Shown in pieces: positions 1 through 64,000 of a DNA stretch of 64,000 nt. Position numbers and translations under genes: made by a program. The DNA comes from Microlunatus phosphovorus NM-1 (GTDB lineage Bacteria; Actinomycetota; Actinomycetes; Propionibacteriales; Propionibacteriaceae): positions 4,526,001 through 4,590,000 of the forward strand of contig NC_015635.1 of assembly GCF_000270245.1 (NCBI RefSeq), read 5' to 3'. The notes beneath the pieces are model-generated. The model did no database searches. It was not told where the DNA came from and saw only the letters and a list, made by a program, of their open reading frames with translations. Every line of letters starts with the position of its first letter. The stretch's first letter is position 1.

Positions 1-890
1 GAGTCGAAGGCGGTGCGGAGGTAGGCGGCGGTCAGTTCGGCGACCGCGGCGACCCGATCGGGGCTCTCGTCTGTGGTCTCGACGTTGTCGTGGCCCTGGA
101 TGCCGCCGAGGAGGTGCTCACCGTTGAAGACGGTCAGCAGGGTCTTGGGCCTGGGGGCCAGGTGGTAGGGGTCGGCATGCCAGTCCGGTCCCATGGTCGT
201 CCAGTGCTGGGAGTCGTCCTTGCCGCCGGCGACGACCAACGCGGGGGTGGTCATCGTGGTGAGGTCGACGGTCTTGAGGAACGGCGCGTGATCGGTCAGG
301 AACCCGTTGAAGGTGTCGCCGCCCCTGCCGGTGGCGCAGATCAGCACGCCTTGCGTGATCCGCGGCTCGAAGAGGTTCACCTCCTCTCCCGTGTCGAGGT
401 CGGTGATCCGGGCGCCGAGGAGGAGTTCGCCGGTGAAGCCGCCGAGAGAGTGACCGGCCACCGCGACCTTGCTACGGTCGATGCGCCCGGCGAGCAGCGG
501 CACGGCCTGCTCGATCTCGTCCAGCCGGTCGAGGATGCTGCTCATGTCCTCGGCGCGTGAACGCCAGAACAGCGGCGCTTCGGGCCTGTCGCCGACCAGG
601 TGGCTCAGCCTGGGGGCGCTGAGATGGTTGGGCTGGATCACGACGAAGCCGCGAGCCGCCCAGACCTTGGCGAGCGGCAGATAGCCGTCGAGCGAGGACT
701 GGCCGTAGGCCCCGCCGTGGCCGTGCGACAACAGAATGACCGCCAGGTCCGTGCCGGTCAGGGGCGCGGACACTCGGACCTCAAGGTCCAGGGGGCGTCC
801 GGGCACGGCCAGCGTGACGGGGCTGACCGATATCACGGGCGGGGCGGTCGGGTGGAGGTAGGTGTCGGCGACGGAAGTCCACTCAGGCAT
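1..890 (-). CDS. alpha/beta hydrolase (chlorophyllase/dienelactone-hydrolase-like), C-terminus cut by window edge
   Basis: The reading frame starts at ATG 890 behind a GAAGGGA ribosome site and runs off base 1, so at least 296 residues are visible. An oxyanion-type HGHGG lies at residues 56-60 and the nucleophile elbow GHSLG at 146-150 (Ser148); a later GGKDD and GEH could supply the acid and histidine. This is the serine alpha/beta-hydrolase fold; the substrate cannot be told from sequence. There is no signal peptide, so it is probably cytosolic. It is transcribed divergently from a TetR regulator whose likely operator lies inside its promoter, so repression by that regulator, relieved by a small molecule, is the simplest inference. 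Confidence 0.85.
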   Translation of the reverse strand, partial: MPEWTSVADTYLHPTAPPVISVSPVTLAVPGRPLDLEVRVSAPLTGTDLAVILLSHGHGGAYGQSSLDGYLPLAKVWAARGFVVIQPNHLSAPRLSHLVGDRPEAPLFWRSRAEDMSSILDRLDEIEQAVPLLAGRIDRSKVAVAGHSLGGFTGELLLGARITDLDTGEEVNLFEPRITQGVLICATGRGGDTFNGFLTDHAPFLKTVDLTTMTTPALVVAGGKDDSQHWTTMGPDWHADPYHLAPRPKTLLTVFNGEHLLGGIQGHDNVETTDESPDRVAAVAELTAAYLRTAFD

Positions 891-987
891 GCGTGTTTCC
901 CTTCTAAGGCCTCCGTGGCAGATCGCGGCGCGGAGGGTGGCAGGAGCGGTGAGAAACGTTCAGGCTCGGCTACACTCAAGCCGAATC

Positions 988-1033
988 GGAACGCTGCTCC
1001 ATTTACAATACGGAGCGCCGCTCCATTTTGCAA
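988..1033. promoter_or_regulatory. hydrolase promoter with embedded TetR-type operators
   Basis: On the minus strand TTGCAA (1033-1028) and TATTGT (1010-1005) are spaced by exactly 17 bases, a good sigma-70-type promoter for the hydrolase. The spacer holds the perfect dyad GGAGCG-C-CGCTCC (1012-1024). A degenerate second dyad, GGAACG-C-TGCTCC, lies at 988-1000, 24 bases away and over the expected start of transcription. The word GCTCCATTT is repeated at 996 and 1020. A plus-strand TACAAT at 1004-1009 could serve the regulator gene. Confidence 0.65.
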
Positions 1034-1065
1034 CCGGGAAGAGAGTTCGCCGAACCGAAGGGGGC

Positions 1066-1653
1066 GTGGTGGCCAGCAGTGCGGAGCAGCCCGGAGAGAT
1101 GGGTGCCACGGCCAAGCGGGCCGACGTGGTGCGCAACCAGAAGAAGCTGCTCGTTGCCGCAGCGGAGGTGTTCGCAACGTCTGGTGTCGATGCACCTGTT
1201 CGCGAGGTCGCCGCCAGAGCCGGCGTCGGCATGGGCACGCTCTACCGCCACTTCCCGACACGGGCGGATCTCGTCGTGGCCGTCTTCCGCCATCAGGTCG
1301 AGGAATGCGCCGAGGCTGGACCGCGGCTGCTGGCCGAGACGGAGTCCCCGATGGCAGCGCTGCGCCTGTGGATCGACCGCTTCGTAGACTTCCTGATCAC
1401 CAAACACGGCCTCGCCGCCATCCCCCAGGCGGACAACAGCTCCGCCACCCTCCACACGTACTTTCTCGACCGACTCCTGCCCGTCGCCGAGCAGCTCCTG
1501 AAAGCTGCGGTCGACGCCGGCGAGGCCAAGGCCGAGATCCAGCCCTACGAGCTGATGCGCGGAATCGGCAACCTCTGCATTGCCCCCGAGCGCGATCCCC
1601 GCTACAACCCGCGCAGATTGATCGACCTGCTCTTGCGAGGGCTCCAGTCCTGA
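1066..1653 (+). CDS. TetR/AcrR family transcriptional regulator
   Basis: The N-terminal region has the classical TetR helix-turn-helix (REVAARAGVGMGTLYRHF), followed by an all-helical ligand-binding domain. The start is uncertain: GTG 1066 or 1069 follow AAGGGGG, while ATG 1099 has a GGAG only two bases away. From 1066 the protein has 195 residues, normal for the family. It lies divergent from the hydrolase, and the shared intergenic dyads make it the probable repressor of that gene and of itself. The ligand is unknown. Confidence 0.85.
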   Translation: MVASSAEQPGEMGATAKRADVVRNQKKLLVAAAEVFATSGVDAPVREVAARAGVGMGTLYRHFPTRADLVVAVFRHQVEECAEAGPRLLAETESPMAALRLWIDRFVDFLITKHGLAAIPQADNSSATLHTYFLDRLLPVAEQLLKAAVDAGEAKAEIQPYELMRGIGNLCIAPERDPRYNPRRLIDLLLRGLQS

Positions 1654-1840
1654 TCAGTATCGTGACGGTGCCTGATCGGCTAGGTCTAGCTCGCCGAGAG
1701 CCGCACCGCGCAACAGCATGGTGCAATTGAGGCCATGAGTGACCCGCGCAGATTCGGACCCCTCGGCGGCTCCGCGTTGTCGTGGTTCGTGGACGCTCCT
1801 TCAACCGTGGGCGCGGTTCGCAGGACTGCCTCTCCTGTTC

Positions 1841-1863
1841 TAGACTAATGAAAATGATTATCA
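1841..1863 (+). promoter_or_regulatory. putative Zur box overlapping a promoter
   Basis: TGAAAATGATTATCA (1849-1863) is a near-palindrome that differs by one base from the actinobacterial Zur consensus TGAAAATGATTTTCA. It starts two bases after a -10-like TAGACT (1841-1846), where a bound repressor would block transcription. It precedes an oxidoreductase-permease pair and lies near a COG0523 GTPase; all are typical company for zinc-starvation genes. The rest of the interval 1654-1840 shows no other recognisable signal. Confidence 0.65.
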
Positions 1864-1883
1864 CTATTGCTAGAAGCTGAGCG

Positions 1884-3002
1884 ATGCCCACAGAACCTCA
1901 AGCCCTCGATGCGCTCGTCGTCGGCGCCGGACCGGCCGGCATCGGCACCGCCCTCGCCCTGGCTGCCATCCCGGACCTGACCTTCGGGGTGCTCGAACGC
2001 GGCCAGATCGGTCAGACCTTCCTCGACTGGCCGGCCGAGCAGACCTTCCTCACCCCGTCGTTCACCGGCAACGGCTTCGGCGCCACGGACCTGAACGCCG
2101 TGCACCCGGAGACGTCCCCGGCGTTCAGCCTCGGGGTGGACTATCTGACCGGGCCGCAGTACGCGAAATACCTGCGCAGCGTCGCAGCACACTTCCGGGT
2201 CCCCGTCCTCGACGATGCCGAGGTCACCGCGGTCGCCCGGCACGAGCAGGGCTTCGAGATCCGGTGCCGACGCGGTCCGGTGGTGGCTCGTTCACTGGTC
2301 TGGGCCGGCGGCGAGTTCCATCACCCGTTGAAGCCGCGCATCTCCGGCAGCGGCTTCGCCGACCTCGCGCACACCGCCGAGGCCTGGGAGCCGCGGGCGG
2401 GTCGGGTGCTGGTGATCGGCGGCTACGAGTCCGGCGTCGACCTCGCCTGCCATCATGCCGAACGTGGCGCCCACGTCACCGTCGTCGACGGCTCAACCCC
2501 CTGGGATGCCGGCACCGGATCCGATCCTTCCTTCCGGCTGGCGCCACGCTCCCGGATACGCCTAGCCACCGCACTGGACACCGGCCGACTCGACCTGGTC
2601 GACGCCCACGCCAACGGGATCAAACGCGCCGGCACCGAGTGGACGGTGAGTCTGGACAACGGCACCCGCCTGCGCGTCGACTCCCGCCCCATCGCCGCCA
2701 CCGGGTACGGGCCAGGTCTCGGTCCGGTCGACAAGCTGTTCGCCCGGCGCCCGGACGGCTGGCCGGAGCTCGACGAGGACGACCAGTCCACGCTTGTTCC
2801 CGGGCTGTTCCTGTCCGGCCCGGCGATTCGGCACGCCGGATTGAAGTTCTGCTTCATCTACAAGTTCCGCCAGCGGTTCGCCCATGTCGCCCGCGTCATC
2901 GGCGAACGGGCCGGCAAGGATGTCGGCGCCTTGGAGGCGTGGCGTACGGCCGGCATGCTCACCGACGATCTCTCCTGCTGCGGCGTGGAGTGCGCATGCT
3001 GA
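1884..3002 (+). CDS. FAD/NAD(P)-dependent oxidoreductase with cysteine-rich tail
   Basis: A 372-residue flavoprotein of the monooxygenase/CzcO-like type. The FAD-binding GAGPAG lies at residues 14-19 and a second Rossmann motif (VIGGYESG) near residue 177 would bind NAD(P)H. The last ten residues, LSCCGVECAC, hold four cysteines, an unusual tail that suggests metal or redox chemistry. ATG 1884 follows GAAGCTGAG. The gene overlaps the following permease by 7 bases. A putative Zur box controls it, and Zur-controlled oxidoreductases next to COG0523 GTPases are known from Corynebacterium glutamicum; the reaction itself is unknown. Confidence 0.8.
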   Translation: MPTEPQALDALVVGAGPAGIGTALALAAIPDLTFGVLERGQIGQTFLDWPAEQTFLTPSFTGNGFGATDLNAVHPETSPAFSLGVDYLTGPQYAKYLRSVAAHFRVPVLDDAEVTAVARHEQGFEIRCRRGPVVARSLVWAGGEFHHPLKPRISGSGFADLAHTAEAWEPRAGRVLVIGGYESGVDLACHHAERGAHVTVVDGSTPWDAGTGSDPSFRLAPRSRIRLATALDTGRLDLVDAHANGIKRAGTEWTVSLDNGTRLRVDSRPIAATGYGPGLGPVDKLFARRPDGWPELDEDDQSTLVPGLFLSGPAIRHAGLKFCFIYKFRQRFAHVARVIGERAGKDVGALEAWRTAGMLTDDLSCCGVECAC

Positions 3003-3991
3003 CCACACCTCTGCGACCGGTGATCACCACCATTGTGTTCCTCGCTGCGATCCTCGTCGGAAGTCTGCTTGGCGCGCTGGCGCCCGTCGCCGCGGAACGA
3101 GTCGGCGACATCACCGATCCGCTCATCCTGCTGCTGGTCGGCACCCTCTTCTTCACGCTGCGGCTGGACGGGCTGCCGGCCCTGCGCCGCGCCCCGCGTA
3201 CGGTGCTGCTGGCGGTCGGAATGAACTTTCTGGCGATCCCGCTGCTGGCCCTCGCACTCACCACGCTGCTGCCGAACGACGCGCTGCGTCTGGGTGTCCT
3301 GATCTACTGCCTGGCTCCGTGCACGGACTGGTTCCTCGGATTCACCCGCCTCGCCGGCGGCAACACCACGACCGGGGCGGCGCTCATCCCCGTTCAGATG
3401 GTCCTGCAGCTGGTGCTGTACCCGCTTTGGCTCGACCTGTTCGCCGGCGAGCAGGTCGAGGCGACCGTCGCGAGCGCAGGTCCGACCCTGCTGACCTGGT
3501 TCCTCATCCCTGCCGCAGCAGGCCTCGGCCTCCGGCTGGTGTTGCGGCTCGCGGTGCCCAGGAGGGGATGCCAGCGGATCGTGGCGGTCGTGGATCGAGC
3601 CGTGCCGATGGTCATCGCCGCGCTGATCGACGCGATCTTCGCCGGCAACGTCGGCACCATTCTCGTGAACCCGACCGCCTTCGCCTGGGTGCTGGTGGTG
3701 GTGTTCTTGTTCTTCGCGGCCACGTACGTGCTCGGCGAAGCCGTCGCCCGGCTGCTCCGACTCCGCTACCCGGAGCATGCGCTGCTGACGATGACCACCT
3801 CCGCCCGCAACGCGCCATTGATGCTTGCCGTCACGACGATCGCGCTGCCTGATCAGCCTGTCGTGCACGCGGCGATCATCCTGGGCATGCTCATCGAGTT
3901 CCCCCACCTCACCGCGATCACCCACCTGCTGCGCCATCAGCAGCCGAAGCGAACGGCCGAATCAGTCGCTGAGCCGGCGGTGGCGTCGTAG
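2996..3991 (+). CDS. ACR3/BASS-superfamily permease (arsenic-resistance-like)
   Basis: ATG 2996 lies inside the end of the oxidoreductase gene, so the two are probably translationally coupled. The 331-residue product is almost entirely hydrophobic, with about ten membrane segments. It contains the motif APCT in a helix (CLAPCTDWFLGF), as in Acr3 and bile-acid:sodium symporter-fold transporters. Substrate is uncertain: Acr3 proteins export arsenite, but the zinc-type regulation and the oxidoreductase partner argue for another anion or metabolite. The 3-prime end overlaps the convergent GTPase gene by 30 bases. Confidence 0.8.
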   Translation: MLTTPLRPVITTIVFLAAILVGSLLGALAPVAAERVGDITDPLILLLVGTLFFTLRLDGLPALRRAPRTVLLAVGMNFLAIPLLALALTTLLPNDALRLGVLIYCLAPCTDWFLGFTRLAGGNTTTGAALIPVQMVLQLVLYPLWLDLFAGEQVEATVASAGPTLLTWFLIPAAAGLGLRLVLRLAVPRRGCQRIVAVVDRAVPMVIAALIDAIFAGNVGTILVNPTAFAWVLVVVFLFFAATYVLGEAVARLLRLRYPEHALLTMTTSARNAPLMLAVTTIALPDQPVVHAAIILGMLIEFPHLTAITHLLRHQQPKRTAESVAEPAVAS

Positions 3992-5044
3992 TCGTCGCAA
4001 ACCAGCCGCGTCGGGACGTTCGGCCGATGCTGCCGCAACCGCCAGCAGCTTCTGCTCAGCGATGGCGGAGTCAAGTTGCATGCCGATCGCGACAAGCTCG
4101 CCCGTGGGCGGCGGTTCCGGCAGCCGGTCGACATGGATCATCCGCCCGACGACATTGACGAGATAGCCCTGTTCGGCCCTCGAGCCCCGCAACCGCACCC
4201 GACCCTTCAGCCGATACGCACCCTCCGGCGGGTCCTCGAGCAGATCGACGAGTGCGCTCGGTGACACGGGCCCCGTCAGCGGTACGGAGGCGGCTTGGGC
4301 GTGCTCGTGACGGCCATGGTCATGGTTGGCGTGGCCATCGGGTGCCTGGTCGCGGAGCACCTGCGCAAAGGGGAGCTGGTCGTCGGGATCCTCGTCGGTC
4401 ACCGTATCGAACACCAGCACAGGATCGATCCGCCCTTGTCTCGCTACGACCAGCTGAGCATCGGCATTGCGCTCACGTACCCGTTGCCGAATGCGTTCGA
4501 CGGTGCGATCCCGTTCGCCCTCCGGCAGCAGGTCAGCCTTGCCGATCACCACGAGCGTCGCCGCCGCATGGTGCAGCGGCGGATCCGTCCAGATGTCGAC
4601 TGTGCGGAAATGCTCCACCGCGTCGATGACCTCGATGACGCCCCCGAGCCTGACCCGCTCCGCCCCGCTGAAACGGATCAGCCGCGCCAGGGCGAGCGGA
4701 TCGGCGGCGCCACTGGCCTCCACGAGAATCGCATCCAGACCCAGCCGCGGATGGGCGAGCTTCTCCAGCGCCTCATCGAGCCCACCGGCATCGGGCAGGC
4801 AGCACAGGCACCCACCCGAGATCGCCGCAGCCTCATCGATCTGCCCGGTCACCAGCGCGGCATCCACGTTCAAAGTCCCGAAGTCGTTCACGATCACACC
4901 CAGCCGGGCGCCCGGAGTGCGCAACAGCTGGTTCAGCAGACTCGTCTTGCCCGCGCCGAGATGTCCCGTGACCGCGATGACCGGCACCTTGCCGACCGCC
5001 GACGTACGAAACGGCCGGGTCGACGCGCTTTGCCAAGTCGGCAT
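3962..5044 (-). CDS. COG0523 (CobW/ZNG1-like) GTPase, probable zinc metallochaperone
   Basis: ATG 5044 has an ideal GAGG six bases upstream, so I prefer it to GTG 5059. The 360-residue protein has a P-loop GHLGAGKTS, the hallmark metal site GGCLCC, the GTPase motif EASGAADP, a histidine-rich linker (HANHDHGRHEH) and a CobW C-terminal domain. COG0523 proteins insert metal into client enzymes under zinc limitation. It is convergent with the oxidoreductase-permease operon and ends inside it. Confidence 0.88.
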   Translation of the reverse strand: MPTWQSASTRPFRTSAVGKVPVIAVTGHLGAGKTSLLNQLLRTPGARLGVIVNDFGTLNVDAALVTGQIDEAAAISGGCLCCLPDAGGLDEALEKLAHPRLGLDAILVEASGAADPLALARLIRFSGAERVRLGGVIEVIDAVEHFRTVDIWTDPPLHHAAATLVVIGKADLLPEGERDRTVERIRQRVRERNADAQLVVARQGRIDPVLVFDTVTDEDPDDQLPFAQVLRDQAPDGHANHDHGRHEHAQAASVPLTGPVSPSALVDLLEDPPEGAYRLKGRVRLRGSRAEQGYLVNVVGRMIHVDRLPEPPPTGELVAIGMQLDSAIAEQKLLAVAAASAERPDAAGLRRLRRHRRLSD

Positions 5045-5176
5045 GAGGATCCTCAACACTCCTGTCTTCTCGTAGCGTCGGCATCAGATCTGGTGAACAG
5101 ATCTACCACGAGTTGCCTGCCGTACCCTGGACGGAGGGGCCAGGGATGCTCTCGACTGCCGAGCAGGTGATGCGTG

Positions 5177-6091
5177 ATGAGTTACAGGGTCTTGCGGTCC
5201 GACGAACTGGTGGTTGAGCCGCGAAGGCGACCTTTGACGATCTCCCCCAACGTGGATCCGAGCGGAGACGCGCGAGCCGGAGCGATCCTCGCCATCCAGC
5301 GTGGGGCCGGCAACCAGGCGGTGCAGCGGCTGGTCGCCGGTACGACGGTGCACAGCAAGCCGAAGTCCGAGGGTGACGAGGACAAGGAACGTCTCAAGGA
5401 AGAACTCAGCATCCAGCGAACGGTCACACCCTCGGCGATTACGCTGACTCTGCAGCGCGCAGCCTTCAACTCAACCCTGAACAAGCCTGCTCCGACCCGC
5501 TCCAACACCGCCTCGAGCACCACGAAGGCGAAGGACCCGACCTTCACTGGCCATGCGGTCGAGGACAAGAAGCGTCAGCGCTGGACGTACGAGCTGGACA
5601 CGGTCGAGGCGGAGGGGACGATCCAGATCGTCTACTTCACCGCCGACCGCTATCCCGCCCCAACCCCGGAGGACGACTCAGGTGCACTGACCAACGTCAC
5701 CAGTGCCAACGTCAACACCATCCTCAAGGACTTCAAGGACAACCGGAAGGGCATCCCGGACCACTGGTCTGCCTATCTCGCCGAGGATCTGCACGAGGAC
5801 TACCACTGGAAGCAGGAATGGCTGAAGCTGGCCAGAAAGGCGATGGCCAAGGCCGAGTCGAAGATCGCCAAGCTCAAGGTGGATTCCGCGACGGCGGCGA
5901 CCCAGGCTGACGCCGAGAAGGTCTTGGAGCCGCAGGCCAAAGCACTGTTCGACGCGGAGATGCAGGCGGCTCGCACCAAGTGGAACGCCATGGGCGACTC
6001 CCCGGGAGATCCGCCGTACAAAGCGCAGGCGCCGGCCGTCGATGCCTTGGCCGCTCGAGTGAAGGCCCACAAGAAGGCACAGAAGTGGTAG
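5177..6091 (+). CDS. HExxH-containing protein with eCIS-type N-terminal motif
   Basis: A 304-residue soluble protein with no clear full-length family. Residues 37-52 (ILAIQRGAGNQAVQRL) match the LQRxxGNxAVxxL motif found at the start of many proteins linked to extracellular contractile injection systems. Residues 206-210 read HEDYH, a zinc-protease-like HExxH, with Glu214 close by. The C-terminal third is lysine-rich and helical. There is no signal peptide. Start ATG 5177 (GTG 5174 also possible) follows AGCAGG. It overlaps the next gene by 7 bases, so both work together. No sheath, tube or baseplate gene is in the window, so this would be an orphan. Confidence 0.6.
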   Translation: MSYRVLRSDELVVEPRRRPLTISPNVDPSGDARAGAILAIQRGAGNQAVQRLVAGTTVHSKPKSEGDEDKERLKEELSIQRTVTPSAITLTLQRAAFNSTLNKPAPTRSNTASSTTKAKDPTFTGHAVEDKKRQRWTYELDTVEAEGTIQIVYFTADRYPAPTPEDDSGALTNVTSANVNTILKDFKDNRKGIPDHWSAYLAEDLHEDYHWKQEWLKLARKAMAKAESKIAKLKVDSATAATQADAEKVLEPQAKALFDAEMQAARTKWNAMGDSPGDPPYKAQAPAVDALAARVKAHKKAQKW

Positions 6092-6510
6092 CCGACACCT
6101 CGATCGAGCTCCTGGTCGAGGTGCTCGACACCGACCCGTTACGCCTGCACGTGAGCCTGCAGCTACCTGATGCCGCAGCGGAACCTGTCTGGGTGCCGCG
6201 GCTGCTGCGCCCGGTCGGCGCGTTCGTACGCGTCGACGTACGCAACACCGCCGGGGACTCGGTCTTCGCCACGGACGTACCCAAGTTCAAGCCCAAGCTG
6301 AAGCCGTCGCGCAACGACAGCTATCTCCCGCTCGATCCCGGATACTCCTACGGCACCGTCCTCAACCTCGACCTTGACCTTGACGAAATCACCCGTGGCG
6401 CCTATCTGATCGAAGTCAGCTATACCAATCTCGTCTATCAAGGCACGGAGGATCGGCCGGTCGGAGAGCTGGCGCTCAGCACCAGCTGCGAGGTCACCCT
6501 CGGCCGCTGA
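6085..6510 (+). CDS. hypothetical protein, coupled partner of the HExxH protein
   Basis: GTG 6085 lies within the last codons of the upstream gene, giving a 7-base overlap typical of translational coupling. The 141-residue product is rich in beta-strand-type sequence (for example LHVSLQLPD and GAYLIEVSYTNL) and has no cysteines important for metal binding, no signal peptide and no membrane segment. It looks like a small beta-sandwich domain; an inhibitor, immunity protein or chaperone for the upstream protein is possible, but nothing in the sequence proves it. Confidence 0.6.
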   Translation: MVADTSIELLVEVLDTDPLRLHVSLQLPDAAAEPVWVPRLLRPVGAFVRVDVRNTAGDSVFATDVPKFKPKLKPSRNDSYLPLDPGYSYGTVLNLDLDLDEITRGAYLIEVSYTNLVYQGTEDRPVGELALSTSCEVTLGR

Positions 6511-6606
6511 GTTCGCCGGTCCAGGGGCAGTTCCGGTCAGGTATCCGTGTCTCGTCGGGTTTTTCGACCAAAAGGCCGGGCCGGGCGCCAGAGTAGGTTG
6601 ACCGCT

Positions 6607-7974
<1,368 letters not shown>

Positions 7975-7997
7975 GTCTGGAAGGGGCTAGGACTGGG

Positions 7998-9419
7998 CTA
8001 GGACGGCGGGTACGGGCCGAACCCTCGTACGCGGTAGTAGCCGGCGTCGGTGACCACGAACTGGCCGTCGGCGGTGACCGCGATCCCGACCGGTGTCTTG
8101 AAGCCCGTCTGGTTCGAATAGAGCCCGTCCGGGTTGGTTGACGTGTCGGTAGCCGTGTCGGAGCTGTTCGTCTTGCCGGCGGTGATGGAGAGATAGCCCG
8201 AGGTGCTGATCCGGCGCACGATCCCGTTGCCGGCCTCGGCGACGAAGACCTGGTTGGCGAGGTTCGTGGCCAGACCCATGGGCCGGTTGGTCTGGGCCAG
8301 GGTGCCGAGCTTGGGCTGATCCTTGACGCTGGGGTTCAGCGGGTCGGCGGTGTAGGTGCCGTTGTAGCCCGCCGTCCCGGTGCCGAGCACCGTCGTGGAC
8401 GACCCGTTCGGCCCCAGTCGGAGCACGGTGGCCGCATCGGTGTTCGACACGTAGAGCTGACCCAGTTGGTCGCCGGCGATTCCGGCCGGCCCGGAGAGCC
8501 CGCTCTGCACCGTGCCGACCCCGCCACCGGCGATGATCACGCGAACCCGATCGGCCTCGGTGTCGGCCACGTACACGTTGTCGACCGGATCGACCCACAG
8601 CGCGGCCGGTTCGCTGAACTGGGCCTGCTGGGGATCCGAGCCGTCGCCGCAGGTCGACTGCAGGTTGGCGCACTCCTCCCCCGACCCGGCGACCGCGCTG
8701 ATCGTGTAGCTGACGGTGCCGGTGCCGGTGTCGACCACCCGGGTGAGCTTGCGGATCCGGTTGCTCCCGGCATCGCTGACATACAAGGTGGTGCCGTCGG
8801 AGGCGATCGCCAATCCGGTTGGTGACTCCAGCTCGGCGTCCAGGGCGGGCCCACCGTCCCCGCTGTCGCCGGACTGACCGTTTCCCGCGATCGGCACTCC
8901 CTGCCCGCCGGACTCCACCTGCACGACGACATGGTTGGCGGCATCGGCGAAGAAGACACTGCCGTTGGGTGCCACTGCGACCGCTTGCGGCTGGCGTACG
9001 TGGGTGGTTGGTGCGCCAGCCACACCACTCGTGCCGACGACCGTCGTGACCTTGGTCGGGCAGGCGTCCAGCCCGGCCGCCGAACAGCCCGGTGTCGGCA
9101 CGGTCGGGTGCCCGTCCATCTTGGTCAGGCATCCGGTCGTCGGATCCGGACGCTCTCCTGTCGGGCAGAACGCCACGTCGGTGCTGGCACTGCCGGCGAA
9201 CGAGGTCGGCCCATAGCTCACCGCATAAGCACCCGAGGCCGACTCCGTCAGACCGAGCGCGAAGGTCCAAGTCCCGTTGCCGGAGCTGGTCTGGGAGTTG
9301 GCAAAGGTGGCGTCGGTCAGGGTCGTCGACACGAACGTCGCGCCCTCGAGGTAGGACTCCTGGAAGTCCACGCCGGTCAAATCGGTGCCGTTGCTGAAGG
9401 CACAGCCGATGCACTGGGA
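7998..9419 (-). CDS. NHL-repeat portion of a split pentapeptide/NHL protein (after in-frame TAG)
   Basis: This frame continues directly, without a shift, from the gene that ends at TAG 9422-9420. Its first residues (SQCIGCAF, then DLTGVDF, YLEGATF) are further pentapeptide repeats, so it was one gene. It then has a threonine/serine-rich link and NHL repeats (such as QPQAVAVAPNGSVFFADAANH and SPTGLAIASDGTTLYVSDAGS types), a beta-propeller fold used for binding. Independent translation could begin at TTG 9380 (460 residues), but no ribosome site is visible. Either the tail is lost, or the amber codon is read through. Confidence 0.7.
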   Translation of the reverse strand, partial: SQCIGCAFSNGTDLTGVDFQESYLEGATFVSTTLTDATFANSQTSSGNGTWTFALGLTESASGAYAVSYGPTSFAGSASTDVAFCPTGERPDPTTGCLTKMDGHPTVPTPGCSAAGLDACPTKVTTVVGTSGVAGAPTTHVRQPQAVAVAPNGSVFFADAANHVVVQVESGGQGVPIAGNGQSGDSGDGGPALDAELESPTGLAIASDGTTLYVSDAGSNRIRKLTRVVDTGTGTVSYTISAVAGSGEECANLQSTCGDGSDPQQAQFSEPAALWVDPVDNVYVADTEADRVRVIIAGGGVGTVQSGLSGPAGIAGDQLGQLYVSNTDAATVLRLGPNGSSTTVLGTGTAGYNGTYTADPLNPSVKDQPKLGTLAQTNRPMGLATNLANQVFVAEAGNGIVRRISTSGYLSITAGKTNSSDTATDTSTNPDGLYSNQTGFKTPVGIAVTADGQFVVTDAGYYRVRGFGPYPPS

Positions 9420-11507
9420 CTAGGCGAAGTTGGCGCCGGCCAGATCGGCGCTCTCGAAGCTGATCCCCGTACTCGCGTTCTTGTTTCCGCCGAGAACGGC
9501 CGAGACGAACGACACCGGCTTGGTGAAGCTGTCACTCGGACCGAATGCGGCACCGCGGAAGGCGAGCGGATTGCCGAGGATGTGGGCTCGGTCGAAGATC
9601 GCGGCGGCCGCTTTCACATTGCCGAAGTCGGTGCTGCCGTGAGCGCTGGCCTGGGTGAAGTTGGCTGCCCTGATCAACGAGCCGTTGAAGGTGACGTTGT
9701 CCAGCGTGGCCCGCATGAACGACGCGTAGTCGAAGGTGGTGATCATCCCCTGCGGCTGGTCGAGCTTGGCCGACGACAGATTCGCACCGGCGAACGATGC
9801 CCTGGTGGCACTGGCGCCTTGCAGCGTGGCGCCGGTCAGGGTCGCGTTGGTGAACGCGGTGCCGTCCAGCGCGGCCTTCGTCAGGTTCACCCCGCTGAAG
9901 TCAGCAACCGACCCCCAGAAGCTGGCCCCCTGCATCTGCAGCCCAGTCAGATTCGCACCCTTCAGATACGCCTGCGTGGAGCCGTCGAAGACCGGGATCG
10001 CGTTGTTCCAGCTGACCGAGGTCCACAGCGACAGCGGGACGGCGCTCGGCTTGATCATGCTGCCGGCGAATGACGGAGTCTCGAGGCACGGTGTCACCGA
10101 CGCCACCGTGAAGGCTCCGACAGTGAGGTCGGCATCGGCCGCGGTGGTGCATTTCGTGCTCGCGGCCGCCTTGCCGATCAGCGCTCCGCTGATCGAGGTG
10201 CCGGCCGACAGGGAGATCCCGTCGAGCTTGGCTCCGGCCAGCTGCGGTGCGGTGATGGCGTTGGTGCCGACGAAGGCAGCGTCGCTCAGATTGGCGCCGG
10301 TGAGCACCACCGACGGCATGGTCACGTTGACAAAGGTCGCGCCGGTGAGGTCCGCGCCGGCCAGGTTGGCCCCCGTGCCGAACGTGACGTTCTCGAATCG
10401 AGCACCGCGCAGGTTCGCCCCGTCAAGGGAGTAGCCCGGGCCGAACGTGACGTTGCGAATGGTCGCGCCGGACAGGTCGCTGGCCGGGAGCCCGCCGTTG
10501 GTCTCTTGCAGGGTCGCGGACTCGATGGTGTAGCCGGACAGGTCGCACTGCTGGCAACCGCCGGTGGTCTGCAGCCAGTCGAGGGTGTCCCAGACCTCAA
10601 TGGTCCCGGTCCCGGCGAGGAACGCCTTGGCCAGCGTGGTGCCCGCGGCCACGTTGTCGAACAGCGGGTTCTGGTCCCAGCCGCCGGTGTCGTCCCAGAG
10701 CGCGGTCCGGTAGTACTTGGTCCAGGTGGCCGGTGGGTTCCGGCTCGTGCTGCCGTACGCCGTTGCTTGCACGACGGTGTGCGGACCGGTGTACATCAGC
10801 CAGGAGGCGGTCGGCTCGGTGGCGACCAGGTTAGCCTCCAGCGAGACGCTGGAGCAGCTCTCGGTGGCGGCCGTTCCTGGACCCTGGATCCGGGCCACCA
10901 GATAGTACGGGTCGGTCCGGCCGCTGCGGATCAGCAGCGAGGCCGCATGCTCCGGTTGCTGGGAGAAGTTGCCGGTGACCGGCTGGGTGTTCAGGCTCGA
11001 CGGGCAGCTGGCGGCGCCGGCGGGTGCGCCCAGGGCCGTTGCCGGACGATGCACACGATTGCGATGCCGGCGATCCGGCCAGGTCGGCCGGTCCTTGGAC
11101 GGCCGCGCGTGGTGCCTGGGCCTGGCCTTGGTCGCTCGGCGTTCGAGTTCTGTGACCAGAGCCCGCCGCTGGGCGAACCGCAGCCGTTGCGCCCACGGAT
11201 TGTCGAGCTGAGCGCGCGGCAGCACCGGGAGCGCCCTGGGCCTGGGCTTATGTGGCTTCGGCCCATGGGAGTTCGGCTTGTGAGGCTTGGGCGGTGTGGA
11301 CTTGTGCTTGGCGGCCTTCGGTTTGGGCACCCTGGTCTGGTGAGGTGTCGACTTGTTAGGGGACGACGACGCGGACTGAGGTGACGTACGCGGCTGCGCA
11401 TCCGCCACGGGAATGACGCCGGCCGGTGCGAGCAGCATCGCCAAGGTCGCAACCAGCAGCGCGGCCAGCAGCCGCCGATCCCGACGACGACCGTCCGAGG
11501 CACTCAT
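9420..11507 (-). CDS. secreted pentapeptide-repeat protein, N-terminal part up to in-frame TAG
   Basis: ATG 11507 overlaps the stop of the upstream gene as ATGA, so the two are coupled. The first 40 residues are an export signal: arginine-rich start, LLAALLVATLAMLLAPAG core. A long proline/lysine-rich linker follows (repeated KPKPHKP-type words), then a beta domain and, from about residue 340, pentapeptide repeats A(D/N)LxG that form a right-handed beta-helix. The protein ends at residue 695 inside a repeat because of TAG 9422-9420; the same frame continues with more repeats and an NHL propeller. Likely a cell-wall or extracellular binding protein; function unknown. Confidence 0.75.
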   Translation of the reverse strand: MSASDGRRRDRRLLAALLVATLAMLLAPAGVIPVADAQPRTSPQSASSSPNKSTPHQTRVPKPKAAKHKSTPPKPHKPNSHGPKPHKPRPRALPVLPRAQLDNPWAQRLRFAQRRALVTELERRATKARPRHHARPSKDRPTWPDRRHRNRVHRPATALGAPAGAASCPSSLNTQPVTGNFSQQPEHAASLLIRSGRTDPYYLVARIQGPGTAATESCSSVSLEANLVATEPTASWLMYTGPHTVVQATAYGSTSRNPPATWTKYYRTALWDDTGGWDQNPLFDNVAAGTTLAKAFLAGTGTIEVWDTLDWLQTTGGCQQCDLSGYTIESATLQETNGGLPASDLSGATIRNVTFGPGYSLDGANLRGARFENVTFGTGANLAGADLTGATFVNVTMPSVVLTGANLSDAAFVGTNAITAPQLAGAKLDGISLSAGTSISGALIGKAAASTKCTTAADADLTVGAFTVASVTPCLETPSFAGSMIKPSAVPLSLWTSVSWNNAIPVFDGSTQAYLKGANLTGLQMQGASFWGSVADFSGVNLTKAALDGTAFTNATLTGATLQGASATRASFAGANLSSAKLDQPQGMITTFDYASFMRATLDNVTFNGSLIRAANFTQASAHGSTDFGNVKAAAAIFDRAHILGNPLAFRGAAFGPSDSFTKPVSFVSAVLGGNKNASTGISFESADLAGANFA

Positions 11508-14500
11508 TGCCCGGCGCTCGGTGTCGTAGCCAGGAAGATGCTCAGGGATGGCTGGATCCGACCCAGCGCCGGATCGACATACGGGGTGGCGCCGTCCGGG
11601 CCGGTCAGGGCCGCGTAGTCCAGACCGAAGATGGAGCGCCAGTAGTCGACGTCGAACTGGGCCAGGTTCACGCCGGTGGGACCGACCACGAAGGTGCCGT
11701 CGGGTTTGTGCACGTCGACGCGATAGTTGCTCACCGGGGCGGTGCTGCCGCCGGCCCTGGTCAGCACATAGATGAAGCTCTGACCGTCGACGGCGATGCC
11801 GAGCCGGGTGTCGTTGACACTGCCGTGCAGCTGCTGCAGCGAGCCGAGGTTGTCCGGATCGGTGCCGAAGTAGCTGACCGGGTTGCCGTTGACGTCGAAG
11901 GCCTGCATCCGGTTCGCCCCGCCCTCCAAGACGATCACCACCCCGTCCAGGGTGCAGGTCAGCGCCGTCGGGCTCATGGTCAGACCGGGTCGAGACCCGA
12001 CGCCCGCGTACAGGCTGGACAGTGGTGGTTCGGCGTCGTCGGCGACCGGTGTGCTGGGGACCTTCAGCGACTGCAGCTTCCCGGTGGTCGCGTTGACCCC
12101 GATCAGATAGCCGTACGGGTGGTAGGTGACCGCGGAGAGGTCCTGGAAGATGTGACCCCAGGCCTGGTTCGGCGTCCAGCCGAGCGTGCCACCGTCGGCG
12201 CTGAGGATGAGCCGGCGGACCAGGTAGCCACCGCCGTCCAGTGGCTCCAGGAAGAAGTTGTTGCCGAGCGTCAGATCCGGGTTGAGCCGGTCGTAGACCA
12301 GGAACGGCCGCCGGGTGTACGGGCCCGCCAGCTGTTGTTCGACACCGGCGTTGTTGTTCTCGACGGTGGGTGTGTTGCGTACCCAGTAGGACCGGTTGGT
12401 GTCGTTGGATCGCCAGATCGAGCCCAGCATCCCGCTCACGGTGCCGACACTGACCGTGTCCAGCTCCGCCAGATCGCTGGGCACATTGTTCACGGTGCCG
12501 GTCACCGTGGCACCGGCCTGCCAGTGATAGCGGCCGGCCGTGCTTGTCGCCTGCAGGGTGTCCTGCCGGACGAAGATTGTCTGGGCCGTGATCGGCTTGA
12601 ACAGCTCCTGCGTCTGGATGGTCAACTCGGTCGGCAGGTTCGAGGTGTCGTTGTTGGCGAGGACGTCCGACTGACCCTTGCCGATCATGTTCTGGTTCAC
12701 GTCGACGAGTTGGAAGGTGTACTGGATCGTCCGCGACACCGCGACCGCCGGCAGTTGCACGACGATCGGGTCGGACTGCCCGTCCGGGATGGTGCCGGTC
12801 AGCGAGGTGGCGTTGTCGGTTCCGTCGGTGATCACCTGCAGGGTCCAGCGAGCCCCACCGACCGCCCGCGGCCAGGTGGCGTCCTTGGGATCGTGCAGCA
12901 GGGTGACCTCGGCCGCGTAGGTGAGCCGGACGTCGCAGTCGATCACCCACGGCGACAGGGACATCTCCGCGCTCGAGGTGGCGATCTGGGCGAGGTCACC
13001 GGCGGCGGCCAGGGCCCCGAACACCTCCCCCATCACCGGGATCGCCTTGGTCAGCGCGTACTCGATGATCATGGCGGTGACCAGGGCCGCGGCCTCGCCG
13101 AAGAGCGCCATATTGGGATCGCTCGACCACAGGAACGGGCAGATGGACAGCGCCATCTGCGCCATCTCGTCGCTCGGCGAGCGGGGTGGCGCGTCACTGC
13201 CGTTGCGCAGATAGGCACCCAGATCACCGAAGGACGCGAAGCCGTCGTCGGCCTGCAGGGTGATGTTCTTGGCCGCCGTCGCGCTGTACTTGAGGGCCGA
13301 CTTGTAGGCCGAGATGGCCTCGCCACCGGCGATCGCGGCGTCGAAGCCCAGCAGGATGGAGGGCACGCCGACGTCGAAGACCCAGGTCAAGATCAGCGGC
13401 CATTTGCACTCGTCGGGAAAGTTCTGGCCCGGGTAGTCGTCGTTGCTCATGAACTGCCGCCACTGCGACGAGCCGGAGGAACTGCCTGGTCCGCAGAGCA
13501 GGATCCGCGCATAGTTGGCCTCGTCGGGCAGCGTGATCGAGGCGCTGGTGTAGTTCTCGTCGTAGGCCCACGGGATGCCGTACGAGGTCGGCATGTCACT
13601 GACGTAGGTCAGATACTCCGAGTTCGGGGTCGAGCGCCACGATTGGTCGGAGTCGGGATCCTGGTCGTGGTTGTCGACCGCGAGCTGGGTGTCCTTGTCG
13701 GCGAAGTACTGGACGTGGGTCTGCAGCACCCGCTCCCAGTTGTTGTAGAAGCGCAGGTCGATCTTCCGCGCATTCTGATCGAAGCCCTGCACGCTGATCC
13801 TGGTGCCCCAGTTCCAGCCCGACCTGCTCAACTGCACCGTCAGCTCCGGATCGGACAGTTCGTCGGAGTCGGTGTCGGTGACGGTCGGCGCATCGGATGG
13901 CTGGACGTAGTAGGTGGAACCCTCCAACGACGGTTCTGCCTTGATGCCGGTCAGGGAGGCTCGCACCGCCGTGCCGTAGCTGTCGTTCAGGTCCGGGCTG
14001 ACCGTCAACATCTGGGACGGGGTCGGCTGCCCGGTGTCGGGATCGAGGATGTAGTTGCCGTCCGCGTCGGTCAGCAGCAGTTGTTCGCCGGTGGTCGGGT
14101 CGATCACGTCGGTCATCCAGTACGGCAGCTCGCCCTCCTCCCGCATCGCGGCGATGCTGTCGCCGAGGGCGGCGACCTCGGGGGTGTCCAGCAGGATGTC
14201 GGTGGTGATCGCGGCGGAGTCGTCGTCCAGGTTGAGGATCTCGGGGTGCATGTTGACCAGCGCCGCCCCGGTCGAGGCGTCGTCCATCAGCATGTCGAGC
14301 TCGGCCAGCTCCTGGGGTTTGAGTCGGTTCAGGGAGCGTACGCGGCGGATGCCCAGGCTCTCGATCCACGGCGCGTCGCGATAGGCCTTGGCCACCGACC
14401 CGGCGAGCCGGATCTTGACCCGGGCGATTCGGGTGGCTGACGCCGGCGGGACGGCCATGCGCTGCGCGAGCACGCCCTGCCGCGGGCTCGAACGGTGCTT

Positions 14501-14959
14501 GCCCGCTTGGGACTTGCCGGATCGGGGTCTGTCGGATCGGGGCCGACCGAGCAGCACCATCATGGTCGGCGCATTGTCGACGAACGGGACCCGCTCGGCG
14601 ATATGGGTGATCTTGTTCGCGTCGATCAGCGCGTACAAGCCCCCGAGTCGGCGCAGCCGGCGGCGATCGCGATCGGTGACCGGCCGGACCGGGTAATCCT
14701 GCGCCGCCACCCGCAGCACCAGGTCGCGATAGTCGCGGGAGCGGGGCAGTGCCGCGTACACGTCGCGATGCCGACGGCGGGAACGTGCGGGTGTGGGCTT
14801 GGGCTTGGGCTGCTTCGGCGCGTGCGGTTTCGCCGTCGCAAGGACGGGGTCGAGACCTGCTGCGAGGGCTACGGCGAGCGCGGAGGCCCCACCGACCTTC
14901 AGCACCCAGCGGCGGCCGACCGGTGTGAGCGCAAGGCGACGCAACGTTGACTGATCCAT
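11504..14959 (-). CDS. very large Tat-exported protein of unknown function
   Basis: ATG 14959 follows GGGGGA with good spacing; 1151 residues. The N-terminus has a twin-arginine-like motif (GRRWVLK) and a hydrophobic core (GGASALAVALAAGLDPVLA), so export through Tat after folding is likely. A lysine/proline linker follows. The body contains a Ca-type acidic stretch (DADGNYILDPDTGQP), a mid-region hydrophobic helical segment (residues about 560-680), and a C-terminal propeller-like part with repeated beta words. No enzyme motif was recognised. The TGA overlaps the ATG of the pentapeptide/NHL gene, indicating joint production of two surface proteins. Confidence 0.75.
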   Translation of the reverse strand: MDQSTLRRLALTPVGRRWVLKVGGASALAVALAAGLDPVLATAKPHAPKQPKPKPTPARSRRRHRDVYAALPRSRDYRDLVLRVAAQDYPVRPVTDRDRRRLRRLGGLYALIDANKITHIAERVPFVDNAPTMMVLLGRPRSDRPRSGKSQAGKHRSSPRQGVLAQRMAVPPASATRIARVKIRLAGSVAKAYRDAPWIESLGIRRVRSLNRLKPQELAELDMLMDDASTGAALVNMHPEILNLDDDSAAITTDILLDTPEVAALGDSIAAMREEGELPYWMTDVIDPTTGEQLLLTDADGNYILDPDTGQPTPSQMLTVSPDLNDSYGTAVRASLTGIKAEPSLEGSTYYVQPSDAPTVTDTDSDELSDPELTVQLSRSGWNWGTRISVQGFDQNARKIDLRFYNNWERVLQTHVQYFADKDTQLAVDNHDQDPDSDQSWRSTPNSEYLTYVSDMPTSYGIPWAYDENYTSASITLPDEANYARILLCGPGSSSGSSQWRQFMSNDDYPGQNFPDECKWPLILTWVFDVGVPSILLGFDAAIAGGEAISAYKSALKYSATAAKNITLQADDGFASFGDLGAYLRNGSDAPPRSPSDEMAQMALSICPFLWSSDPNMALFGEAAALVTAMIIEYALTKAIPVMGEVFGALAAAGDLAQIATSSAEMSLSPWVIDCDVRLTYAAEVTLLHDPKDATWPRAVGGARWTLQVITDGTDNATSLTGTIPDGQSDPIVVQLPAVAVSRTIQYTFQLVDVNQNMIGKGQSDVLANNDTSNLPTELTIQTQELFKPITAQTIFVRQDTLQATSTAGRYHWQAGATVTGTVNNVPSDLAELDTVSVGTVSGMLGSIWRSNDTNRSYWVRNTPTVENNNAGVEQQLAGPYTRRPFLVYDRLNPDLTLGNNFFLEPLDGGGYLVRRLILSADGGTLGWTPNQAWGHIFQDLSAVTYHPYGYLIGVNATTGKLQSLKVPSTPVADDAEPPLSSLYAGVGSRPGLTMSPTALTCTLDGVVIVLEGGANRMQAFDVNGNPVSYFGTDPDNLGSLQQLHGSVNDTRLGIAVDGQSFIYVLTRAGGSTAPVSNYRVDVHKPDGTFVVGPTGVNLAQFDVDYWRSIFGLDYAALTGPDGATPYVDPALGRIQPSLSIFLATTPSAGQ

Positions 14960-15117
14960 GGCTTCCCCCAAGCTGGACTTGCCGAGCGGCCACGTCGTCC
15001 GTGGACCACAGGTCAATCAACTCGCCGGACCTGATCCCTGCCCCACCCACCTCCTGACGGTTGGCTGACGAGTGCGCTCAGGTTCGGGCTCAGCGGACTC
15101 GGGCTCAGCGGGCCGAA

Positions 15118-15181
15118 GTTGCTCGATCTTGTCGGCTTTGCTCGATCTGTAGATCGAGCAAAGCCGACAAACCCGAGCAAC
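15118..15181. repeat. REP-like palindrome, copy 1
   Basis: Two 20-base arms (TTGTCGGCTTTGCTCGATCT and its complement) meet at a 2-base centre and are framed by an outer GTTGCTCG/CGAGCAAC pair. Related elements lie at 41520-41579 and, interrupted by an IS, at 45614-47022. It sits between the start of the exported-protein operon and the end of the RDD gene, both minus strand, and could act as a terminator for the RDD transcript. The flank 15060-15117 has a duplicated CGGGCTCAGCGG. Confidence 0.8.
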
Positions 15182-15218
15182 TTCTCGCGTACGGCCGGGA
15201 TCTTGACCCGGCAAAGGT

Positions 15219-15641
15219 TCAGCGGCGGTTGACGACGACAGTGCCGGCGGCGAGGTCCTGCAGACCGCGCCGGTCCGGCCCGATCACCAGGGGCGGCAGA
15301 GCCAGGCAGATCAGGGCCTGGCGCAGCACCGCCCTTGGAAATCCGACCGGCTTGGTGTCCAGCCGGACCACCGCGATGCGGCAGATCAGCTGGCCGAAGC
15401 TGCCGCTGGCGACGGTCACCAACAGGGTCGACTCCACCCAGAACACGGCCAGAGTCATCCAGGCCTGCCAGCCGCTGCCGGTCACCGCCCCGGGACCGAA
15501 CAAACCCACGGCGATCGCCATCGAAGCCGCCCAGTCCAAGATCAGGGCCGCGACCCGAGCCCGCCACGAGGCCAGTGAGCCCCGTCCGGCCTCGGGCAGA
15601 CCAAGCCGGCTGCCGGCGTACGCGGGTGGTTGGTCGGGCAC
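15219..15641 (-). CDS. RDD family membrane protein
   Basis: A 140-residue protein with the RDD pattern: Arg and Asp in the first helix ([13 protein letters not shown]) and three predicted membrane segments. Start ATG 15641. RDD proteins are small membrane proteins of uncertain transport role. In Mycobacterium tuberculosis an RDD protein lies just before glnA1, the same arrangement seen here, so this is a conserved neighbour of the glutamine synthetase gene, transcribed in the opposite direction. Confidence 0.8.
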
Positions 15642-15730
15642 TCTGCGAGGTTACCGGTTGGCCATGAGAGGGTGGCTCTTCGACGGACCGGCAAGCCCAT
15701 CAATGGACTTCGAGCGGTCTGACAAGCGGT

Positions 15731-15768
15731 GTTACCTGCACGAAACATTTCAGCAACTGGACGGAAAC
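15731..15768 (+). promoter_or_regulatory. GlnR box upstream of glnA
   Basis: Four half-sites appear in perfect register: GTTAC, six bases, GAAAC, six bases, GCAAC, six bases, GAAAC. This is the known actinobacterial GlnR pattern gTnAC-n6-GaAAC repeated twice. It lies 115 bases before the glnA start, so glnA is probably switched by the OmpR-type nitrogen regulator GlnR. The regulator gene itself is not in the window. Confidence 0.8.
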
Positions 15769-15882
15769 GGCACTTTCCTAAAGTGCTGGAAACGGGCATG
15801 GTGGCACCGAACCGCGCTCGATCCAGCTCGAGATTGTTCCCGGCCCGGAGCAGTCTTCGCACCAACATTCACCGGAGGACAG

Positions 15883-17304
15883 ATGTTCCAAAGCGCCGAC
15901 GAGCTGTTGGCCTACATCAAGGACGAGGGCGTCGCGATCGTCGACGTCCGATTCTGCGACTTGCCCGGCACGATGCAGCACTTCACGGTGCCCGCCGGCT
16001 CGTTCGACATGAGCGTCTTCGAAGATGGCCTGGCGTTCGACGGATCCTCGATCCGCGGCTTCCAGAAGATCCACGAGTCGGACATGGCGCTGCTGCCTGA
16101 TCCCACCACGGCCTACCTGGACCCGTTCCGCGAGGCCAAGACGCTGTGCCTCAACTTCTTCGTCCATGACCCGCTGACCAAGGAGCCGTACAGCCGCGAC
16201 CCGCGCAACATCGCCCGCAAGGCGGAGAACTACCTGGCTTCCACCGGCATCGGCGACACCGCGTTCTTCGCCCCGGAGGCTGAGTTCTACGTCTTCGACG
16301 ACGTCCGGTTCGAGACCAAGCAGAACACCGGCTTCTACGCCATCGACTCCGTGGCCGGCGCCTGGAACACCGGCCGGGTCGAAGAGGGCGGCAACCGCGG
16401 CTACAAGGTGAAGTACAAGGGCGGCTACTTCCCGGTGCCGCCGGTCGACCACTTCGCCGACCTGCGCGACGTGATGACCCTCAACCTGGAGGCCTCGGGC
16501 CTGACTGTCGAGCGGTCGCACCACGAGGTCGGCACCGCCGGCCAGGCCGAGATCAACTACCGGTTCAACACCATGCTGTCTGCCGGCGACGATGTGCAGA
16601 AGTTCAAGTACATCATCAAGAACACCGCCTGGGCCGCCGGCAAGACCGCGACCTTCATGCCGAAGCCGATCTTCGGTGACAACGGCTCCGGGATGCACGT
16701 GCACTCCTCGCTGTGGCAGAACGGCACCCCGCTGTTCTACGACGAGGCCGGTTACGGCGGCCTGTCCGACATTGCCCGCTGGTACATCGGCGGCATCCTG
16801 GCCCACGCCCCGGCGCTGCTGGCATTCACCAACCCGAGCGTGAACTCCTACCACCGCCTGGTCCCCGGCTTCGAGGCCCCGGTCAACCTGGTCTACAGCT
16901 CGCGCAACCGCTCCGCGGCCATGCGGATCCCGATCACCGGCACCAACCCGAAGGCCAAGCGGGTCGAGTTCCGCTGCCCCGACCCCTCGTCGAACCCATA
17001 CCTGGCGTTCGCGGCCATCCTGCTCGCCGGTCTGGACGGCATCCAGAACAAGACCGAGCCGCCGGCACCGATCGACAAGGACCTCTACGAGCTGCCGCCC
17101 GAGGAGCACGCCAGCGTGCCGACCGTGCCGGACAGCCTGGACGGCGCCCTCGACGCACTCGAGGCCGACCACGAGTTCCTGCTGCAGGGCGACGTCTTCA
17201 CCCCCGACCTGATCGAGACCTGGGTCGAGCTGAAGCGGGCCGACATCGACGGCATCCGGCTCCGTCCGCACCCGCATGAGTTCGAGCTCTACTACGACTG
17301 CTGA
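15883..17304 (+). CDS. glnA: glutamine synthetase type I (beta subtype)
   Basis: ATP-dependent condensation of ammonium with glutamate to glutamine, cytosolic dodecamer. ATG 15883 has GGAGGA upstream; 473 residues, normal length. Family signatures are present: [26 protein letters not shown], and the adenylylation loop DLYELPPEE with Tyr402. The last makes it a substrate of GlnE, encoded at 33-36 kb. A GlnR box lies upstream and an 18-bp-stem terminator directly follows, so it is a single-gene transcript. Confidence 0.97.
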
Positions 17305-17321
17305 TCCTTCGTACGTAGCCA

Positions 17322-17371
17322 CGAAAAGGGCCTCTGACCTGGACATTTGCCTGGGTCAGAGGCCCTTTTCG
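17322..17371 (+). terminator. strong hairpin terminator of glnA
   Basis: A perfect 18-base stem (17322-17339 with 17354-17371) starting CGAAAAGGGCC and ending GGCCCTTTTCG, loop of 14 bases, 17 bases after the glnA stop. The T-run is inside the stem, so it can work in both directions. Confidence 0.9.
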
Positions 17372-17384
17372 CTTGGGCCCTTGC

Positions 17385-17530
17385 GTGTCGCCGCGCCTGT
17401 CTGCCTCCGGCACCGTGCGTACCTGCCTCCGGCGGCCCGTTTTGGCGCCACGGGGCCACAGACGATCAGCGGTTAGGCGTGGTCTTCGTACGTTTCGCGC
17501 CTCCGGGCCAGAGATGATCGGCGGACGCCA
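17385..17530. repeat. two diverged units related to the 51-52 bp repeat family
   Basis: Two stretches of the form (T)TTxGCGCC-xC-GGGCCA followed by GATGATCGG or GACGATCAGCGG resemble the tandem units at 50395-50770. They lie between the glnA terminator and the first toxin-antitoxin-like gene. No coding potential was accepted for 17372-17685. Confidence 0.5.
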
Positions 17531-17564
17531 GCCGTTCGCGAGCTCCGTGAAAGTCGATCCAGTC

Positions 17565-17599
17565 CTATGCAAAAGGTCGACTACAAGCTATGCAAAAGG
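17565..17599 (+). repeat. direct repeat CTATGCAAAAGG, 23 bp period
   Basis: CTATGCAAAAGG occurs at 17565-17576 and 17588-17599, each followed by YCGA. The spacing is about two helical turns. It lies about 75 bases before the -10 of the orphan antitoxin gene. AT-richer than its surroundings; could be an operator or the scar of a small element. Confidence 0.4.
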
Positions 17600-17685
17600 C
17601 CGAATAGTCACTCCACACACGGCCGCAATGGCATGCGATACCCGACTCTGCTTCTCAACGCCAACGCCGCATTACACTGATTGCC

Positions 17686-17889
17686 ATGTCTGCGCACCGC
17701 GACGAGTTGCACCACCTGATCGGCTCCTTCCCCGAGGAGCAGGTCGACTTGGTGCTCAGCGATGTGCGTCGGCGTACTCAGCGGCGCATGACGCCACCGG
17801 ACTCTGCCTCCGCTTGGATCGGCTCGTTCAGCGGTCCTGCGGATCTTTCGACCAACCCCGACCAGCTTGAGGGCTTCGGCCGCAACTGA
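17686..17889 (+). CDS. orphan VapB-like antitoxin
   Basis: A 67-residue protein that is clearly paralogous to the one at 19167: both begin with SAxRDELHxLI, contain EEQVxxVLSDVRRRT and end in EGFGR. In the second copy the next gene is a PIN toxin, so this family is the antitoxin half of a VapBC-like pair. Here no toxin follows; the next 137 bases have no PIN frame. TACACT (17673-17678) ends seven bases before ATG, so the message is probably leaderless. Confidence 0.6.
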   Translation: MSAHRDELHHLIGSFPEEQVDLVLSDVRRRTQRRMTPPDSASAWIGSFSGPADLSTNPDQLEGFGRN

Positions 17890-18001
17890 GCCGTTCCGAA
17901 GGCATCGGCTAGACCCTTGCTCGTGGGTTCACGAACCCCTTTGCGTAGGTCAGACCTGCTTTGGCGCGAAGCCATCCACCTCCATGACGACAAGTATTTC
18001 G

Positions 18002-18020
18002 GACACGTGTCTGTTATTCT
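18002..18020 (+). promoter_or_regulatory. palindrome plus leaderless -10 of the MNT/HEPN pair
   Basis: GACACGTGTC (18002-18011) is a perfect 10-base palindrome four bases before the -10-like TATTCT (18015-18020), which ends six bases before ATG 18027. Such placement suits autoregulation by the winged-helix N-terminus of the encoded protein. Confidence 0.5.
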
Positions 18021-18026
18021 TAACGC

Positions 18027-18623
18027 ATGGATGTGTCGGCCCCGTACGAGAGCGTCGTACCTTCGCTTGATGGTGCGGTGCTGGAAGTACTCGCCCGGGC
18101 AGGCAGGCCGATCACAGGTCGTCAAGTCCAACGGTTGGCACGACGAGGCAGCGTTCCCGGCATTGCGGCCGTACTTGACCGACTTACTGAGGTAGGCATC
18201 GTGACCGCCGAGCGCGCCGGATCAGCGATCCTCTACGAGGCGAACCGCGACCACCTTGCCTGGCCTGCCGTCGAGATCCTCATCGGCATCCGGGAGACGT
18301 TGCTCCGACGCATCCGTGACCACTTGGCCGGATGGGACAACCCGCCGACGCGGGCGAGACTGTTCGGCTCTACGGCCCGCGCCGACGGTGATACTTCGTC
18401 CGACGTCGACATCTTGATCATTCACCGCGACCTGGCGGCGCCACTCGAGTCCGAGATGGAGTCGCTGCGCGCAGCAGTGCGTCGTTGGACCGGCAACCAT
18501 GCGCAACTAGTCACCGTCAGCGAATCAACTTGGGCGCAGATGACCCGCGACGCCGATCCCCTGGTCGGCAGCCTCCGCCGAGACGGAATCGATCTCCTCA
18601 ATGAAGCAGAGACTGCGGCATGA
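18027..18623 (+). CDS. MNT-type nucleotidyltransferase antitoxin with winged-helix N-terminus
   Basis: 198 residues. Residues about 15-70 form a winged helix (LARRGSVPGIAAVLDRLTEVGIV), followed by a minimal nucleotidyltransferase domain with the exact catalytic pattern GS-x10-DxD (GSTARADGDTSSDVD). In HEPN/MNT toxin-antitoxin pairs the MNT protein adds AMP to the HEPN toxin and neutralises it. The fused DNA-binding part suggests autorepression at the palindrome just upstream. Its TGA overlaps the ATG of the HEPN-like gene (ATGA). Confidence 0.8.
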   Translation: MDVSAPYESVVPSLDGAVLEVLARAGRPITGRQVQRLARRGSVPGIAAVLDRLTEVGIVTAERAGSAILYEANRDHLAWPAVEILIGIRETLLRRIRDHLAGWDNPPTRARLFGSTARADGDTSSDVDILIIHRDLAAPLESEMESLRAAVRRWTGNHAQLVTVSESTWAQMTRDADPLVGSLRRDGIDLLNEAETAA

Positions 18624-19033
18624 GTCGTTCGAGCCGCAGCAGGACCGAGGTATTTAACCGTGCACAGGGTCGACAGCGACTTGACTTCGCTCGCAAGTGC
18701 CATGAAACCGCCGAACTCGTTGGCTCTGACCGCGACGACACCTACGCCGGAAAGGTAGCCGTATCGCTCTACGTCTTGGCCGGGATAGCGTCTGCCGACG
18801 CAATCGGTGCTGGCTCCATCGGCGAACGATGGCGCGGGGAGGACCACCGAGGGGCTATCGCTTTCCTCCGCAGCGCCGTTCCCAGCGACCAGCCAAGCAA
18901 GCACCTCAGCGCACTGCTCGACCTCAAAGACACCGCCCATTACTCGATCGCCTTGATCAACGTGGATGCACAGAAGAAGGCCGAACGCGCCAGTGCTGCC
19001 TTGATCGAGAAGGCACGCGGTCTGCTCGCCTGA
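18620..19033 (+). CDS. HEPN-like partner protein
   Basis: 137 residues, helical, translationally coupled to the MNT gene. The arrangement, helical content and size fit the HEPN toxin half of an MNT/HEPN pair. The usual HEPN RNase motif R-x4-6-H is not present as such; the region where it is expected reads LLDLKDTAHYS. It could therefore be a diverged toxin with another active site, or a non-nuclease HEPN. No signal peptide or membrane segment. Confidence 0.65.
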   Translation: MSRSSRSRTEVFNRAQGRQRLDFARKCHETAELVGSDRDDTYAGKVAVSLYVLAGIASADAIGAGSIGERWRGEDHRGAIAFLRSAVPSDQPSKHLSALLDLKDTAHYSIALINVDAQKKAERASAALIEKARGLLA

Positions 19034-19166
19034 CACTTCCATCAACACCTCCGACAACCGAGCCTGGCTTCTCAATGCCAGCGTCGCCTGTCGCGTGCTT
19101 CCCAACTCCCCACAAGGAGGCCGGCCTCACTCGACGGTCGGTGCCGCCACCGCCCAGACTTGAGTC

Positions 19167-19385
19167 GTGTCCGCAGGTCGCGACGAACTACACCAGCTGA
19201 TTGACTCCCTCTCTGAGGAGCAGGTCGGACAGGTGCTGTCTGATGTGCGGCGCCGCACAAGGCCGCGTCCGGCACCATCTGACAAGGCGTTCACTTGGAT
19301 CGCGATGGGGCCGGCCAGGAATGGGCGGACCGACAACGCCCAACGTATCGATGCGTCGTTGACCGAGGGTTTCGGTCGCGACTGA
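19167..19385 (+). CDS. VapB-like antitoxin
   Basis: 72 residues starting at GTG 19167, six bases after a -10-like CAGACT, so leaderless. It is a paralogue of the protein at 17686 (shared start RDELHxLI, EEQV, VLSDVRRRT, and end EGFGR). Its stop is two bases before the PIN-domain gene, the standard VapBC order. With the toxin broken it has no obvious remaining task, unless it protects against a toxin elsewhere. Confidence 0.65.
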   Translation: MSAGRDELHQLIDSLSEEQVGQVLSDVRRRTRPRPAPSDKAFTWIAMGPARNGRTDNAQRIDASLTEGFGRD

Positions 19386-19387
19386 CC

Positions 19388-19815
19388 GTGATTCTGTTTG
19401 ACACCGCACCAATCGTTGCAGCCGCTTTCACGACAGAAGACCACGATCGTGCCTGCGTGGACCTTCACCGGCTTGCGTCTCCCAGGCCGCCGATTCCTAC
19501 TCCCGGCGACGGTGGCTGCGGAACCGGGTTACCTCATCGACAGACTCGGCGGCCCAGCCGACGAAGCGACGTTCCTGGTCGGGGTGGCGGAGGGCGGGTT
19601 CGAGCCCGTAGAGCTGACGACCGCCGACTACCGCCGGATGGCTGAGCTCGTCGAACAGTACGACGACATGCGACTCGGCACCACCGATGCCTCAGTCATC
19701 GCGCTCGCCCGAGCGTTTGGGCATCACCGAGATCGCCACGCTCGACCGTCGGCACTTCACCGCAGTTCGGCGTCGTCACGTCGAGGCGTTCACGCTGCTC
19801 CCCGAGAGGCTTTGA
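19388..19815 (+). pseudogene. VapC-type PIN toxin with two frameshifts
   Basis: GTG 19388 opens a PIN domain (ILFDTAPIVAAAF). After about residue 27 the family sequence jumps to the +1 frame (PATVAAEPGYLIDRL, then GTTDASVIALA) near 19465-19480, and jumps +1 again near 19712-19719 (GITEIATLDRRHF) before TGA 19813-19815. All four acidic positions of the PIN nuclease are still visible across the three frames. Two same-sense shifts point to a decayed toxin, unless the assembly is wrong at both places. Confidence 0.7.
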
Positions 19816-19870
19816 GCCTGAGGTGCTGACCGCTGGACAGCAGTCTGCACCCAGCTTGAGCCCTTCACCT

Positions 19871-19945
19871 GTGACAAATCTGCGGCTCAATCCCAGAAAC
19901 AAGCCCGACACGCCGCGTGGTTTCGGATGAGCCATACGTTCGCAT
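19871..19945. repeat. ~80 bp inverted-repeat element, partial copy
   Basis: Starts GTGACAAATCTGCGG and continues with GACACGCCGCG and TGAGCCA-ACGTTCG, matching in order the elements at 29624-29707 and 39031-39106. The right-hand GTCAC/TGTCCC end is missing here. The surrounding interval 19816-20109 holds no accepted gene. Confidence 0.5.
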
Positions 19946-20109
19946 GATCGGTGAACCAACCAGTTGGCCAAGGGCACAGAACCCGCAGGAAGTGCCGGCA
20001 GGAGTCCGGCTGCGCTGAAGATCGAGCGTCTGCGACGGTCAGCGGTCGGCAGGCTCCGCAGTTCACGACTCATCTCATCCGAAGGAAGCCCAGCAAGGTC
20101 GCCGCCGCT

Positions 20110-20655
20110 TCACTCCCGGCCATCGTCCGCCAGGAGTTGCCGAGCACTCATCTCCCGACGAACAGTCCCGTCTGGGCGCTCGGTCAGTCGGGCGAGAACC
20201 AACAGTCGGATCTCGTCGCCGACCTTCGTTGAGTGGACTACCTCGACAGGCAGGCGGCTTGCATCAACCTGCTCGAGCCTCTCGGCTGTCTCAACGGACC
20301 ATTTCGCAATATCACTGACTGTGCGTACCACGCCGACCAGGGTCAGCTCCTCCTCATCGAGTTCCCTGCCCGTAACGAACTCTCGGATCCAGCCAGCCGC
20401 CGATACCGGCAGAGAAGCCCTGACTGTTGGACGTTCCGGCTCCATCCACTCCATATCCATGTCGACATGTGCACGAATGAGCGCCTCAGCCAGCGCCCTC
20501 ACACTGGTGGAAACGCGCGGGCCGAGTTCCCGGAACCTCTCGCCTAGTGCGTCCTGCTCATGCAAGGTTGTCGTGCTGGCACGCCCAAGAAGCTCAAGCA
20601 GGGCCGCGCATGCTTGGTCTGCAAGCGGTCTGGGCTGATCGCCTACAAGAAGCAC
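20110..20655 (-). CDS. hypothetical protein
   Basis: No family recognised. The frame is open from 20751 (ATG) to TGA 20110; I give GTG 20655 because the residues before it overlap the next gene on the other strand, but ATG 20751 is equally possible (213 residues). The product is acidic, soluble and helical with segments such as ALLELLGRAS and TVSDIAKWSVETAERL. It lies convergent with the vapBC remnant and divergent from the CdiA-CT-like gene. It could be a regulator or an immunity factor, which the sequence does not settle. Confidence 0.45.
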   Translation of the reverse strand: MLLVGDQPRPLADQACAALLELLGRASTTTLHEQDALGERFRELGPRVSTSVRALAEALIRAHVDMDMEWMEPERPTVRASLPVSAAGWIREFVTGRELDEEELTLVGVVRTVSDIAKWSVETAERLEQVDASRLPVEVVHSTKVGDEIRLLVLARLTERPDGTVRREMSARQLLADDGRE

Positions 20656-20659
20656 CTCG

Positions 20660-21181
20660 TTGTTGGGGAACGCCTCAATCGTCGGCGGCCTGCCTTTCGA
20701 TGTCGACCACGTCTTCGAAGGAGTGCTTGGCGGCTTGGAACGATCTGGCATGCCACCGGCTCCGCCGACCTACCTTGAACTCGAGGCTGCGGGGCTGATC
20801 GCCCCGGTCGACGATCCAGACCGCTGGTTCAGCCCTGCCGAGGCAAGAACGGCGGCATGGCTACGAGGCCGCGAGTGCCCGACTCTGTCGGTGAGGCGTC
20901 TCGAAGGCCGCTATCGCAAGACGCCCGATGCGGTCGCGGCGCATGTGGCCGTGACTATCGAGACCAAGACCGCCGATTCGACTGCCAACGCGATCACCCA
21001 ACGAGTCCGAGAGGGCCGCAAACAGGCGCGCCGGGTGGTCATCGATCTGCGCAATCAAGGCTCCCATCTCGACGATGCCAGGGCCGGGCTTGACTTGGCA
21101 CTCCGACGCTACGGGCTGCACCTCGACGAGACTCTGCTCGTCCTCGCGGACGACCTGGCAGTAGGCTGGTTTCATGGCTGA
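20660..21181 (+). CDS. CdiA-CT-like tRNA-nuclease-domain protein
   Basis: Up to 173 residues (TTG 20660; ATG 20750 is a shorter option). The C-terminal 100 residues resemble the Burkholderia 1026b-type CdiA toxin domain: CPTLSVRRLEGRYRKTPDA, then VAVTIETKT with the D/E-x-K of a PD-(D/E)xK nuclease, and a regular tail ARRVVIDLR. Here the toxin domain is free-standing, without the huge CdiA stalk or a secretion signal. It overlaps the next gene by 8 bases, as toxin and immunity genes often do. Confidence 0.6.
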   Translation: MLGNASIVGGLPFDVDHVFEGVLGGLERSGMPPAPPTYLELEAAGLIAPVDDPDRWFSPAEARTAAWLRGRECPTLSVRRLEGRYRKTPDAVAAHVAVTIETKTADSTANAITQRVREGRKQARRVVIDLRNQGSHLDDARAGLDLALRRYGLHLDETLLVLADDLAVGWFHG

Positions 21182-21452
21182 GGACACCATCGTCTTCCCT
21201 GATCTGAGCCTGATGGAACAGATCGACGCGCTGCTGCCCGCACTCGGATTCCCTGCATCGACCGAGGTTGAGGTCGAGCCCGCGCTCGACTATCCGGGTC
21301 AGCAACTCGCGATCGATATCTACGCGCCGACTGACGGGGAACTACACACCGCCGTGGAGGCCATCCGGGACGCCCTGTTCCTGAAGTTCAGGATCGCCAC
21401 TCGCACATCCAGCGAACTCGACCGCGAGATCCTCGCCAAGCAGTCCGCCTGA
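21174..21452 (+). CDS. small protein coupled to the CdiA-CT-like gene (immunity candidate)
   Basis: 92 acidic residues, ATG 21174 lying inside the upstream gene. No family recognised. Negative charge (isoelectric tendency low: many Asp/Glu, few Lys) is common in immunity proteins of tRNase toxins. Function is inferred from position only. Confidence 0.55.
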   Translation: MAEDTIVFPDLSLMEQIDALLPALGFPASTEVEVEPALDYPGQQLAIDIYAPTDGELHTAVEAIRDALFLKFRIATRTSSELDREILAKQSA

Positions 21453-21545
21453 GCGACGAAGAAGGCGATATATCAGCCTCGACCCAAACCCTAACGGGTG
21501 TGAGGTGGCCGTCGCCGACCTGGTCGGAGCGGGTTTCTGTCAACA

Positions 21546-21559
21546 CTCTGTCGACAGAG
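21546..21559. promoter_or_regulatory. perfect 14 bp palindrome upstream of metallophosphoesterase gene
   Basis: CTCTGTCGACAGAG, 32 bases before a -10-like TACGGT (21592-21597) that ends seven bases before ATG 21605. It overlaps the place of a -35, as an operator would. A further flanking pair TTTCTGTC/GACAGAGAAA extends the symmetry. LexA-like sites differ in sequence, so the binder is unknown. Confidence 0.5.
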
Positions 21560-21604
21560 AAACTCACTCGGCAACGGCACCACCCAGCGACTACGGTCCT
21601 TGCC

Positions 21605-22396
21605 ATGGTGCAGGTGGTGTTCGCTGGCGATTGGCATGGCAACGTGCGCTGGGCCACCAGCCGCATCGAGTCGATCGGCGCAGCTGGAATCACGACGATC
21701 CTGCATGTCGGCGACTTCGGGATCTGGCCCGGCTCGTTCGGTAAGCGCTACCTGGAGGCTGTCGAGAACGCCTGCGTACGCCAGGGTGTCGAGGTTCTCG
21801 TCACGCCTGGCAATCACGAGGACTGGGCGCGACTGACGACGCTGTGGCAGCACAGCAAGCATCGCGATCCCGCGACCGGCGCGGACCTGCCCGTCCGGTT
21901 GACCGAGCACGTCCAGGTGCTGCCTCGGGGCTACCGGTTCACCATCGGCAAGACGACCTTCCTCTCGTTCGGCGGTGCTGCTTCTGTCGACAAGCACCGG
22001 CGTACCGAGGGCGTCGACTGGTGGCCGGAGGAGATGCCGTCGGAGGCAGACGTCGAAGGGGCCGTGACCGACGGGCCGGTCGACATCCTCATCACCCACG
22101 ACTCACCCGAGCTGGAGTGGTGTGTCCCCGCGGTCCGCGAGACACTCGCCCACAACCCGTACGGGTGGCCGCGGGACTCGCTGTCGTGGGCCGCGGTCTC
22201 CCGCGCCCGGGTCAACCGCGTCTTCGAGGCCGTCCAGCCGCGAGTGCTCGTCCACGGTCATCATCACGTCTGGGGCGAACGTGTCGTTCAGTTGCCCAAC
22301 GTCCCGTACGAGACCAGGGTCATCTCGCTCAGCTGTGATGGCGTGGCCGGCAACCTCTGGCGCCTTGACCTCGACGCGCCGGCTTCGGCGCGATGA
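21605..22396 (+). CDS. metallophosphoesterase (calcineurin-like)
   Basis: 263 residues with the dimetal phosphoesterase motifs in order: FAGDWHGN (D-x-H), HVGDFG (GD), TPGNHED (GNHE), ITHDSP (H) and VHGHHH (GHxH). Substrate could be a phosphodiester, a nucleotide or a phosphoprotein; proteins of this size in mobile regions are often of unknown role. Probably leaderless, with a palindromic site upstream. It stands alone, between the CdiA-CT-like genes and a convergent XRE regulator. Confidence 0.85.
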   Translation: MVQVVFAGDWHGNVRWATSRIESIGAAGITTILHVGDFGIWPGSFGKRYLEAVENACVRQGVEVLVTPGNHEDWARLTTLWQHSKHRDPATGADLPVRLTEHVQVLPRGYRFTIGKTTFLSFGGAASVDKHRRTEGVDWWPEEMPSEADVEGAVTDGPVDILITHDSPELEWCVPAVRETLAHNPYGWPRDSLSWAAVSRARVNRVFEAVQPRVLVHGHHHVWGERVVQLPNVPYETRVISLSCDGVAGNLWRLDLDAPASAR

Positions 22397-22449
22397 AGTC
22401 CCCGTAGAACCAGCCACAATGTCTGACCGTCGGCTGCGACGCCGAGAAC

Positions 22450-23328
22450 TCAGTCGCCCCAGAACCAACGAAGGCCAACCGTCCCTGGGCCGAACTTGGC
22501 GACGGTGCGGTGCACGCTGGTGCCATGGATCGGCACCTCGTGAGACTCCTCGGTCCCGTTGACGATGGTGAATGACTCACATCGCACGGGCACCTTGTCC
22601 GGATGGTACCGAACCCACAGACTCACGGACCCCACCCGCGGCCAGGCCCAGTAGCGAAGCTCGTTGTCGTCCTCGGCGGCATCGAGCTCCACCTGCTGCT
22701 CGACGATCGCAGTCTCCCCTACCTGCAGCTCTTCCTCCAGCAGCATCTCGGCGATCGTCACCATCGACTCCCGGTCTCGAACCACCTGGCCGACGCGATA
22801 TCCCCCGAGCGAGGTGAACTCCAACGGGCGCTCGTCGGGCGTCTCGCCCACCATCACCAGGGCAAGACGTCGGGCACCAGGGACAACGGCTTCGAGCACC
22901 GCGATGTTGGTGAACCGTACGGCGCACCCCCGCGCGTCGAGGTCGTACTTCGTGGTGACCTCCCGCTCCACCAGCTCCTCGTACGGGTGGCTCATTCCCA
23001 GCTCGCGCAGGAGTCGAAGGATCACGTCCTGCCGGTCTGGATAGACAGCGAACAGATCGGAGCGCGGCAGCCGGCGACGCCCCGGCGAGGTCAGCGACTC
23101 GAGCTCACCGGGAAGCATTCCCAGGATCTCCTCGATGACGACGACTGCGCGCATCGACTGCTCCTGCTGGGGTTGACGCAGCCCGGACCGCCAATAGCTG
23201 AGTGCAGCCAGACTCATCGGCGTTCCCCGGGCGGCGAGTGCGTCCCGCAGAGCCGCCAGGCTCATTCCGCGCCGCTCGAGGCCTTCAGCCAACGCATCGG
23301 CGAATCTGTGGCCCCGCCCCGCGCTCAT
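22450..23328 (-). CDS. XRE-type regulator with an uncharacterised C-terminal domain
   Basis: 292 residues. Residues 1-60 form a helix-turn-helix of the XRE/Cro type (FADALAEGLERRGMSLAALRDAL, TPMSLAALSYWRSG). The remaining 230 residues have no recognised ligand-binding family and contain a central mixed alpha/beta region and a C-terminal beta part ending in LRWFWGD. Start ATG 23328 follows GGGGGTGAC. Convergent with the metallophosphoesterase. Likely a regulator with its own sensory domain. Confidence 0.7.
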   Translation of the reverse strand: MSAGRGHRFADALAEGLERRGMSLAALRDALAARGTPMSLAALSYWRSGLRQPQQEQSMRAVVVIEEILGMLPGELESLTSPGRRRLPRSDLFAVYPDRQDVILRLLRELGMSHPYEELVEREVTTKYDLDARGCAVRFTNIAVLEAVVPGARRLALVMVGETPDERPLEFTSLGGYRVGQVVRDRESMVTIAEMLLEEELQVGETAIVEQQVELDAAEDDNELRYWAWPRVGSVSLWVRYHPDKVPVRCESFTIVNGTEESHEVPIHGTSVHRTVAKFGPGTVGLRWFWGD

Positions 23329-23643
23329 TCGTCACCCCCGACGCATTGGATGTCCCCGCCAAACGACGGTGTGATCGGCTCACCTGCGGTTGGTCATCCT
23401 ATGGCTCAGGACTTGGTCAGCCTATTGACACGGATCTCGACACAAGTGTGAAAGGCCTCTGTCTAGGCTGTCGATCAGGTGCTGTACCGGGATGGACTGA
23501 GACGCGAGGAGCAAGGGGATCGCGACCGACATCGTTTGGGGGCTGGGGTGCAACGCCTGAACTGGGTCCTCGTCCGCCGGCGAAGAGTTCCGCCGGTGAG
23601 GGCCCAGTTCCATTGCCTGCGAGTGTGTGATCATCCAGCCGGA
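23329..23643. other. intergenic stretch, no gene seen
   Basis: 315 bases between the XRE regulator and the end of the helicase gene. A 70-codon frame on the minus strand (from ATG 23634) has no ribosome site and no family resemblance. No repeat of the families found elsewhere in the window is present. Confidence 0.6.
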
Positions 23644-26600
23644 TCAGGAAACCGTCACCACTCCTCCGCGAACGGTCAACCGCTCGCGCTGCATCCCGAC
23701 CTCCAACGCCGCGGACAGCCGTGACCGCACCGGCTCGGTCACCCGGTTGCCACCGAACAGCTTGTACGTCTGCTTGAACAGCTCTTCGATGCCGATCCCC
23801 ATCGCCTGGGTGGCCACGTACGCCATCGCGTTGGCGATCTCCAACTGCGCGATGTCGGTGACCGGACGGGTTTTGATGTCGTCGGAGGTACGGAAACCGG
23901 ACCAGTCCAACGGGTCGCGACTCGGCGGCCAGCAGAACCCCTCGCCGTCCCGGAGCGCCTCCCGGGGTAGCAGCGTACGCAGTTGGGCAGCACGCTGCTC
24001 CACCAGTCTGGTCCGCCCGTACGCCCGGACCACTCGGCGAGCCAGCCGCTCGACGCTGATCGGCCCGCATTCTTCGATGATCGCCGTCATCACGGCCACC
24101 ACCTGTTGGCGGGCAGCCGGGTCATAGTCGAGCCGTTCGAGCACGCTGCTCGGGTAGGGGCCGAACTCTGGTTCCCGATACTGCTCGAGTCCGGACGAAG
24201 CGCTGTCGGTCGGAGTCACCAACTCAAGCCCGTCGAGTTCATCTGTCGCTCCCGGCTCGCTTGACTCGCCCAGCTCCTCCAATTCTCCCGAGCCAGCCGA
24301 ATCAGCTGACACAGCCGGAGGCTCATACTCCGACCAGGTCGTCGACACGGCCAGCTCCCCCACCTGGCGCGGCGCATCGGCCGACGCGTGAGCCCGCACC
24401 ACCAGATCACGTACGACACTCTCGGGATCGGACAGCCAGGCCGGCAGCCAGACGCGCGCCACGCCGGGCCAGCCCATCAGCCCACCGAGCACATTGACCG
24501 GTGCGCCGTCCCGGTCGCTGCTGGTCGCCCGCGCGGCCCACACCGGACCGTCGAGCAGCACCGTCAGCGTCGGCACCGAACCACGTCCCGGCGCGGCCAC
24601 CGCCAGATCGATCCGGAACTCCGACAGGCCCACCTCGGTCTGGACCACACATCCGGCTGCTCGCAAGGCCGCAGCAATCTGCTCGGCATGCCGATCCACC
24701 GCGACCTCACTGCGCACCCGGTCCGGCACCCCATGCTTGGCCTGCTCCAGGTACGCCCGCAGATGCCGGATGCCGACCGAGGAGGTCTGCTCGATCCGCA
24801 GGTCCTCCGGCTCGAAGGAGGAGAACATCATCACCCGGCGCCGAGCCCTGGTGACGGCAACATTCAGCCGCCGCTCCCCACCGGATCGGTTCAAGGGCCC
24901 GAAGTTCAGCGGCAGCACACCGTGACTGTCGACCGAGAAGCCGGTGGAGAAGATGATCACGTCGCGTTCGTCGCCTTGGACGTTCTCGAGGTTCTTCACG
25001 AACAGCCCGTCGTCCTTGAGCGCCAGCGCCTCCCGAATCCCCGCGACGTCGCTGTCCCACAGCATCGACTCGATCAGCGCCCGCTGCTGGATGTTGAAAG
25101 TCACCACCCCGATCGAGCGTTCCCGCTGCTGCCAGCGCCGCAAGACCTCCTCGACCACGGCCGCCGCCTCGACGGGATTGGTTCGCAGCATCCCCTTCTC
25201 GAGTCCGCGCGTCCCGCTCCGCAGAAACGTCCCGTCCACCCGGGTGAAGCTGACCCCGGTGTCGGCGTGCTGCCCGGGGAACGCCGGGAACGACGACAAA
25301 CGATCCTCGTAGTACTGCGCGTTCGAGAAGCTGATCAGACTCTCATCCCGACTCCGGTAGTGCCACGACAGCCACAGTCTCGGCAGTCCAGCCTGCACGC
25401 ACTCCGACAGGATCGACTCCTCATCCGGGATGACCAGGAAATCGTCCGCGTCGCCTTCGCTCACCTCGTCGTCGCTACCGAGCTGGGCGAAGCTGTACGG
25501 CGGCATCTGCTTGGAGTCGCCGGCGACCACACAAGCGGTCGCGCGACCGAGGGCGCCGATCGCGTCCGGCACCGTGATCTGCGATGCCTCGTCGAAGACC
25601 ACCAGATCGAAGTCCATCGCCCCGGGCGCGATGAACCGCGCCAGCGAGTCCGGGCTGACCAGCACACACGGTGTGATCGCGGCAATCACCTCGCCGTACT
25701 TGCTGATCAGCTCGCGTACGCTCAGCCCGCCTCGGGTACGCCCGACCTCTCGCTCCAAGGCGGCGACCTTGCCGAACAACGCCCCGCTGCCGAACGGCCG
25801 CGCCTGCACCAGCGTCGCCGGCAACACCGTGGTCAGGGCTGTCCGGACCGCATCACTGGAGCCCAAGAACCTGCCGACCGAACGGTCCTGGCCGGCTGCG
25901 TCGAAGCCGCGGAAGCCGCCGGCATCCCAGCGTTCGATCAGCGAGCCTTCGGCCAAGCCCCGCTCCAGGGCAGCCATCGCTTCTGTGCCAGCCACCTGTC
26001 CGCTCAGCAACTGCCACCGCGCTTCGGGCAACTCCGCAGCCAGGCTGTCCACGGCCGCCGCCGCGCGCAGCCAGCGTTGCAGAGCGGCGACATGGGGCAG
26101 GTCGGCGGCCCGCGCCGACTCGCCGGCGCTCCAGGCCTGGAGCAGACCACCCGCGCCGTACGCCTCCTGATCGAGAGGACGGCTGTTCGTCGCCGCGAAC
26201 GCAGCGCCCAACCGATCGAGTGCCTCGGTCAGCACCTGCGCAGCGGCGCCCAACAGAGCCGGCTCCCGCTGGCGTACGCCGATGGTCTCGGCGGCGTGCC
26301 GGGGGCCGAGCCGGTCCAACGCAGTGCGATAGGCGTCCAGGTCCCGCAGCGCTACCGCCAACCGCTGCGCACCGTCGGCGCTGAGGAGATTGAGTGCCGG
26401 CAGTCCTCGCAGCCCGGGGAGCGCCTGCCACCCGGCGGCCACGGAGCGCAGCTGGCCGGCCAGTCCAGCCAATGCATCCACCCGAGCCGGCAACTCCTTG
26501 GGCGAGAGGGTGCGCCCCGGACGCAGCTGCGCCAGCACCGGTGCGGCGGCCGTCAGCAGTCGGCCTTTGCGCCCGAGGAAGAAGGAGTGTTCGGCGATCC

Positions 26601-29589
26601 GCAAGGCCTGGCGGACGGGTTCGAGATCCACCTCGAACACCTCTGGTGCGAAGTCCGCGAGGGCACCCTCCGCGGCAGCGTGCAATGCCTGGGTCCGTCC
26701 GTCCAGCTCGGCACGGGCCGCGCGCCAGCGTTGGCTGTCCAGCTCGCGGAGGTCGTGACCGTCGACGGGCGCCGAGAGCAGCAAGATCAGATCAGCCAAC
26801 TGTTGCCAGGTGGTGCACCCGCGCAGCAGCCCGACGGTCCCCGGCAGCAGTTGATCGAGGGTCGCCAGCGCCGCATCGACAGCCGCATTGGCCGCGGCCA
26901 GCAAACCGGGCAGCGCTCCGGGCTCGGCTGACAGCCGCCGATCGACCGGCCCAGCCCCGACGAACCCCCAGGCCTTCGCCACCTCAGGGTCAAGCGCGGC
27001 CAGATCGTCCACCGCACCGGCGATCACCTGCCGCAACCTCGCCAGTCCGGCACCGTCACCACTGCCGTCGGCGCTGTCACCACCAGCAGGGCTCGCGTTC
27101 TGCCCACCCAGCACAGCAGGTGGCACGGTCAGCGTCGGCCCTGGACCGCGGGCCAGTGCGGTGGCCCGAGCGCTCCACAGGGACAGCCCGGCCCGGTTCG
27201 GCCGATGGAGCCGTTCGGCGTAGGTTCGCAGGGCAGCCGCAGACCCCTCGAGCTCGCCCAGCGCCGCACGATAGCCATCCAGGTCCGATCGCGGGCGCTG
27301 ACCCAACGCCGTCTTGATCCGAGCCCGGACCTCGGCCGGTCGAGCGCTGTGATCGTGCAGATCCAGCGCGTACGGCAGTAGTCCCACCTCGCCGAGCCGG
27401 TGTCGGACCACGTCGAGCGCCGCTCCCTTCTCCGCGACGAACAACACCTTGCGACCCTGGGCGAGCTGGTCGGCGACGATGTTGGTGATCGTCTGGGACT
27501 TGCCGGTGCCAGGTGGTCCTTCCAGCACGAAACTGTGACCGGCCCGCGCAGCTGCGATGGCTCGTGCCTGCGATCCGTCCGCTGGGATCGGAGCCGCCGC
27601 GACCACCTCGTCCAGCATCTGGTGGGACACCTCAGCAGGCTCGGCACCGTCGACGACCTTGCCGCTGAGCAGCTGCGCGACCAGCGGTTGAGCGGCGAAT
27701 CGCTGCCAATGCTCGTCCAGATCGCGCCACAGCAGGAAGCCGGTGAACCCACCGATGATCAGCCGAGCTTCGCTCTCCACCCGGAACGGCAGTCCGGACT
27801 CCGCGATCGCCTCGCGTACCTGACGTACGACGGCGTCGACATCGATACCCTCACCGGACGATCGGCGCGGCAACTCGGCGAGAGCGGGCACCGTGAAGCC
27901 GAACTCGACGCGCAGCTTCTCCAACAAGGAGAGATTGAGCGACAACGATCGGGTCTGATCGGCAGCCAACCGGTACGGCATCACCACGCCCTTGATGTCG
28001 ACCGGCAGCAACAGCAGCGGCGCCGCCAGCTCACGGTCTCCCAGCTGCCAGTCCAGCCGGCCGAGAGTCAGCATCAGCGGGTTGGCGCCGGTCTCCTGCC
28101 ACCCGGTCCGGGCGCGATAACGCACTCGGGCGAAAGCGCGATCATGTGCCTCCCGGTCATGTCCGGAATAGATGGTCGCCTTGTTGACCAGCATGGCCCG
28201 TTGCACATCGGCCGGCAGCGCGTACGCATCCCGGGCGCCCTCGCTGAGGACGGCACCGGTCAGATCGTCAGCCGCCCGGACCGAAACCGTGCGACCGTCC
28301 TGCAGCTGGTCGGCCAGCACTCCCAGATGCTCCGACGGAAGAAGCAGTGGCACCTGGGTCATCGGCTGCCGCAGGTTGAGCAGCTTGTTGCGCAGCGTCA
28401 GGTCGAGCAGCGCGTTCTTCCAGGCCTGCACCCTGGGCGGCACCGGCTCTGTGACTTCCCGAGCAGCGGCGGCAGCGGCCTGGTCCGTCGGACCGGCGGC
28501 CGGTGCCGCCGGGGAAAGAGGCGGCGGCGCGTACTCGATCACTTCGACGACGCCGTCCGACCGCACTCGGCGGGCAGGCAGCGGGTAGACCTGCAGCATC
28601 CTGGCCATCGCGACGTCGACCACCCCGAGCAGCTGAGCCGCACCACCGAGGAAGTAGGCGTCCTTGGGAGATTGCCCAGCCCGACGGACCAGATCGCGCG
28701 GCGGGCGGCGCTCGCGGGTGACCATGGTGGTCTCCAGCACACCCATCAGGTTCAGATCGACCGCATTGGCGGGGACCGCGATCTGCGTGCTGGCTGCATC
28801 GGGGAGACCACGGTCTGCGGCACGCCAATAGCCGAGGAAGGCGTGCCCGTACGCGATCCAGACCACCGGCGCGATGCCGACGTGCTCCAACGTCGAGGCC
28901 AGCAGCAGCGTGGTGTCCAGGCAGGTGCCGACCCGATCGGTGAGGACGTCGCCCGGGGTACGCACCTTCTGCCCATAGCCCCAGCTCGCCGGCGGTTCCG
29001 CGTAATAGATCTCCCGATCATGGACGGCCGTGAAGATCGCCCCGACGATCTCGTCGATCCGTTCCGAGCTGACCGCACCGACCGCGAGTGACCCGCTGCC
29101 CGTTCGCTTGGCCAACAGTTGGGCCGCCTCGGAGACCAGCGGCGGCAGCGCGGGATGGTTGGGCTGGACGAACGCAGCCAGCGTCTCCAGCGACAGCACC
29201 GGCGCGGCCGGGTCCAGGATCCACTGCCGCGCTGCCAGCACCCGGACCGGGTGAGTCATGACGCCGATGGGCTCGCCCGCCGCCGCGACGTCCACCACGA
29301 TCTCGGCCCCGGTTTCCTCCTCGATCTCGGCCAGTTGGGCCGCATCAAGTCGGAGCGATGGCTGCTGCACGGTCAATGGCTGCCCCGGCTCGACCCGCTC
29401 CGCTCGGTGCTGCCAGGGACGACTCAGGACGGTGCCGAAATCGTCGATCAGCCGGGCGGAGACCAGCACCTCGGCCAGCGGTTCGGCCGAGGCGACGACG
29501 ATCCGATGCAGGAACGGCAGACCGTTGTGGGCCATCGCATGATTGACCACCGGCGCGGCGAGCACCTCGATGGTCACCTCCGCCGTCAT
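23644..29589 (-). CDS. giant DUF4011 SF1 helicase with C-terminal nuclease-like and DUF3320 domains
   Basis: ATG 29589 follows a -10-like TAGGGT at seven bases (leaderless; GTG 29598 also in frame); 1981 residues. N-terminal 350 residues include a transglutaminase-like part (DRVGTCLDTTLLL). DUF4011 appears near residue 390 (WKNALLDLTLRNKLLNL). The SF1 helicase core follows: Walker A GPPGTGKSQT near 690, DEAS near 1331, GDSKQMPP, SWHYRS, VQGDERDVI, and VAVTRAR. A Vsr/MTES_1575-like nuclease region (FRIDLAV, LLDG) lies near 1650, and DUF3320 is at the end. Such helicase-nuclease fusions occur in antiphage loci; here the role is inferred from architecture and toxin-rich surroundings. Confidence 0.85.
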   Translation of the reverse strand: MTAEVTIEVLAAPVVNHAMAHNGLPFLHRIVVASAEPLAEVLVSARLIDDFGTVLSRPWQHRAERVEPGQPLTVQQPSLRLDAAQLAEIEEETGAEIVVDVAAAGEPIGVMTHPVRVLAARQWILDPAAPVLSLETLAAFVQPNHPALPPLVSEAAQLLAKRTGSGSLAVGAVSSERIDEIVGAIFTAVHDREIYYAEPPASWGYGQKVRTPGDVLTDRVGTCLDTTLLLASTLEHVGIAPVVWIAYGHAFLGYWRAADRGLPDAASTQIAVPANAVDLNLMGVLETTMVTRERRPPRDLVRRAGQSPKDAYFLGGAAQLLGVVDVAMARMLQVYPLPARRVRSDGVVEVIEYAPPPLSPAAPAAGPTDQAAAAAAREVTEPVPPRVQAWKNALLDLTLRNKLLNLRQPMTQVPLLLPSEHLGVLADQLQDGRTVSVRAADDLTGAVLSEGARDAYALPADVQRAMLVNKATIYSGHDREAHDRAFARVRYRARTGWQETGANPLMLTLGRLDWQLGDRELAAPLLLLPVDIKGVVMPYRLAADQTRSLSLNLSLLEKLRVEFGFTVPALAELPRRSSGEGIDVDAVVRQVREAIAESGLPFRVESEARLIIGGFTGFLLWRDLDEHWQRFAAQPLVAQLLSGKVVDGAEPAEVSHQMLDEVVAAAPIPADGSQARAIAAARAGHSFVLEGPPGTGKSQTITNIVADQLAQGRKVLFVAEKGAALDVVRHRLGEVGLLPYALDLHDHSARPAEVRARIKTALGQRPRSDLDGYRAALGELEGSAAALRTYAERLHRPNRAGLSLWSARATALARGPGPTLTVPPAVLGGQNASPAGGDSADGSGDGAGLARLRQVIAGAVDDLAALDPEVAKAWGFVGAGPVDRRLSAEPGALPGLLAAANAAVDAALATLDQLLPGTVGLLRGCTTWQQLADLILLLSAPVDGHDLRELDSQRWRAARAELDGRTQALHAAAEGALADFAPEVFEVDLEPVRQALRIAEHSFFLGRKGRLLTAAAPVLAQLRPGRTLSPKELPARVDALAGLAGQLRSVAAGWQALPGLRGLPALNLLSADGAQRLAVALRDLDAYRTALDRLGPRHAAETIGVRQREPALLGAAAQVLTEALDRLGAAFAATNSRPLDQEAYGAGGLLQAWSAGESARAADLPHVAALQRWLRAAAAVDSLAAELPEARWQLLSGQVAGTEAMAALERGLAEGSLIERWDAGGFRGFDAAGQDRSVGRFLGSSDAVRTALTTVLPATLVQARPFGSGALFGKVAALEREVGRTRGGLSVRELISKYGEVIAAITPCVLVSPDSLARFIAPGAMDFDLVVFDEASQITVPDAIGALGRATACVVAGDSKQMPPYSFAQLGSDDEVSEGDADDFLVIPDEESILSECVQAGLPRLWLSWHYRSRDESLISFSNAQYYEDRLSSFPAFPGQHADTGVSFTRVDGTFLRSGTRGLEKGMLRTNPVEAAAVVEEVLRRWQQRERSIGVVTFNIQQRALIESMLWDSDVAGIREALALKDDGLFVKNLENVQGDERDVIIFSTGFSVDSHGVLPLNFGPLNRSGGERRLNVAVTRARRRVMMFSSFEPEDLRIEQTSSVGIRHLRAYLEQAKHGVPDRVRSEVAVDRHAEQIAAALRAAGCVVQTEVGLSEFRIDLAVAAPGRGSVPTLTVLLDGPVWAARATSSDRDGAPVNVLGGLMGWPGVARVWLPAWLSDPESVVRDLVVRAHASADAPRQVGELAVSTTWSEYEPPAVSADSAGSGELEELGESSEPGATDELDGLELVTPTDSASSGLEQYREPEFGPYPSSVLERLDYDPAARQQVVAVMTAIIEECGPISVERLARRVVRAYGRTRLVEQRAAQLRTLLPREALRDGEGFCWPPSRDPLDWSGFRTSDDIKTRPVTDIAQLEIANAMAYVATQAMGIGIEELFKQTYKLFGGNRVTEPVRSRLSAALEVGMQRERLTVRGGVVTVS

Positions 29590-29623
29590 GCGCGCCACCC
29601 TAATAGCGGCGGACGGTCACTCC

Positions 29624-29707
29624 GTGACAAACCTGCGGGTCAGACGCGTGCACGAACGCGACACGCCGCTCGGGTTCAACTGAGCCACGCGTTCGTCCCG
29701 TTGTCAC
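29624..29707. repeat. ~80 bp inverted-repeat element, full copy
   Basis: 84 bases bounded by a perfect GTGACAA / TTGTCAC pair with GACACGCCGC in the middle. Shares order and words with 19871-19945 and with the reverse complement of 39031-39106. It lies between the divergent helicase and mshA genes, upstream of both promoters. Confidence 0.7.
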
Positions 29708-29764
29708 GATGGACTGGATCGATGCTGCGCTGCCATAGCCCACGCCGAGGGTTAGCCTGACCTC

Positions 29765-31051
29765 GTGCCGGAGACCCCCACCCATCCGCGACATCTCAGC
29801 CCGGTCGCCTACCCACGACGGGTGGCGATGATCAGTGTCCATACATCTCCGTTGGCCACGCCGGGCGTCGGCGATGCCGGCGGCCTCAATGTGTATGTCG
29901 CCGAGTTGGCCAAGCGGCTCGGCGAGCGTGGGCTGGGCGTCGACGTGTTCACGCGGCGGACCGATCCCGACACCCCGGAGATCGTCGACATCAATGAGCA
30001 TGCCCGGGTCATCCAGCTGGCCGCCGGCCCGGTCGCCGAGGTCGCCAAGGAACTGCTGCCCGGCTACCTCGACGAGTTCGCCGCAGCGATGGAGCCGCAC
30101 ATACCGGATCATCAGGTGCTGCATTCGCACTACTGGCTGTCCGGCATGGTGGCCCGCACCTTGCGGGACCAACACCAGATTCCGATGGTCCACACGATGC
30201 ACACCATGGCCCGGGTGAAGAACGAGCTCCGCGGCGACGGCCACCTCGCCGAACCCGACATCCGGGAACAGGGTGAGGCCGCGATCGTCGCCAGCGCCGA
30301 CATCCTGACCGCCAACACGACCGCCGAGGCAGCCGAACTACGGCGCCACTATCACGCTCGATCGGAGCAGATCGCGGTCGTGCCACCCGGGGTCGACCTG
30401 CACACCTTCCACCCTTGCGACCAGCCGAAGTCGCGAGCCCAACTCGGCGTCGCCCAAGACGCCGAGGTGATCTTGTTCGTCGGCCGGATTCAGCCGTTGA
30501 AGGCCCCGGACGTGTTGATCAGGGCGGCAGCCCGGCTGGTCGCCGCGCGCCCGGAACGCCGGGAGCGGCTCCGGCTGATCATCATCGGCAGCCCCAGCGG
30601 TCCGGAGTCAGCCTGGGCCCAGACCCTGCCCGGACTGGTCGCGAACCTCGGAATCAGCGATGTGGTGGAGTTCCGGCCGCACTCCCCGAGGGCCGAGCTG
30701 TTCCGTTGGTACTGCGTGTCCGACGTCGTCGGCGTGCCGTCGCACAACGAGTCGTTCGGACTGGTCGCTCTGGAAGCCCAGGCCTGCGGCCGCCCGGTGG
30801 TCGCCACAGATGTCGGCGGGTTGCGGCACGCGGTCGACGACGGCGCCACCGGGCTGCTGGTCCCCAACCACGATCCGGGCGAGTGGGCGGAGGCCCTCGG
30901 CGCGATCCTGGACGACCGGGAGGCTGCCAGCTGGCTGGGCGCCACCGGTGCGGTGCACGCAACCAGGTTCAGTTGGTCCAACACCGCTGCCTCGACCCTG
31001 CGTGCGTACGCATCGGCACAACGCGCGTACGCCCGCGCCGAGCAGCACTGA
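29765..31051 (+). CDS. mshA: D-inositol-3-phosphate glycosyltransferase
   Basis: First step of mycothiol synthesis: transfer of N-acetylglucosamine from UDP-GlcNAc to inositol-3-phosphate. 428 residues, two Rossmann domains of the GT4 family. Signatures: HTSPLATPGVGDAGGLNVYV at the N-terminus, HSHYWLSG, MHTMARVKN, the nucleotide-sugar motif FVGRIQPLKAPD and the E-x7-E end HNESFGLVALEAQACG. GTG 29765 lies six bases after a -10-like TAGCCT, so leaderless. This marks the host as a mycothiol-making actinobacterium. Confidence 0.95.
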   Translation: MPETPTHPRHLSPVAYPRRVAMISVHTSPLATPGVGDAGGLNVYVAELAKRLGERGLGVDVFTRRTDPDTPEIVDINEHARVIQLAAGPVAEVAKELLPGYLDEFAAAMEPHIPDHQVLHSHYWLSGMVARTLRDQHQIPMVHTMHTMARVKNELRGDGHLAEPDIREQGEAAIVASADILTANTTAEAAELRRHYHARSEQIAVVPPGVDLHTFHPCDQPKSRAQLGVAQDAEVILFVGRIQPLKAPDVLIRAAARLVAARPERRERLRLIIIGSPSGPESAWAQTLPGLVANLGISDVVEFRPHSPRAELFRWYCVSDVVGVPSHNESFGLVALEAQACGRPVVATDVGGLRHAVDDGATGLLVPNHDPGEWAEALGAILDDREAASWLGATGAVHATRFSWSNTAASTLRAYASAQRAYARAEQH

Positions 31052-31055
31052 GCCC

Positions 31056-32519
31056 TCAGGAGCCCTTCGCCTCGGCGTCGGCAGCGGTCAGCGGCTGGGC
31101 GATATCCTCCAGCGACCGCCGCTCCGCATCGACACCGAGGAAGGCCGCAACGATGCCACCGGCGATCATCAGTGCGGCACCGATGAAGTAGCCCGGCGCG
31201 ATCCCGGTGATGTCGCCGCCCTCGGCGGCGTTGCCGATCAGCGTCCCGAACAGCAGCGGGCCGGCGATACCACCAGCTGCTGTGCCGATCGCATAGAAGA
31301 ACGCGATGCACAATGCCCGGGTCTCCATCGGGAAGATCTCGCTGGCAGTCAGGTACGCCGAACTGGCACCGGCCGAGGCGAAGAAGAAGACGACCGCTCC
31401 GGCCAGCGTGAGAGTCACCGCGGTCAGACCGCCGAGCAGCACGCCTGTCACCGCCAGCAGGACGCCCGAAAGCAGATAGGTCCCGGCGATCATCTTGCGC
31501 CTGCCGACCGTGTCGAACAGCCGACTCAACAGCAGCGCCCCGGCGAAGTTGCTGACCGCGAAGACGGCGATGTAGCCGCCGGTGCGTTCCACTCCCAGGA
31601 AGCTCGTCAAGGTATCGCCGTAGGTGAAGAAGAACGCGTTGTACAAGAACGCCTGTCCGACGAACAACGAGAAGCACAGGATCGTACGGCGCGGATAGAG
31701 CGTGAACACCGTGCGAGCGATCTCGGTCATGGCGATCGTGTGTCGCTGCCGGATGGTGATCTTCTCGTCCACCGGTTGGAACTCGACCTGGTCCTCCTCG
31801 GCCACCCGCTTCTCGATGCCCTGCACGATCCGTTCGGCTTCCTCGTCCCGGCCGTGGATGAACAGCCACCGCGGACTCTCCGGCACATGGCGCCGCACGA
31901 TCAAGATCACGATGGCCAAGGTGCCGCCCAGTCCGAAGGCCAACCGCCAGCCGAGGGCCGGATTGACCAGGGTCGGATCCAGCAGCGGCAGCGTCAGCAG
32001 TGCACCGGCGGCCGCCCCCAGCCAGTAGGAGCCGTTGATCATCACATCGACCCGGCCGCGATAGTGCTTGGGGATCAGTTCGTCGATCGCTGAGTTGATC
32101 GCCGCATACTCTCCGCCGATGCCCGCTCCGGTGAAGAACCGGCACACCAGATACCAGGTCGGGTTCATCGAGAACGCGGTCAGCACCGTGGCGACGGTGT
32201 AGAGGCCGAGAGTGATCAAGAAGAGCCGCTTGCGGCCGAACCGGTCAGTCAGCTGACCGAAGACCAGGGAGCCCAGACAGGCTCCGGCAACATAGACCGC
32301 ACCCGCGAGCCCGATCTGAGCACTGGTCAGCCCCAGTCCGGTGTCGGCGGGCTTCAAGGCTTCCGACATGGAGCCGACGATCGTGACCTCCAGACCGTCG
32401 AGGATCCAGACCGTGCCCAGCCCGATCACGATCAGCCAGTGGAATCTCGCCCACGGAAGCCGATCGAGCCGCGCCGGAATGTCGGTGCTGATAGTGCCGG
32501 TCTGAGCGTCACGCGACAT
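31056..32519 (-). CDS. MFS transporter, sugar-porter/metabolite:H+ type
   Basis: 487 residues, about 12 membrane helices. The loop motifs of the sugar-porter family are present: GQLTDRFGRKRLFLI after helix 2, FTGAGIGGEYAAINSAIDE in helix 4-5, PESPRWLFI before the central loop and DTVGRRKMIAG after helix 8. Substrate may be an organic acid, sugar or polyol. Convergent with mshA, stop only five bases away. No operon partner. Confidence 0.85.
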   Translation of the reverse strand: MSRDAQTGTISTDIPARLDRLPWARFHWLIVIGLGTVWILDGLEVTIVGSMSEALKPADTGLGLTSAQIGLAGAVYVAGACLGSLVFGQLTDRFGRKRLFLITLGLYTVATVLTAFSMNPTWYLVCRFFTGAGIGGEYAAINSAIDELIPKHYRGRVDVMINGSYWLGAAAGALLTLPLLDPTLVNPALGWRLAFGLGGTLAIVILIVRRHVPESPRWLFIHGRDEEAERIVQGIEKRVAEEDQVEFQPVDEKITIRQRHTIAMTEIARTVFTLYPRRTILCFSLFVGQAFLYNAFFFTYGDTLTSFLGVERTGGYIAVFAVSNFAGALLLSRLFDTVGRRKMIAGTYLLSGVLLAVTGVLLGGLTAVTLTLAGAVVFFFASAGASSAYLTASEIFPMETRALCIAFFYAIGTAAGGIAGPLLFGTLIGNAAEGGDITGIAPGYFIGAALMIAGGIVAAFLGVDAERRSLEDIAQPLTAADAEAKGS

Positions 32520-32610
32520 GAACCATCCTCCTGGTCACGGGTCCGCAGGACCTGTGTCGAGACGTCGAGCGACCCACTGGATCGATACCCCTGCTGGCAG
32601 GATGGAAACC

Positions 32611-33138
32611 ATGAGACCCAGGCAGGCCCGCCGAGGCTGGCCGCTGATCGCCCTGTTCGCCGCGGCCACCACCGGGTGCCACGCGGCAGCACCGGTCGGT
32701 CAGGCCTGCACCGAGATCGGCGCTCAACCGGGTGTCAGCGTGGTGGTCGAGCGCGCGGTCGTCGAACGTACGACTGCCACCGACCCGCTGACGTTGAGGC
32801 TGCGGATCTGCCAGACCGACTGCGTCGACCAGACCGTGGAGCTGCAACCGGGATCAGTGACTGTCGACGAGAACTGCCCCACTACTGATCCGGGCAAAGA
32901 CCCGGACGGCTCCTGTTCCGCCTCGTCGTCACCCGACGGCACGCTGATCGGCTTCGCCGACGTGGCCACACTGACCGCGGGTCCCGTGCAGGTCAGCGGC
33001 ACAATCCGGAGCGGCACGGGGACGACCAAGCTCGCTCAGGTCACCGTCACCGCCGAGACGACCTACCCCAACGGGCAGGACTGCCCCGGCGAAGCGCCCC
33101 AGGCAGCCGTCCGGGTGACCCCCACCGGCCTGCGCTGA
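32611..33138 (+). CDS. putative exported lipoprotein-like protein
   Basis: ATG 32611 has AGGATGG upstream; ATG 32602 has none. 175 residues. The N-terminus (RPRQARRGWPLIALFAAATTGC) resembles a lipoprotein signal, with Cys23, but the lipobox is weak because residue -3 is Thr. Four more cysteines could form disulphides (CQTDC, C-rich loop). The rest is beta-rich and Ser/Thr-rich, with no recognised domain. Divergent from the MFS gene. Confidence 0.65.
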   Translation: MRPRQARRGWPLIALFAAATTGCHAAAPVGQACTEIGAQPGVSVVVERAVVERTTATDPLTLRLRICQTDCVDQTVELQPGSVTVDENCPTTDPGKDPDGSCSASSSPDGTLIGFADVATLTAGPVQVSGTIRSGTGTTKLAQVTVTAETTYPNGQDCPGEAPQAAVRVTPTGLR

Positions 33139-33233
33139 CCTGAATTCTGTCGAGCTATCCCCACCAGGTGCAGTCAGCTCGGCAAAGTTCGCCAAGCCGG
33201 CGCGGACCATGGCTGAGGTGCCGAGCGCGGTCG

Positions 33234-36221
33234 TCAGCGCAGTCGCCGGTCGCCGTCCTTCAGGCCCCAGAACACCCGGTCCACCACCGCATGTGCGCGA
33301 CGGGTGACGCGCCGATAGTCGGCCAGCAGGTGGGAGGACTCACCCGACCCATAGCCCATCAGCTCGGCCAAGGCCGCCAGCTCCCGGGTATCGCTGGGCA
33401 GCGAATCCGAGCCGCGACCGCGTACCAGCATGATCTGGTTTCTGATCTTGCTGGCCAGCAGCCAGGCGGCCTCCAGGTGACCGGCGTCCTGCGGATCGAT
33501 CAGCTCGGCCCGCCGGGCGGCCCGAAGTGCCTCGATCGTCCGAGACGTCCGCAACTCCGGCACTTCGTGGGCATGCTGCAACTGCAGCAGCTGCACCGTC
33601 CACTCCACGTCGGCGAGGCCGCCGGGTCCCAGCTTGGTGTGTTTAGCCGGATCTGCACCGCGCGGCAGTCGTTCGGCGTCCACCCGCGCCTTGAGCCGGC
33701 GGATCTCGTGCACCTGGGAAGTCGACAGCCCACCGTCGGGCCAGCGCTTCTCATCGATGAGCGCCATCAACTCCTGACCGAGACCCGGTGAGCCGGCCAT
33801 CGCGTCGGCGCGAACCAGCGCCTGCATCTCCCAGGTGGACGACCAGCGGCTGTAGTAGTTCCGGTACGCGGTCAGCGTCCTGATCAGCGCCCCGCCCTTG
33901 CCTTCTGGCCGCAGATCGGCGTCGATGCTCAGCGGCGGATCAGCGCTCGGCCGGGTCAACAGACGCCGCATCTCCGAGATCACCGAGCCGGCGATCTTGG
34001 TCCAGTCCTGGTCGATGCTGACCGGGTCGGCCATCACGAACATCGCATCGGCGTCCGAGGCGTACGACAGCTCTCGCCCGCCCCAGCGGCCCATCCCGAT
34101 CACGGCGATCTCCGGCACCTGCTCCGCTCCCGAAGCCCGGCGAGCGACATCGAGGGTCGCATGCACGGTCGCCGAGGCGAGCTCGGAGAGCCCGTCGCCC
34201 ACCGTCAACACGTCGCTCATGCCGAGCAGATCGCTCGCCGCGATCCGGAAGAGCTCGCGGCGGCGGATTGCCCGGATCGACTCGACCGCGGGGATCGGCT
34301 CCTCCGAGCGCCGGGCGGCGGCCTGCATCTCGGCGCGCAGATCGGCCTCGGACTTCGGCACCAGTTCGGCGTCGTCGGCCAGCATCTGCATGGTCTGCGG
34401 TGCTCGCTGCAGCAACGCGACCGCATACCGGCTGGAGGCCAGGATCCTGGCCAGTCGCTCGGCCATCATGCCCTCGTCGCGCAACGCGCGCAGATACCAG
34501 GGGGTGCTGCCGAGAGTGTCGGAGACCTGCCGGAAGGCGAGCAGTCCGTGGTCGGGGTTGGGCGCCGTCGCGAACCAGCCGAGCATGGCCGGCAAGAGCT
34601 GACGCTGGATCTCGGTCTGCCGGGTGACTCCTTGGCTGAGTGCCGCGATGTGCCGCAAGGCGGCCTGCGGATCGGCGTACCCGAGACCCTTCAGTCGATC
34701 CACGGCCGACTGCTCGGTCAGCCGCAGGTCCTTCGACGGGATCCGGGCGACCGCGTCCAGCAGCGGTGAGTAGAACAGCCGCTCGTGCAGCCGGCGGACC
34801 CGTTGGCAGGCGTGCTTCCAGGTCGACACCACCTGCTCGGCAGGGCGCTGATAGCCGAGTGAGCGGCCGAGCCGGCGCAGATCGGCCTCGTTGTCGGGCA
34901 TCAGGTGAGTACGCCGCAGGTGGTACAGCTGGACGCGGTGCTCCAGCGTCCGCATGAACTGGTACGCCAACCGGAACAGCTTGCCGTCCTCGCGACCCAC
35001 GTACCCGTTGTCGGTCAGCGCCTTGAGCGCCGCCAAGGTGGCGCGGTCCCGCAGTCGTTCGTCGACCCGACCGTGGACCAGCTGCAGCAGCTGCACCGAG
35101 AACTCGACGTCGCGCAGGCCGCCCTCACCGAGCTTGATCTCGCGACCAGCGTCGCGGGCGGGGATATGGGCGACCACCCGTTTGCGCATGGCCTGGGTGT
35201 CGGCGACGAAGTTCTCCCGCTCGGCGGCCCGCCACACCATCGGCGAGACCATGTCCACGAAGTCCTGCGCCAACTGCAGATCACCGGCGCTCGGCCGGGC
35301 CTTGAGCATCGCCTGGAACTCCCAGGTCTTGGCCCAGCGCTGGTAGTAGGTGCGATGGCTGGACAGGCTGCGGACCAGCTGACCGGCCTTGCCTTCGGGC
35401 CGGAGCGCGGAGTCGACCTCCCAGATGGTCCCGGCCGCGGTGTACGCCGAGCAGATCCGGGTGAGCTCGGCGGCCATCCGGGTGGCGGTGCTGACCGCCT
35501 GCTCACCGCTGATCAACGGACTGCCGTCGGCGTCGAGCATCGGCTCCGCCACGAACAGCACGTCGACATCGCTGACGTAGTTGAGCTCCTGGGCGCCACA
35601 CTTGCCCAGTCCGACGACCGCCAGTCGTGTCTTCAGCCCCTTCTCCCCTACCTTGGCCCGGCTGATCGCCAGCGCGGCTTCCAAGGTCGCATCGGCCAGG
35701 TCGGACAGCGCGTCGGCGACCCGCGGCATCACCTCGATCGGTTCCGGGTCGCAGACGTCCCACGCGGCGATGCGCATCAGGTGACCGCGATAGGCCAATC
35801 GCAGCCCGTCCCCGACCAGGTCCGTGGCCAGCGGCAGTGGAGCTTCCGGGTCAGCGCCGACAGAACGGAGCAACTCGGCGCGGATCTGGTCGGCGCTGAG
35901 CGGCCGTACGTCACCGTCGAGCCAGTCCACCTGCTCGGGTCGGGCCAACAGATGGCGACCGATGTATTCACTGGCCCCCAGCAGCGTGATCAGCTGCCGA
36001 GCCAGGTCGGGTGAGTTGGTCAGCCGGAGCAGCAGATCAGGGACGACCTCCCCGAGCCGGTCGATCGCGCTGAGCGCGAGATCGGGGTCCGCGGCCTCCG
36101 TCACCAAATCGAGCAGATGTGCCTGCGCGTCGTCCCAGTCGCCGAGGATCTGCATGGCAGCAGCCGGATCGGCGAATCCTCGCCGAGCCAGCACACCCTG
36201 AGTCGTCTCGATCCGGCTCAC
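33234..36221 (-). CDS. glnE: glutamine-synthetase adenylyltransferase/deadenylase
   Basis: Bifunctional enzyme that adds or removes AMP on GlnA tyrosine according to nitrogen state. GTG 36221 is eight bases after TACGAT, suggesting a leaderless or very short leader; 995 residues, normal. Two nucleotidyltransferase halves are seen: GLGKCGAQELNYVSDVD (deadenylase) and GMGRWGGRELSYASDAD (adenylylase), each followed by a helical GlnE regulatory segment. The target glnA, with its Tyr402 loop, lies 16 kb away and glnA2 follows at 39 kb. Confidence 0.95.
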   Translation of the reverse strand: MSRIETTQGVLARRGFADPAAAMQILGDWDDAQAHLLDLVTEAADPDLALSAIDRLGEVVPDLLLRLTNSPDLARQLITLLGASEYIGRHLLARPEQVDWLDGDVRPLSADQIRAELLRSVGADPEAPLPLATDLVGDGLRLAYRGHLMRIAAWDVCDPEPIEVMPRVADALSDLADATLEAALAISRAKVGEKGLKTRLAVVGLGKCGAQELNYVSDVDVLFVAEPMLDADGSPLISGEQAVSTATRMAAELTRICSAYTAAGTIWEVDSALRPEGKAGQLVRSLSSHRTYYQRWAKTWEFQAMLKARPSAGDLQLAQDFVDMVSPMVWRAAERENFVADTQAMRKRVVAHIPARDAGREIKLGEGGLRDVEFSVQLLQLVHGRVDERLRDRATLAALKALTDNGYVGREDGKLFRLAYQFMRTLEHRVQLYHLRRTHLMPDNEADLRRLGRSLGYQRPAEQVVSTWKHACQRVRRLHERLFYSPLLDAVARIPSKDLRLTEQSAVDRLKGLGYADPQAALRHIAALSQGVTRQTEIQRQLLPAMLGWFATAPNPDHGLLAFRQVSDTLGSTPWYLRALRDEGMMAERLARILASSRYAVALLQRAPQTMQMLADDAELVPKSEADLRAEMQAAARRSEEPIPAVESIRAIRRRELFRIAASDLLGMSDVLTVGDGLSELASATVHATLDVARRASGAEQVPEIAVIGMGRWGGRELSYASDADAMFVMADPVSIDQDWTKIAGSVISEMRRLLTRPSADPPLSIDADLRPEGKGGALIRTLTAYRNYYSRWSSTWEMQALVRADAMAGSPGLGQELMALIDEKRWPDGGLSTSQVHEIRRLKARVDAERLPRGADPAKHTKLGPGGLADVEWTVQLLQLQHAHEVPELRTSRTIEALRAARRAELIDPQDAGHLEAAWLLASKIRNQIMLVRGRGSDSLPSDTRELAALAELMGYGSGESSHLLADYRRVTRRAHAVVDRVFWGLKDGDRRLR

Positions 36222-36319
36222 GGACAGTGATCGTACTTGTGAGCTGCCGACGTAGGTGGCTTGGCTCCACGCATCGGCATGAACGGATGCGTCGGCGTCA
36301 ACGGATATGTCGGCGGGAG

Positions 36320-37120
36320 GTGAGCGAAGATGGAGCCGTGCGCCACCGACCGACCGCCGCGGATGCCTTGCTCGATCAGAGCCATGCTCTGGACGCGTGG
36401 CTGCAAGCGCTGCCCGCCGATGCGTACGGCCGACCGAGCGTGCTCGACGGCTGGGACGTGCGGCTGTTGGTCGCCCATCTGCTGCTGATCGAGCGCGGCC
36501 TGGTCCGCGTACTGAAGCAACCCAGCAGAGAGAAGCCGCTGGCACCGTACGCGTTCGTCGCCCGCTATCGACCCAGTGTCGAGGCGATCGCCACCTCGAC
36601 CAACGACACCGCTGCCGAGCACACCGGACCGGAGCTGACAGCTCAGTTCGGCACGTCCCTCGACGTGGTCGCCGCCACGCTCGCCGATGCCTACCCGGCC
36701 GTCGTCCAGGCGCCGCGTGGCCCGCTGCGCGCCGAGGACTGGATCGAGACCCGGATCGTCGAGCTCGTCGTCCACACCGACGACCTCAACCGCACCTTCC
36801 CCGAGTTGGAGCCGATTCCCTTGGTCCGCTCAGCCTTGGGTCGAACGGCACGTTGCTTGGCGGGGATGCTCGCCGACGCGTATCCCGGACGCTCGGTCGA
36901 GGTGCGGATTCCGCCGTACGCGGCCGTGCAGTGCGGGGTCGGCGATCCCGGTCCCACCCACACCCGCGGCACCCCGCCGAATGTGGTGGAGACCGACGTA
37001 CTCACCTTCCTGCGGCTGGCCACCGGCCGTACGGCTTGGACCGATGCCCTGGCATCCGGCGCCGTGCACGCCTCCGGGCTGCGCGCCGATCTGTCCGACG
37101 TCCTGCCGCTTCTCTCCTGA
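36320..37120 (+). CDS. maleylpyruvate-isomerase (MDMPI) fold protein
   Basis: 266 residues of the DinB/MDMPI type used with mycothiol: a DALLDQSHALDAWLQAL helix, GWDVRLLVAHLL with the metal-binding His, and VELVVHTDDL with a second His. The C-terminal part (TDVLTFLRLATGR) is a sterol-carrier-like domain often fused to MDMPI. The start is uncertain (GTG 36320, GTG 36338 or ATG 36287; none has an ideal ribosome site). Divergent from glnE. Substrate unknown. Confidence 0.75.
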   Translation: MSEDGAVRHRPTAADALLDQSHALDAWLQALPADAYGRPSVLDGWDVRLLVAHLLLIERGLVRVLKQPSREKPLAPYAFVARYRPSVEAIATSTNDTAAEHTGPELTAQFGTSLDVVAATLADAYPAVVQAPRGPLRAEDWIETRIVELVVHTDDLNRTFPELEPIPLVRSALGRTARCLAGMLADAYPGRSVEVRIPPYAAVQCGVGDPGPTHTRGTPPNVVETDVLTFLRLATGRTAWTDALASGAVHASGLRADLSDVLPLLS

Positions 37121-37124
37121 CCCC

Positions 37125-37520
37125 CGTCGCGAGCGGCCGTGAGGCGGAGCGAGGGCTCCGTCTGGAGCGACGAACGAGCGACACGTTCTTTGTCGCGAGT
37201 GAGGAGTGAAGACGGAGTCCTAGGGAGCGCAGCCTCACAGCGAGCGACGACAACACAGCGAGCGGCCGTGAGGCGGAGCGAGGGCTCCGTCTGGAGCGAC
37301 GAACGAGCGACACGTTCTTTGTCGCGAGTGAGGAGTGAAGACGGAGTCCTAGGGAGCGCAGCCTCACAGCGAGCGACGACAACACAGCGAGCGACCGCGA
37401 ACGAAGCGCGGCTCTGCCTGGACTGAGGAGCGAGCAGGCACGCTTTTCGTCTGCGAGCGACGAGGGAAGGCAGAGACTCGAGCGCGGAGTGAACAGCGAG
37501 CGACGACAACACAGCGCAGC
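37125..37520. repeat. 129 bp tandem repeats, two identical units plus diverged third
   Basis: Units 37131-37259 and 37260-37388 are identical base for base; a third, clearly diverged unit runs 37389-37515. Each unit begins GAGCGGCCGTGAGGCGGAG and ends with an inverted counterpart (GACGGAGTCC-GGGAGCGCAGCCTCAC), so the RNA would fold into a long imperfect hairpin. Related units lie at 38834-39010 and 59391-59650. The interval sits between two plus-strand genes. Confidence 0.9.
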
Positions 37521-37559
37521 TGCGGGAATGGACTGTTGGCGTGGCGTGTTGGAGGCGGG

Positions 37560-38831
37560 GTGTCCCAAGGCCGAACTCTGCCCCCCACTGTGCTGACCGA
37601 TAGTCCGCAGCCGACCGACCTGGCCAGCAGGTTCGTCGGTCGCAAGTACGTCCAGCTCGTCGTCTTGCTCGGTGCGCTGAGCGCGATCGGTCCGATGACC
37701 ATCGACACCTATCTGCCGGCGCTCCCGGAGCTGACTGCCGAGCTCGGTGCCACCGATGCTCAGGCGCAGGCCACCATCACCGGCCTGCTGGTCGGTCTAG
37801 GCTTCGGCCAGCTCATCCTCGGCCCGGTGTCAGACGCGGTGGGACGTCGGAAGCCACTGCTGATCGGACTCGCCGTCCACGCCGGCACGTCGCTGCTGTG
37901 TGCGCTGGCGCCGAGCGTCACGATGCTCATCGTCACTCGCACTCTGCAAGGCTTCGCCGGCGCCGCGATCGCGGTGGTCTCGATGGCTATCGTGCGGGAT
38001 CTCTTCCGGGGCATCCGCGCCGCGCAGCTGCTGTCGCGACTGATGTTGGTGCTCGGCCTCGCCCCGCTGCTCGCGCCGTCGCTGGGCAGCGCCTTGCTGG
38101 CGCTGACCTCATGGCGCGGCATCTTCGTTGCGATCGCTCTGGTGGCCGCGCTGATGATGATCCCCGCGTTCATCGCTCTGCCCGAGACCTTGCCGGTCGA
38201 CCGGCGCCTCTCGGCCAGCGTCCGCGGCACGTTCGGTGCGTACGGCTCGCTGTTCGCCGACCGGCTCTTCATCGTGATGGTGCTGATCGCAGCCATGGTG
38301 TTCGCCACGCTGTTCGCCTACATCGCGGGATCCTCATTCGTGCTGCAGGACCTGTACGGCATGACCCCGGCTCAGTTCGGCATCGCCTTCAGCGTCAACA
38401 CCATCGGGATGATCGTCATGACGCAGGTGAACCCGTGGCTGGTCAGGAGATACGGCCCGGTGAACGTGCTGACCGTCGGCGTGCTGCTGGCCGCGTCCGG
38501 AGCGCTCAGTCTGCTGGTGTTGATGCTGCTGGGGGCCGGCGGCTGGTTTGCGTTCCTGGCGCCGCTGTTCTTTGTGTTGTCCGGCGCCGGCTTGTCGTTC
38601 CCGAACGCCCCAGCGATCGCGCTGAACCGGCACGGCGAGTCGGCCGGGACCGCGGCAGCGATGCTCGGCGCGGCGCAGTTCATGCTCGGCGGCTCGGTCG
38701 CTCCCCTGGTCGGCGTCTTGGACAACGGCACTCCGGTACCGATGGCGATCATCATGGTCGGCACCACCGGCCTGGCTGCCATCCTGCTGCTCACCACCCG
38801 GAAGCGACTGCTCCTCGACGACTACCGATAG
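37560..38831 (+). CDS. Bcr/CflA-type MFS drug efflux transporter
   Basis: GTG 37560 has GGAGG at four bases; 423 residues. About 12 membrane helices with the MFS motif A (GPVSDAVGRRKPLLIGL) and the motif of the DHA1 family (GAAIAVVSMAIVRDLF, helix 5). The start MTIDTYLPALPELTAELG is typical of Bcr/CflA multidrug exporters. It lies between two repeat clusters, without an obvious regulator. Confidence 0.85.
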   Translation: MSQGRTLPPTVLTDSPQPTDLASRFVGRKYVQLVVLLGALSAIGPMTIDTYLPALPELTAELGATDAQAQATITGLLVGLGFGQLILGPVSDAVGRRKPLLIGLAVHAGTSLLCALAPSVTMLIVTRTLQGFAGAAIAVVSMAIVRDLFRGIRAAQLLSRLMLVLGLAPLLAPSLGSALLALTSWRGIFVAIALVAALMMIPAFIALPETLPVDRRLSASVRGTFGAYGSLFADRLFIVMVLIAAMVFATLFAYIAGSSFVLQDLYGMTPAQFGIAFSVNTIGMIVMTQVNPWLVRRYGPVNVLTVGVLLAASGALSLLVLMLLGAGGWFAFLAPLFFVLSGAGLSFPNAPAIALNRHGESAGTAAAMLGAAQFMLGGSVAPLVGVLDNGTPVPMAIIMVGTTGLAAILLLTTRKRLLLDDYR

Positions 38832-38833
38832 CC

Positions 38834-39010
38834 CGTCGCGAGTGAGGAGTGAAGACGGAGTCTTGGGAGCGCAGCCGCCCGTCGCGAGCGACCGTGAGCG
38901 GAGCGCGGCTCTGCCTGGACTGAGGAGCGAGCAGACACGCTCTTCGTCTGCGAGCGACGAGGGAAGGCAGAGACTCGAGCGCGGAGTGAACAGCGAGTGA
39001 CGACCAATAC
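38834..39010. repeat. copy of the 129 bp repeat family
   Basis: Contains a part unit (GTCGCGAGTGAGGAGTGAAG, GGGAGCGCAGCC) then a unit close to the diverged third one at 37389. It follows the MFS stop by three bases. Confidence 0.75.
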
Positions 39011-39030
39011 AGCGAGTGACGAATCGCGCA

Positions 39031-39106
39031 GGGACAGACCCGCGGCTCAACTGGTCAGCCGCGGCGTGTCGCGGGCGATCGAGCGGTTGAGACCCGCATT
39101 TGTCCC
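39031..39106. repeat. ~80 bp inverted-repeat element, reverse orientation
   Basis: Bounded by GGGACA (39031-39036) and TGTCCC (39101-39106), with longer partly matching arms (GACCCGCGGCTCAA and TTGAGACCCGC). The reverse complement lines up with 29624-29707. It lies 12 bases after the end of glnA2, so it may terminate it. Confidence 0.7.
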
Positions 39107-39117
39107 GCTATCCCCCG

Positions 39118-40455
39118 CTACAAGACCGGGAGCAGCTTCTGCAGCTCCTGCGGGGTGACCTGGCGACGGTATTCGTCGAACTCGACCCGCTTGTTGCGCA
39201 GGAAGAAGTCGAAGACGTGATCGCCGAGGGTCTCGGCGACCAGCTCGGAGCGTTCCATCACCCGGATCGCCTCGTCCAGGTTTCGCGGCAGCGGCTCGAT
39301 GCCCAGCGCCTGCCGCTCGCGCTCGGTGAGGCTCCAGACATCGTCCTCGGCGCCCTCGGGCAGCGGATACTCGCCCTCGACCCCGGCCAGACCCGCGGCC
39401 AGCATCAGCGCGAAGGCCAGATAGGGATTGGCCGCAGAGTCGATGGAGCGCAGCTCGATCCGGGCCGAGGCACCCTTGTTCGGCTTGTACATCGGCACCC
39501 GCACCAGCGCGGAGCGGTTGTTCCGGCCCCAGCAGATGTAGCTCGGCGCCTCACCGCCGCCGGCCAGTCGCTTGTACGAGTTCACCCACTGGTTGGTCAC
39601 CGCGGTGATCTCGGCGGCGTGCCGGAGCATGCCGGCGATGAAGTGCCGGGCGGTCTTGCTCAGGTGATACTCCGCGCTCGCGTCATAGAACGCGTTGTTG
39701 TCGCCCTCGAACAGCGACATGTGGGTGTGCATCCCCGAGCCCGGCTGGTCGCTGAACGGCTTCGGCATGAACGAAGCGTTGATCCCCTGGGACAGCGCGA
39801 CCTCCTTGACCACCACCCGGAAGGTCATCAGGTTGTCGGCGGTGGAGAGGGCATCGGCATAACGCAGATCGATCTCCTGCTGTCCTGGCGCCCCTTCGTG
39901 ATGGGAGAACTCCACCGAGATGCCCATCTGCTCCAGCATCGTGATCGCCTTGCGGCGGAAGTCGCTGCCGATGCTCTGCGGGGTGTGGTCGAAATAGCCC
40001 GAGGAGTCCACCGGGATCGGCGGCTCACCCGGGATCACCGGATTCTTGAACAAGAAGAACTCGACCTCGGGGTGGGTGTAGAAGGTGAACCCCAGATCGG
40101 CGGCCTTCTTCAGCGCGCGCTTCAGCACATAACGAGGATCGGCGTACGACGGCGACCCGTCCGGCATGGCGATGTCACAGAACATCCGCGCGGTCGCCGG
40201 ACTCGCATCCCGCCAGGGCAGCACCTGGAAGGTCGACGGGTCCGGCCGCAACACCATGTCGGACTCGTAGACCCGGGCAAAGCCCTCGATCGCCGATCCG
40301 TCGAAGCCGAGCCCCTCCGAGAAGGCCCCCTCCAGTTCGGCCGGCGCGATCGCCACCGACTTCAAGAACCCAAGGACGTCGGTGAACCACATCCGGACGA
40401 ACCTGACGTCTCGTTCCTCGATCGCCCGCAATACGAACTCGGTCTGCTTGTCCAC
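39118..40455 (-). CDS. glnA2: glutamine synthetase-like enzyme GlnA2 (type I-alpha)
   Basis: 445 residues, shorter than GlnA1 and without an adenylylation tyrosine loop. The GS family motifs are all present: DGSAIEGFARVYESDM, HPEVEFFLF, GQQEIDLRYADAL, GSGMHTHMSLFEG and the C-terminal RKxE-type region. In actinobacteria GlnA2 follows glnE; in M. tuberculosis it is Rv2222c. Its substrate may be glutamate or a polyamine-type glutamyl acceptor, because some GlnA2-like enzymes prefer these. Start ATG 40455. Confidence 0.9.
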   Translation of the reverse strand: MDKQTEFVLRAIEERDVRFVRMWFTDVLGFLKSVAIAPAELEGAFSEGLGFDGSAIEGFARVYESDMVLRPDPSTFQVLPWRDASPATARMFCDIAMPDGSPSYADPRYVLKRALKKAADLGFTFYTHPEVEFFLFKNPVIPGEPPIPVDSSGYFDHTPQSIGSDFRRKAITMLEQMGISVEFSHHEGAPGQQEIDLRYADALSTADNLMTFRVVVKEVALSQGINASFMPKPFSDQPGSGMHTHMSLFEGDNNAFYDASAEYHLSKTARHFIAGMLRHAAEITAVTNQWVNSYKRLAGGGEAPSYICWGRNNRSALVRVPMYKPNKGASARIELRSIDSAANPYLAFALMLAAGLAGVEGEYPLPEGAEDDVWSLTERERQALGIEPLPRNLDEAIRVMERSELVAETLGDHVFDFFLRNKRVEFDEYRRQVTPQELQKLLPVL

Positions 40456-40575
40456 GGTCCCAGTCTGCCGTCCCGGTGGGGTGGGTGCGTACGGCGGGTG
40501 GATCGTGTCGCGAGAGATACGGGTCGGCGACGCTCACAACCGCGGTGTACGACGACTGGGTACTAACCTGAGGCA

Positions 40576-41496
40576 ATGTCACAGCCCGGGTGGTATCCCG
40601 ATCCGGCCGGGGCGCCGAATCGGTACCGGTACTGGGACGGTCACGCCTGGTCGCCAGAGACCACAGACCATCCGGGTGGCGCCTCGCCGCCGACGGCTCA
40701 GTCCACCGGTCGCCGGCGCTGGGGTCCGGTGATCATGGTCATCGCGGCAGTCGTGGTCGCCGTCCTGGTGGGCGTGGTGGTCATCCGCGGCCTGCAAACC
40801 GACCGGCCAGTGGCCGACCCTGATCCAGGGCCGCTGCCGTCGTCAACCGTCTCAGGGTGGGACGACAGCAGCGCGACCCCGACCCTGGAGCCGAGCAACA
40901 TCCCCTCCGAAGCACCATCGCGTCCGCTCCCCACTGCGACACCGAGTGAGGCTCGACCGCTGCGCCCGTGCCCGGAGGGGATGCCGATCAGCCGTCAGCC
41001 GTACCCCTCCGATGGACGCATGCACGGCGGTGGACTGTCGTTTCCGCGGGTATCGGGATGGGACGATGCCTCCGGGCTCGCGTACAGCTGGGCCTATGAC
41101 GTCGGAGAGCAGTCGATCCCGGTCGAGTCGCCGGACTGGTACGCCAATCTCGTGGTAGGCGCACTGTTCACCGGCGATGGCTTCGACGAGCCGAAACGGG
41201 CCGCGGACCTGGTGATGCAGTGCGTGATCACCTCCGGGCTCTACCCGTACTTCACCGACCGCGAGGAGGTCTGGTCCAAGCCGGTGACGGTCGACGGGCA
41301 CTCAGCGTGGTCGATCCGCGCCAAGATCTTGATCAAAGACCCCAAGCTGAAGGCGAAGGGCGACACCGTCGAGGTGATCGTGGTGGACACCGACTCGCCG
41401 GAGTCGCTCGCCATGTTCATCGGTCAGGTCAATCTCGGCGACACCAAACTGCTCCGCACCCTGGATTCGACGATCAAGAACCTGCGGGTGGAGTAG
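40576..41496 (+). CDS. DUF2510 membrane protein
   Basis: 306 residues. The N-terminus is a DUF2510 module (GWYPDPAGAPNRYRYWDGHAWS), followed by a single membrane helix at about 52-73 and a large extracellular part with a Pro/Ser/Thr-rich stem. A -10-like TAACCT ends six bases before ATG 40576, so it is leaderless. The extracellular part has no recognised fold but includes regular beta-type stretches (SWAYDVGEQS). It faces the convergent fur gene across a palindrome. Confidence 0.75.
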   Translation: MSQPGWYPDPAGAPNRYRYWDGHAWSPETTDHPGGASPPTAQSTGRRRWGPVIMVIAAVVVAVLVGVVVIRGLQTDRPVADPDPGPLPSSTVSGWDDSSATPTLEPSNIPSEAPSRPLPTATPSEARPLRPCPEGMPISRQPYPSDGRMHGGGLSFPRVSGWDDASGLAYSWAYDVGEQSIPVESPDWYANLVVGALFTGDGFDEPKRAADLVMQCVITSGLYPYFTDREEVWSKPVTVDGHSAWSIRAKILIKDPKLKAKGDTVEVIVVDTDSPESLAMFIGQVNLGDTKLLRTLDSTIKNLRVE

Positions 41497-41519
41497 TTCG
41501 TCCCCACAGGAAGGACAGC

Positions 41520-41579
41520 TGCTCGATCTTGTGGGATCTGCTCGATCTGTAGCCCGAGCAGATCCCACAAGATCGAGCA
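41520..41579. terminator. REP-like palindrome, copy 2; bidirectional terminator
   Basis: Two perfectly complementary 25-base arms (41520-41544 and 41555-41579) around a 10-base loop ATCTGTAGCC. It lies between the convergent DUF2510 gene and fur gene, and so terminates both. It is the best preserved copy of the family at 15118-15181 and 45614-47022. Confidence 0.9.
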
Positions 41580-41587
41580 ACAACCAT

Positions 41588-42022
41588 TCAACCCCGCGTA
41601 CGACAGGCGGGGCAGACCCCCCAGTAGGTGACCTCGGCCTCCTCCACCTCGTACCCGTGGGTCTCCTCCGGCATCGCACAGGGTGTCGACCCGACGGTGC
41701 ACGGCACGTCCGTCACGCTGCCGCAGCTGCGGCAGACCAGGTGGTGGTGGTTGTCACCGGTGGCGATCTCGAACTTCATCGCCGAGCCGGCCGGCTCGAA
41801 CCGACGCAGGATGTGGTGATCGGTCAACGTGTTCAAGGCGTCGTAGATCGCCTGCGTGGACACAGCGCCGATCCCGGCCCGGACCCGCTCCGCGACCTGA
41901 TCGGCGCTGAGATGGGGTGCGGTGTAGACCACGTCGAGCACCGCCAACCGCGGTTGCGTGACACGCAGGCCGACGCCGCGAAGCCGTTCGGCCCAACCGA
42001 GCGCCTGCACTGCGGTGGCCAT
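41588..42022 (-). CDS. Fur-family metal-responsive regulator
   Basis: 144 residues from ATG 42022 (TTG 42058 is longer). The winged helix (LRVTQPRLAVLDVVY and STQAIYDALNTLTDHHI) is followed by the metal-binding HHHLVCRSCG and C-terminal CPAC; with CTVG this gives a structural CxxC zinc site. FurA-type proteins like this often control catalase or iron genes; no katG is adjacent. The leader (42023-42060) has an AT-rich TTGAATGGTTCCAAAG that may be a Fur site. Confidence 0.85.
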   Translation of the reverse strand: MATAVQALGWAERLRGVGLRVTQPRLAVLDVVYTAPHLSADQVAERVRAGIGAVSTQAIYDALNTLTDHHILRRFEPAGSAMKFEIATGDNHHHLVCRSCGSVTDVPCTVGSTPCAMPEETHGYEVEEAEVTYWGVCPACRTRG

Positions 42023-42115
42023 ACGACCAAGGCAACCATGCTCTTTGGAACCATTCAAGCAAAGGTGCCCAAACCACGAACACTTGGTGCCGCCCCGGAC
42101 TGGCGTGGGATCAGG

Positions 42116-44530
42116 TCAGCTCTGAGCAGCCAGCTTGCTCAGCCGCAGCCAGGTCTCGACCACGGTGTCCGGATTCAGGGACATGGTCTCGATGCCTTCG
42201 GCGAGCAGCCATTCGGCCAGGTCGGGATGGTCGCTGGGTCCTTGGCCGCAGATGCCCACGTACTTGCCGCGGGCCTTGCATGCCTGGATCGCGGTGCTGA
42301 GCATGAACTTCACCGCCGGATCCCGCTCGTCGAACGCGGCCGCGACCAAGGCGGAGTCGCGGTCCAGGCCGAGCGTCAGCTGGGTCATGTCGTTGGAGCC
42401 GATGGAGAAGCCGTCGAAGTGATCGAGGAACTGATCGGCGATCACGGCGTTGGAGGGGACCTCACACATCATGATCACCTGCAGCCCGTTCTCGCCCCGC
42501 GGCAGACCGTGCGCGGCCAGCAGGTCGACCACCCCCTTGCCTTCGGCGACGGTCCGCACGAACGGGATCATGATCTTGACGTTGGTGAGCCCCATGTCGT
42601 CGCGAACATGCTTCAACGCCTCGCACTCCATCGCAAAGCACTCGGCGAAGTCCGGTGAGAGATAGCGCGAAGCACCCCGATAGCCGATCATCGGGTTCTC
42701 CTCGTGCGGCTCATAGAGCTCACCGGCGAGCAGATTGGCGTACTCGTTGGACTTGAAGTCGCTCATCCGCACGATCACCGGATGCGGCGCGAACGCCGCG
42801 GCAAGCATCGAGACCCCCTCGGCAACCCGCTGGACGAAATAGTCCCGCGGGCTTGCGTACGCCTGTGTGGCCTCGCGGATCTGCTCCTTCAATCCTTCGT
42901 CGTCCAGCGTGTCGAGCTCCAGCAGCGCCTTCGGGTGGATGCCGATCTGCCGGTTGATGATGAACTCCAGCCGGGCCAGGCCGATGCCGGCGTTCGGCAG
43001 CTTGGCGAACGCGAACGCCTGGTCCGGGGTGCCGACATTCATCATGATGCCGACCGGAATCTCCGGCATCGACTCCATCGCCGTCTCCTGCACGGAGAAG
43101 TCGAGCAGTCCGTCGTAGATGAATCCCGTGTCGCCCTCGGCGCAGGACACGGTCACCTGGCGTCCGTCGGCCAGCTCACGAGTCGCAGCTCCCGTACCGA
43201 CCACGGCCGGGATGCCGAGCTCGCGGGCGATGATCGCGGCGTGGCAGGTCCGGCCACCGCGGTTGGTGACGATGGCGGCGGCCCGCTTCATGATCGGCTC
43301 CCAGTCCGGGTCTGTCATGTCGGCCACCAACACCTCGCCGGGGACGAAGCTCGCCATCTCCGCGACCGAGGACAGCACCCGTACGGGGCCGGCGCCGATC
43401 TTCTGGCCGATCGCGCGGCCCTCGATCAGCACCGGACCCTTCTCGTTCAGCCGGAATCGCTGCACCGTCGATCCGGCGCGGGACTGCACCGTCTCCGGCC
43501 TGGCCTGCAGTATGTAGAGCGCACCGTCGCCACCATCCTTGCCCCACTCGATGTCCATCGGCCGGCCGTAGTGCTCCTCGATGGCCAGCGCCTGCCGAGC
43601 CAACTCGGTCACCTCGTCGTCGGTCAGGCTCAGCTTGCCCCGCTCGGCGAGATCGACGTCGACGAACTCGGTGGTCCGGCCGACCGTCGCATCGGAGGTG
43701 TAGACCATCTTGATCGCCTTGCCGCCCACGCCACGCTTCAAGATCGCCGGGCGGCCGGCCCGCAGCGCGGGCTTGTAGACATAGAACTCATCCGGGTTGA
43801 CCGCCCCCTGCACCACACCCTCGCCGAGCCCGTACGCCGAGGTGATGAACACCGCATCGGTGAAGCCGGACTCGGTGTCCATGGTGAACATCACCCCGGA
43901 GGCGCCGATGTCGGAACGAACCATCTGCTGCACGCCCGCGGACAAGGCGACCGCCTCGTGCTCGAACGAGTGATGCACCCGGTACGCGATGGCCCGGTCG
44001 TTGTAGAGCGAGGCGAACACCTCCCGCACCGCGGTCAGCACCGCCTCGATGCCGCGGATGTTGAGGAAGGTCTCCTGCTGCCCAGCGAACGAGGCGTCCG
44101 GCAGATCCTCCGCAGTCGCCGAGGAGCGGACCGCGAAGCTCGCCTCGGGGTTGTCACCGGCCAGTTGCGCGTACGCGGCCCGGATGTCGGCCTCCAGATC
44201 GGCCGGGAACTCCTGCGCCACGACGGCGGCCCGGATCTCCGCTCCGACCCGGGCCAGCTCCTCGACGTCGTCGGTGTCGAGGCCCTTCAGCTTCGCGTTG
44301 ATCAGGTCACCCAGCCTGGTCTGCGCGATGAACCTCCGAAAGGCGTCGGCCGTCGTGGCGAACCCGTCCGGGACCCGTACCCCGGCGGCACTGAGGCTGC
44401 GCACCATCTCCCCCAACGAGGAGTTCTTGCCGCCCACCTGCTCCAGATCGGCCAGCCCCAGCTCGGAGAACCACCGAACGTTGTCGTTGTTGCTAGGGGT
44501 CGACGCGTCAGCGGGAGTCGAGGTAGTCAT
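42116..44530 (-). CDS. ppsA: phosphoenolpyruvate synthase
   Basis: Converts pyruvate and ATP to PEP, AMP and phosphate, the first step of gluconeogenesis. ATG 44530 has GAGAGGA upstream; 804 residues. The pyruvate-binding N-terminus ([22 protein letters not shown]), the phosphohistidine domain ([17 protein letters not shown]) and the C-terminal PEP-binding domain with [15 protein letters not shown] are in order. The catalytic histidine is in the GGRTCHAAI stretch. Directly upstream is its kinase/pyrophosphorylase regulator. Confidence 0.95.
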
Positions 44531-44571
44531 CGGGGGTCCTCTCGTGGGGCTCTGGTGGAGCGAAGTCAGGC

Positions 44572-45420
44572 TCAGGCGAACTGCGGCAGTCGAGACTGCA
44601 GAATGACGGTGGACATCTCCTCCACCGACTTGGCGGAGGAGTTGATCGAGGGGATCTTGTGGATCCGATAGAGCGCCTCGGCCCGGCGCAACTCGTACGT
44701 GCACTGCTCGAGCGAGGCATAGCGTGAGTTCGGCCGTCGCTCGTTGCGCACCTGGCTCAGCCGGGCGGGAGTCGTGGTGATGCCGAAGCAGCGGCTCCGC
44801 AGATGCCGCACCGGCCGGGGCAGATCGTTGGTGTCGAAGTCCTCCTCCACCAGCGGGTAGTTGGCGACGAAGACACCGTGCTGCAGGGCGAGATACATCG
44901 TGGTCGGGGTCTTGCCGCAGCGCGAAGGAGCCAGCAGGATCACGTCGGCCTTGTCCAGGGCGCGCAGACTCTGGCCGTCGTCGTGCTCGATCGCGTACTC
45001 CACGGCGGCCATCCGGGCGTTGTAGCGCTTGACGTCCCCGAGTCCGTGCAGCCGAGCCGCAACCCGCTGCCCAGGATGGCCGAGGATCTCCTCGACCCGG
45101 CTCATGTGCAGCTCGAAGAAGTCGATCAACGGGCAGCGGGACTCGTGCAACACGTCACGGATCTCGGTGACCGCCGTTGTGGAGAACGCGATCGGGGTCA
45201 CCGGACCGTCCATCGCCGCGTCGAGGGTCGCTACCACTTTGCGGGCTTCCTCCACCGTGGTGATGAACGGGATCAGCCGTCGCTCGAAGCGCAGGTCCGG
45301 GAACTGGATCAGCAGCGCGTTGCCCATGGTCTCGGCACTGATGCCGGTGCTGTCTGACAGGAAGAAGACCGGCACCGTGGACGGCGAACCTGCCGTCCGT
45401 TCCGAGGTCGAGAACCCCAT
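44572..45420 (-). CDS. ppsR: PEP synthase regulatory protein (kinase/pyrophosphorylase)
   Basis: 282 residues, DUF299 family. Phosphorylates or dephosphorylates PpsA at a threonine next to the catalytic His according to ADP level. Signatures: [19 protein letters not shown] and the P-loop-like [20 protein letters not shown] 45420 follows GGGAGG with good spacing. Immediately upstream of ppsA with 41 bases between, hence one transcript. Confidence 0.92.
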
Positions 45421-45522
45421 CGGCTACCTCCCGTGTCCGGACCGCTCGACCAGACCAGCAATCATCCTGGATTAGACCAGAAACGGTACTGGTATGTGTG
45501 CCTCGAAATGAAACCGACGACG

Positions 45523-45551
45523 TGTGAATCTCCTTACGGAGGAACATCACA
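45523..45551. promoter_or_regulatory. nested dyad in the ppsR leader region
   Basis: Outer TGTGA/TCACA half-sites (45523-45527 and 45547-45551) enclose CTCC-TTAC-GGAG. About 100 bases upstream of ppsR. The spacing of 19 bases is too long for a standard Crp/GlxR site. It could be a regulator site or an RNA hairpin. Confidence 0.35.
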
Positions 45552-45695
45552 CCCCGTGTAACACGATGTAACAGGCAAACTCTTGCGCTGTGTTTGGCAG
45601 GAACGCCCGAACTTGCTCGATCTTGTCGGACTTGCTCTATCTGTAGTGAATCGGCCTGGATTTCGTGGAGGGCATGATCTACCAAGGAAGGGATC

Positions 45696-46025
45696 ATGCC
45701 TGCACCGAAGAAGTACGACCAAGAGACCCAGGATCGGGCGGTCCGGATGTATGCCGACCGGATCGCTGCTGGGGATGTCTCCCAACGACAGGCCCGCGTC
45801 GAGGTGGGCGAGCTGTTAGGCATCAAGGCTGAGACGCTGCGGAACTGGATCCGCCGCGATCTCGGCGAGGCCGGGAAGCTGCCCGCGGCGGCGGCCGAGC
45901 CTGCTGATGCGGAGCTGGCCCGGCTGCGGCGGGAGAACGCGCAGCTGCGGCGGGCGAACGAGATCTTGAAGACCGCCTCAGCGTTTTTCGCCCAGGCGGA
46001 GCTCGACCGCAAACTCGGGTCGTAG
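45696..46025 (+). CDS. IS3-family transposase OrfA
   Basis: 109 residues: a helix-turn-helix (TQDRAVRMYADRIAAG, LGIKAETLRNWIRRDL) and a leucine-zipper-like coiled coil (ELARLRRENAQLRRANEIL). It binds the ends of the element. Near its end a slippery T5C (45984-45989) in the codons GCG TTT TTC allows -1 shift to OrfB. Confidence 0.92.
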   Translation: MPAPKKYDQETQDRAVRMYADRIAAGDVSQRQARVEVGELLGIKAETLRNWIRRDLGEAGKLPAAAAEPADAELARLRRENAQLRRANEILKTASAFFAQAELDRKLGS

Positions 46026-46078
46026 TCGACTACATCGAGACCCATCGTGACCGCTTCGGGGTCGAGCCGATCTGTGCC

Positions 46079-46960
46079 GTGCTGTCCGAGCACGACATCT
46101 CGATCGCCCCGAGCACTTACTACGCCTACCGCGACCGCGGCTTCGGGCCCACCGAGGCCGACCTGGCCGACGCCTACGCCGCCCACCAGCTGTATCAACT
46201 GTGGAAGGAGAACCGGGGCTTGTACGGCCGTCGGAAGCTGTGGAAGACGGCCCGCCGCAAGGGCCTGCTGCTGGGTCGGGACCAGATCGAGCGGCTGATG
46301 AAGATCGCCGGTATCACCGGGGTGAGACGAGGGAAGCGGTCGACGGTGACGACCCGTCGAGACGCCAAGGCACCCCGTCATCCCGATCACGTGAAGCGGC
46401 GCTGGAACTGGCCCACCCGGCCCGACCAATGGTGGGTCGCGGACTTCACCTACGTGTGGACCCCGCACGGGTTCTGCTACGTGTCGTTCCTCACCGACGT
46501 GTTCTCCCGCCGCATCCTCGGCTGGAGAGTCACCACCCACAAGGAGACCCCGCTGGTGACCTCGGCGTTGGAACAGGCCCTGTTCACCCGCCGCAGGACC
46601 AGCTTCGACTTCACCGGCGACGGGCTCGTGCACCACTCCGGCGCCGGCAGCCAGTACACGTCGCTGGCGTTCAGCGAGGCGCTGCGGGAGGCCGGGATCG
46701 CCGGCTCGATCGGCACCGTCGGCGACGCGTTGGACAACGCGTTGATGGAGTCGACGATCGGGCTGTTCAAGACCGAGGTCATCGACCACGAGCAGCCGGT
46801 CTGGCGGCACTGGCGCGACGTGGAGATCGCCACCGCCTCCTGGGTGCACTGGTACAACCATGACCGGCTGCACTCCTCGATCGGAGACGTCCCACCCGTC
46901 GAATACGAGCAAGCGCACTACGATTCAACCCACGGCACCGACAACCCCGTCGCGGCCTAA
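46079..46960 (+). CDS. IS3-family transposase OrfB, catalytic Asp replaced by Gly
   Basis: 293 residues from ATG 46079, but the frame is open back to the T5C slip site at 45984, giving the usual OrfAB fusion (RPGGARPQTRVVVDYIETHR joins them). The rve integrase core shows the first Asp (WWVADFTYV) and the Glu (NALMESTIGLFKTEV). The second catalytic Asp, normally HSDxGSQY, is Gly: HHSGAGSQY (GGC at 46640 region). The enzyme is probably inactive, so the element cannot move by itself. Confidence 0.88.
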   Translation: MLSEHDISIAPSTYYAYRDRGFGPTEADLADAYAAHQLYQLWKENRGLYGRRKLWKTARRKGLLLGRDQIERLMKIAGITGVRRGKRSTVTTRRDAKAPRHPDHVKRRWNWPTRPDQWWVADFTYVWTPHGFCYVSFLTDVFSRRILGWRVTTHKETPLVTSALEQALFTRRRTSFDFTGDGLVHHSGAGSQYTSLAFSEALREAGIAGSIGTVGDALDNALMESTIGLFKTEVIDHEQPVWRHWRDVEIATASWVHWYNHDRLHSSIGDVPPVEYEQAHYDSTHGTDNPVAA

Positions 46961-47072
46961 CACCGCCCTCCGACGGATCCAGGCCGGTTCAGTAGCCAGT
47001 GCAGATCCGACAAGATCGAGCAGATCCGGGGTTCGGTCGCCCGGTCACTCGCTCGACTCGGCGCGGGCCATT

Positions 47073-47921
47073 TCAGGGGACAGTCAGGACTTCGGCACCG
47101 GAGTTGGTGACGACCAGGGTGTGTTCGAACTGGGCGGCATGGGAGCCGTCGCGGGTGACCACGGTCCAGCCGTCGTCCCACAGCTCCCACTCGTGGGTGC
47201 CGAGGGCAAGCATCGGCTCGATGGTGAACGTCATGCCCGGCTGGATCACCGTGTCGTGGTGCGGGCTGTCGTAGTGCGGGATCACCAGGCCGGAGTGGAA
47301 CGTCGTGTGCACCCCGTGGCCGGTGTAGTCGCGGATCACGTGATAGCCGAATCGCTTCGCGTAGCTCTCGATCACCCGCCCCAACACATTGACCTGGCGG
47401 CCTGGCTTGACGGCCTGGATCGCCCGCCGCAACGCCTCCTGGGTCCGCTCGCTCAACAGCCGATCGGTCTCTGACACCTCACCGCAGTAGACCGTGATGC
47501 AGGTGTCGCCGTGCACTCCGCCGACATAGGCGGTGACGTCGATCTTGAGCAGGTCGCCGTCCTCCAGCGGTCGAGCGTCCGGGATGCCATGACAGATGAC
47601 CTCGTTCACCGAGGTGCAGCACGACTTCGGAAAGCCTCGATAGCCCAACGTCGACGGATAGGCCCCCTGATCGACCAGGAATTGATGCACCACAGCGTCG
47701 ATCGCATCGGTGGTCACTCCAGGGATCACCGCCGCCGCTCCGGCGCGAGCGGCCTGGGCCGCGATCCTGCCGGCCACCCGCATTCGCTCGACCGTGTCGG
47801 CGGTCTGGACATGCGACCCGGTGTAGGGCTCGGGGGCGGCCCGACCGACGTACGGCGGACGCGGGATGCTGCCCGGGACGGCACGAGCAGGCGAGATGGC
47901 GGCAGGACGGAGTCGGCTCAC
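47073..47921 (-). CDS. map: methionine aminopeptidase, type I
   Basis: Removes the initiator methionine from new proteins; dimetal enzyme. 282 residues, GTG 47921 with TAGGCT eight bases away (leaderless). Ligands are visible in [14 protein letters not shown] (two Asp), DYTGHGVH (His), FTIEPML (Glu) and QFEHTLVV (Glu). A proline-rich N-terminal extension of 40 residues is usual for the actinobacterial form. Divergent from the small conserved gene at 47954. Confidence 0.95.
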
Positions 47922-47953
47922 AGCACAGCAGCCTAAGGAGTAGCGTCGTCCCC

Positions 47954-48136
47954 ATGGCCGAGAAGCAGTTCTGGTACGACCTGAAGACCAAGTCCGTGAT
48001 CACCGACGACCACCACACCAAGGCGGTCAACCGGCTCGGTCCGTACGCCACCCGCGAAGAAGCCGAGAACGCCCTCGAGCTCGTCGAGGAGCGCAACGAG
48101 GCCTGGGACGAGGACGATGACTGGGGCGAGGACTGA
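47954..48136 (+). CDS. small conserved actinobacterial protein
   Basis: 60 residues with a short domain of SPOR-like appearance ([26 protein letters not shown]) and an acidic tail (EDDDWGED). ATG 47954 lies seven bases after TAGCGT, so leaderless. Such proteins are found next to map in related genomes; function unknown. Confidence 0.75.
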
Positions 48137-48145
48137 TCGTCGTCG

Positions 48146-49366
48146 TCACTCGTCGGGGCTCGTGACCGGGACCCCAGGGGCAGCGACCATGACGATGCCG
48201 GAGCCGGTCACCTTCAGGGTCTCGTCCGGATAGCCGTACGCGACGGCGCCCCGCTGCAAAGCCAGCGTCGAGGCCCCGTCACTGACCTGCACCGAGCCTT
48301 CCACGACCAGCACCATCCGGCCACTGCCCCAGCCGGGCAGGGTGATCGGACCATCTGCCCCTGGCAAGAGGTCGACTCGCCACATCGCGAACTCCGGTGC
48401 CGGGGTCTCATATCGCCAGATCCCCGGTCCCTCGGCGACCACCTCGACCAGGTCAGGCACCCCGGGCGTGAAGTCGAGCACGCTGACCAGTTCGGCGACG
48501 TCGATGTGCTTGGGCGTGAGTCCGCCTCGCATCACGTTGTCGGAGTTCGCCATGATCTCCACACCCGTACCGCTCAGATAGGCGTGCAGGTTGCGGGCGG
48601 GCAGGTACAGGCCCTCGAATCGCCCGAAGGACAGCCGGTTCATCAGCAGACCGGCCAGCACACCTGGATCGCCGGGATGGTAAGTGTCGAGCTCGACGGC
48701 CGTCCGAGCGAACCGGATGAGTGCCGGCTCATCCGACGACCCATCGGACTCCACCAGTGCGGAGGCGGCAGCCACCACCTGAGCGACCACCGCGCGTTCG
48801 CCCTGATCCAGACCCAGCATCCGGGCGAAGACGGCGGCGAGCTCTTCAGATCTGCCGGAGCGCAGCGGAGCTACCAGCTCGAGAGCTGCCGGCACGCCGA
48901 GGCGAGCGAACAAGTCGTACGTCCGACCGGGCTCGCGGAATCCGCACAAGGCCTCCACATCGTCCAACGCGACGAGCATCTCCGGCTTCGGCCAGTCGTC
49001 TCGATAGAGCCGGTGCGGTGCGGCCCGATCGATCCCGGCGGCCTCCTCCCGGGCAAAGCCGATCTCGGCGCCGGCCCGGGTCGGGTGCGCCTGCAGCGAG
49101 AGTGGCTGAGCCGCCGCGAGAACCTTCAGCAGGTAGGGCAGGCGCGGGCCGAACCGGGCGACGGAGTCCGCCCCGACGACCCTCGTCGGGTCGGCCTCGA
49201 TCAACGCGGGCAGGGACACTGGGCCCACCCGAGAGGGCGCCATCGGGTGCGCGCCGAACCAGAGCTCGGCCTGCGGCCTCCCATCGGGCTCGACACCGAG
49301 GAAGTCGGCGATGACCGTGGTCGACCCCCAGGCGTAGTTCTGCACCGATCCGGTGACGACATCCAT
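48146..49366 (-). CDS. manA: mannose-6-phosphate isomerase, class I
   Basis: Interconverts mannose-6-phosphate and fructose-6-phosphate; zinc enzyme. ATG 49366; 406 residues. Zinc-binding residues are seen in PLSLQAHP (Gln, His), KPEM (Glu) and NLHAYLSG (His), and the substrate loop reads NSDNVMRGGLTPKHID. The product supplies GDP-mannose for glycans. Start upstream of ATG 49366 is possible but the leading residues look non-coding. Confidence 0.93.
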   Translation of the reverse strand: MDVVTGSVQNYAWGSTTVIADFLGVEPDGRPQAELWFGAHPMAPSRVGPVSLPALIEADPTRVVGADSVARFGPRLPYLLKVLAAAQPLSLQAHPTRAGAEIGFAREEAAGIDRAAPHRLYRDDWPKPEMLVALDDVEALCGFREPGRTYDLFARLGVPAALELVAPLRSGRSEELAAVFARMLGLDQGERAVVAQVVAAASALVESDGSSDEPALIRFARTAVELDTYHPGDPGVLAGLLMNRLSFGRFEGLYLPARNLHAYLSGTGVEIMANSDNVMRGGLTPKHIDVAELVSVLDFTPGVPDLVEVVAEGPGIWRYETPAPEFAMWRVDLLPGADGPITLPGWGSGRMVLVVEGSVQVSDGASTLALQRGAVAYGYPDETLKVTGSGIVMVAAPGVPVTSPDE

Positions 49367-49389
49367 GATTCTTGATTTCCTGTGCGGGT

Positions 49390-50166
49390 TCAGCGACTCA
49401 GACCCGCGACCGTAGCAGCCGCGGCCGGCTCCAACGGTACGGTCGGATGGACCAACGCGGTGATCACCTGATGGGTGACGGTCGCCATATCCACCGACTC
49501 GGGATCGTAGAGCCATTGGATCTGCAGTCCATCCATCACCGCGATGATCGCAGCGGCGGTCGCGTCCGCATCGAGGTCTGTCGCGATGTCACCATCGGCC
49601 CCGGCCTCGGCCAGCGCCGTGGACAACGCCAGTCGCAGCCCGTCGTAGCAATCCATGAACCATTGCCGCGCGGGGTGGCCCTCGGTCACCCCTTCGGCCG
49701 AGAGCACCGCGTACATCTGTGTGGTGACGGGTCGCGTCATATTGCGGGCCATGGTGTCCACGAAATGCTGCAACAGCGCTCGCCCTCGAGGCCGCTCCCT
49801 GCCGGTGGTGGCGATCTGTCGATCGATCAGGTCACGCTGGGCCAGCAACTCGACCAGCAGCGCCTCTTTGGTCTTGAAATGGTGGAGCAGACCAGCGGCC
49901 GTGATCCCGGCCGCACTGGCAACGTCAGCGAGCGAAGCCTTGTAGAAGCCCTTCTGGCTGAAGGCCACCAGTGCAGAGTCGAGGATCTCCTGCTTGCGGA
50001 TCCGAGTCCGCTGGGCATAAACGCCCTCGGGACGGGGCGGCGCCGCTGATCGCCTCGACTCTCCCGATGACGCGCTGTCCCGTGACGGCTGGGTAGCTGA
50101 CGGATTGGTGCGTGAGGAGCCACTCGTCGACTCGACCACACGGCGCTCAGCATCGTCCACCGTCAT
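49390..50166 (-). CDS. TetR-family transcriptional regulator
   Basis: 258 residues, ATG 50166. A disordered Ser/Arg-rich head of about 50 residues precedes the helix-turn-helix (KQEILDSALVAFSQKGF, SLADVASAAGITAAGLLHHF). The C-terminal domain resembles the BetI/TetR_C type (QMYAVLSAEGVTEGHP). Twenty-three bases upstream of manA on the same strand, so they may be cotranscribed; ligand unknown. Confidence 0.85.
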   Translation of the reverse strand: MTVDDAERRVVESTSGSSRTNPSATQPSRDSASSGESRRSAAPPRPEGVYAQRTRIRKQEILDSALVAFSQKGFYKASLADVASAAGITAAGLLHHFKTKEALLVELLAQRDLIDRQIATTGRERPRGRALLQHFVDTMARNMTRPVTTQMYAVLSAEGVTEGHPARQWFMDCYDGLRLALSTALAEAGADGDIATDLDADATAAAIIAVMDGLQIQWLYDPESVDMATVTHQVITALVHPTVPLEPAAAATVAGLSR

Positions 50167-50314
50167 AACTGTTCATGCTAGACCGATACCCGGACGATTT
50201 GCGGTCGACCCCGGCACTACTGACGGGATTCACACCCCGATTACGGCGTGTCCGCTACCCCACCGCACCGCCACCACCCCCGATTCCTACCCAGCCGCCC
50301 GCCCCACCCCGGTT

Positions 50315-50375
50315 CCACTTCGCACCAACTGCGGCAACTCCGCATGGGGTCTACCTGGTGCGCAGTGGGGATTGG
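50315..50375. repeat. inverted-repeat element, copy A
   Basis: CCACTTCGCACCAACTGC then CGGCAACTCCGCATGGGGT and TACCTGGTGCGCAGTG, near-identical to 50955-51005. It precedes the tandem array directly. Confidence 0.7.
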
Positions 50376-50394
50376 GCTGGTGTGACCTGCGGTT

Positions 50395-50770
50395 GCCGGT
50401 CCGGCTGGCGCCGCCGGGCCAAAGATGTACGCCGCTCTGACCGGATGCTGAGTCGTTTTGCGCCGCCGGGCCACCGACGACCACCAGTTGCGCGTGCACG
50501 GCGTACGGTTTGCGCCACGGGGCCACGAACGATCGTTGACCGGGCGTGTACGGCGTACGTCTCGCGCCGCCGGGCCACCAACGATCGTGACCGGACGCGC
50601 ACGGCGTACGTCTCGCGCCACCGGGCCACCAACGATCGTGACCGGACGTGCACGGCGTACGTTTTGCGCCGCCGGGCCAACGACGACCACCAGTTGCGCG
50701 TGCGTGGCGTACGTTTTGCGCCGCGGGGCCACGGACGGTCGGTGACCGGGCGTGCGTGGCTCAACCTCTC
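50395..50770. repeat. 51-52 bp tandem array, about six to seven units
   Basis: The marker GTAC recurs at 50503, 50555, 50606, 50657 and 50709, so the period is 51-52. A unit reads approximately GTACGTYTYGCGCC, then CCGGGCCAC, then ACGATCGTGACCGG and CGTGCACGGC. Flanking units are more diverged. Units on either side differ by point changes, not by spacer sequence. Frames in this stretch are low-complexity and not taken as genes. Confidence 0.85.
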
Positions 50771-50952
50771 GTGCCACGGGACACAGATCAGCGTCGGAGC
50801 GGTGACTCCTGGCTCTGTCGGGTGGGATCGCTGATCGAGAAGGAGGCAAGGCACCTCTTCACGGCCGAATCAGGTGCCAGAACTCCTTCTCGCGAGGACC
50901 TGCGCCGAAGGTAGGCCGAAGGAGACTTGCCTGCCCCGCCCCACCCCCGATT

Positions 50953-51028
50953 CCCACTTCGCACCAACTGCTGCAACTCCGCATGGGGTGTACCTGGTGC
51001 GCAGATGACGCAGCTAGTGCGAAGTGGG
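50953..51028. repeat. inverted-repeat element, copy B, MITE-like
   Basis: 76 bases with perfect 12-base terminal inverted repeats: CCCACTTCGCAC (50953-50964) and GTGCGAAGTGGG (51017-51028). Shares its left 50 bases with 50315-50375. It ends 86 bases before rnpB. Confidence 0.75.
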
Positions 51029-51114
51029 TGGGGATGCGGAGCGCGCTTGGGACGGCGCGGCCCTACCTGGCGGATTCGCGGGCCGGCAGCTCCACAGCAC
51101 CGGTACGCTGTCCG

Positions 51115-51521
51115 CGGGACGAGTCGGCCGGGCGATCGCGGTGGGTACGGCGGTTGCCGTGCTCTCCGAGGAAAGTCCGGACTCCACCGAGCAGGGTGGT
51201 GGGTAACACCCACCCGGGGTGACCCGCGGGAAAGTGCCACAGAAAGCAAACCGCCCCGAGCCGTACGCGGCACGGGGTAAGGGTGAAACGGCGGTGTAAG
51301 AGACCACCAGCATCCCGGGTGACCGGGATGGCTAGGCAAACCCCACCCGGAGCAAGATCAAGAAGGATGCCCCCGGGCATCCGCGGGAGCGTTCGAGGGC
51401 TGCTCGTCCGAGGCTCCCGGGTAGATCGCACCAGGCGGTCGGCAACGGCCGTCGCAGATGGATGATCGTCACTCGGGCTCCGGCCCGAGACAGAATCCGG
51501 CTTACAGGCCGGCTCGTCCCG
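51115..51521 (+). ncRNA. rnpB: RNase P RNA, bacterial type A
   Basis: Catalytic RNA that matures tRNA 5-prime ends. The ends pair as P1 (CGGGACGAG at 51115 with CTCGTCCCG at 51521). The conserved cores are present: GAGGAAAGTCCGGACTCC, AGTGCCACAGAAA, GGGTAAGGGTGAAACGG, and the 3-prime ACAGAATCCGGCTTACAGG. A -10-like TACGCT (51104-51109) lies just upstream. Boundaries are accurate to a few bases. Confidence 0.95.
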
Positions 51522-51752
51522 CCGACCACACACACTGGCCGCAAATCCTGCCTGGCTGTCAGCGGCCACGAGAAACTGAACGGAGACGGCCAAGAAGTTG
51601 ATCGTTGGCGGCCATGAGAACTGAACGCTGACGGTCATGGGATCTGCCCGACACGATGTCGTCTGCCTGCCCGGGTTGCCGGGTTTGGGCTCCTTCCTCG
51701 GGTGCGATGAGCGGTGCTGATGCGCCCGATCGCTACCCGAGGAAGGGATGAG

Positions 51753-53372
51753 TTGAAGTCTGCCGAGGAGATCATGAAGATTTTGGATGCCTACGACCTG
51801 ACCAGGTCGTTGCGTGATGCCGCCGAGCTGGCGGGGTGTTCGCCGAACACGGTGAAACGCTATGTGGAGGCCCGCGCCGCGGGTGGTGCGGTCGCCGACG
51901 GTGTGGTTCGGCCGCAGCTGATTGATGAGTTTTTGCCGAAGCTGGAGGAGCTGGTCGAGCGTTCCCGCGGGAAGGTCCGCGCGGATGTGGCCCATGACAA
52001 GCTGGTCGCGATGGGCTATGCCGGGTCGGAACGGACCACCCGACGCGCGGTCGCGGAGGCGAAGCAGGCCTACCGTGATGGCCGGTTACGGGTCCACCGG
52101 CCATGGGTCCCGGAGCCGGGGATGTGGCTGCAGTACGACTATGGGCAGGGCCCGATGGTCGCCGGGGTCGCCACGGTGTTGTTCTGCGCGTGGCTGGCCT
52201 GGTCCCGTTTCCGGGTCGTGCTGGCGTTGCGGGACAAGACGCTGCCGAGCGTGTTCGCCGCGTTGGACCAGACGTTCCGGCTGGTGGGTGGGGTGCCGAC
52301 CTATGTGCTGACCGACAATGAGAAGACCGTCACCACCGACCACATCGCCGGGATCCCGGTCCGTAACGCGCAGCTGGTCGCGTGGGCGGCTCATTACGCG
52401 GTGACCGTGCACACCTGTGTGCCGGCGGATCCGGCGTCGAAGGGTGGCAGCGAGGCCAGTGTGCGGGTCAGCAAGGCTGATCTGGTGCCGACGGAGGCGA
52501 ACCTGCTGCCCGAGTACGCCTCGTTCGCTGAGCTGCGGAAGGCCTGTGGAGTGTTCCAGACCGGAGTCAACGCCCGCCCGCACCGGATCACCCGGCGGCC
52601 ACCGGTGGAGATGTTGGCCGAGGAACGGGCCCGGCTGCATCCGGTCGCCGCTGTCCCTTACACGGTGGCGTTCGGCACGACCCGGATCGTGCCGGCGAAC
52701 ACGCCGATGGTCACTTTCGAGGGCGGCCAGTACTCGGTGCCTTACCGGCTGGCCGGCCCCGATGGGGAGCCTTTCGGCGGGACCAGCCTGCTGGGCAAGA
52801 CGGTGTGGGTCCGCGGCTATGGGGTCGGCGGAGTCGATGAGCAGGTCGTGATCACCTATGTCGACCCGGCCCGGGGGCCGGTCGAGATCGCCCGGCACGA
52901 CCGCACCCGTCCCGGCAGCCCCCGGGTCGACGACAGCCATTTCCCGCCCGCCCCGGCCGGGCCGCTGGACCGGGCCCCGAAAGCGAAGAACCCGGCGGAG
53001 TCAGCGTTCCTCGCCCTCGGCGACGGGGCGGTGCTGTGGCTGCGCGAGGCAGCAGCTGCCGGCACGGGCAAGATGCGGGTCAAGATGGCCCAGGCCGTCG
53101 ATCTGTCCCGCCTGTTCGACGCCCGCGACGTGGACTGGGCACTCGGCCACGCCGCCGTCCACGGCCGGTTCGCCGAGGCCGACCTGGCCTCCATCCTCGA
53201 CCACCACGCCCGCCACCCCCGACCCGACCAGCCGTCGGCGGCGCGTCGTGCCGGCGACCAGCACTCCCTGGCCCAGGGCACCCTCAGCTGGGCACAACTC
53301 GGCCAACCCGTCACCAACAGCCAGGTGATGACCAGCAGCCCGGTGACCAGCAGTCAGGGGGTTGGCCGATGA
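51753..53372 (+). CDS. istA: IS21-family transposase IstA
   Basis: TTG 51753 follows GAGGAAGGGATGAG, the best ribosome site; 539 residues. N-terminal helix-turn-helix (SLRDAAELAGCSPNTVKRYV), then an rve core with WLQYDYGQGP (Asp), VLTDNEK (Asp) and SKGGSEASVRVSK (Glu). Overlaps istB by ATGA. Intact; the element may be mobile. Confidence 0.92.
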   Translation: MKSAEEIMKILDAYDLTRSLRDAAELAGCSPNTVKRYVEARAAGGAVADGVVRPQLIDEFLPKLEELVERSRGKVRADVAHDKLVAMGYAGSERTTRRAVAEAKQAYRDGRLRVHRPWVPEPGMWLQYDYGQGPMVAGVATVLFCAWLAWSRFRVVLALRDKTLPSVFAALDQTFRLVGGVPTYVLTDNEKTVTTDHIAGIPVRNAQLVAWAAHYAVTVHTCVPADPASKGGSEASVRVSKADLVPTEANLLPEYASFAELRKACGVFQTGVNARPHRITRRPPVEMLAEERARLHPVAAVPYTVAFGTTRIVPANTPMVTFEGGQYSVPYRLAGPDGEPFGGTSLLGKTVWVRGYGVGGVDEQVVITYVDPARGPVEIARHDRTRPGSPRVDDSHFPPAPAGPLDRAPKAKNPAESAFLALGDGAVLWLREAAAAGTGKMRVKMAQAVDLSRLFDARDVDWALGHAAVHGRFAEADLASILDHHARHPRPDQPSAARRAGDQHSLAQGTLSWAQLGQPVTNSQVMTSSPVTSSQGVGR

Positions 53373-54178
53373 CCGCCACCACCACTGCCGCGGTCCCGAA
53401 AGCCGGGGCACCGCTACCGCCGCCGCTGCCGGCCGATGTCGAGCAGCTGCTGCGGCGGATGCGGCTGCCCCATATCCGCCGCGCCGCGCCGGAGGTGATC
53501 GCCACCGCCCGAGCACAACGCTGGGAACCGGTCGAGGTGCTGCGGATCCTGCTCGCCGAGGAAGTCGCCGGCCGGGAACGCTCCGCCCTGGCCACCCGCC
53601 GCACCGCGGCCGGGTTCCCCACCGGCAAGACCTTCGGCGGCTGGGACCCCCAGTTGTCGTCGATCCCAGCACCAACCCAGCAAGCGCTACGCACCCTGGA
53701 ATGGATCGGCCGCCGCGAGAACCTCGTCGTCTGCGGACCGTCGGGCACCGGGAAGACGTTCCTGCTCGAAGCACTCGGCCAGCACGCCGTCGAACAAGGA
53801 CTACGAGTCGCCTGGTTCACCCTGGAAGACCTCGGGGTGCTGCTGCGCCGGCACCGCGCCGACGACACCGTCACCAAAGCGATCGCCCGGGTGCTACGGG
53901 CCGACCTGATCGTGGTCGACGACATCGGGCTGCTCCCGGTCGCCGCCGACGCCACCGAGGGCCTCTACCGGCTGGTCGACGCCGGCTACGAGAAACGCTC
54001 CATCGCGATCTCGTCGAACCTGCACCCAGCAGCCTTCGACGAGCTCATGCCCAAGACCCTGGCCACCGCCACCGTCGACCGGCTCCTCCACCACGCCCAC
54101 ATCTGCCAGACCACCGGCGACTCGGTCCGCCTCACCCAAGCACTCGCCGGCCAGGGGGTGAACCCCTTGAGCAGCTGA
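53369..54178 (+). CDS. istB: IS21-family helper ATPase IstB
   Basis: 269 residues, AAA+ ATPase that assists IstA. Walker A GPSGTGKTF and Walker B LIVVDDIGLL are intact, with arginine finger region VDRLLHHAHI. ATG 53369 overlaps the istA stop, ensuring coupled translation. Confidence 0.95.
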   Translation: MTATTTAAVPKAGAPLPPPLPADVEQLLRRMRLPHIRRAAPEVIATARAQRWEPVEVLRILLAEEVAGRERSALATRRTAAGFPTGKTFGGWDPQLSSIPAPTQQALRTLEWIGRRENLVVCGPSGTGKTFLLEALGQHAVEQGLRVAWFTLEDLGVLLRRHRADDTVTKAIARVLRADLIVVDDIGLLPVAADATEGLYRLVDAGYEKRSIAISSNLHPAAFDELMPKTLATATVDRLLHHAHICQTTGDSVRLTQALAGQGVNPLSS

Positions 54179-54388
54179 ACCAAGGCCGGACGGTGGCCAA
54201 CCCCGGGCAGAACCCATGGCCACCACCGTGCACTTCTCGTGACCGCCACCGGTCAGCCATCAAGACCGCCAGTGGTCAAGTTCTGCTGGCCCTTGACACC
54301 TGGCTAGGCATGAAGCATCCCCGCTCGTCAGATCTGCGTTGACAGGGTGTCGAGGTGCGTACGGGACCCGAACGGTCCGGCCACGTTC

Positions 54389-54415
54389 TCAGAGCGTGCC
54401 CAGGCGACGCTCTGA
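54389..54415. other. hairpin between IS21 and the lysin-nuclease gene
   Basis: TCAGAGCGT-GCCCAGGCG-ACGCTCTGA, nine-base perfect stem. No T-run follows. It may be an old terminator or an RNA structure in the leader of the following gene; 54299-54524 otherwise shows no gene. Confidence 0.4.
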
Positions 54416-54524
54416 CCGCCCCGTTCTCGTATCACGCGCGGCTCAATGCGCACCTACAACCAGCCACGCCCGCTGCCCGCGCGGCCTATAGGTGGCTGGT
54501 CAGCCCAATCGACAGGAGACCATC

Positions 54525-54563
54525 ATGGCGACCAACCAGCTCGACGGGAGGCATTCCCGATGA
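54525..54563 (+). CDS. 12-codon leader ORF
   Basis: ATG 54525 is preceded by GGAGACC with strong spacing and the frame reads MATNQLDGRHSR before TGA 54561-54563. Its stop overlaps the ATG of the lysin-nuclease gene (ATGA), which also has its own GGGAGG. Such a short reading frame with a good ribosome site and coupled stop is typical of translational control or of a vestigial gene end. Confidence 0.5.
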   Translation: MATNQLDGRHSR

Positions 54564-56356
54564 GTGTCACATCGAACCTCACTGAGTGGGACGCAGGTGC
54601 CCGTCAATGCGTCATCGAGGCCGACCAGTTGCTCCCCGGATTCTCCTGGGGCACCTACAACGGCCACCACCCCCGCCAGGGCCTCGCCGCCGACGCCATG
54701 GTCCCCTCCTGGTCCACCCCTGCCGGACGACGGCGCGGCCAGGAACTCGCAGATTGGATCTGGGTGAACCGGGCCCGCCTGGGCATCTGGTACGTGATCT
54801 TCGACGGCCGGATCATCAGCACGACCCGACCCGAGCAAGGCTGGATCCGCTACTTCGACGCCGACAGCCAGGACCCTTCGAGGTCCCACAAGAACCACGT
54901 CCACGTCTCGTGGAAGTCCGCTCCCGCGATCTCCGTCGTGTGGACTGATCGACTCGTTTCCGGTGTCACGAACTCCGATAGCGTCCGGCTCGTCCAACGC
55001 GCCCTCGGCATCCCACAGACCGGCGCCTACGACGCGGCCACCCTCGCGGCGGCAACGGCCTTCCAGGCGTCGCTGGGCGACACCAGGGACGGCGAGTTGG
55101 GGCCGCTCCAGACGATCGCGCTACTCAATCGCGCCAAGATCCGGGCGACAATCCGTACCGATTCCTCCGGCGCCGTCGACCAACCGGTGCCGTCCACGCC
55201 ACCCCTGGTCGTCCAGGTGGTTGAGTATCCGATGCCGACCTCCGGTCGCCTCTACCTCGACCGGATCAATCAGGATGTCACCAACTCCGATACCGTCGCC
55301 TACCTCCAGACGTGGCTGGCAATGGCCCTCGGGATCTCTTTGCCTCGCACCGGTGACTACGACGCAGCCACCCTCGCCGCGGCCACGCGATTTCAGCGGG
55401 ACGTGCTCCGCGACAACCCCGAGTTCTGCGACGGGATCTTGGGGCTCAAGCAAGTGATCGCCCTTGCGACGAAGGTCGGCGCGACCAACGGCATCACGAT
55501 CTGGCGCGATTCCTCCGCCGGTGGGAGCCAGCTCTGGCCCAAGCCGAACGTCCAGCCCAGAATCGAACCGACCCAGCCGGAGCCTGTTCGCCCCCGCATC
55601 ACCGTTGCCGGACTGAATGTGCTGCGTCGCACCGACCGGGAGTCCGGCAAGAAGCGGCTTACCTGGCGGCAGCGGCTGCCGGGGCTGATTGACGCGCTCA
55701 AGTCCGCCAGACCGGACCTCGTGCTGCTCCAAGAACTGGACAAGAAGACTGCTGCCGATATCGCCAATGGACTCGGCTCCGGTTGGTTCTATCACCGTGA
55801 GCGCGGCATTGGCGTCATGTGGCGGCAGGATGTGCTCGAGCGGGCCGATCAGCCGATCAGCAAGCTCTACAGCGACAATGACAACCGGTACGTCACCTCC
55901 GTGCCGCTGCGACACAAGGCATCCGGGCTCAGATTCTGGGCCGACGTGACCCATCTCGAGAATGAGAGCGACCCCAACACCGATGGGCCCGCCGCCCGCC
56001 GACTCCAAACCCGGGAGTTCTGCGCAGCCACCAAGAACGGAGCCCGGATCATGGGCGCCGATCTCAACGATGCCACGGCTGCGCGAGCCAACCCGAACGC
56101 GGAGCAGGCCAAGAAACCCCGCCCCATGCTCGCCGCCGCCAACTGGACCCTCCTCAGCCAGGTCCGCACCACGGTGCCCAACGGCAAGCTCAAATCTCAT
56201 TGGGGCGGTCGCAAGACCGACAGCGCGGTCAACGGCGCCTGGATCGACGACCTCGGCGCCAAGGGCGACATCCGAATCATCTCCGGTCGCCTCATCCGGA
56301 CCGACCCCACCCGCTGCAGCGACCACCATCTACTCGCCGCGGAGTGCGAGCTCTGA
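54560..56356 (+). CDS. peptidoglycan-hydrolase-like / DNase I-like (EEP) fusion protein
   Basis: 598 residues; ATG 54560 has GGGAGG eight bases upstream. N-terminal 120 residues resemble the M15/ARB_07466-type lysin domain: H36/H37 with D45 (HHPRQGLAADAM) and HVHV at 113-116 supply metal ligands. Two peptidoglycan-binding-1-like repeats follow (GxYDAATLAAATxFQ at about 150 and 280). The C-terminal 250 residues are an exonuclease/endonuclease/phosphatase (EEP) domain with all catalytic motifs: LNV, LQELD (about 388-392), DVTHLE, GADLND and SDHH (about 585). No signal peptide. Possible phage-type lysin with a nuclease or a delivered toxin. Confidence 0.75.
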   Translation: MSVTSNLTEWDAGARQCVIEADQLLPGFSWGTYNGHHPRQGLAADAMVPSWSTPAGRRRGQELADWIWVNRARLGIWYVIFDGRIISTTRPEQGWIRYFDADSQDPSRSHKNHVHVSWKSAPAISVVWTDRLVSGVTNSDSVRLVQRALGIPQTGAYDAATLAAATAFQASLGDTRDGELGPLQTIALLNRAKIRATIRTDSSGAVDQPVPSTPPLVVQVVEYPMPTSGRLYLDRINQDVTNSDTVAYLQTWLAMALGISLPRTGDYDAATLAAATRFQRDVLRDNPEFCDGILGLKQVIALATKVGATNGITIWRDSSAGGSQLWPKPNVQPRIEPTQPEPVRPRITVAGLNVLRRTDRESGKKRLTWRQRLPGLIDALKSARPDLVLLQELDKKTAADIANGLGSGWFYHRERGIGVMWRQDVLERADQPISKLYSDNDNRYVTSVPLRHKASGLRFWADVTHLENESDPNTDGPAARRLQTREFCAATKNGARIMGADLNDATAARANPNAEQAKKPRPMLAAANWTLLSQVRTTVPNGKLKSHWGGRKTDSAVNGAWIDDLGAKGDIRIISGRLIRTDPTRCSDHHLLAAECEL

Positions 56357-56391
56357 CCCGCTGAGTCAGGGCTCGCCGGCCCACTTCCGGC

Positions 56392-56682
56392 TCACGCGCT
56401 GACTCGTTCTCCCGCCATGCTCCGCGCTACCGCCACTTCCCGTACGTCTTCATCATCGCGGTGGCTCTGCGCGGCGACCTCTGCCGACTCCGGCAAGGCC
56501 ACTCGCGGAGTGCAGACCGGATCAGGCACCTGCCCGAGACCGTCGGCGCGGTCCAGCGTCGAATATTCCGGTGTTGGATCCTCGGCCACCCAACTGGTGA
56601 AGAAGCGGCGCAGATAGGCGCGCACACGTCCGCCACGGCTCGCCGGGTCGCCCTCCTGGGCCACGGTCTCAAGACTCGACAT
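56392..56682 (-). CDS. small hypothetical protein
   Basis: 96 residues, ATG 56682 with GGAGGAG seven bases upstream, so genuinely translated in all likelihood. Sequence is charged and without a recognised family. It starts with SSLETVAQEGDPASRGGRVRA; the tail is acidic-basic mixed. Upstream lie the 21-base direct repeats at 56726-56757. Confidence 0.5.
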   Translation of the reverse strand: MSSLETVAQEGDPASRGGRVRAYLRRFFTSWVAEDPTPEYSTLDRADGLGQVPDPVCTPRVALPESAEVAAQSHRDDEDVREVAVARSMAGERVSA

Positions 56683-56725
56683 CGTAGGACTCCTCCGCGG
56701 AGGTCCTTAGTGGACCACCGCTGAT

Positions 56726-56757
56726 ACTCCCCCGAGTCTGCTGAAAACTCCCCCGAG
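56726..56757 (-). promoter_or_regulatory. two ACTCCCCCGAG repeats, 21 bp apart
   Basis: ACTCCCCCGAG at 56726-56736 and 56747-56757; on the minus strand CTCGGGGGAGT twice. The period of 21 is two helical turns, so a dimeric activator or repressor could bind on one DNA face. It lies 44 bases upstream of the ATG 56682 gene. Confidence 0.5.
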
Positions 56758-56876
56758 CCTTGACGCAATCCAGACGGAGTTCGTCCGAATTGCTCTCCTA
56801 GTGTGCCATGGCGATCGCACACTGACCAGTCCTTGACTCTGGTGATTCGCGCAACCCGTAGCGGGGTCAGGGCTGC

Positions 56877-58310
56877 TCAGACGCGGCTGAACTCCGCCTT
56901 GCCGGTTGCCCAGTCTGCCGAGATGAGCCGCAGGCTGACTTCGGCACCCAACGGCAGATCCGGCCCGCTGACACGCGCCTGCACGGCCGGGTCGGCCACC
57001 AGCACGATGCCGCGCTTACCCTTCGACTCCACGTCGACAACGGTCCCGGTGAACTGCTCACCGACTCGGTCGTGCAACAGTGACACCTCGACCAAGTCCA
57101 CGACCGCCCGCTCGTACTTCTTCGCGCGGGACTCGGCTGCTGTCATCAACTCAGGGAGCTCCGGCAGGGCCGCCCGGGTCCAATCGGGCACCGGCTCGCC
57201 CGCCGCCAGTGCCAGGCAGATCTCGCCGACGAATCGATCGATCAGCCGACGCAACGGCGCCGTCGCGTGCGCATAGTCGGTGGCCAGTGCCGCATGCCGA
57301 GTCTGCCCCGGCACGGTGCCGTCGAAGGCCGCGTAGCCAGCCCCACGAAACAGTTCGGTGCAGGCGTTCAGCATGGCCGCGTGCGGAGCGATGACCGGGT
57401 CAAGACTGCGTACGAACTCCGGGTAGGACTGCTGATCGGGCCAACTGATCTGGAGCGCATCGGCGGTGCGCCTGAGTCGCTGCAACGCGGTGGCTTCCGC
57501 CGGTGGCAGGGTACGCAGGATGCCGATCCGACCGGCCAGCATCAACCGCGCGGCCGCGATCCCGGTGAGCAGCGAGATCTGCGCATTGAAGCCCTCGACC
57601 GGCAGGGTTGCTCGATAGCTCAAGGTGTATTGCCCACGATCGTCGACGCCGACCTCCTGGGTCGGAATCTGCAGGCTCACGCCGCCACGGTCTCGTTCGC
57701 GTTCCTCCCGCAGTCGTCCGACCTCGACGAGCAGAGCCAGGGTGCTCCGTGCGGCTCCCCCATCGACCTCACGTTGGGCCTGCTCGTACGTCAGCTGCTC
57801 CCGACTCCGGACGAGGGCGCGCACCACCGTGGCCTCCATCAACTCGCCGTCGTGATCGAGCCGGAGGGTCCACAGCAGGGCCGGGCGGTCCTGATCCGGA
57901 AGCAGACTGGCCGCTCCTTCGCTGAGCACCGGTGGATGGAGCGGCGTACGTAGGTCGGGGGCATAGAAGGTGAGCCCTCGATGCCGCGCCTCGACATCGA
58001 TCGGATCTCCGGCCGCGACGAAAGACGCCACCGCGGCGATCGCATACGAGACCTGGTAGCCCTGCCCGCTGCGCGCGATGTGCAGAGCCTGATCGAGATC
58101 CCTCGATCCCGGCGGGTCGATGGTCACCAACTCGAGATCGGTCCGGTCGAGAGCCGGCCGACGGGCACGCGACGCAGCCCGCTCGGCGGCCGCGGTCACC
58201 GACGGCGGGAGTTGCGCCGGGATCTCGAGCCGCGCTCGCAAGGCGGCGAGCGCTTCCTGCAAGGTCGTCGGAGTGTCAGTCGTCGGCAGCGCTACGATGC
58301 GAGCTGGCAT
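56877..58310 (-). CDS. RNase II/R-family exoribonuclease
   Basis: 477 residues. The RNB catalytic domain is complete: DPPGSRDLDQALHI holds the Asp residues that bind two metal ions, followed by YAIAAVASFVAAGDPID and a C-terminal S1-like part. N-terminal cold-shock modules of RNase II/R are missing, so it is a short form. ATG 58310 is six bases after TAGGTT, hence leaderless. Degrades RNA from the 3-prime end. Confidence 0.9.
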   Translation of the reverse strand: MPARIVALPTTDTPTTLQEALAALRARLEIPAQLPPSVTAAAERAASRARRPALDRTDLELVTIDPPGSRDLDQALHIARSGQGYQVSYAIAAVASFVAAGDPIDVEARHRGLTFYAPDLRTPLHPPVLSEGAASLLPDQDRPALLWTLRLDHDGELMEATVVRALVRSREQLTYEQAQREVDGGAARSTLALLVEVGRLREERERDRGGVSLQIPTQEVGVDDRGQYTLSYRATLPVEGFNAQISLLTGIAAARLMLAGRIGILRTLPPAEATALQRLRRTADALQISWPDQQSYPEFVRSLDPVIAPHAAMLNACTELFRGAGYAAFDGTVPGQTRHAALATDYAHATAPLRRLIDRFVGEICLALAAGEPVPDWTRAALPELPELMTAAESRAKKYERAVVDLVEVSLLHDRVGEQFTGTVVDVESKGKRGIVLVADPAVQARVSGPDLPLGAEVSLRLISADWATGKAEFSRV

Positions 58311-58432
58311 GAGCGCAACCTACCTCTCCCTCACCCGTCGCGAACGGCAGAGCAGCAAGTGACGACCAACCGTGCGAGAGCTTGGGTGCGAAGTCGCACC
58401 AGGACTTTCACCAGTCCGGCAGGATCCCTTCG

Positions 58433-59176
58433 TCAGATCCCGGACTGATCGGTCCGGACCAGGATCCGGCCGCACTCCTCGCAGCGCAGCACCTCGTCCG
58501 CTGCCGCAGCAGCGAATGCGCGCAGGTCGGCCGCATTCACCTCCAGACGACAACCGGTGCAGCGACGCTGAACCAGTTCGGCGGCGCCGACGCCACCGTG
58601 CCCGGTGGCGATCTTGGAATAGAGAGCCAACAGGTCGGCCGGCAACTGGGGCGTCAGGGCCTCGCGGTCCTGGCGACGGGCCGTGGCGTCGGACTCGATC
58701 ACAGCTAGCTGCTCATCGCGTCGCACGGTCGCCGTCAGCTTCCGCTCGGCCAATTCGGCGGCCTCGGCCTGTCGCCGGTCCCGGGTGGCGATCGCCTCCT
58801 CCAGTGCCTCCATCACCTCCAGTTCGGCGTCCTCGAGATCGCTGATCCGCTTTTTCAGATGCTCGACCTCCTCGATCATGGAGTTGAGCGCCTTGGGATC
58901 GGCGATCGTGCCGTCAGCGATCCGCTGCTGGTTGCGGGCGAGTCGTTGCCGGACCGGTTCGAGGTCGGCCTCAGCTCGTTCCTGGTCGGCCTCCAGGTCG
59001 CTGACCGCGGTCTGTGCGGCGACCAGGGCGTCGTCGAGTTCCTCCGACTCCACCGTGAGGCGCTGCAGCTCGCCGTGCTCCGGCAGCGTACGGCGTCGGT
59101 GCGCGAGCTGGATCAGCGCGCTGTCGAGCGTCTGGACCTGCAACAACAGCTTCTGGGCGTCCGTACTGGCCTTGAT
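58433..59176 (-). CDS. coiled-coil protein with C-terminal zinc ribbon, apparent ATC start
   Basis: The homologues start with MKA or VKA; here the matching codon is ATC (59176-59174) followed by AAG GCC, and AGGAGG ends five bases upstream. A TTG at 59215 (13 codons earlier) has no such site. From 59176 the protein has 247 residues: a long coiled coil (residues about 20-180) and a C4 zinc ribbon (CTGC, CEEC). The family includes M. tuberculosis Rv2229c. Role unknown; it probably acts with RNA or protein. Confidence 0.75.
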   Translation of the reverse strand: MKASTDAQKLLLQVQTLDSALIQLAHRRRTLPEHGELQRLTVESEELDDALVAAQTAVSDLEADQERAEADLEPVRQRLARNQQRIADGTIADPKALNSMIEEVEHLKKRISDLEDAELEVMEALEEAIATRDRRQAEAAELAERKLTATVRRDEQLAVIESDATARRQDREALTPQLPADLLALYSKIATGHGGVGAAELVQRRCTGCRLEVNAADLRAFAAAAADEVLRCEECGRILVRTDQSGI

Positions 59177-59390
59177 GATGACCTCCTGGATAGGCGCGGA
59201 CCAAGGTGTGCCCAACCCTATTCCCCACGCCTGCCATCACGCGCGAATGCTCGAAGTCGGTGGTTGGGGCCGCCTTCTTGGCACCGCGGTTCGTCATTCG
59301 TCTCCTCCGCTGACCTGACTCCGCCGCCACACCAGTGGCCTATTCCGACTTCGGGTTGGAGTCTTGGGAGCGCAGCCTCACAGCGAGTGA

Positions 59391-59650
59391 CGACCCGTCG
59401 CGGGCGGCCGTGAGGCGGAGCGAGGGCTCCGTCTGGACTGAGGAGAGAGCAAACACGCTCTTTCGTTTGCGAACGACGAAGGAAGACGGAGTCCTGGGAG
59501 CGCAGCCTCACAGCGAGCGACGACCCGTCGCGAGCGGCCGTGAGGCGAAGCGAGGGCTCCGTCTGGACTGAGGAGAGAGCAAACACGCTCTTTCGTTTGC
59601 GAACGACGAAGGAAGACGGAGTCCTGGGAGCGCAGCCTCACAGCGAGCGA
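59391..59650. repeat. 130 bp tandem repeats, two near-identical units
   Basis: Units 59391-59520 and 59521-59650 differ at about two positions. Same family as 37131-37388 and 38834-39010: CGGCCGTGAGGCGGAGCGAG at one end and GGGAGCGCAGCCTCACAGCG at the other. An inner stem AGCAAACACG/CGTTTGC replaces the AACGAGCGACACG part of the first cluster. It lies between two minus-strand genes; the interval 59216-59390 holds only a flank of the array. Confidence 0.85.
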
Positions 59651-59653
59651 CGA

Positions 59654-60226
59654 CTACACAGCATTCCAGCGCAGCATGGCTGGTCGATCCTTCTCCTCAC
59701 CCAGGATGGAGATGGTTCCGGTGTCGAGCGGGAAGTGTGCGCCCCACATCAGATCCAGTCCGAGCCAGCGTACGGCGAGCGCCCGCAAGGCGTGTCCATG
59801 ACTGAAGCAGACCGCCCGCTCCACGCCGGCATGCCGGATCCGCTCGATGACTCGGTCCAGCCGCTCGCTCACCTGACCGTGGGTCTCGCCGCCAGGCGTC
59901 GGGTGGGTGAAGATCGTCCAGCCCGGATCGGACTCGTGGATCTGCGCGCTGGTCAGCCCCTCGTACTCGCCATAGAACCACTCAGCCAAATCCTCGCTGA
60001 TCTCCGGCTGGTACGCACCCGAGAAGCCCGCCAGCTCGGCGGTCCGCCGGGCTCGCTGCCGCGGACTGGACAGGATCAGCTCGAAGGAGCTCGGATCCAA
60101 GTGCCCTCGCAATGACTCGGCCTGACGAACCCCGTTCGAGGTGAGCCCGAGATCGGTGACCGAGGTATGCCGACCGCTGGCGCTCCACGTCGTCTCCCCG
60201 TGCCGCACCAGATACAGCTCAGTCAT
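59654..60226 (-). CDS. histidine phosphatase (phosphoglycerate-mutase family)
   Basis: 190 residues, ATG 60226. Signature LVRHGET at residues 6-12 holds the catalytic His; SPRQRARRT and FSHGHALRALAV hold the second arginine and histidine. Cleaves a phosphate ester; the substrate may be a phosphosugar or a nucleotide-type cobalamin precursor, unknown. Overlaps the upstream acyltransferase-domain gene by 8 bases. Confidence 0.88.
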   Translation of the reverse strand: MTELYLVRHGETTWSASGRHTSVTDLGLTSNGVRQAESLRGHLDPSSFELILSSPRQRARRTAELAGFSGAYQPEISEDLAEWFYGEYEGLTSAQIHESDPGWTIFTHPTPGGETHGQVSERLDRVIERIRHAGVERAVCFSHGHALRALAVRWLGLDLMWGAHFPLDTGTISILGEEKDRPAMLRWNAV

Positions 60227-61154
60227 CGCGGTCGAGCCTTTCGTACGAGCCCACGCCAGGTGTGTCGAACGGGATCCGACCGCCCCAGACCTGCCAGTGA
60301 CCACCACTGTGCAGCCGGTCGAGGATCGCGCGTTGCAGCGAGGTGTCTCGCGGCAGCGAGTCGAGGTCGACCGGCGGGCGCCGGTTGAAGGTGAAGAAGA
60401 GCGCATCGTCATCGCCGATCGCCGGTTCGCCTTCCAGTGACCAGCGCCGCTGAAACCTCACCATGTTGGACGAAGCTGGCAGCGCCTCGGCCAGCTCGGG
60501 ATCCAGCAGCCAGCTGGAGCAGACGAAGGCGTCGGCCGGATATTCGTCGAAGTGCTTGGCGAAGAACCGCCGCGCCCACCGGAAGGAGGCGTCCACCTCG
60601 TCCGAAGTCAACGGGCCAGACCGTGGGATGTGCGTCGACAACACCCAGCCGGTCGACGATCTGCCGCTCGGCCAGAGGTTGAACTGTAGCCGGCCCAGCC
60701 AATACAGCGCCCCCGACCAGGCGATCCGCAGCCAGCCGTGGGTGTGGATGCCGAAGGACCCGAACGTGAGCCGATGCACGAACACCTGCTGCCCGAGGTC
60801 GGACAAGGCGCGCCACGAGTCGTCGGCCGCGATTCCTCGTGAGGTGTGGAAGGAGCGTACGTCGTCGACGCAGGCCAGCAGCGCCATCAGCTCCAGCACA
60901 CCTGACCCGCAGGGCGACTCGGTGCCGCCGTCGGGCCAAGGATTCGGCACAGTGTCCTCGTCGAGTCCGCGAAACTGACCGATCCCGAGCAGCAGGAGGT
61001 CCACCATCCGCTGCACCTGGGCAAGCTGGTCGGAGCGTTCCAGCACCGACGCCGCCGCCGCGAGCGTGTCGGCCCGGTCGTCGTCGCGAAATCCGAGCAG
61101 GATCAACCGATCCGACAAGTCGGGCGCAGAGAGCCGCTCGCGTACGTCGGTCAT
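60219..61154 (-). CDS. acyltransferase-domain protein (DUF5596-like)
   Basis: 311 residues, ATG 61154. The actinobacterial protein family has an N-terminal helical part and a C-terminal GNAT-like part; the segment FGSFGIHTHGWLRIAWSGALYWLGRLQFN is its best conserved stretch. Acyl group and acceptor unknown. Coupled with the phosphatase by an 8-base overlap. Confidence 0.65.
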   Translation of the reverse strand: MTDVRERLSAPDLSDRLILLGFRDDDRADTLAAAASVLERSDQLAQVQRMVDLLLLGIGQFRGLDEDTVPNPWPDGGTESPCGSGVLELMALLACVDDVRSFHTSRGIAADDSWRALSDLGQQVFVHRLTFGSFGIHTHGWLRIAWSGALYWLGRLQFNLWPSGRSSTGWVLSTHIPRSGPLTSDEVDASFRWARRFFAKHFDEYPADAFVCSSWLLDPELAEALPASSNMVRFQRRWSLEGEPAIGDDDALFFTFNRRPPVDLDSLPRDTSLQRAILDRLHSGGHWQVWGGRIPFDTPGVGSYERLDRDD

Positions 61155-61235
61155 GGGCGGAGCCTCTCGGGGAGTGCGAGAGCGCGACCATGCATCGCAG
61201 TCACGGTCTCACCCTACGGGTGACAGACTGGCCAG

Positions 61236-62744
61236 ATGAGCGAGACCCAGCCTGAGCTGCCCAACCGTCAGACGCCGTTCTCCGAGGCGTTCAAATCGTT
61301 CATCGCCGGCGGGTGGGCGCCCTACCCCACCGAGCTGCCGACCCCTCTGCCGGCCTCCCTTGCGGCCGCCGCTCGACGCGCCAAGGTCAGTGCGCTGTTC
61401 CCCGGCCAGCGGCTGGTGATCCCCGCCGGTGGTTTGAAGATCCGTTCCAACGACACCGACTACCGGTTCCGTCCGCACTCGGCGTTCGCCCACCTCACCG
61501 GGCTCGGCACCGACCGGGAACCGGATGCCGTGCTGGTGCTGGAGCCGACCGACGATGGCCACGACGCAGCGTTGTATTTCACCCCCCGGGCACCGCGGGA
61601 TTCGGCGGAGTTCTACTCCGATGCGCGGTACGGGGAGATGTGGGTCGGTCGTCGCCCCTCCCTCGAGGAGCTGGCCGCGCTGTGCGGCATCCGCTGCGTA
61701 CCGCGGTCCGAGCTCGATGAGCACCTGGCCAAGAACGCCGCCGAGACACTGATCCGGGTGCTCCGCGATGCCGACCCCGCGCTGGCAGCCCGGCTCGACG
61801 AGCTGCGCGCCGCCGCCGAAGAGTCTGTCGAAGAGTCCGTCGAGGGCACCGAGGAAGAGGCCAAGAACGTTCAGGACACCGAGTTCGCCGTGGCGTTGAG
61901 CGAGCTGCGCCTGGTCAAGGACGACTTCGAGATCGAGCAGATGCGGGAGGCGTGCGCCAGGACCGCGGAGGCGTTCGAGGCGGTCGTTCGCGATCTTCCC
62001 GAAGCCGTACGCCGCGGTCGCGGCGAGCGCTGGGTCGAGGGGATCTTCGGGCTGCACGCTCGGCACGCCGGCAACGCGATCGGCTACGACACCATCGCGG
62101 CCTCCGGCGAGCACGCCTGCACCCTGCACTGGATCCGCAACGACGGCGATCTGCGCGAGGGTGACCTGCTGCTGCTCGACGCCGGCATCGAGCTGGACAC
62201 TCTCTACACGGCTGACATCACCCGTACGCTGCCGGTCAGCGGCCACTTCAGCGATGACCAGCGGATGGTCTACGAAGCGGTACTGGAAGCCCAACAGGCC
62301 GGGATCGACGCCGCGAAGCCAGGGGTGAAGTTCGCTGATGTGCACAAGGCCGCGATCACGGTGCTCGCCCACAAGCTGGAGGAGTGGGGACTGCTGCCGG
62401 TCAGCGCCGAGGAGTCACTGTCGACCGACGGCGGGCAGCATCGCCGGTGGATGGTGCACGGCACCTCACACCACCTCGGCATCGACGTCCACGACTGTGC
62501 CCAGGCACGACGGGAGAAGTACCGCGACGGTGTCCTCGAGGAAGGCATGGTCATCACCGTCGAGCCGGGTCTCTACTTCAAGGCCGACGACGAACTCGTG
62601 CCGGAGAACCTGCGCGGCATCGGCGTACGGATCGAGGACGACATCGTGATCACCGCTGACGGTGCGGAGAACCTGTCCGCCGCACTCCCCCGCTCCAGTG
62701 CGGATGTCGAGGCCTGGATGGCTACTCTGCTGCCTCGTGACTGA
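61236..62744 (+). CDS. pepP: Xaa-Pro aminopeptidase
   Basis: Cleaves the N-terminal residue before proline; dimetal enzyme of the M24 family. 502 residues, ATG 61236 six bases after CAGACT (leaderless). N-terminal creatinase-like domain then catalytic M24 domain: LLLLDAGIE (Asp), ADITRTLP (Asp), GTSHHLGIDVHD (His), VEPGLYF (Glu) and VRIEDDIVI (Glu). A short acidic insert (EESVEESVEGTEEE) separates the halves. Overlaps the next gene by 8 bases. Confidence 0.93.
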   Translation: MSETQPELPNRQTPFSEAFKSFIAGGWAPYPTELPTPLPASLAAAARRAKVSALFPGQRLVIPAGGLKIRSNDTDYRFRPHSAFAHLTGLGTDREPDAVLVLEPTDDGHDAALYFTPRAPRDSAEFYSDARYGEMWVGRRPSLEELAALCGIRCVPRSELDEHLAKNAAETLIRVLRDADPALAARLDELRAAAEESVEESVEGTEEEAKNVQDTEFAVALSELRLVKDDFEIEQMREACARTAEAFEAVVRDLPEAVRRGRGERWVEGIFGLHARHAGNAIGYDTIAASGEHACTLHWIRNDGDLREGDLLLLDAGIELDTLYTADITRTLPVSGHFSDDQRMVYEAVLEAQQAGIDAAKPGVKFADVHKAAITVLAHKLEEWGLLPVSAEESLSTDGGQHRRWMVHGTSHHLGIDVHDCAQARREKYRDGVLEEGMVITVEPGLYFKADDELVPENLRGIGVRIEDDIVITADGAENLSAALPRSSADVEAWMATLLPRD

Positions 62745-63699
62745 GCCCTCCTCCGCCTCCGGCACCACACCGAGCGCGCGTCCGTCGCTGCCCACCCTGG
62801 TCGAACAGGGCCGCGGCGGGATGCTGCTGTTCGGCATCACCCCGCCGAAGACGAGCACCACGGTGGAGGACCGAGCGCGGATCGCCGGCATCACCCTGCA
62901 GCGGTTGGCGCACCTCGATCTCGACGGGCTGCTGCTGTACGACATCGATGACGAGAGCGACCGGGTCACCGACGACCGACCGTTTCCGTATCTGTCGACC
63001 ATCGACCCGGCTGCCTACTACGTCGATCACCTCGGCGCCTGGCACAAGCCCGTGGTCCTCTACCGGTCGGTCGGCAAATACGGACCCGATCAGCTCGGCG
63101 CCTGGTTGGATCAGACCGATCCCAGCCAGCAGCTCGGCGTCTTCGTCGGAGCCTGCTCGCGTGACCATGTGGTCCGTACGACGCTGCGTCAGGCCCAGCA
63201 GCTGCGCGCCGATCGGCAGCCCGACCTCGCCCTGGGCGCGGTGATGATCACCGAGCGACACACCGCCCGGGGCGACGAGCACCTGCGGATGCTTGCCAAG
63301 CAGGAGGCCGGCTGCTCGTTCTTCGTCAGCCAGGTGATCTACGACATCGACGGCACCAGGAGCGTCCTGTCGGACTACTTCTACGCGTGTGCAGAACGCG
63401 GCATCGCGCCGCGCCCGGTGATCTTCACCCTGGCGATGTGCGGATCCCTCAAGACACTGGATTTCTTGCAGTGGTTGGGAATCCAGGTTCCTCGCTGGTT
63501 GCAGAACGACCTCAGGTACACCGACGACCCGTTGCACGTGAGCTACGCGCATTGCCTGCACGCGGCCGAGGATCTCGCCGCCTTCTGTCGGCGGCTCGGG
63601 ATCCCGTACGGCTTCAACGTGGAGAGTGTGGCCATCCGCAAGGCCGAGATCGAAGCCGCCGTGGAGCTGGCCGGCAACTTGCGACCTCTGCTGAGATGA
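62737..63699 (+). CDS. MTHFR-family (methylenetetrahydrofolate-reductase-like) protein
   Basis: GTG 62737 inside the pepP end; 320 residues. It has the TIM-barrel pattern of MetF: GMLLFGITPPKTS at the start, ITLQRLAHLDLDGLLLYDI, LALGAVMITERH, and FFVSQVIYD (substrate strand), followed by NVESVAI. The usual FAD-binding residues are less clear, so it may be an F420- or NADPH-linked variant. Coupled with pepP. Confidence 0.75.
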   Translation: MTEPSSASGTTPSARPSLPTLVEQGRGGMLLFGITPPKTSTTVEDRARIAGITLQRLAHLDLDGLLLYDIDDESDRVTDDRPFPYLSTIDPAAYYVDHLGAWHKPVVLYRSVGKYGPDQLGAWLDQTDPSQQLGVFVGACSRDHVVRTTLRQAQQLRADRQPDLALGAVMITERHTARGDEHLRMLAKQEAGCSFFVSQVIYDIDGTRSVLSDYFYACAERGIAPRPVIFTLAMCGSLKTLDFLQWLGIQVPRWLQNDLRYTDDPLHVSYAHCLHAAEDLAAFCRRLGIPYGFNVESVAIRKAEIEAAVELAGNLRPLLR

Positions 63700-63894
63700 C
63701 GAGCACACTCAGAGAAACATCCATCTTCTTACCGCCGGTGGTTGGCGGCGTGGCGCAGCAGTGACCGTGTTCGTGGCCGGTAGAGCTCGACTTCCGTACT
63801 TCTGTGGCCCGCCGGCGCTAGACGTACACCTCGGGCTGGAGACTCCGGGCAGACCCGGCACGAGAGGTGGACCGACGCTCGGGGTGCCCGGCTC

Positions 63895-64000
63895 ACTCGA
63901 AGGCGGCGGCGCGGCCACCCGGACGCTGCTGCAGCATCTCCCGAGCCTGGACCGCGACCTTGTGCTCGCAGAGCACCTCGTATTTGGTGGCCACCGTCTG
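63895..64000 (-). CDS. C-terminal end of an unrecognised protein
   Basis: The minus strand is open from base 64000 to TGA 63897-63895. 34 residues are visible, ending KVAVQAREMLQQRPGGRAAAFE. Codon usage fits the host. Nothing can be said about the function; the gene continues beyond the window. Confidence 0.55.

Follow-up and report, generated by a model that had tools for sequence, protein, structure and literature searches.

What role a DNase I-fold phosphodiesterase could have at the Gram-positive wall is the question raised by a gene of Microlunatus phosphovorus NM-1, in which such a domain is paired with a wall lysin. The genome is a single contig of 5,683,123 bp (the own genome in the counts below), and the window analysed here is a stretch of 64,000 nucleotides of it; positions are those of the window unless a genome, contig or locus is named. 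An earlier note, made from the letters alone, had claimed that a lysin domain, two wall-binding repeats and a DNase I-like domain lie in one protein. This was borne out, as they are encoded by one intact ORF of 598 residues at 54560-56356.

The Gene and Its Reading Frame

The features of the gene are as follows.

54525..54563, + strand: 12-codon leader ORF, read by eye, overlapping the start of the 598-aa gene (ATGA)
54560..56356, + strand: 598-aa lysin-EEP gene (VldE-type lysin, two wall-binding repeats, EEP), ORF read from the sequence
54659..54913, + strand: VldE-type L,D-endopeptidase domain, residues 34-118, with H37, D45, H110, H113 and H115; profile and phmmer matches
54923..55210, + strand: wall-binding repeat 1, residues ~122-217; PG_binding_1 and repeat test
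55235..55564, + strand: wall-binding repeat 2, residues ~226-335; PHROG 1224 match and repeat test
55568..56353, + strand: EEP (DNase I-like) domain, residues ~337-598; Pfam, profile and alignment, with eight of eight catalytic positions

The frame runs from an ATG at 54560 to a stop at 56354-56356 with no internal stop, and GGGAGG at 54546-54551, ending 8 bases 5' of the ATG, is a putative ribosome-binding site. An alternative in-frame ATG upstream at 54446 would add 38 residues, and a TGA at 54413 closes the frame. Through the ATGA overlap, the leader ORF and the 598-aa gene may possibly be translationally coupled. The G+C content by codon position (0.64/0.51/0.83) resembles that of the host, the third position in six neighbouring genes being 0.77-0.85. 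Searches for promoters and terminators returned 0 and 1 site, counts that did not exceed those of shuffled sequence. There were no NCBIfam matches to the protein at 0.1, and an AlphaFold model built without an alignment was discarded (mean pLDDT 35.0).

The Lysin Domain and the Wall-Binding Repeats

Residues 40-117 were matched by a profile of 14 relatives from which the protein's own row had been left out (E = 1.7e-26, with Z set to 24736). The N-terminal 127 residues matched the solved chain 9flh in phmmer (E = 0.0043), and the lysin profile that includes the 598-aa protein matched the solved sequences 9flh (five entries, E = 1.1e-14) and 9fln (one entry, E = 8.5e-13). The entries 9flh and 9flj-9fln are taken to be VldE (Spr1875) of pneumococcus, because their description names a LysM protein and there are six of them, like the structures of PMC11667670. 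In the available part of that paper, the catalytic zinc of VldE is bound by H301, D308 and H375, the base is H370, and the bond cut is L-Ala/D-Glu. In the alignment, H37, D45, H115 and H110 pair with H301, D308, H375 and H370. Cleavage of stem peptides is the activity that we infer from sequence for this half, a predicted VldE-type L,D-endopeptidase (LAS, clan MD). The first metal motif is H37-x7-D45, whereas H-x6-D is the form of all the others, 23 of the 24 distinct motifs counted over the loci collected (21 found by pattern, plus two, Moozy and L016, after pattern clipping was undone). The metal residues are thus present, but the spacing means that the geometry of the lysin site may be altered. 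The earlier statement that the catalytic residues of both ends are kept holds for all eight EEP positions and for the presence of the lysin metal residues; it is the spacing of the lysin motif that departs from the common form.

Among PHROGs, three endolysin families matched the protein (1224, 1493 and 16241, with E values of 4.4e-8, 6.3e-8 and 6.9e-4), as did one family of unknown function and one tape-measure family. Pfam PG_binding_1 was over its cut-off (E = 3.2e-6). Local alignment of repeat 1 with repeat 2 scored 139, against a mean of 28 (sd 4.6, maximum 45) in 200 shuffles. A tblastn search with the repeats against phages gave no match at 0.01.

The EEP Domain

Pfam PF03372 (Exo_endo_phos) matched with E = 5.1e-5 and 23.6 bits, 0.9 bit short of its cut-off of 24.5. 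Residues 337-596 were matched far more strongly (E = 2.2e-27, 96.8 bits) by a profile of seven other EEP proteins that left out the 598-aa protein; five of the seven are without recognised wall-hydrolase domains as far as they were read, and two are of the plasmid type. Across 11 aligned EEP domains, N353, E392, H465, D501, N503, D588 and H589 never vary, and D563 is found in 10 of 11 as aligned.

EEP enzymes act on lipids, sugars and phosphoinositides as well as on nucleic acids. Against solved structures, the EEP domain of the 598-aa protein alone reached exonuclease III only, at E = 0.031, and a profile of these EEP domains matched nucleases, sphingomyelinases, a mannosyl phosphatase and inositol phosphatases. 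This breadth of EEP substrates, the matching of nucleases and phosphatases alike by the profile, and the weak reach of the single domain to just one nuclease all count against the reading favoured below. DNA appears the most likely substrate, with a teichoic-type polymer ranked next.

BLASTP with the EEP domain of a plasmid from another genome (G150) gave no meaningful match to this EEP domain, which was also missed by a ten-domain profile built without it, nine of the ten domains coming from wall-hydrolase proteins. Shared ancestry with the other EEP fusions is not supported, since that profile missed the domain; common descent with the plasmid EEPs is supported by neither search, and separate fusions are assumed.

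Distribution of the Architecture

The whole protein matched 153 of 198 genomes of the family, own included. Among the matches listed, all but the own gene lay within query residues 1-143 (best other E value 7.2e-19), and none in the 197 other family genomes was near full length. The repeats and EEP as one query matched 12 of 394 class genomes; one of these is the own genome, and in the remaining 11 the match is confined to the repeat region. The EEP domain alone matched 7 of 198 family and 3 of 396 phylum genomes, own included in each; the class and phylum sets are overlapping samples. The exact order of lysin, repeats and EEP was found in one genome only among those searched, in agreement with the earlier remark that this order matches no standard family.

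Both halves are of known enzyme kinds, and no description of their joining was found in the literature searched, which covered titles and abstract openings, with subscription papers mostly outside its coverage. A 2025 review of type IV secretion systems (T4SS; PMC12857230) names, in its available part, VirB1-type enzymes with CHAP, SLT, MUR and LytM domains; in the available main text, the whole word "nuclease" is absent and "endonuclease" is present.

Export Signal, Locus and Phage Context

The earlier note had reported that a signal peptide is absent, and this was confirmed: neither a signal peptide nor an anchor was seen, the best 19-residue hydropathy mean being 0.23 in the first 80 residues counted from the longer start. 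In seven other EEP wall hydrolases (L132, L135, L059, L056, L140, L143 and L136), the corresponding value is 1.78-3.08. The landmarks around the gene are the following.

51120..51520, + strand: rnpB (bacterial RNase P RNA class A), upstream; Rfam RF00010, 287.5 bits, E = 6.4e-94
51557..54298, + strand: IS21-family element; rve and IstB_IS21 Pfam matches, flanked on each side by CCTGGC as a 6-bp target duplication
56877..58310, - strand: RNB exoribonuclease gene, convergent, downstream; Pfam RNB, E = 1.8e-45

The IS21 element lies between rnpB and the 598-aa gene, 36 bases after the former and 261 bases 5' of the start of the latter. Other copies in the genome are 100% (three), 87% (one) and 70% (two) identical; the ends of the element are given by two of the identical copies, and the third aligns a few bases beyond. 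Removal of a signal peptide by this insertion was considered and rejected on the position of the in-frame stop, since 54413 is 3' of the end of the element at 54298.

A Pfam scan of 14 ORFs of the window (four including the 598-aa gene itself, and ten more, five of which had no match) found, at a greater distance from the gene, PMI, M24, TetR, zinc-ribbon and histidine phosphatase proteins, and no T4SS genes among the matched neighbours. Neither the membrane anchor of a VirB1-type conjugation wall hydrolase nor, among these matched neighbours, its T4SS genes were thus seen. Between the gene and RNB there is a 96-codon ORF (56392-56682, - strand) without a PHROG match, upstream of which an AGGAG site lies inside a small inverted repeat.

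By tblastn at 1e-5, the 598-aa gene was found in none of 14 stretches around RNB in relatives; rnpB was included in five of the 14, and one stretch was just 2.9 kb long. The size of the rnpB-RNB interval differs between relatives. In one of them, G105 (L094:5887-9328), two genes for secreted proteins, one fn3-EEP and the other Peptidase_M15_4, stand separately between rnpB and RNB. They have no match to the 598-aa protein and are not orthologous to it; as a side observation, this separate pair echoes the fused pair. The earlier note had held that the case for a fusion would fall if the halves proved to be separate in relatives with no fusion conserved. The exact fusion is indeed not conserved, but the separate genes of G105 are not its counterparts, and the joining of EEP to wall hydrolases recurs in other proteins.

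The same note had offered a phage lysis product as one explanation. The lysin half does match the phage endolysin PHROGs given above, and the domain layout is that of an endolysin (predicted muralytic domain and wall-binding part, no signal), but the phage or prophage setting with holin and structural genes was not found. The whole protein had no match at 1e-5 in 50,697 phage records. Its lysin part matched 252 of these at E up to 10, with 4e-4 the best among the matches listed, and its EEP part matched two records at E of about 3. Viral contigs and genome contigs gave no match to six short exact peptide patterns, a search that detects only close relatives. Among plasmids, two records matched the whole protein, in the lysin domain only. 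No structural or lysis PHROG was found among eight neighbours in the window (four without match, the rest of unknown function or "nuclease"), no holin or phage-type gene was recognised beside the gene, and terminase PF03354, the one terminase family searched, is absent from the genome. With rnpB, IS21, RNB and others as neighbours, a prophage locus was rejected. PADLOC gave no anti-phage defence matches for three proteins at 0.01.

Recurrence of the Pairing

With the EEP domain of the G150 plasmid as query, 14 of 197 family genomes matched, own included, with two matches in the own genome. The related genes are listed below.

G000:C1:1428282-1430567 (L134:2283-4568), - strand: second lysin-EEP gene, 762 aa; amidase-like domain, M23, wall-binding part and EEP
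own genome 5385676-5387589 (L132:9177-11090), + strand: SLT + EEP + NlpC/P60 protein, 638 aa, with a hydrophobic N-terminal stretch and an adjoining DUF1707 gene
L135:10437-12278: similar SLT + EEP + NlpC/P60 protein of genome G106, 614 aa, with an adjoining DUF1707 gene
L140:11482-14598, L142:5473-8616, L143:4854-7517, L144:5890-8526 and L145:4827-6809: plasmid EEP wall hydrolases with T4SS genes near

The second lysin-EEP protein matches endolysin PHROG 17214 at its start, Peptidase_M23 (E = 3e-21) and PHROG 1493 further on, and ends in an EEP domain that Pfam matches weakly (PF14529, E = 0.0024, under the cut-off). We take its start to be amidase-like, by eye, with support from PHROG 17214. 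The N-terminus is not hydrophobic (best 19-residue mean 0.29 in the first 100), and the frame is open and lies between a methyltransferase and a methionyl-tRNA synthetase gene. When 20 genomes of the genus were searched with its EEP, two matched, the own one with the gene itself and G106 with distant matches. A query of 750 of its 762 residues matched 1079 of 50,697 phage records; the matches listed are to the amidase part, and none covers 80%.

On the actinobacterial plasmids pCHL, pA-N39, pNOCA01, pTC1 and pB-N39, wall hydrolases that carry a single EEP domain or a pair of them have T4SS-type genes near. Mobility typing gave pNOCA01 and pTC1 as conjugative and pCHL, pA-N39 and pB-N39 as non-mobilizable. 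Of the ORFs read here on pCHL and pA-N39, the records annotate no more than the C-terminal end, as shorter genes; one tblastn piece spans the first 792 residues in both, with 85.9% identity. The EEP pair of pNOCA01 as query matched 7 of 72,556 plasmid records, five of which were examined. The lysozyme-like stretches of L059, L056, L107, L140 and L142, the hydrolase parts of pB-N39, the label "VirB1-type" and the T4SS-like genes among the neighbours of L059 are presumed from reading by eye.

In a profile scan of ORFs of at least 150 residues at the loci collected, 68 matched EEP and 49 matched VldE (duplicates included), and 11 matched both. With overlaps removed, these are the 598-aa gene and six others, on pCHL, pA-N39 and G150, two in G106, and one in G104 that is cut by a contig end; the EEP profile of the scan was built partly from these same proteins and is not an independent test of them. 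With Pfam alone, the EEP domain was over the cut-off in pCHL, pA-N39, pNOCA01, pTC1, pB-N39, L132, L136 and the G104 protein, and not in L059, L056, L107 and L135. The EEP domain of L132 matched 12 of 296 class genomes, own included. Of 15 other matches to it, frames were read for 12, one of them on the wrong strand; the remaining 11 are EEP proteins in which reading by eye recognised no lysin domain. Since many EEP proteins thus carry no wall hydrolase, the pairing is a recurrent minority rather than a rule.

Proposed Role and Alternative Explanations

The reading that we favour, at a probability of roughly 0.4, is that the 598-aa protein is an endolysin-derived enzyme released by lysis, which would bind walls, cut stem peptides and hydrolyse a phosphodiester polymer, likeliest DNA. 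The protein would have originated from a phage-type endolysin. Its VldE-type half would cut stem peptides, the two repeats would anchor it to peptidoglycan, and the EEP half would hydrolyse its polymer at the same wall site. It would probably remain cytoplasmic up to the lysis of the cell, or until the membrane is opened by some other lysis system, and would then attack the walls and nucleic acids of siblings or neighbours. Release by lysis is suggested by the endolysin-like build together with the lack of an export signal. Both activities, the substrate, the release route and the benefit are what we infer from sequence. The reading is favoured by the domain identities, the residues, the VldE chemistry and the layout of the phage endolysin Moozy gp4, and also by the second lone lysin-EEP gene in the chromosome and by the EEP domains on other secreted or T4SS-type wall hydrolases. 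Opposed to it are the H-x7-D spacing, the lack of a recognised holin or phage gene nearby, the finding of the exact fusion in one genome and the failure of the ten-domain profile to retrieve the EEP domain.

The occurrence of EEP domains on anchored or secreted wall hydrolases, some beside T4SS genes, is also what would be expected if the EEP half were a wall phosphodiesterase, cutting teichoic acid or another phosphate-linked polymer of the wall and clearing the path for the fused hydrolase. A free DNase near a T4SS channel would seem hazardous, and the EEP fold extends beyond nucleic acids. However, a secreted EEP protein of the same bacterial family (L036) matches the ExeM/NucH nuclease model, though with 47.7 of 300 bits, far under the cut-off. 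To our knowledge, no EEP enzyme acts on teichoic acid, and we consider this explanation unlikely. The isolation of the gene, its confinement to one genome, the altered motif and the IS21 element 261 bases from its start would also fit a captured or remnant phage lysis gene without a present role, the lysin half of which may already be impaired. This explanation is distinctly unlikely, as the frame, the ribosome-binding site, the host-like composition and all EEP catalytic residues are intact, and the second gene of similar layout is an open frame too.

The earlier note had further suggested a weapon delivered by an injection system. Two contractile-sheath genes of the genome do exceed the cut-off of their family (PF04984; G000:C1:402695-403177 and 2457123-2457530) and possibly belong to contractile injection systems. 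On the linear contig they lie about 4.18 and 2.12 Mb from the 598-aa gene (on a circular chromosome, the first would be 1.5 Mb away), and no injection-system genes were seen among the neighbours examined with Pfam and PHROGs. Given such distances, no link can be drawn, and an effector of this kind is very improbable. It is hardly credible that a sequencing error fused two adjacent genes: the exact fusion is known from one genome, but this is a single-contig assembly, the frame continues through the repeats and linker with normal coding composition, and the same genome has a second lysin-EEP gene.

Beyond the endolysin-derived reading of this protein, we put forward, tentatively and with considerable doubt, a wider proposal: that Actinobacteria and their mobile elements repeatedly pair peptidoglycan hydrolases with EEP (anchored beside T4SS, as secreted SLT-NlpC/P60 proteins, or as lone endolysin-like proteins), and that EEP takes an active part in opening the wall, where it would cut a phosphodiester polymer of the wall or DNA held there. 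If true, this would be an undescribed wall role for the fold and an undescribed catalytic step in actinobacterial DNA transfer. Cutting of DNA would be relevant to the killing of competitors and to the clearing of DNA, whether at lysis or at the mating junction; cutting of a wall polymer would be a new activity for the fold. The recurring pairing is the point of interest, and the partnership is worth testing.

Comparison with Known Systems

VldE (Spr1875) shares with the first domain of the 598-aa protein the zinc ligands H, D and H and the base H. In VldE, a binding module and a linker precede the catalytic module, which is thus C-terminal, whereas that of the 598-aa protein is N-terminal and has the H-x7-D motif, other repeats and an EEP tail. 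As partners of VldE modules in Actinobacteria, the available part of PMC11667670 gives lysozyme-like, SH3 and peptidase domains and mentions no nuclease. The Streptomyces phage endolysins Moozy gp4 and Bing gp4 (PHROG 16241) resemble the 598-aa protein in placing a VldE-type domain first, then repeats, with no signal seen by eye. Unlike it, they are without EEP and are located in phage genomes, and the repeats of Moozy gp4 are CW_7 instead of PG_binding_1.

The ExeM/NucH-type nucleases share the EEP catalytic set; they are secreted and are not known to carry a peptidoglycan hydrolase. The EEP wall hydrolases of the T4SS plasmids share the joining of EEP to VldE, SLT, M23 or CHAP-like domains. 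They differ by a hydrophobic N-terminal stretch (measured in pCHL and pNOCA01, seen by eye in the others), by T4SS genes near them and, in four of five, by a first EEP domain ahead of the lysin domains. The second lysin-EEP protein of the own genome has other lysin domains, and the two EEP domains are 21% alike as aligned, but it shares the endolysin-like front, the wall-binding middle, the C-terminal EEP, the non-hydrophobic N-terminus and the non-phage neighbours.
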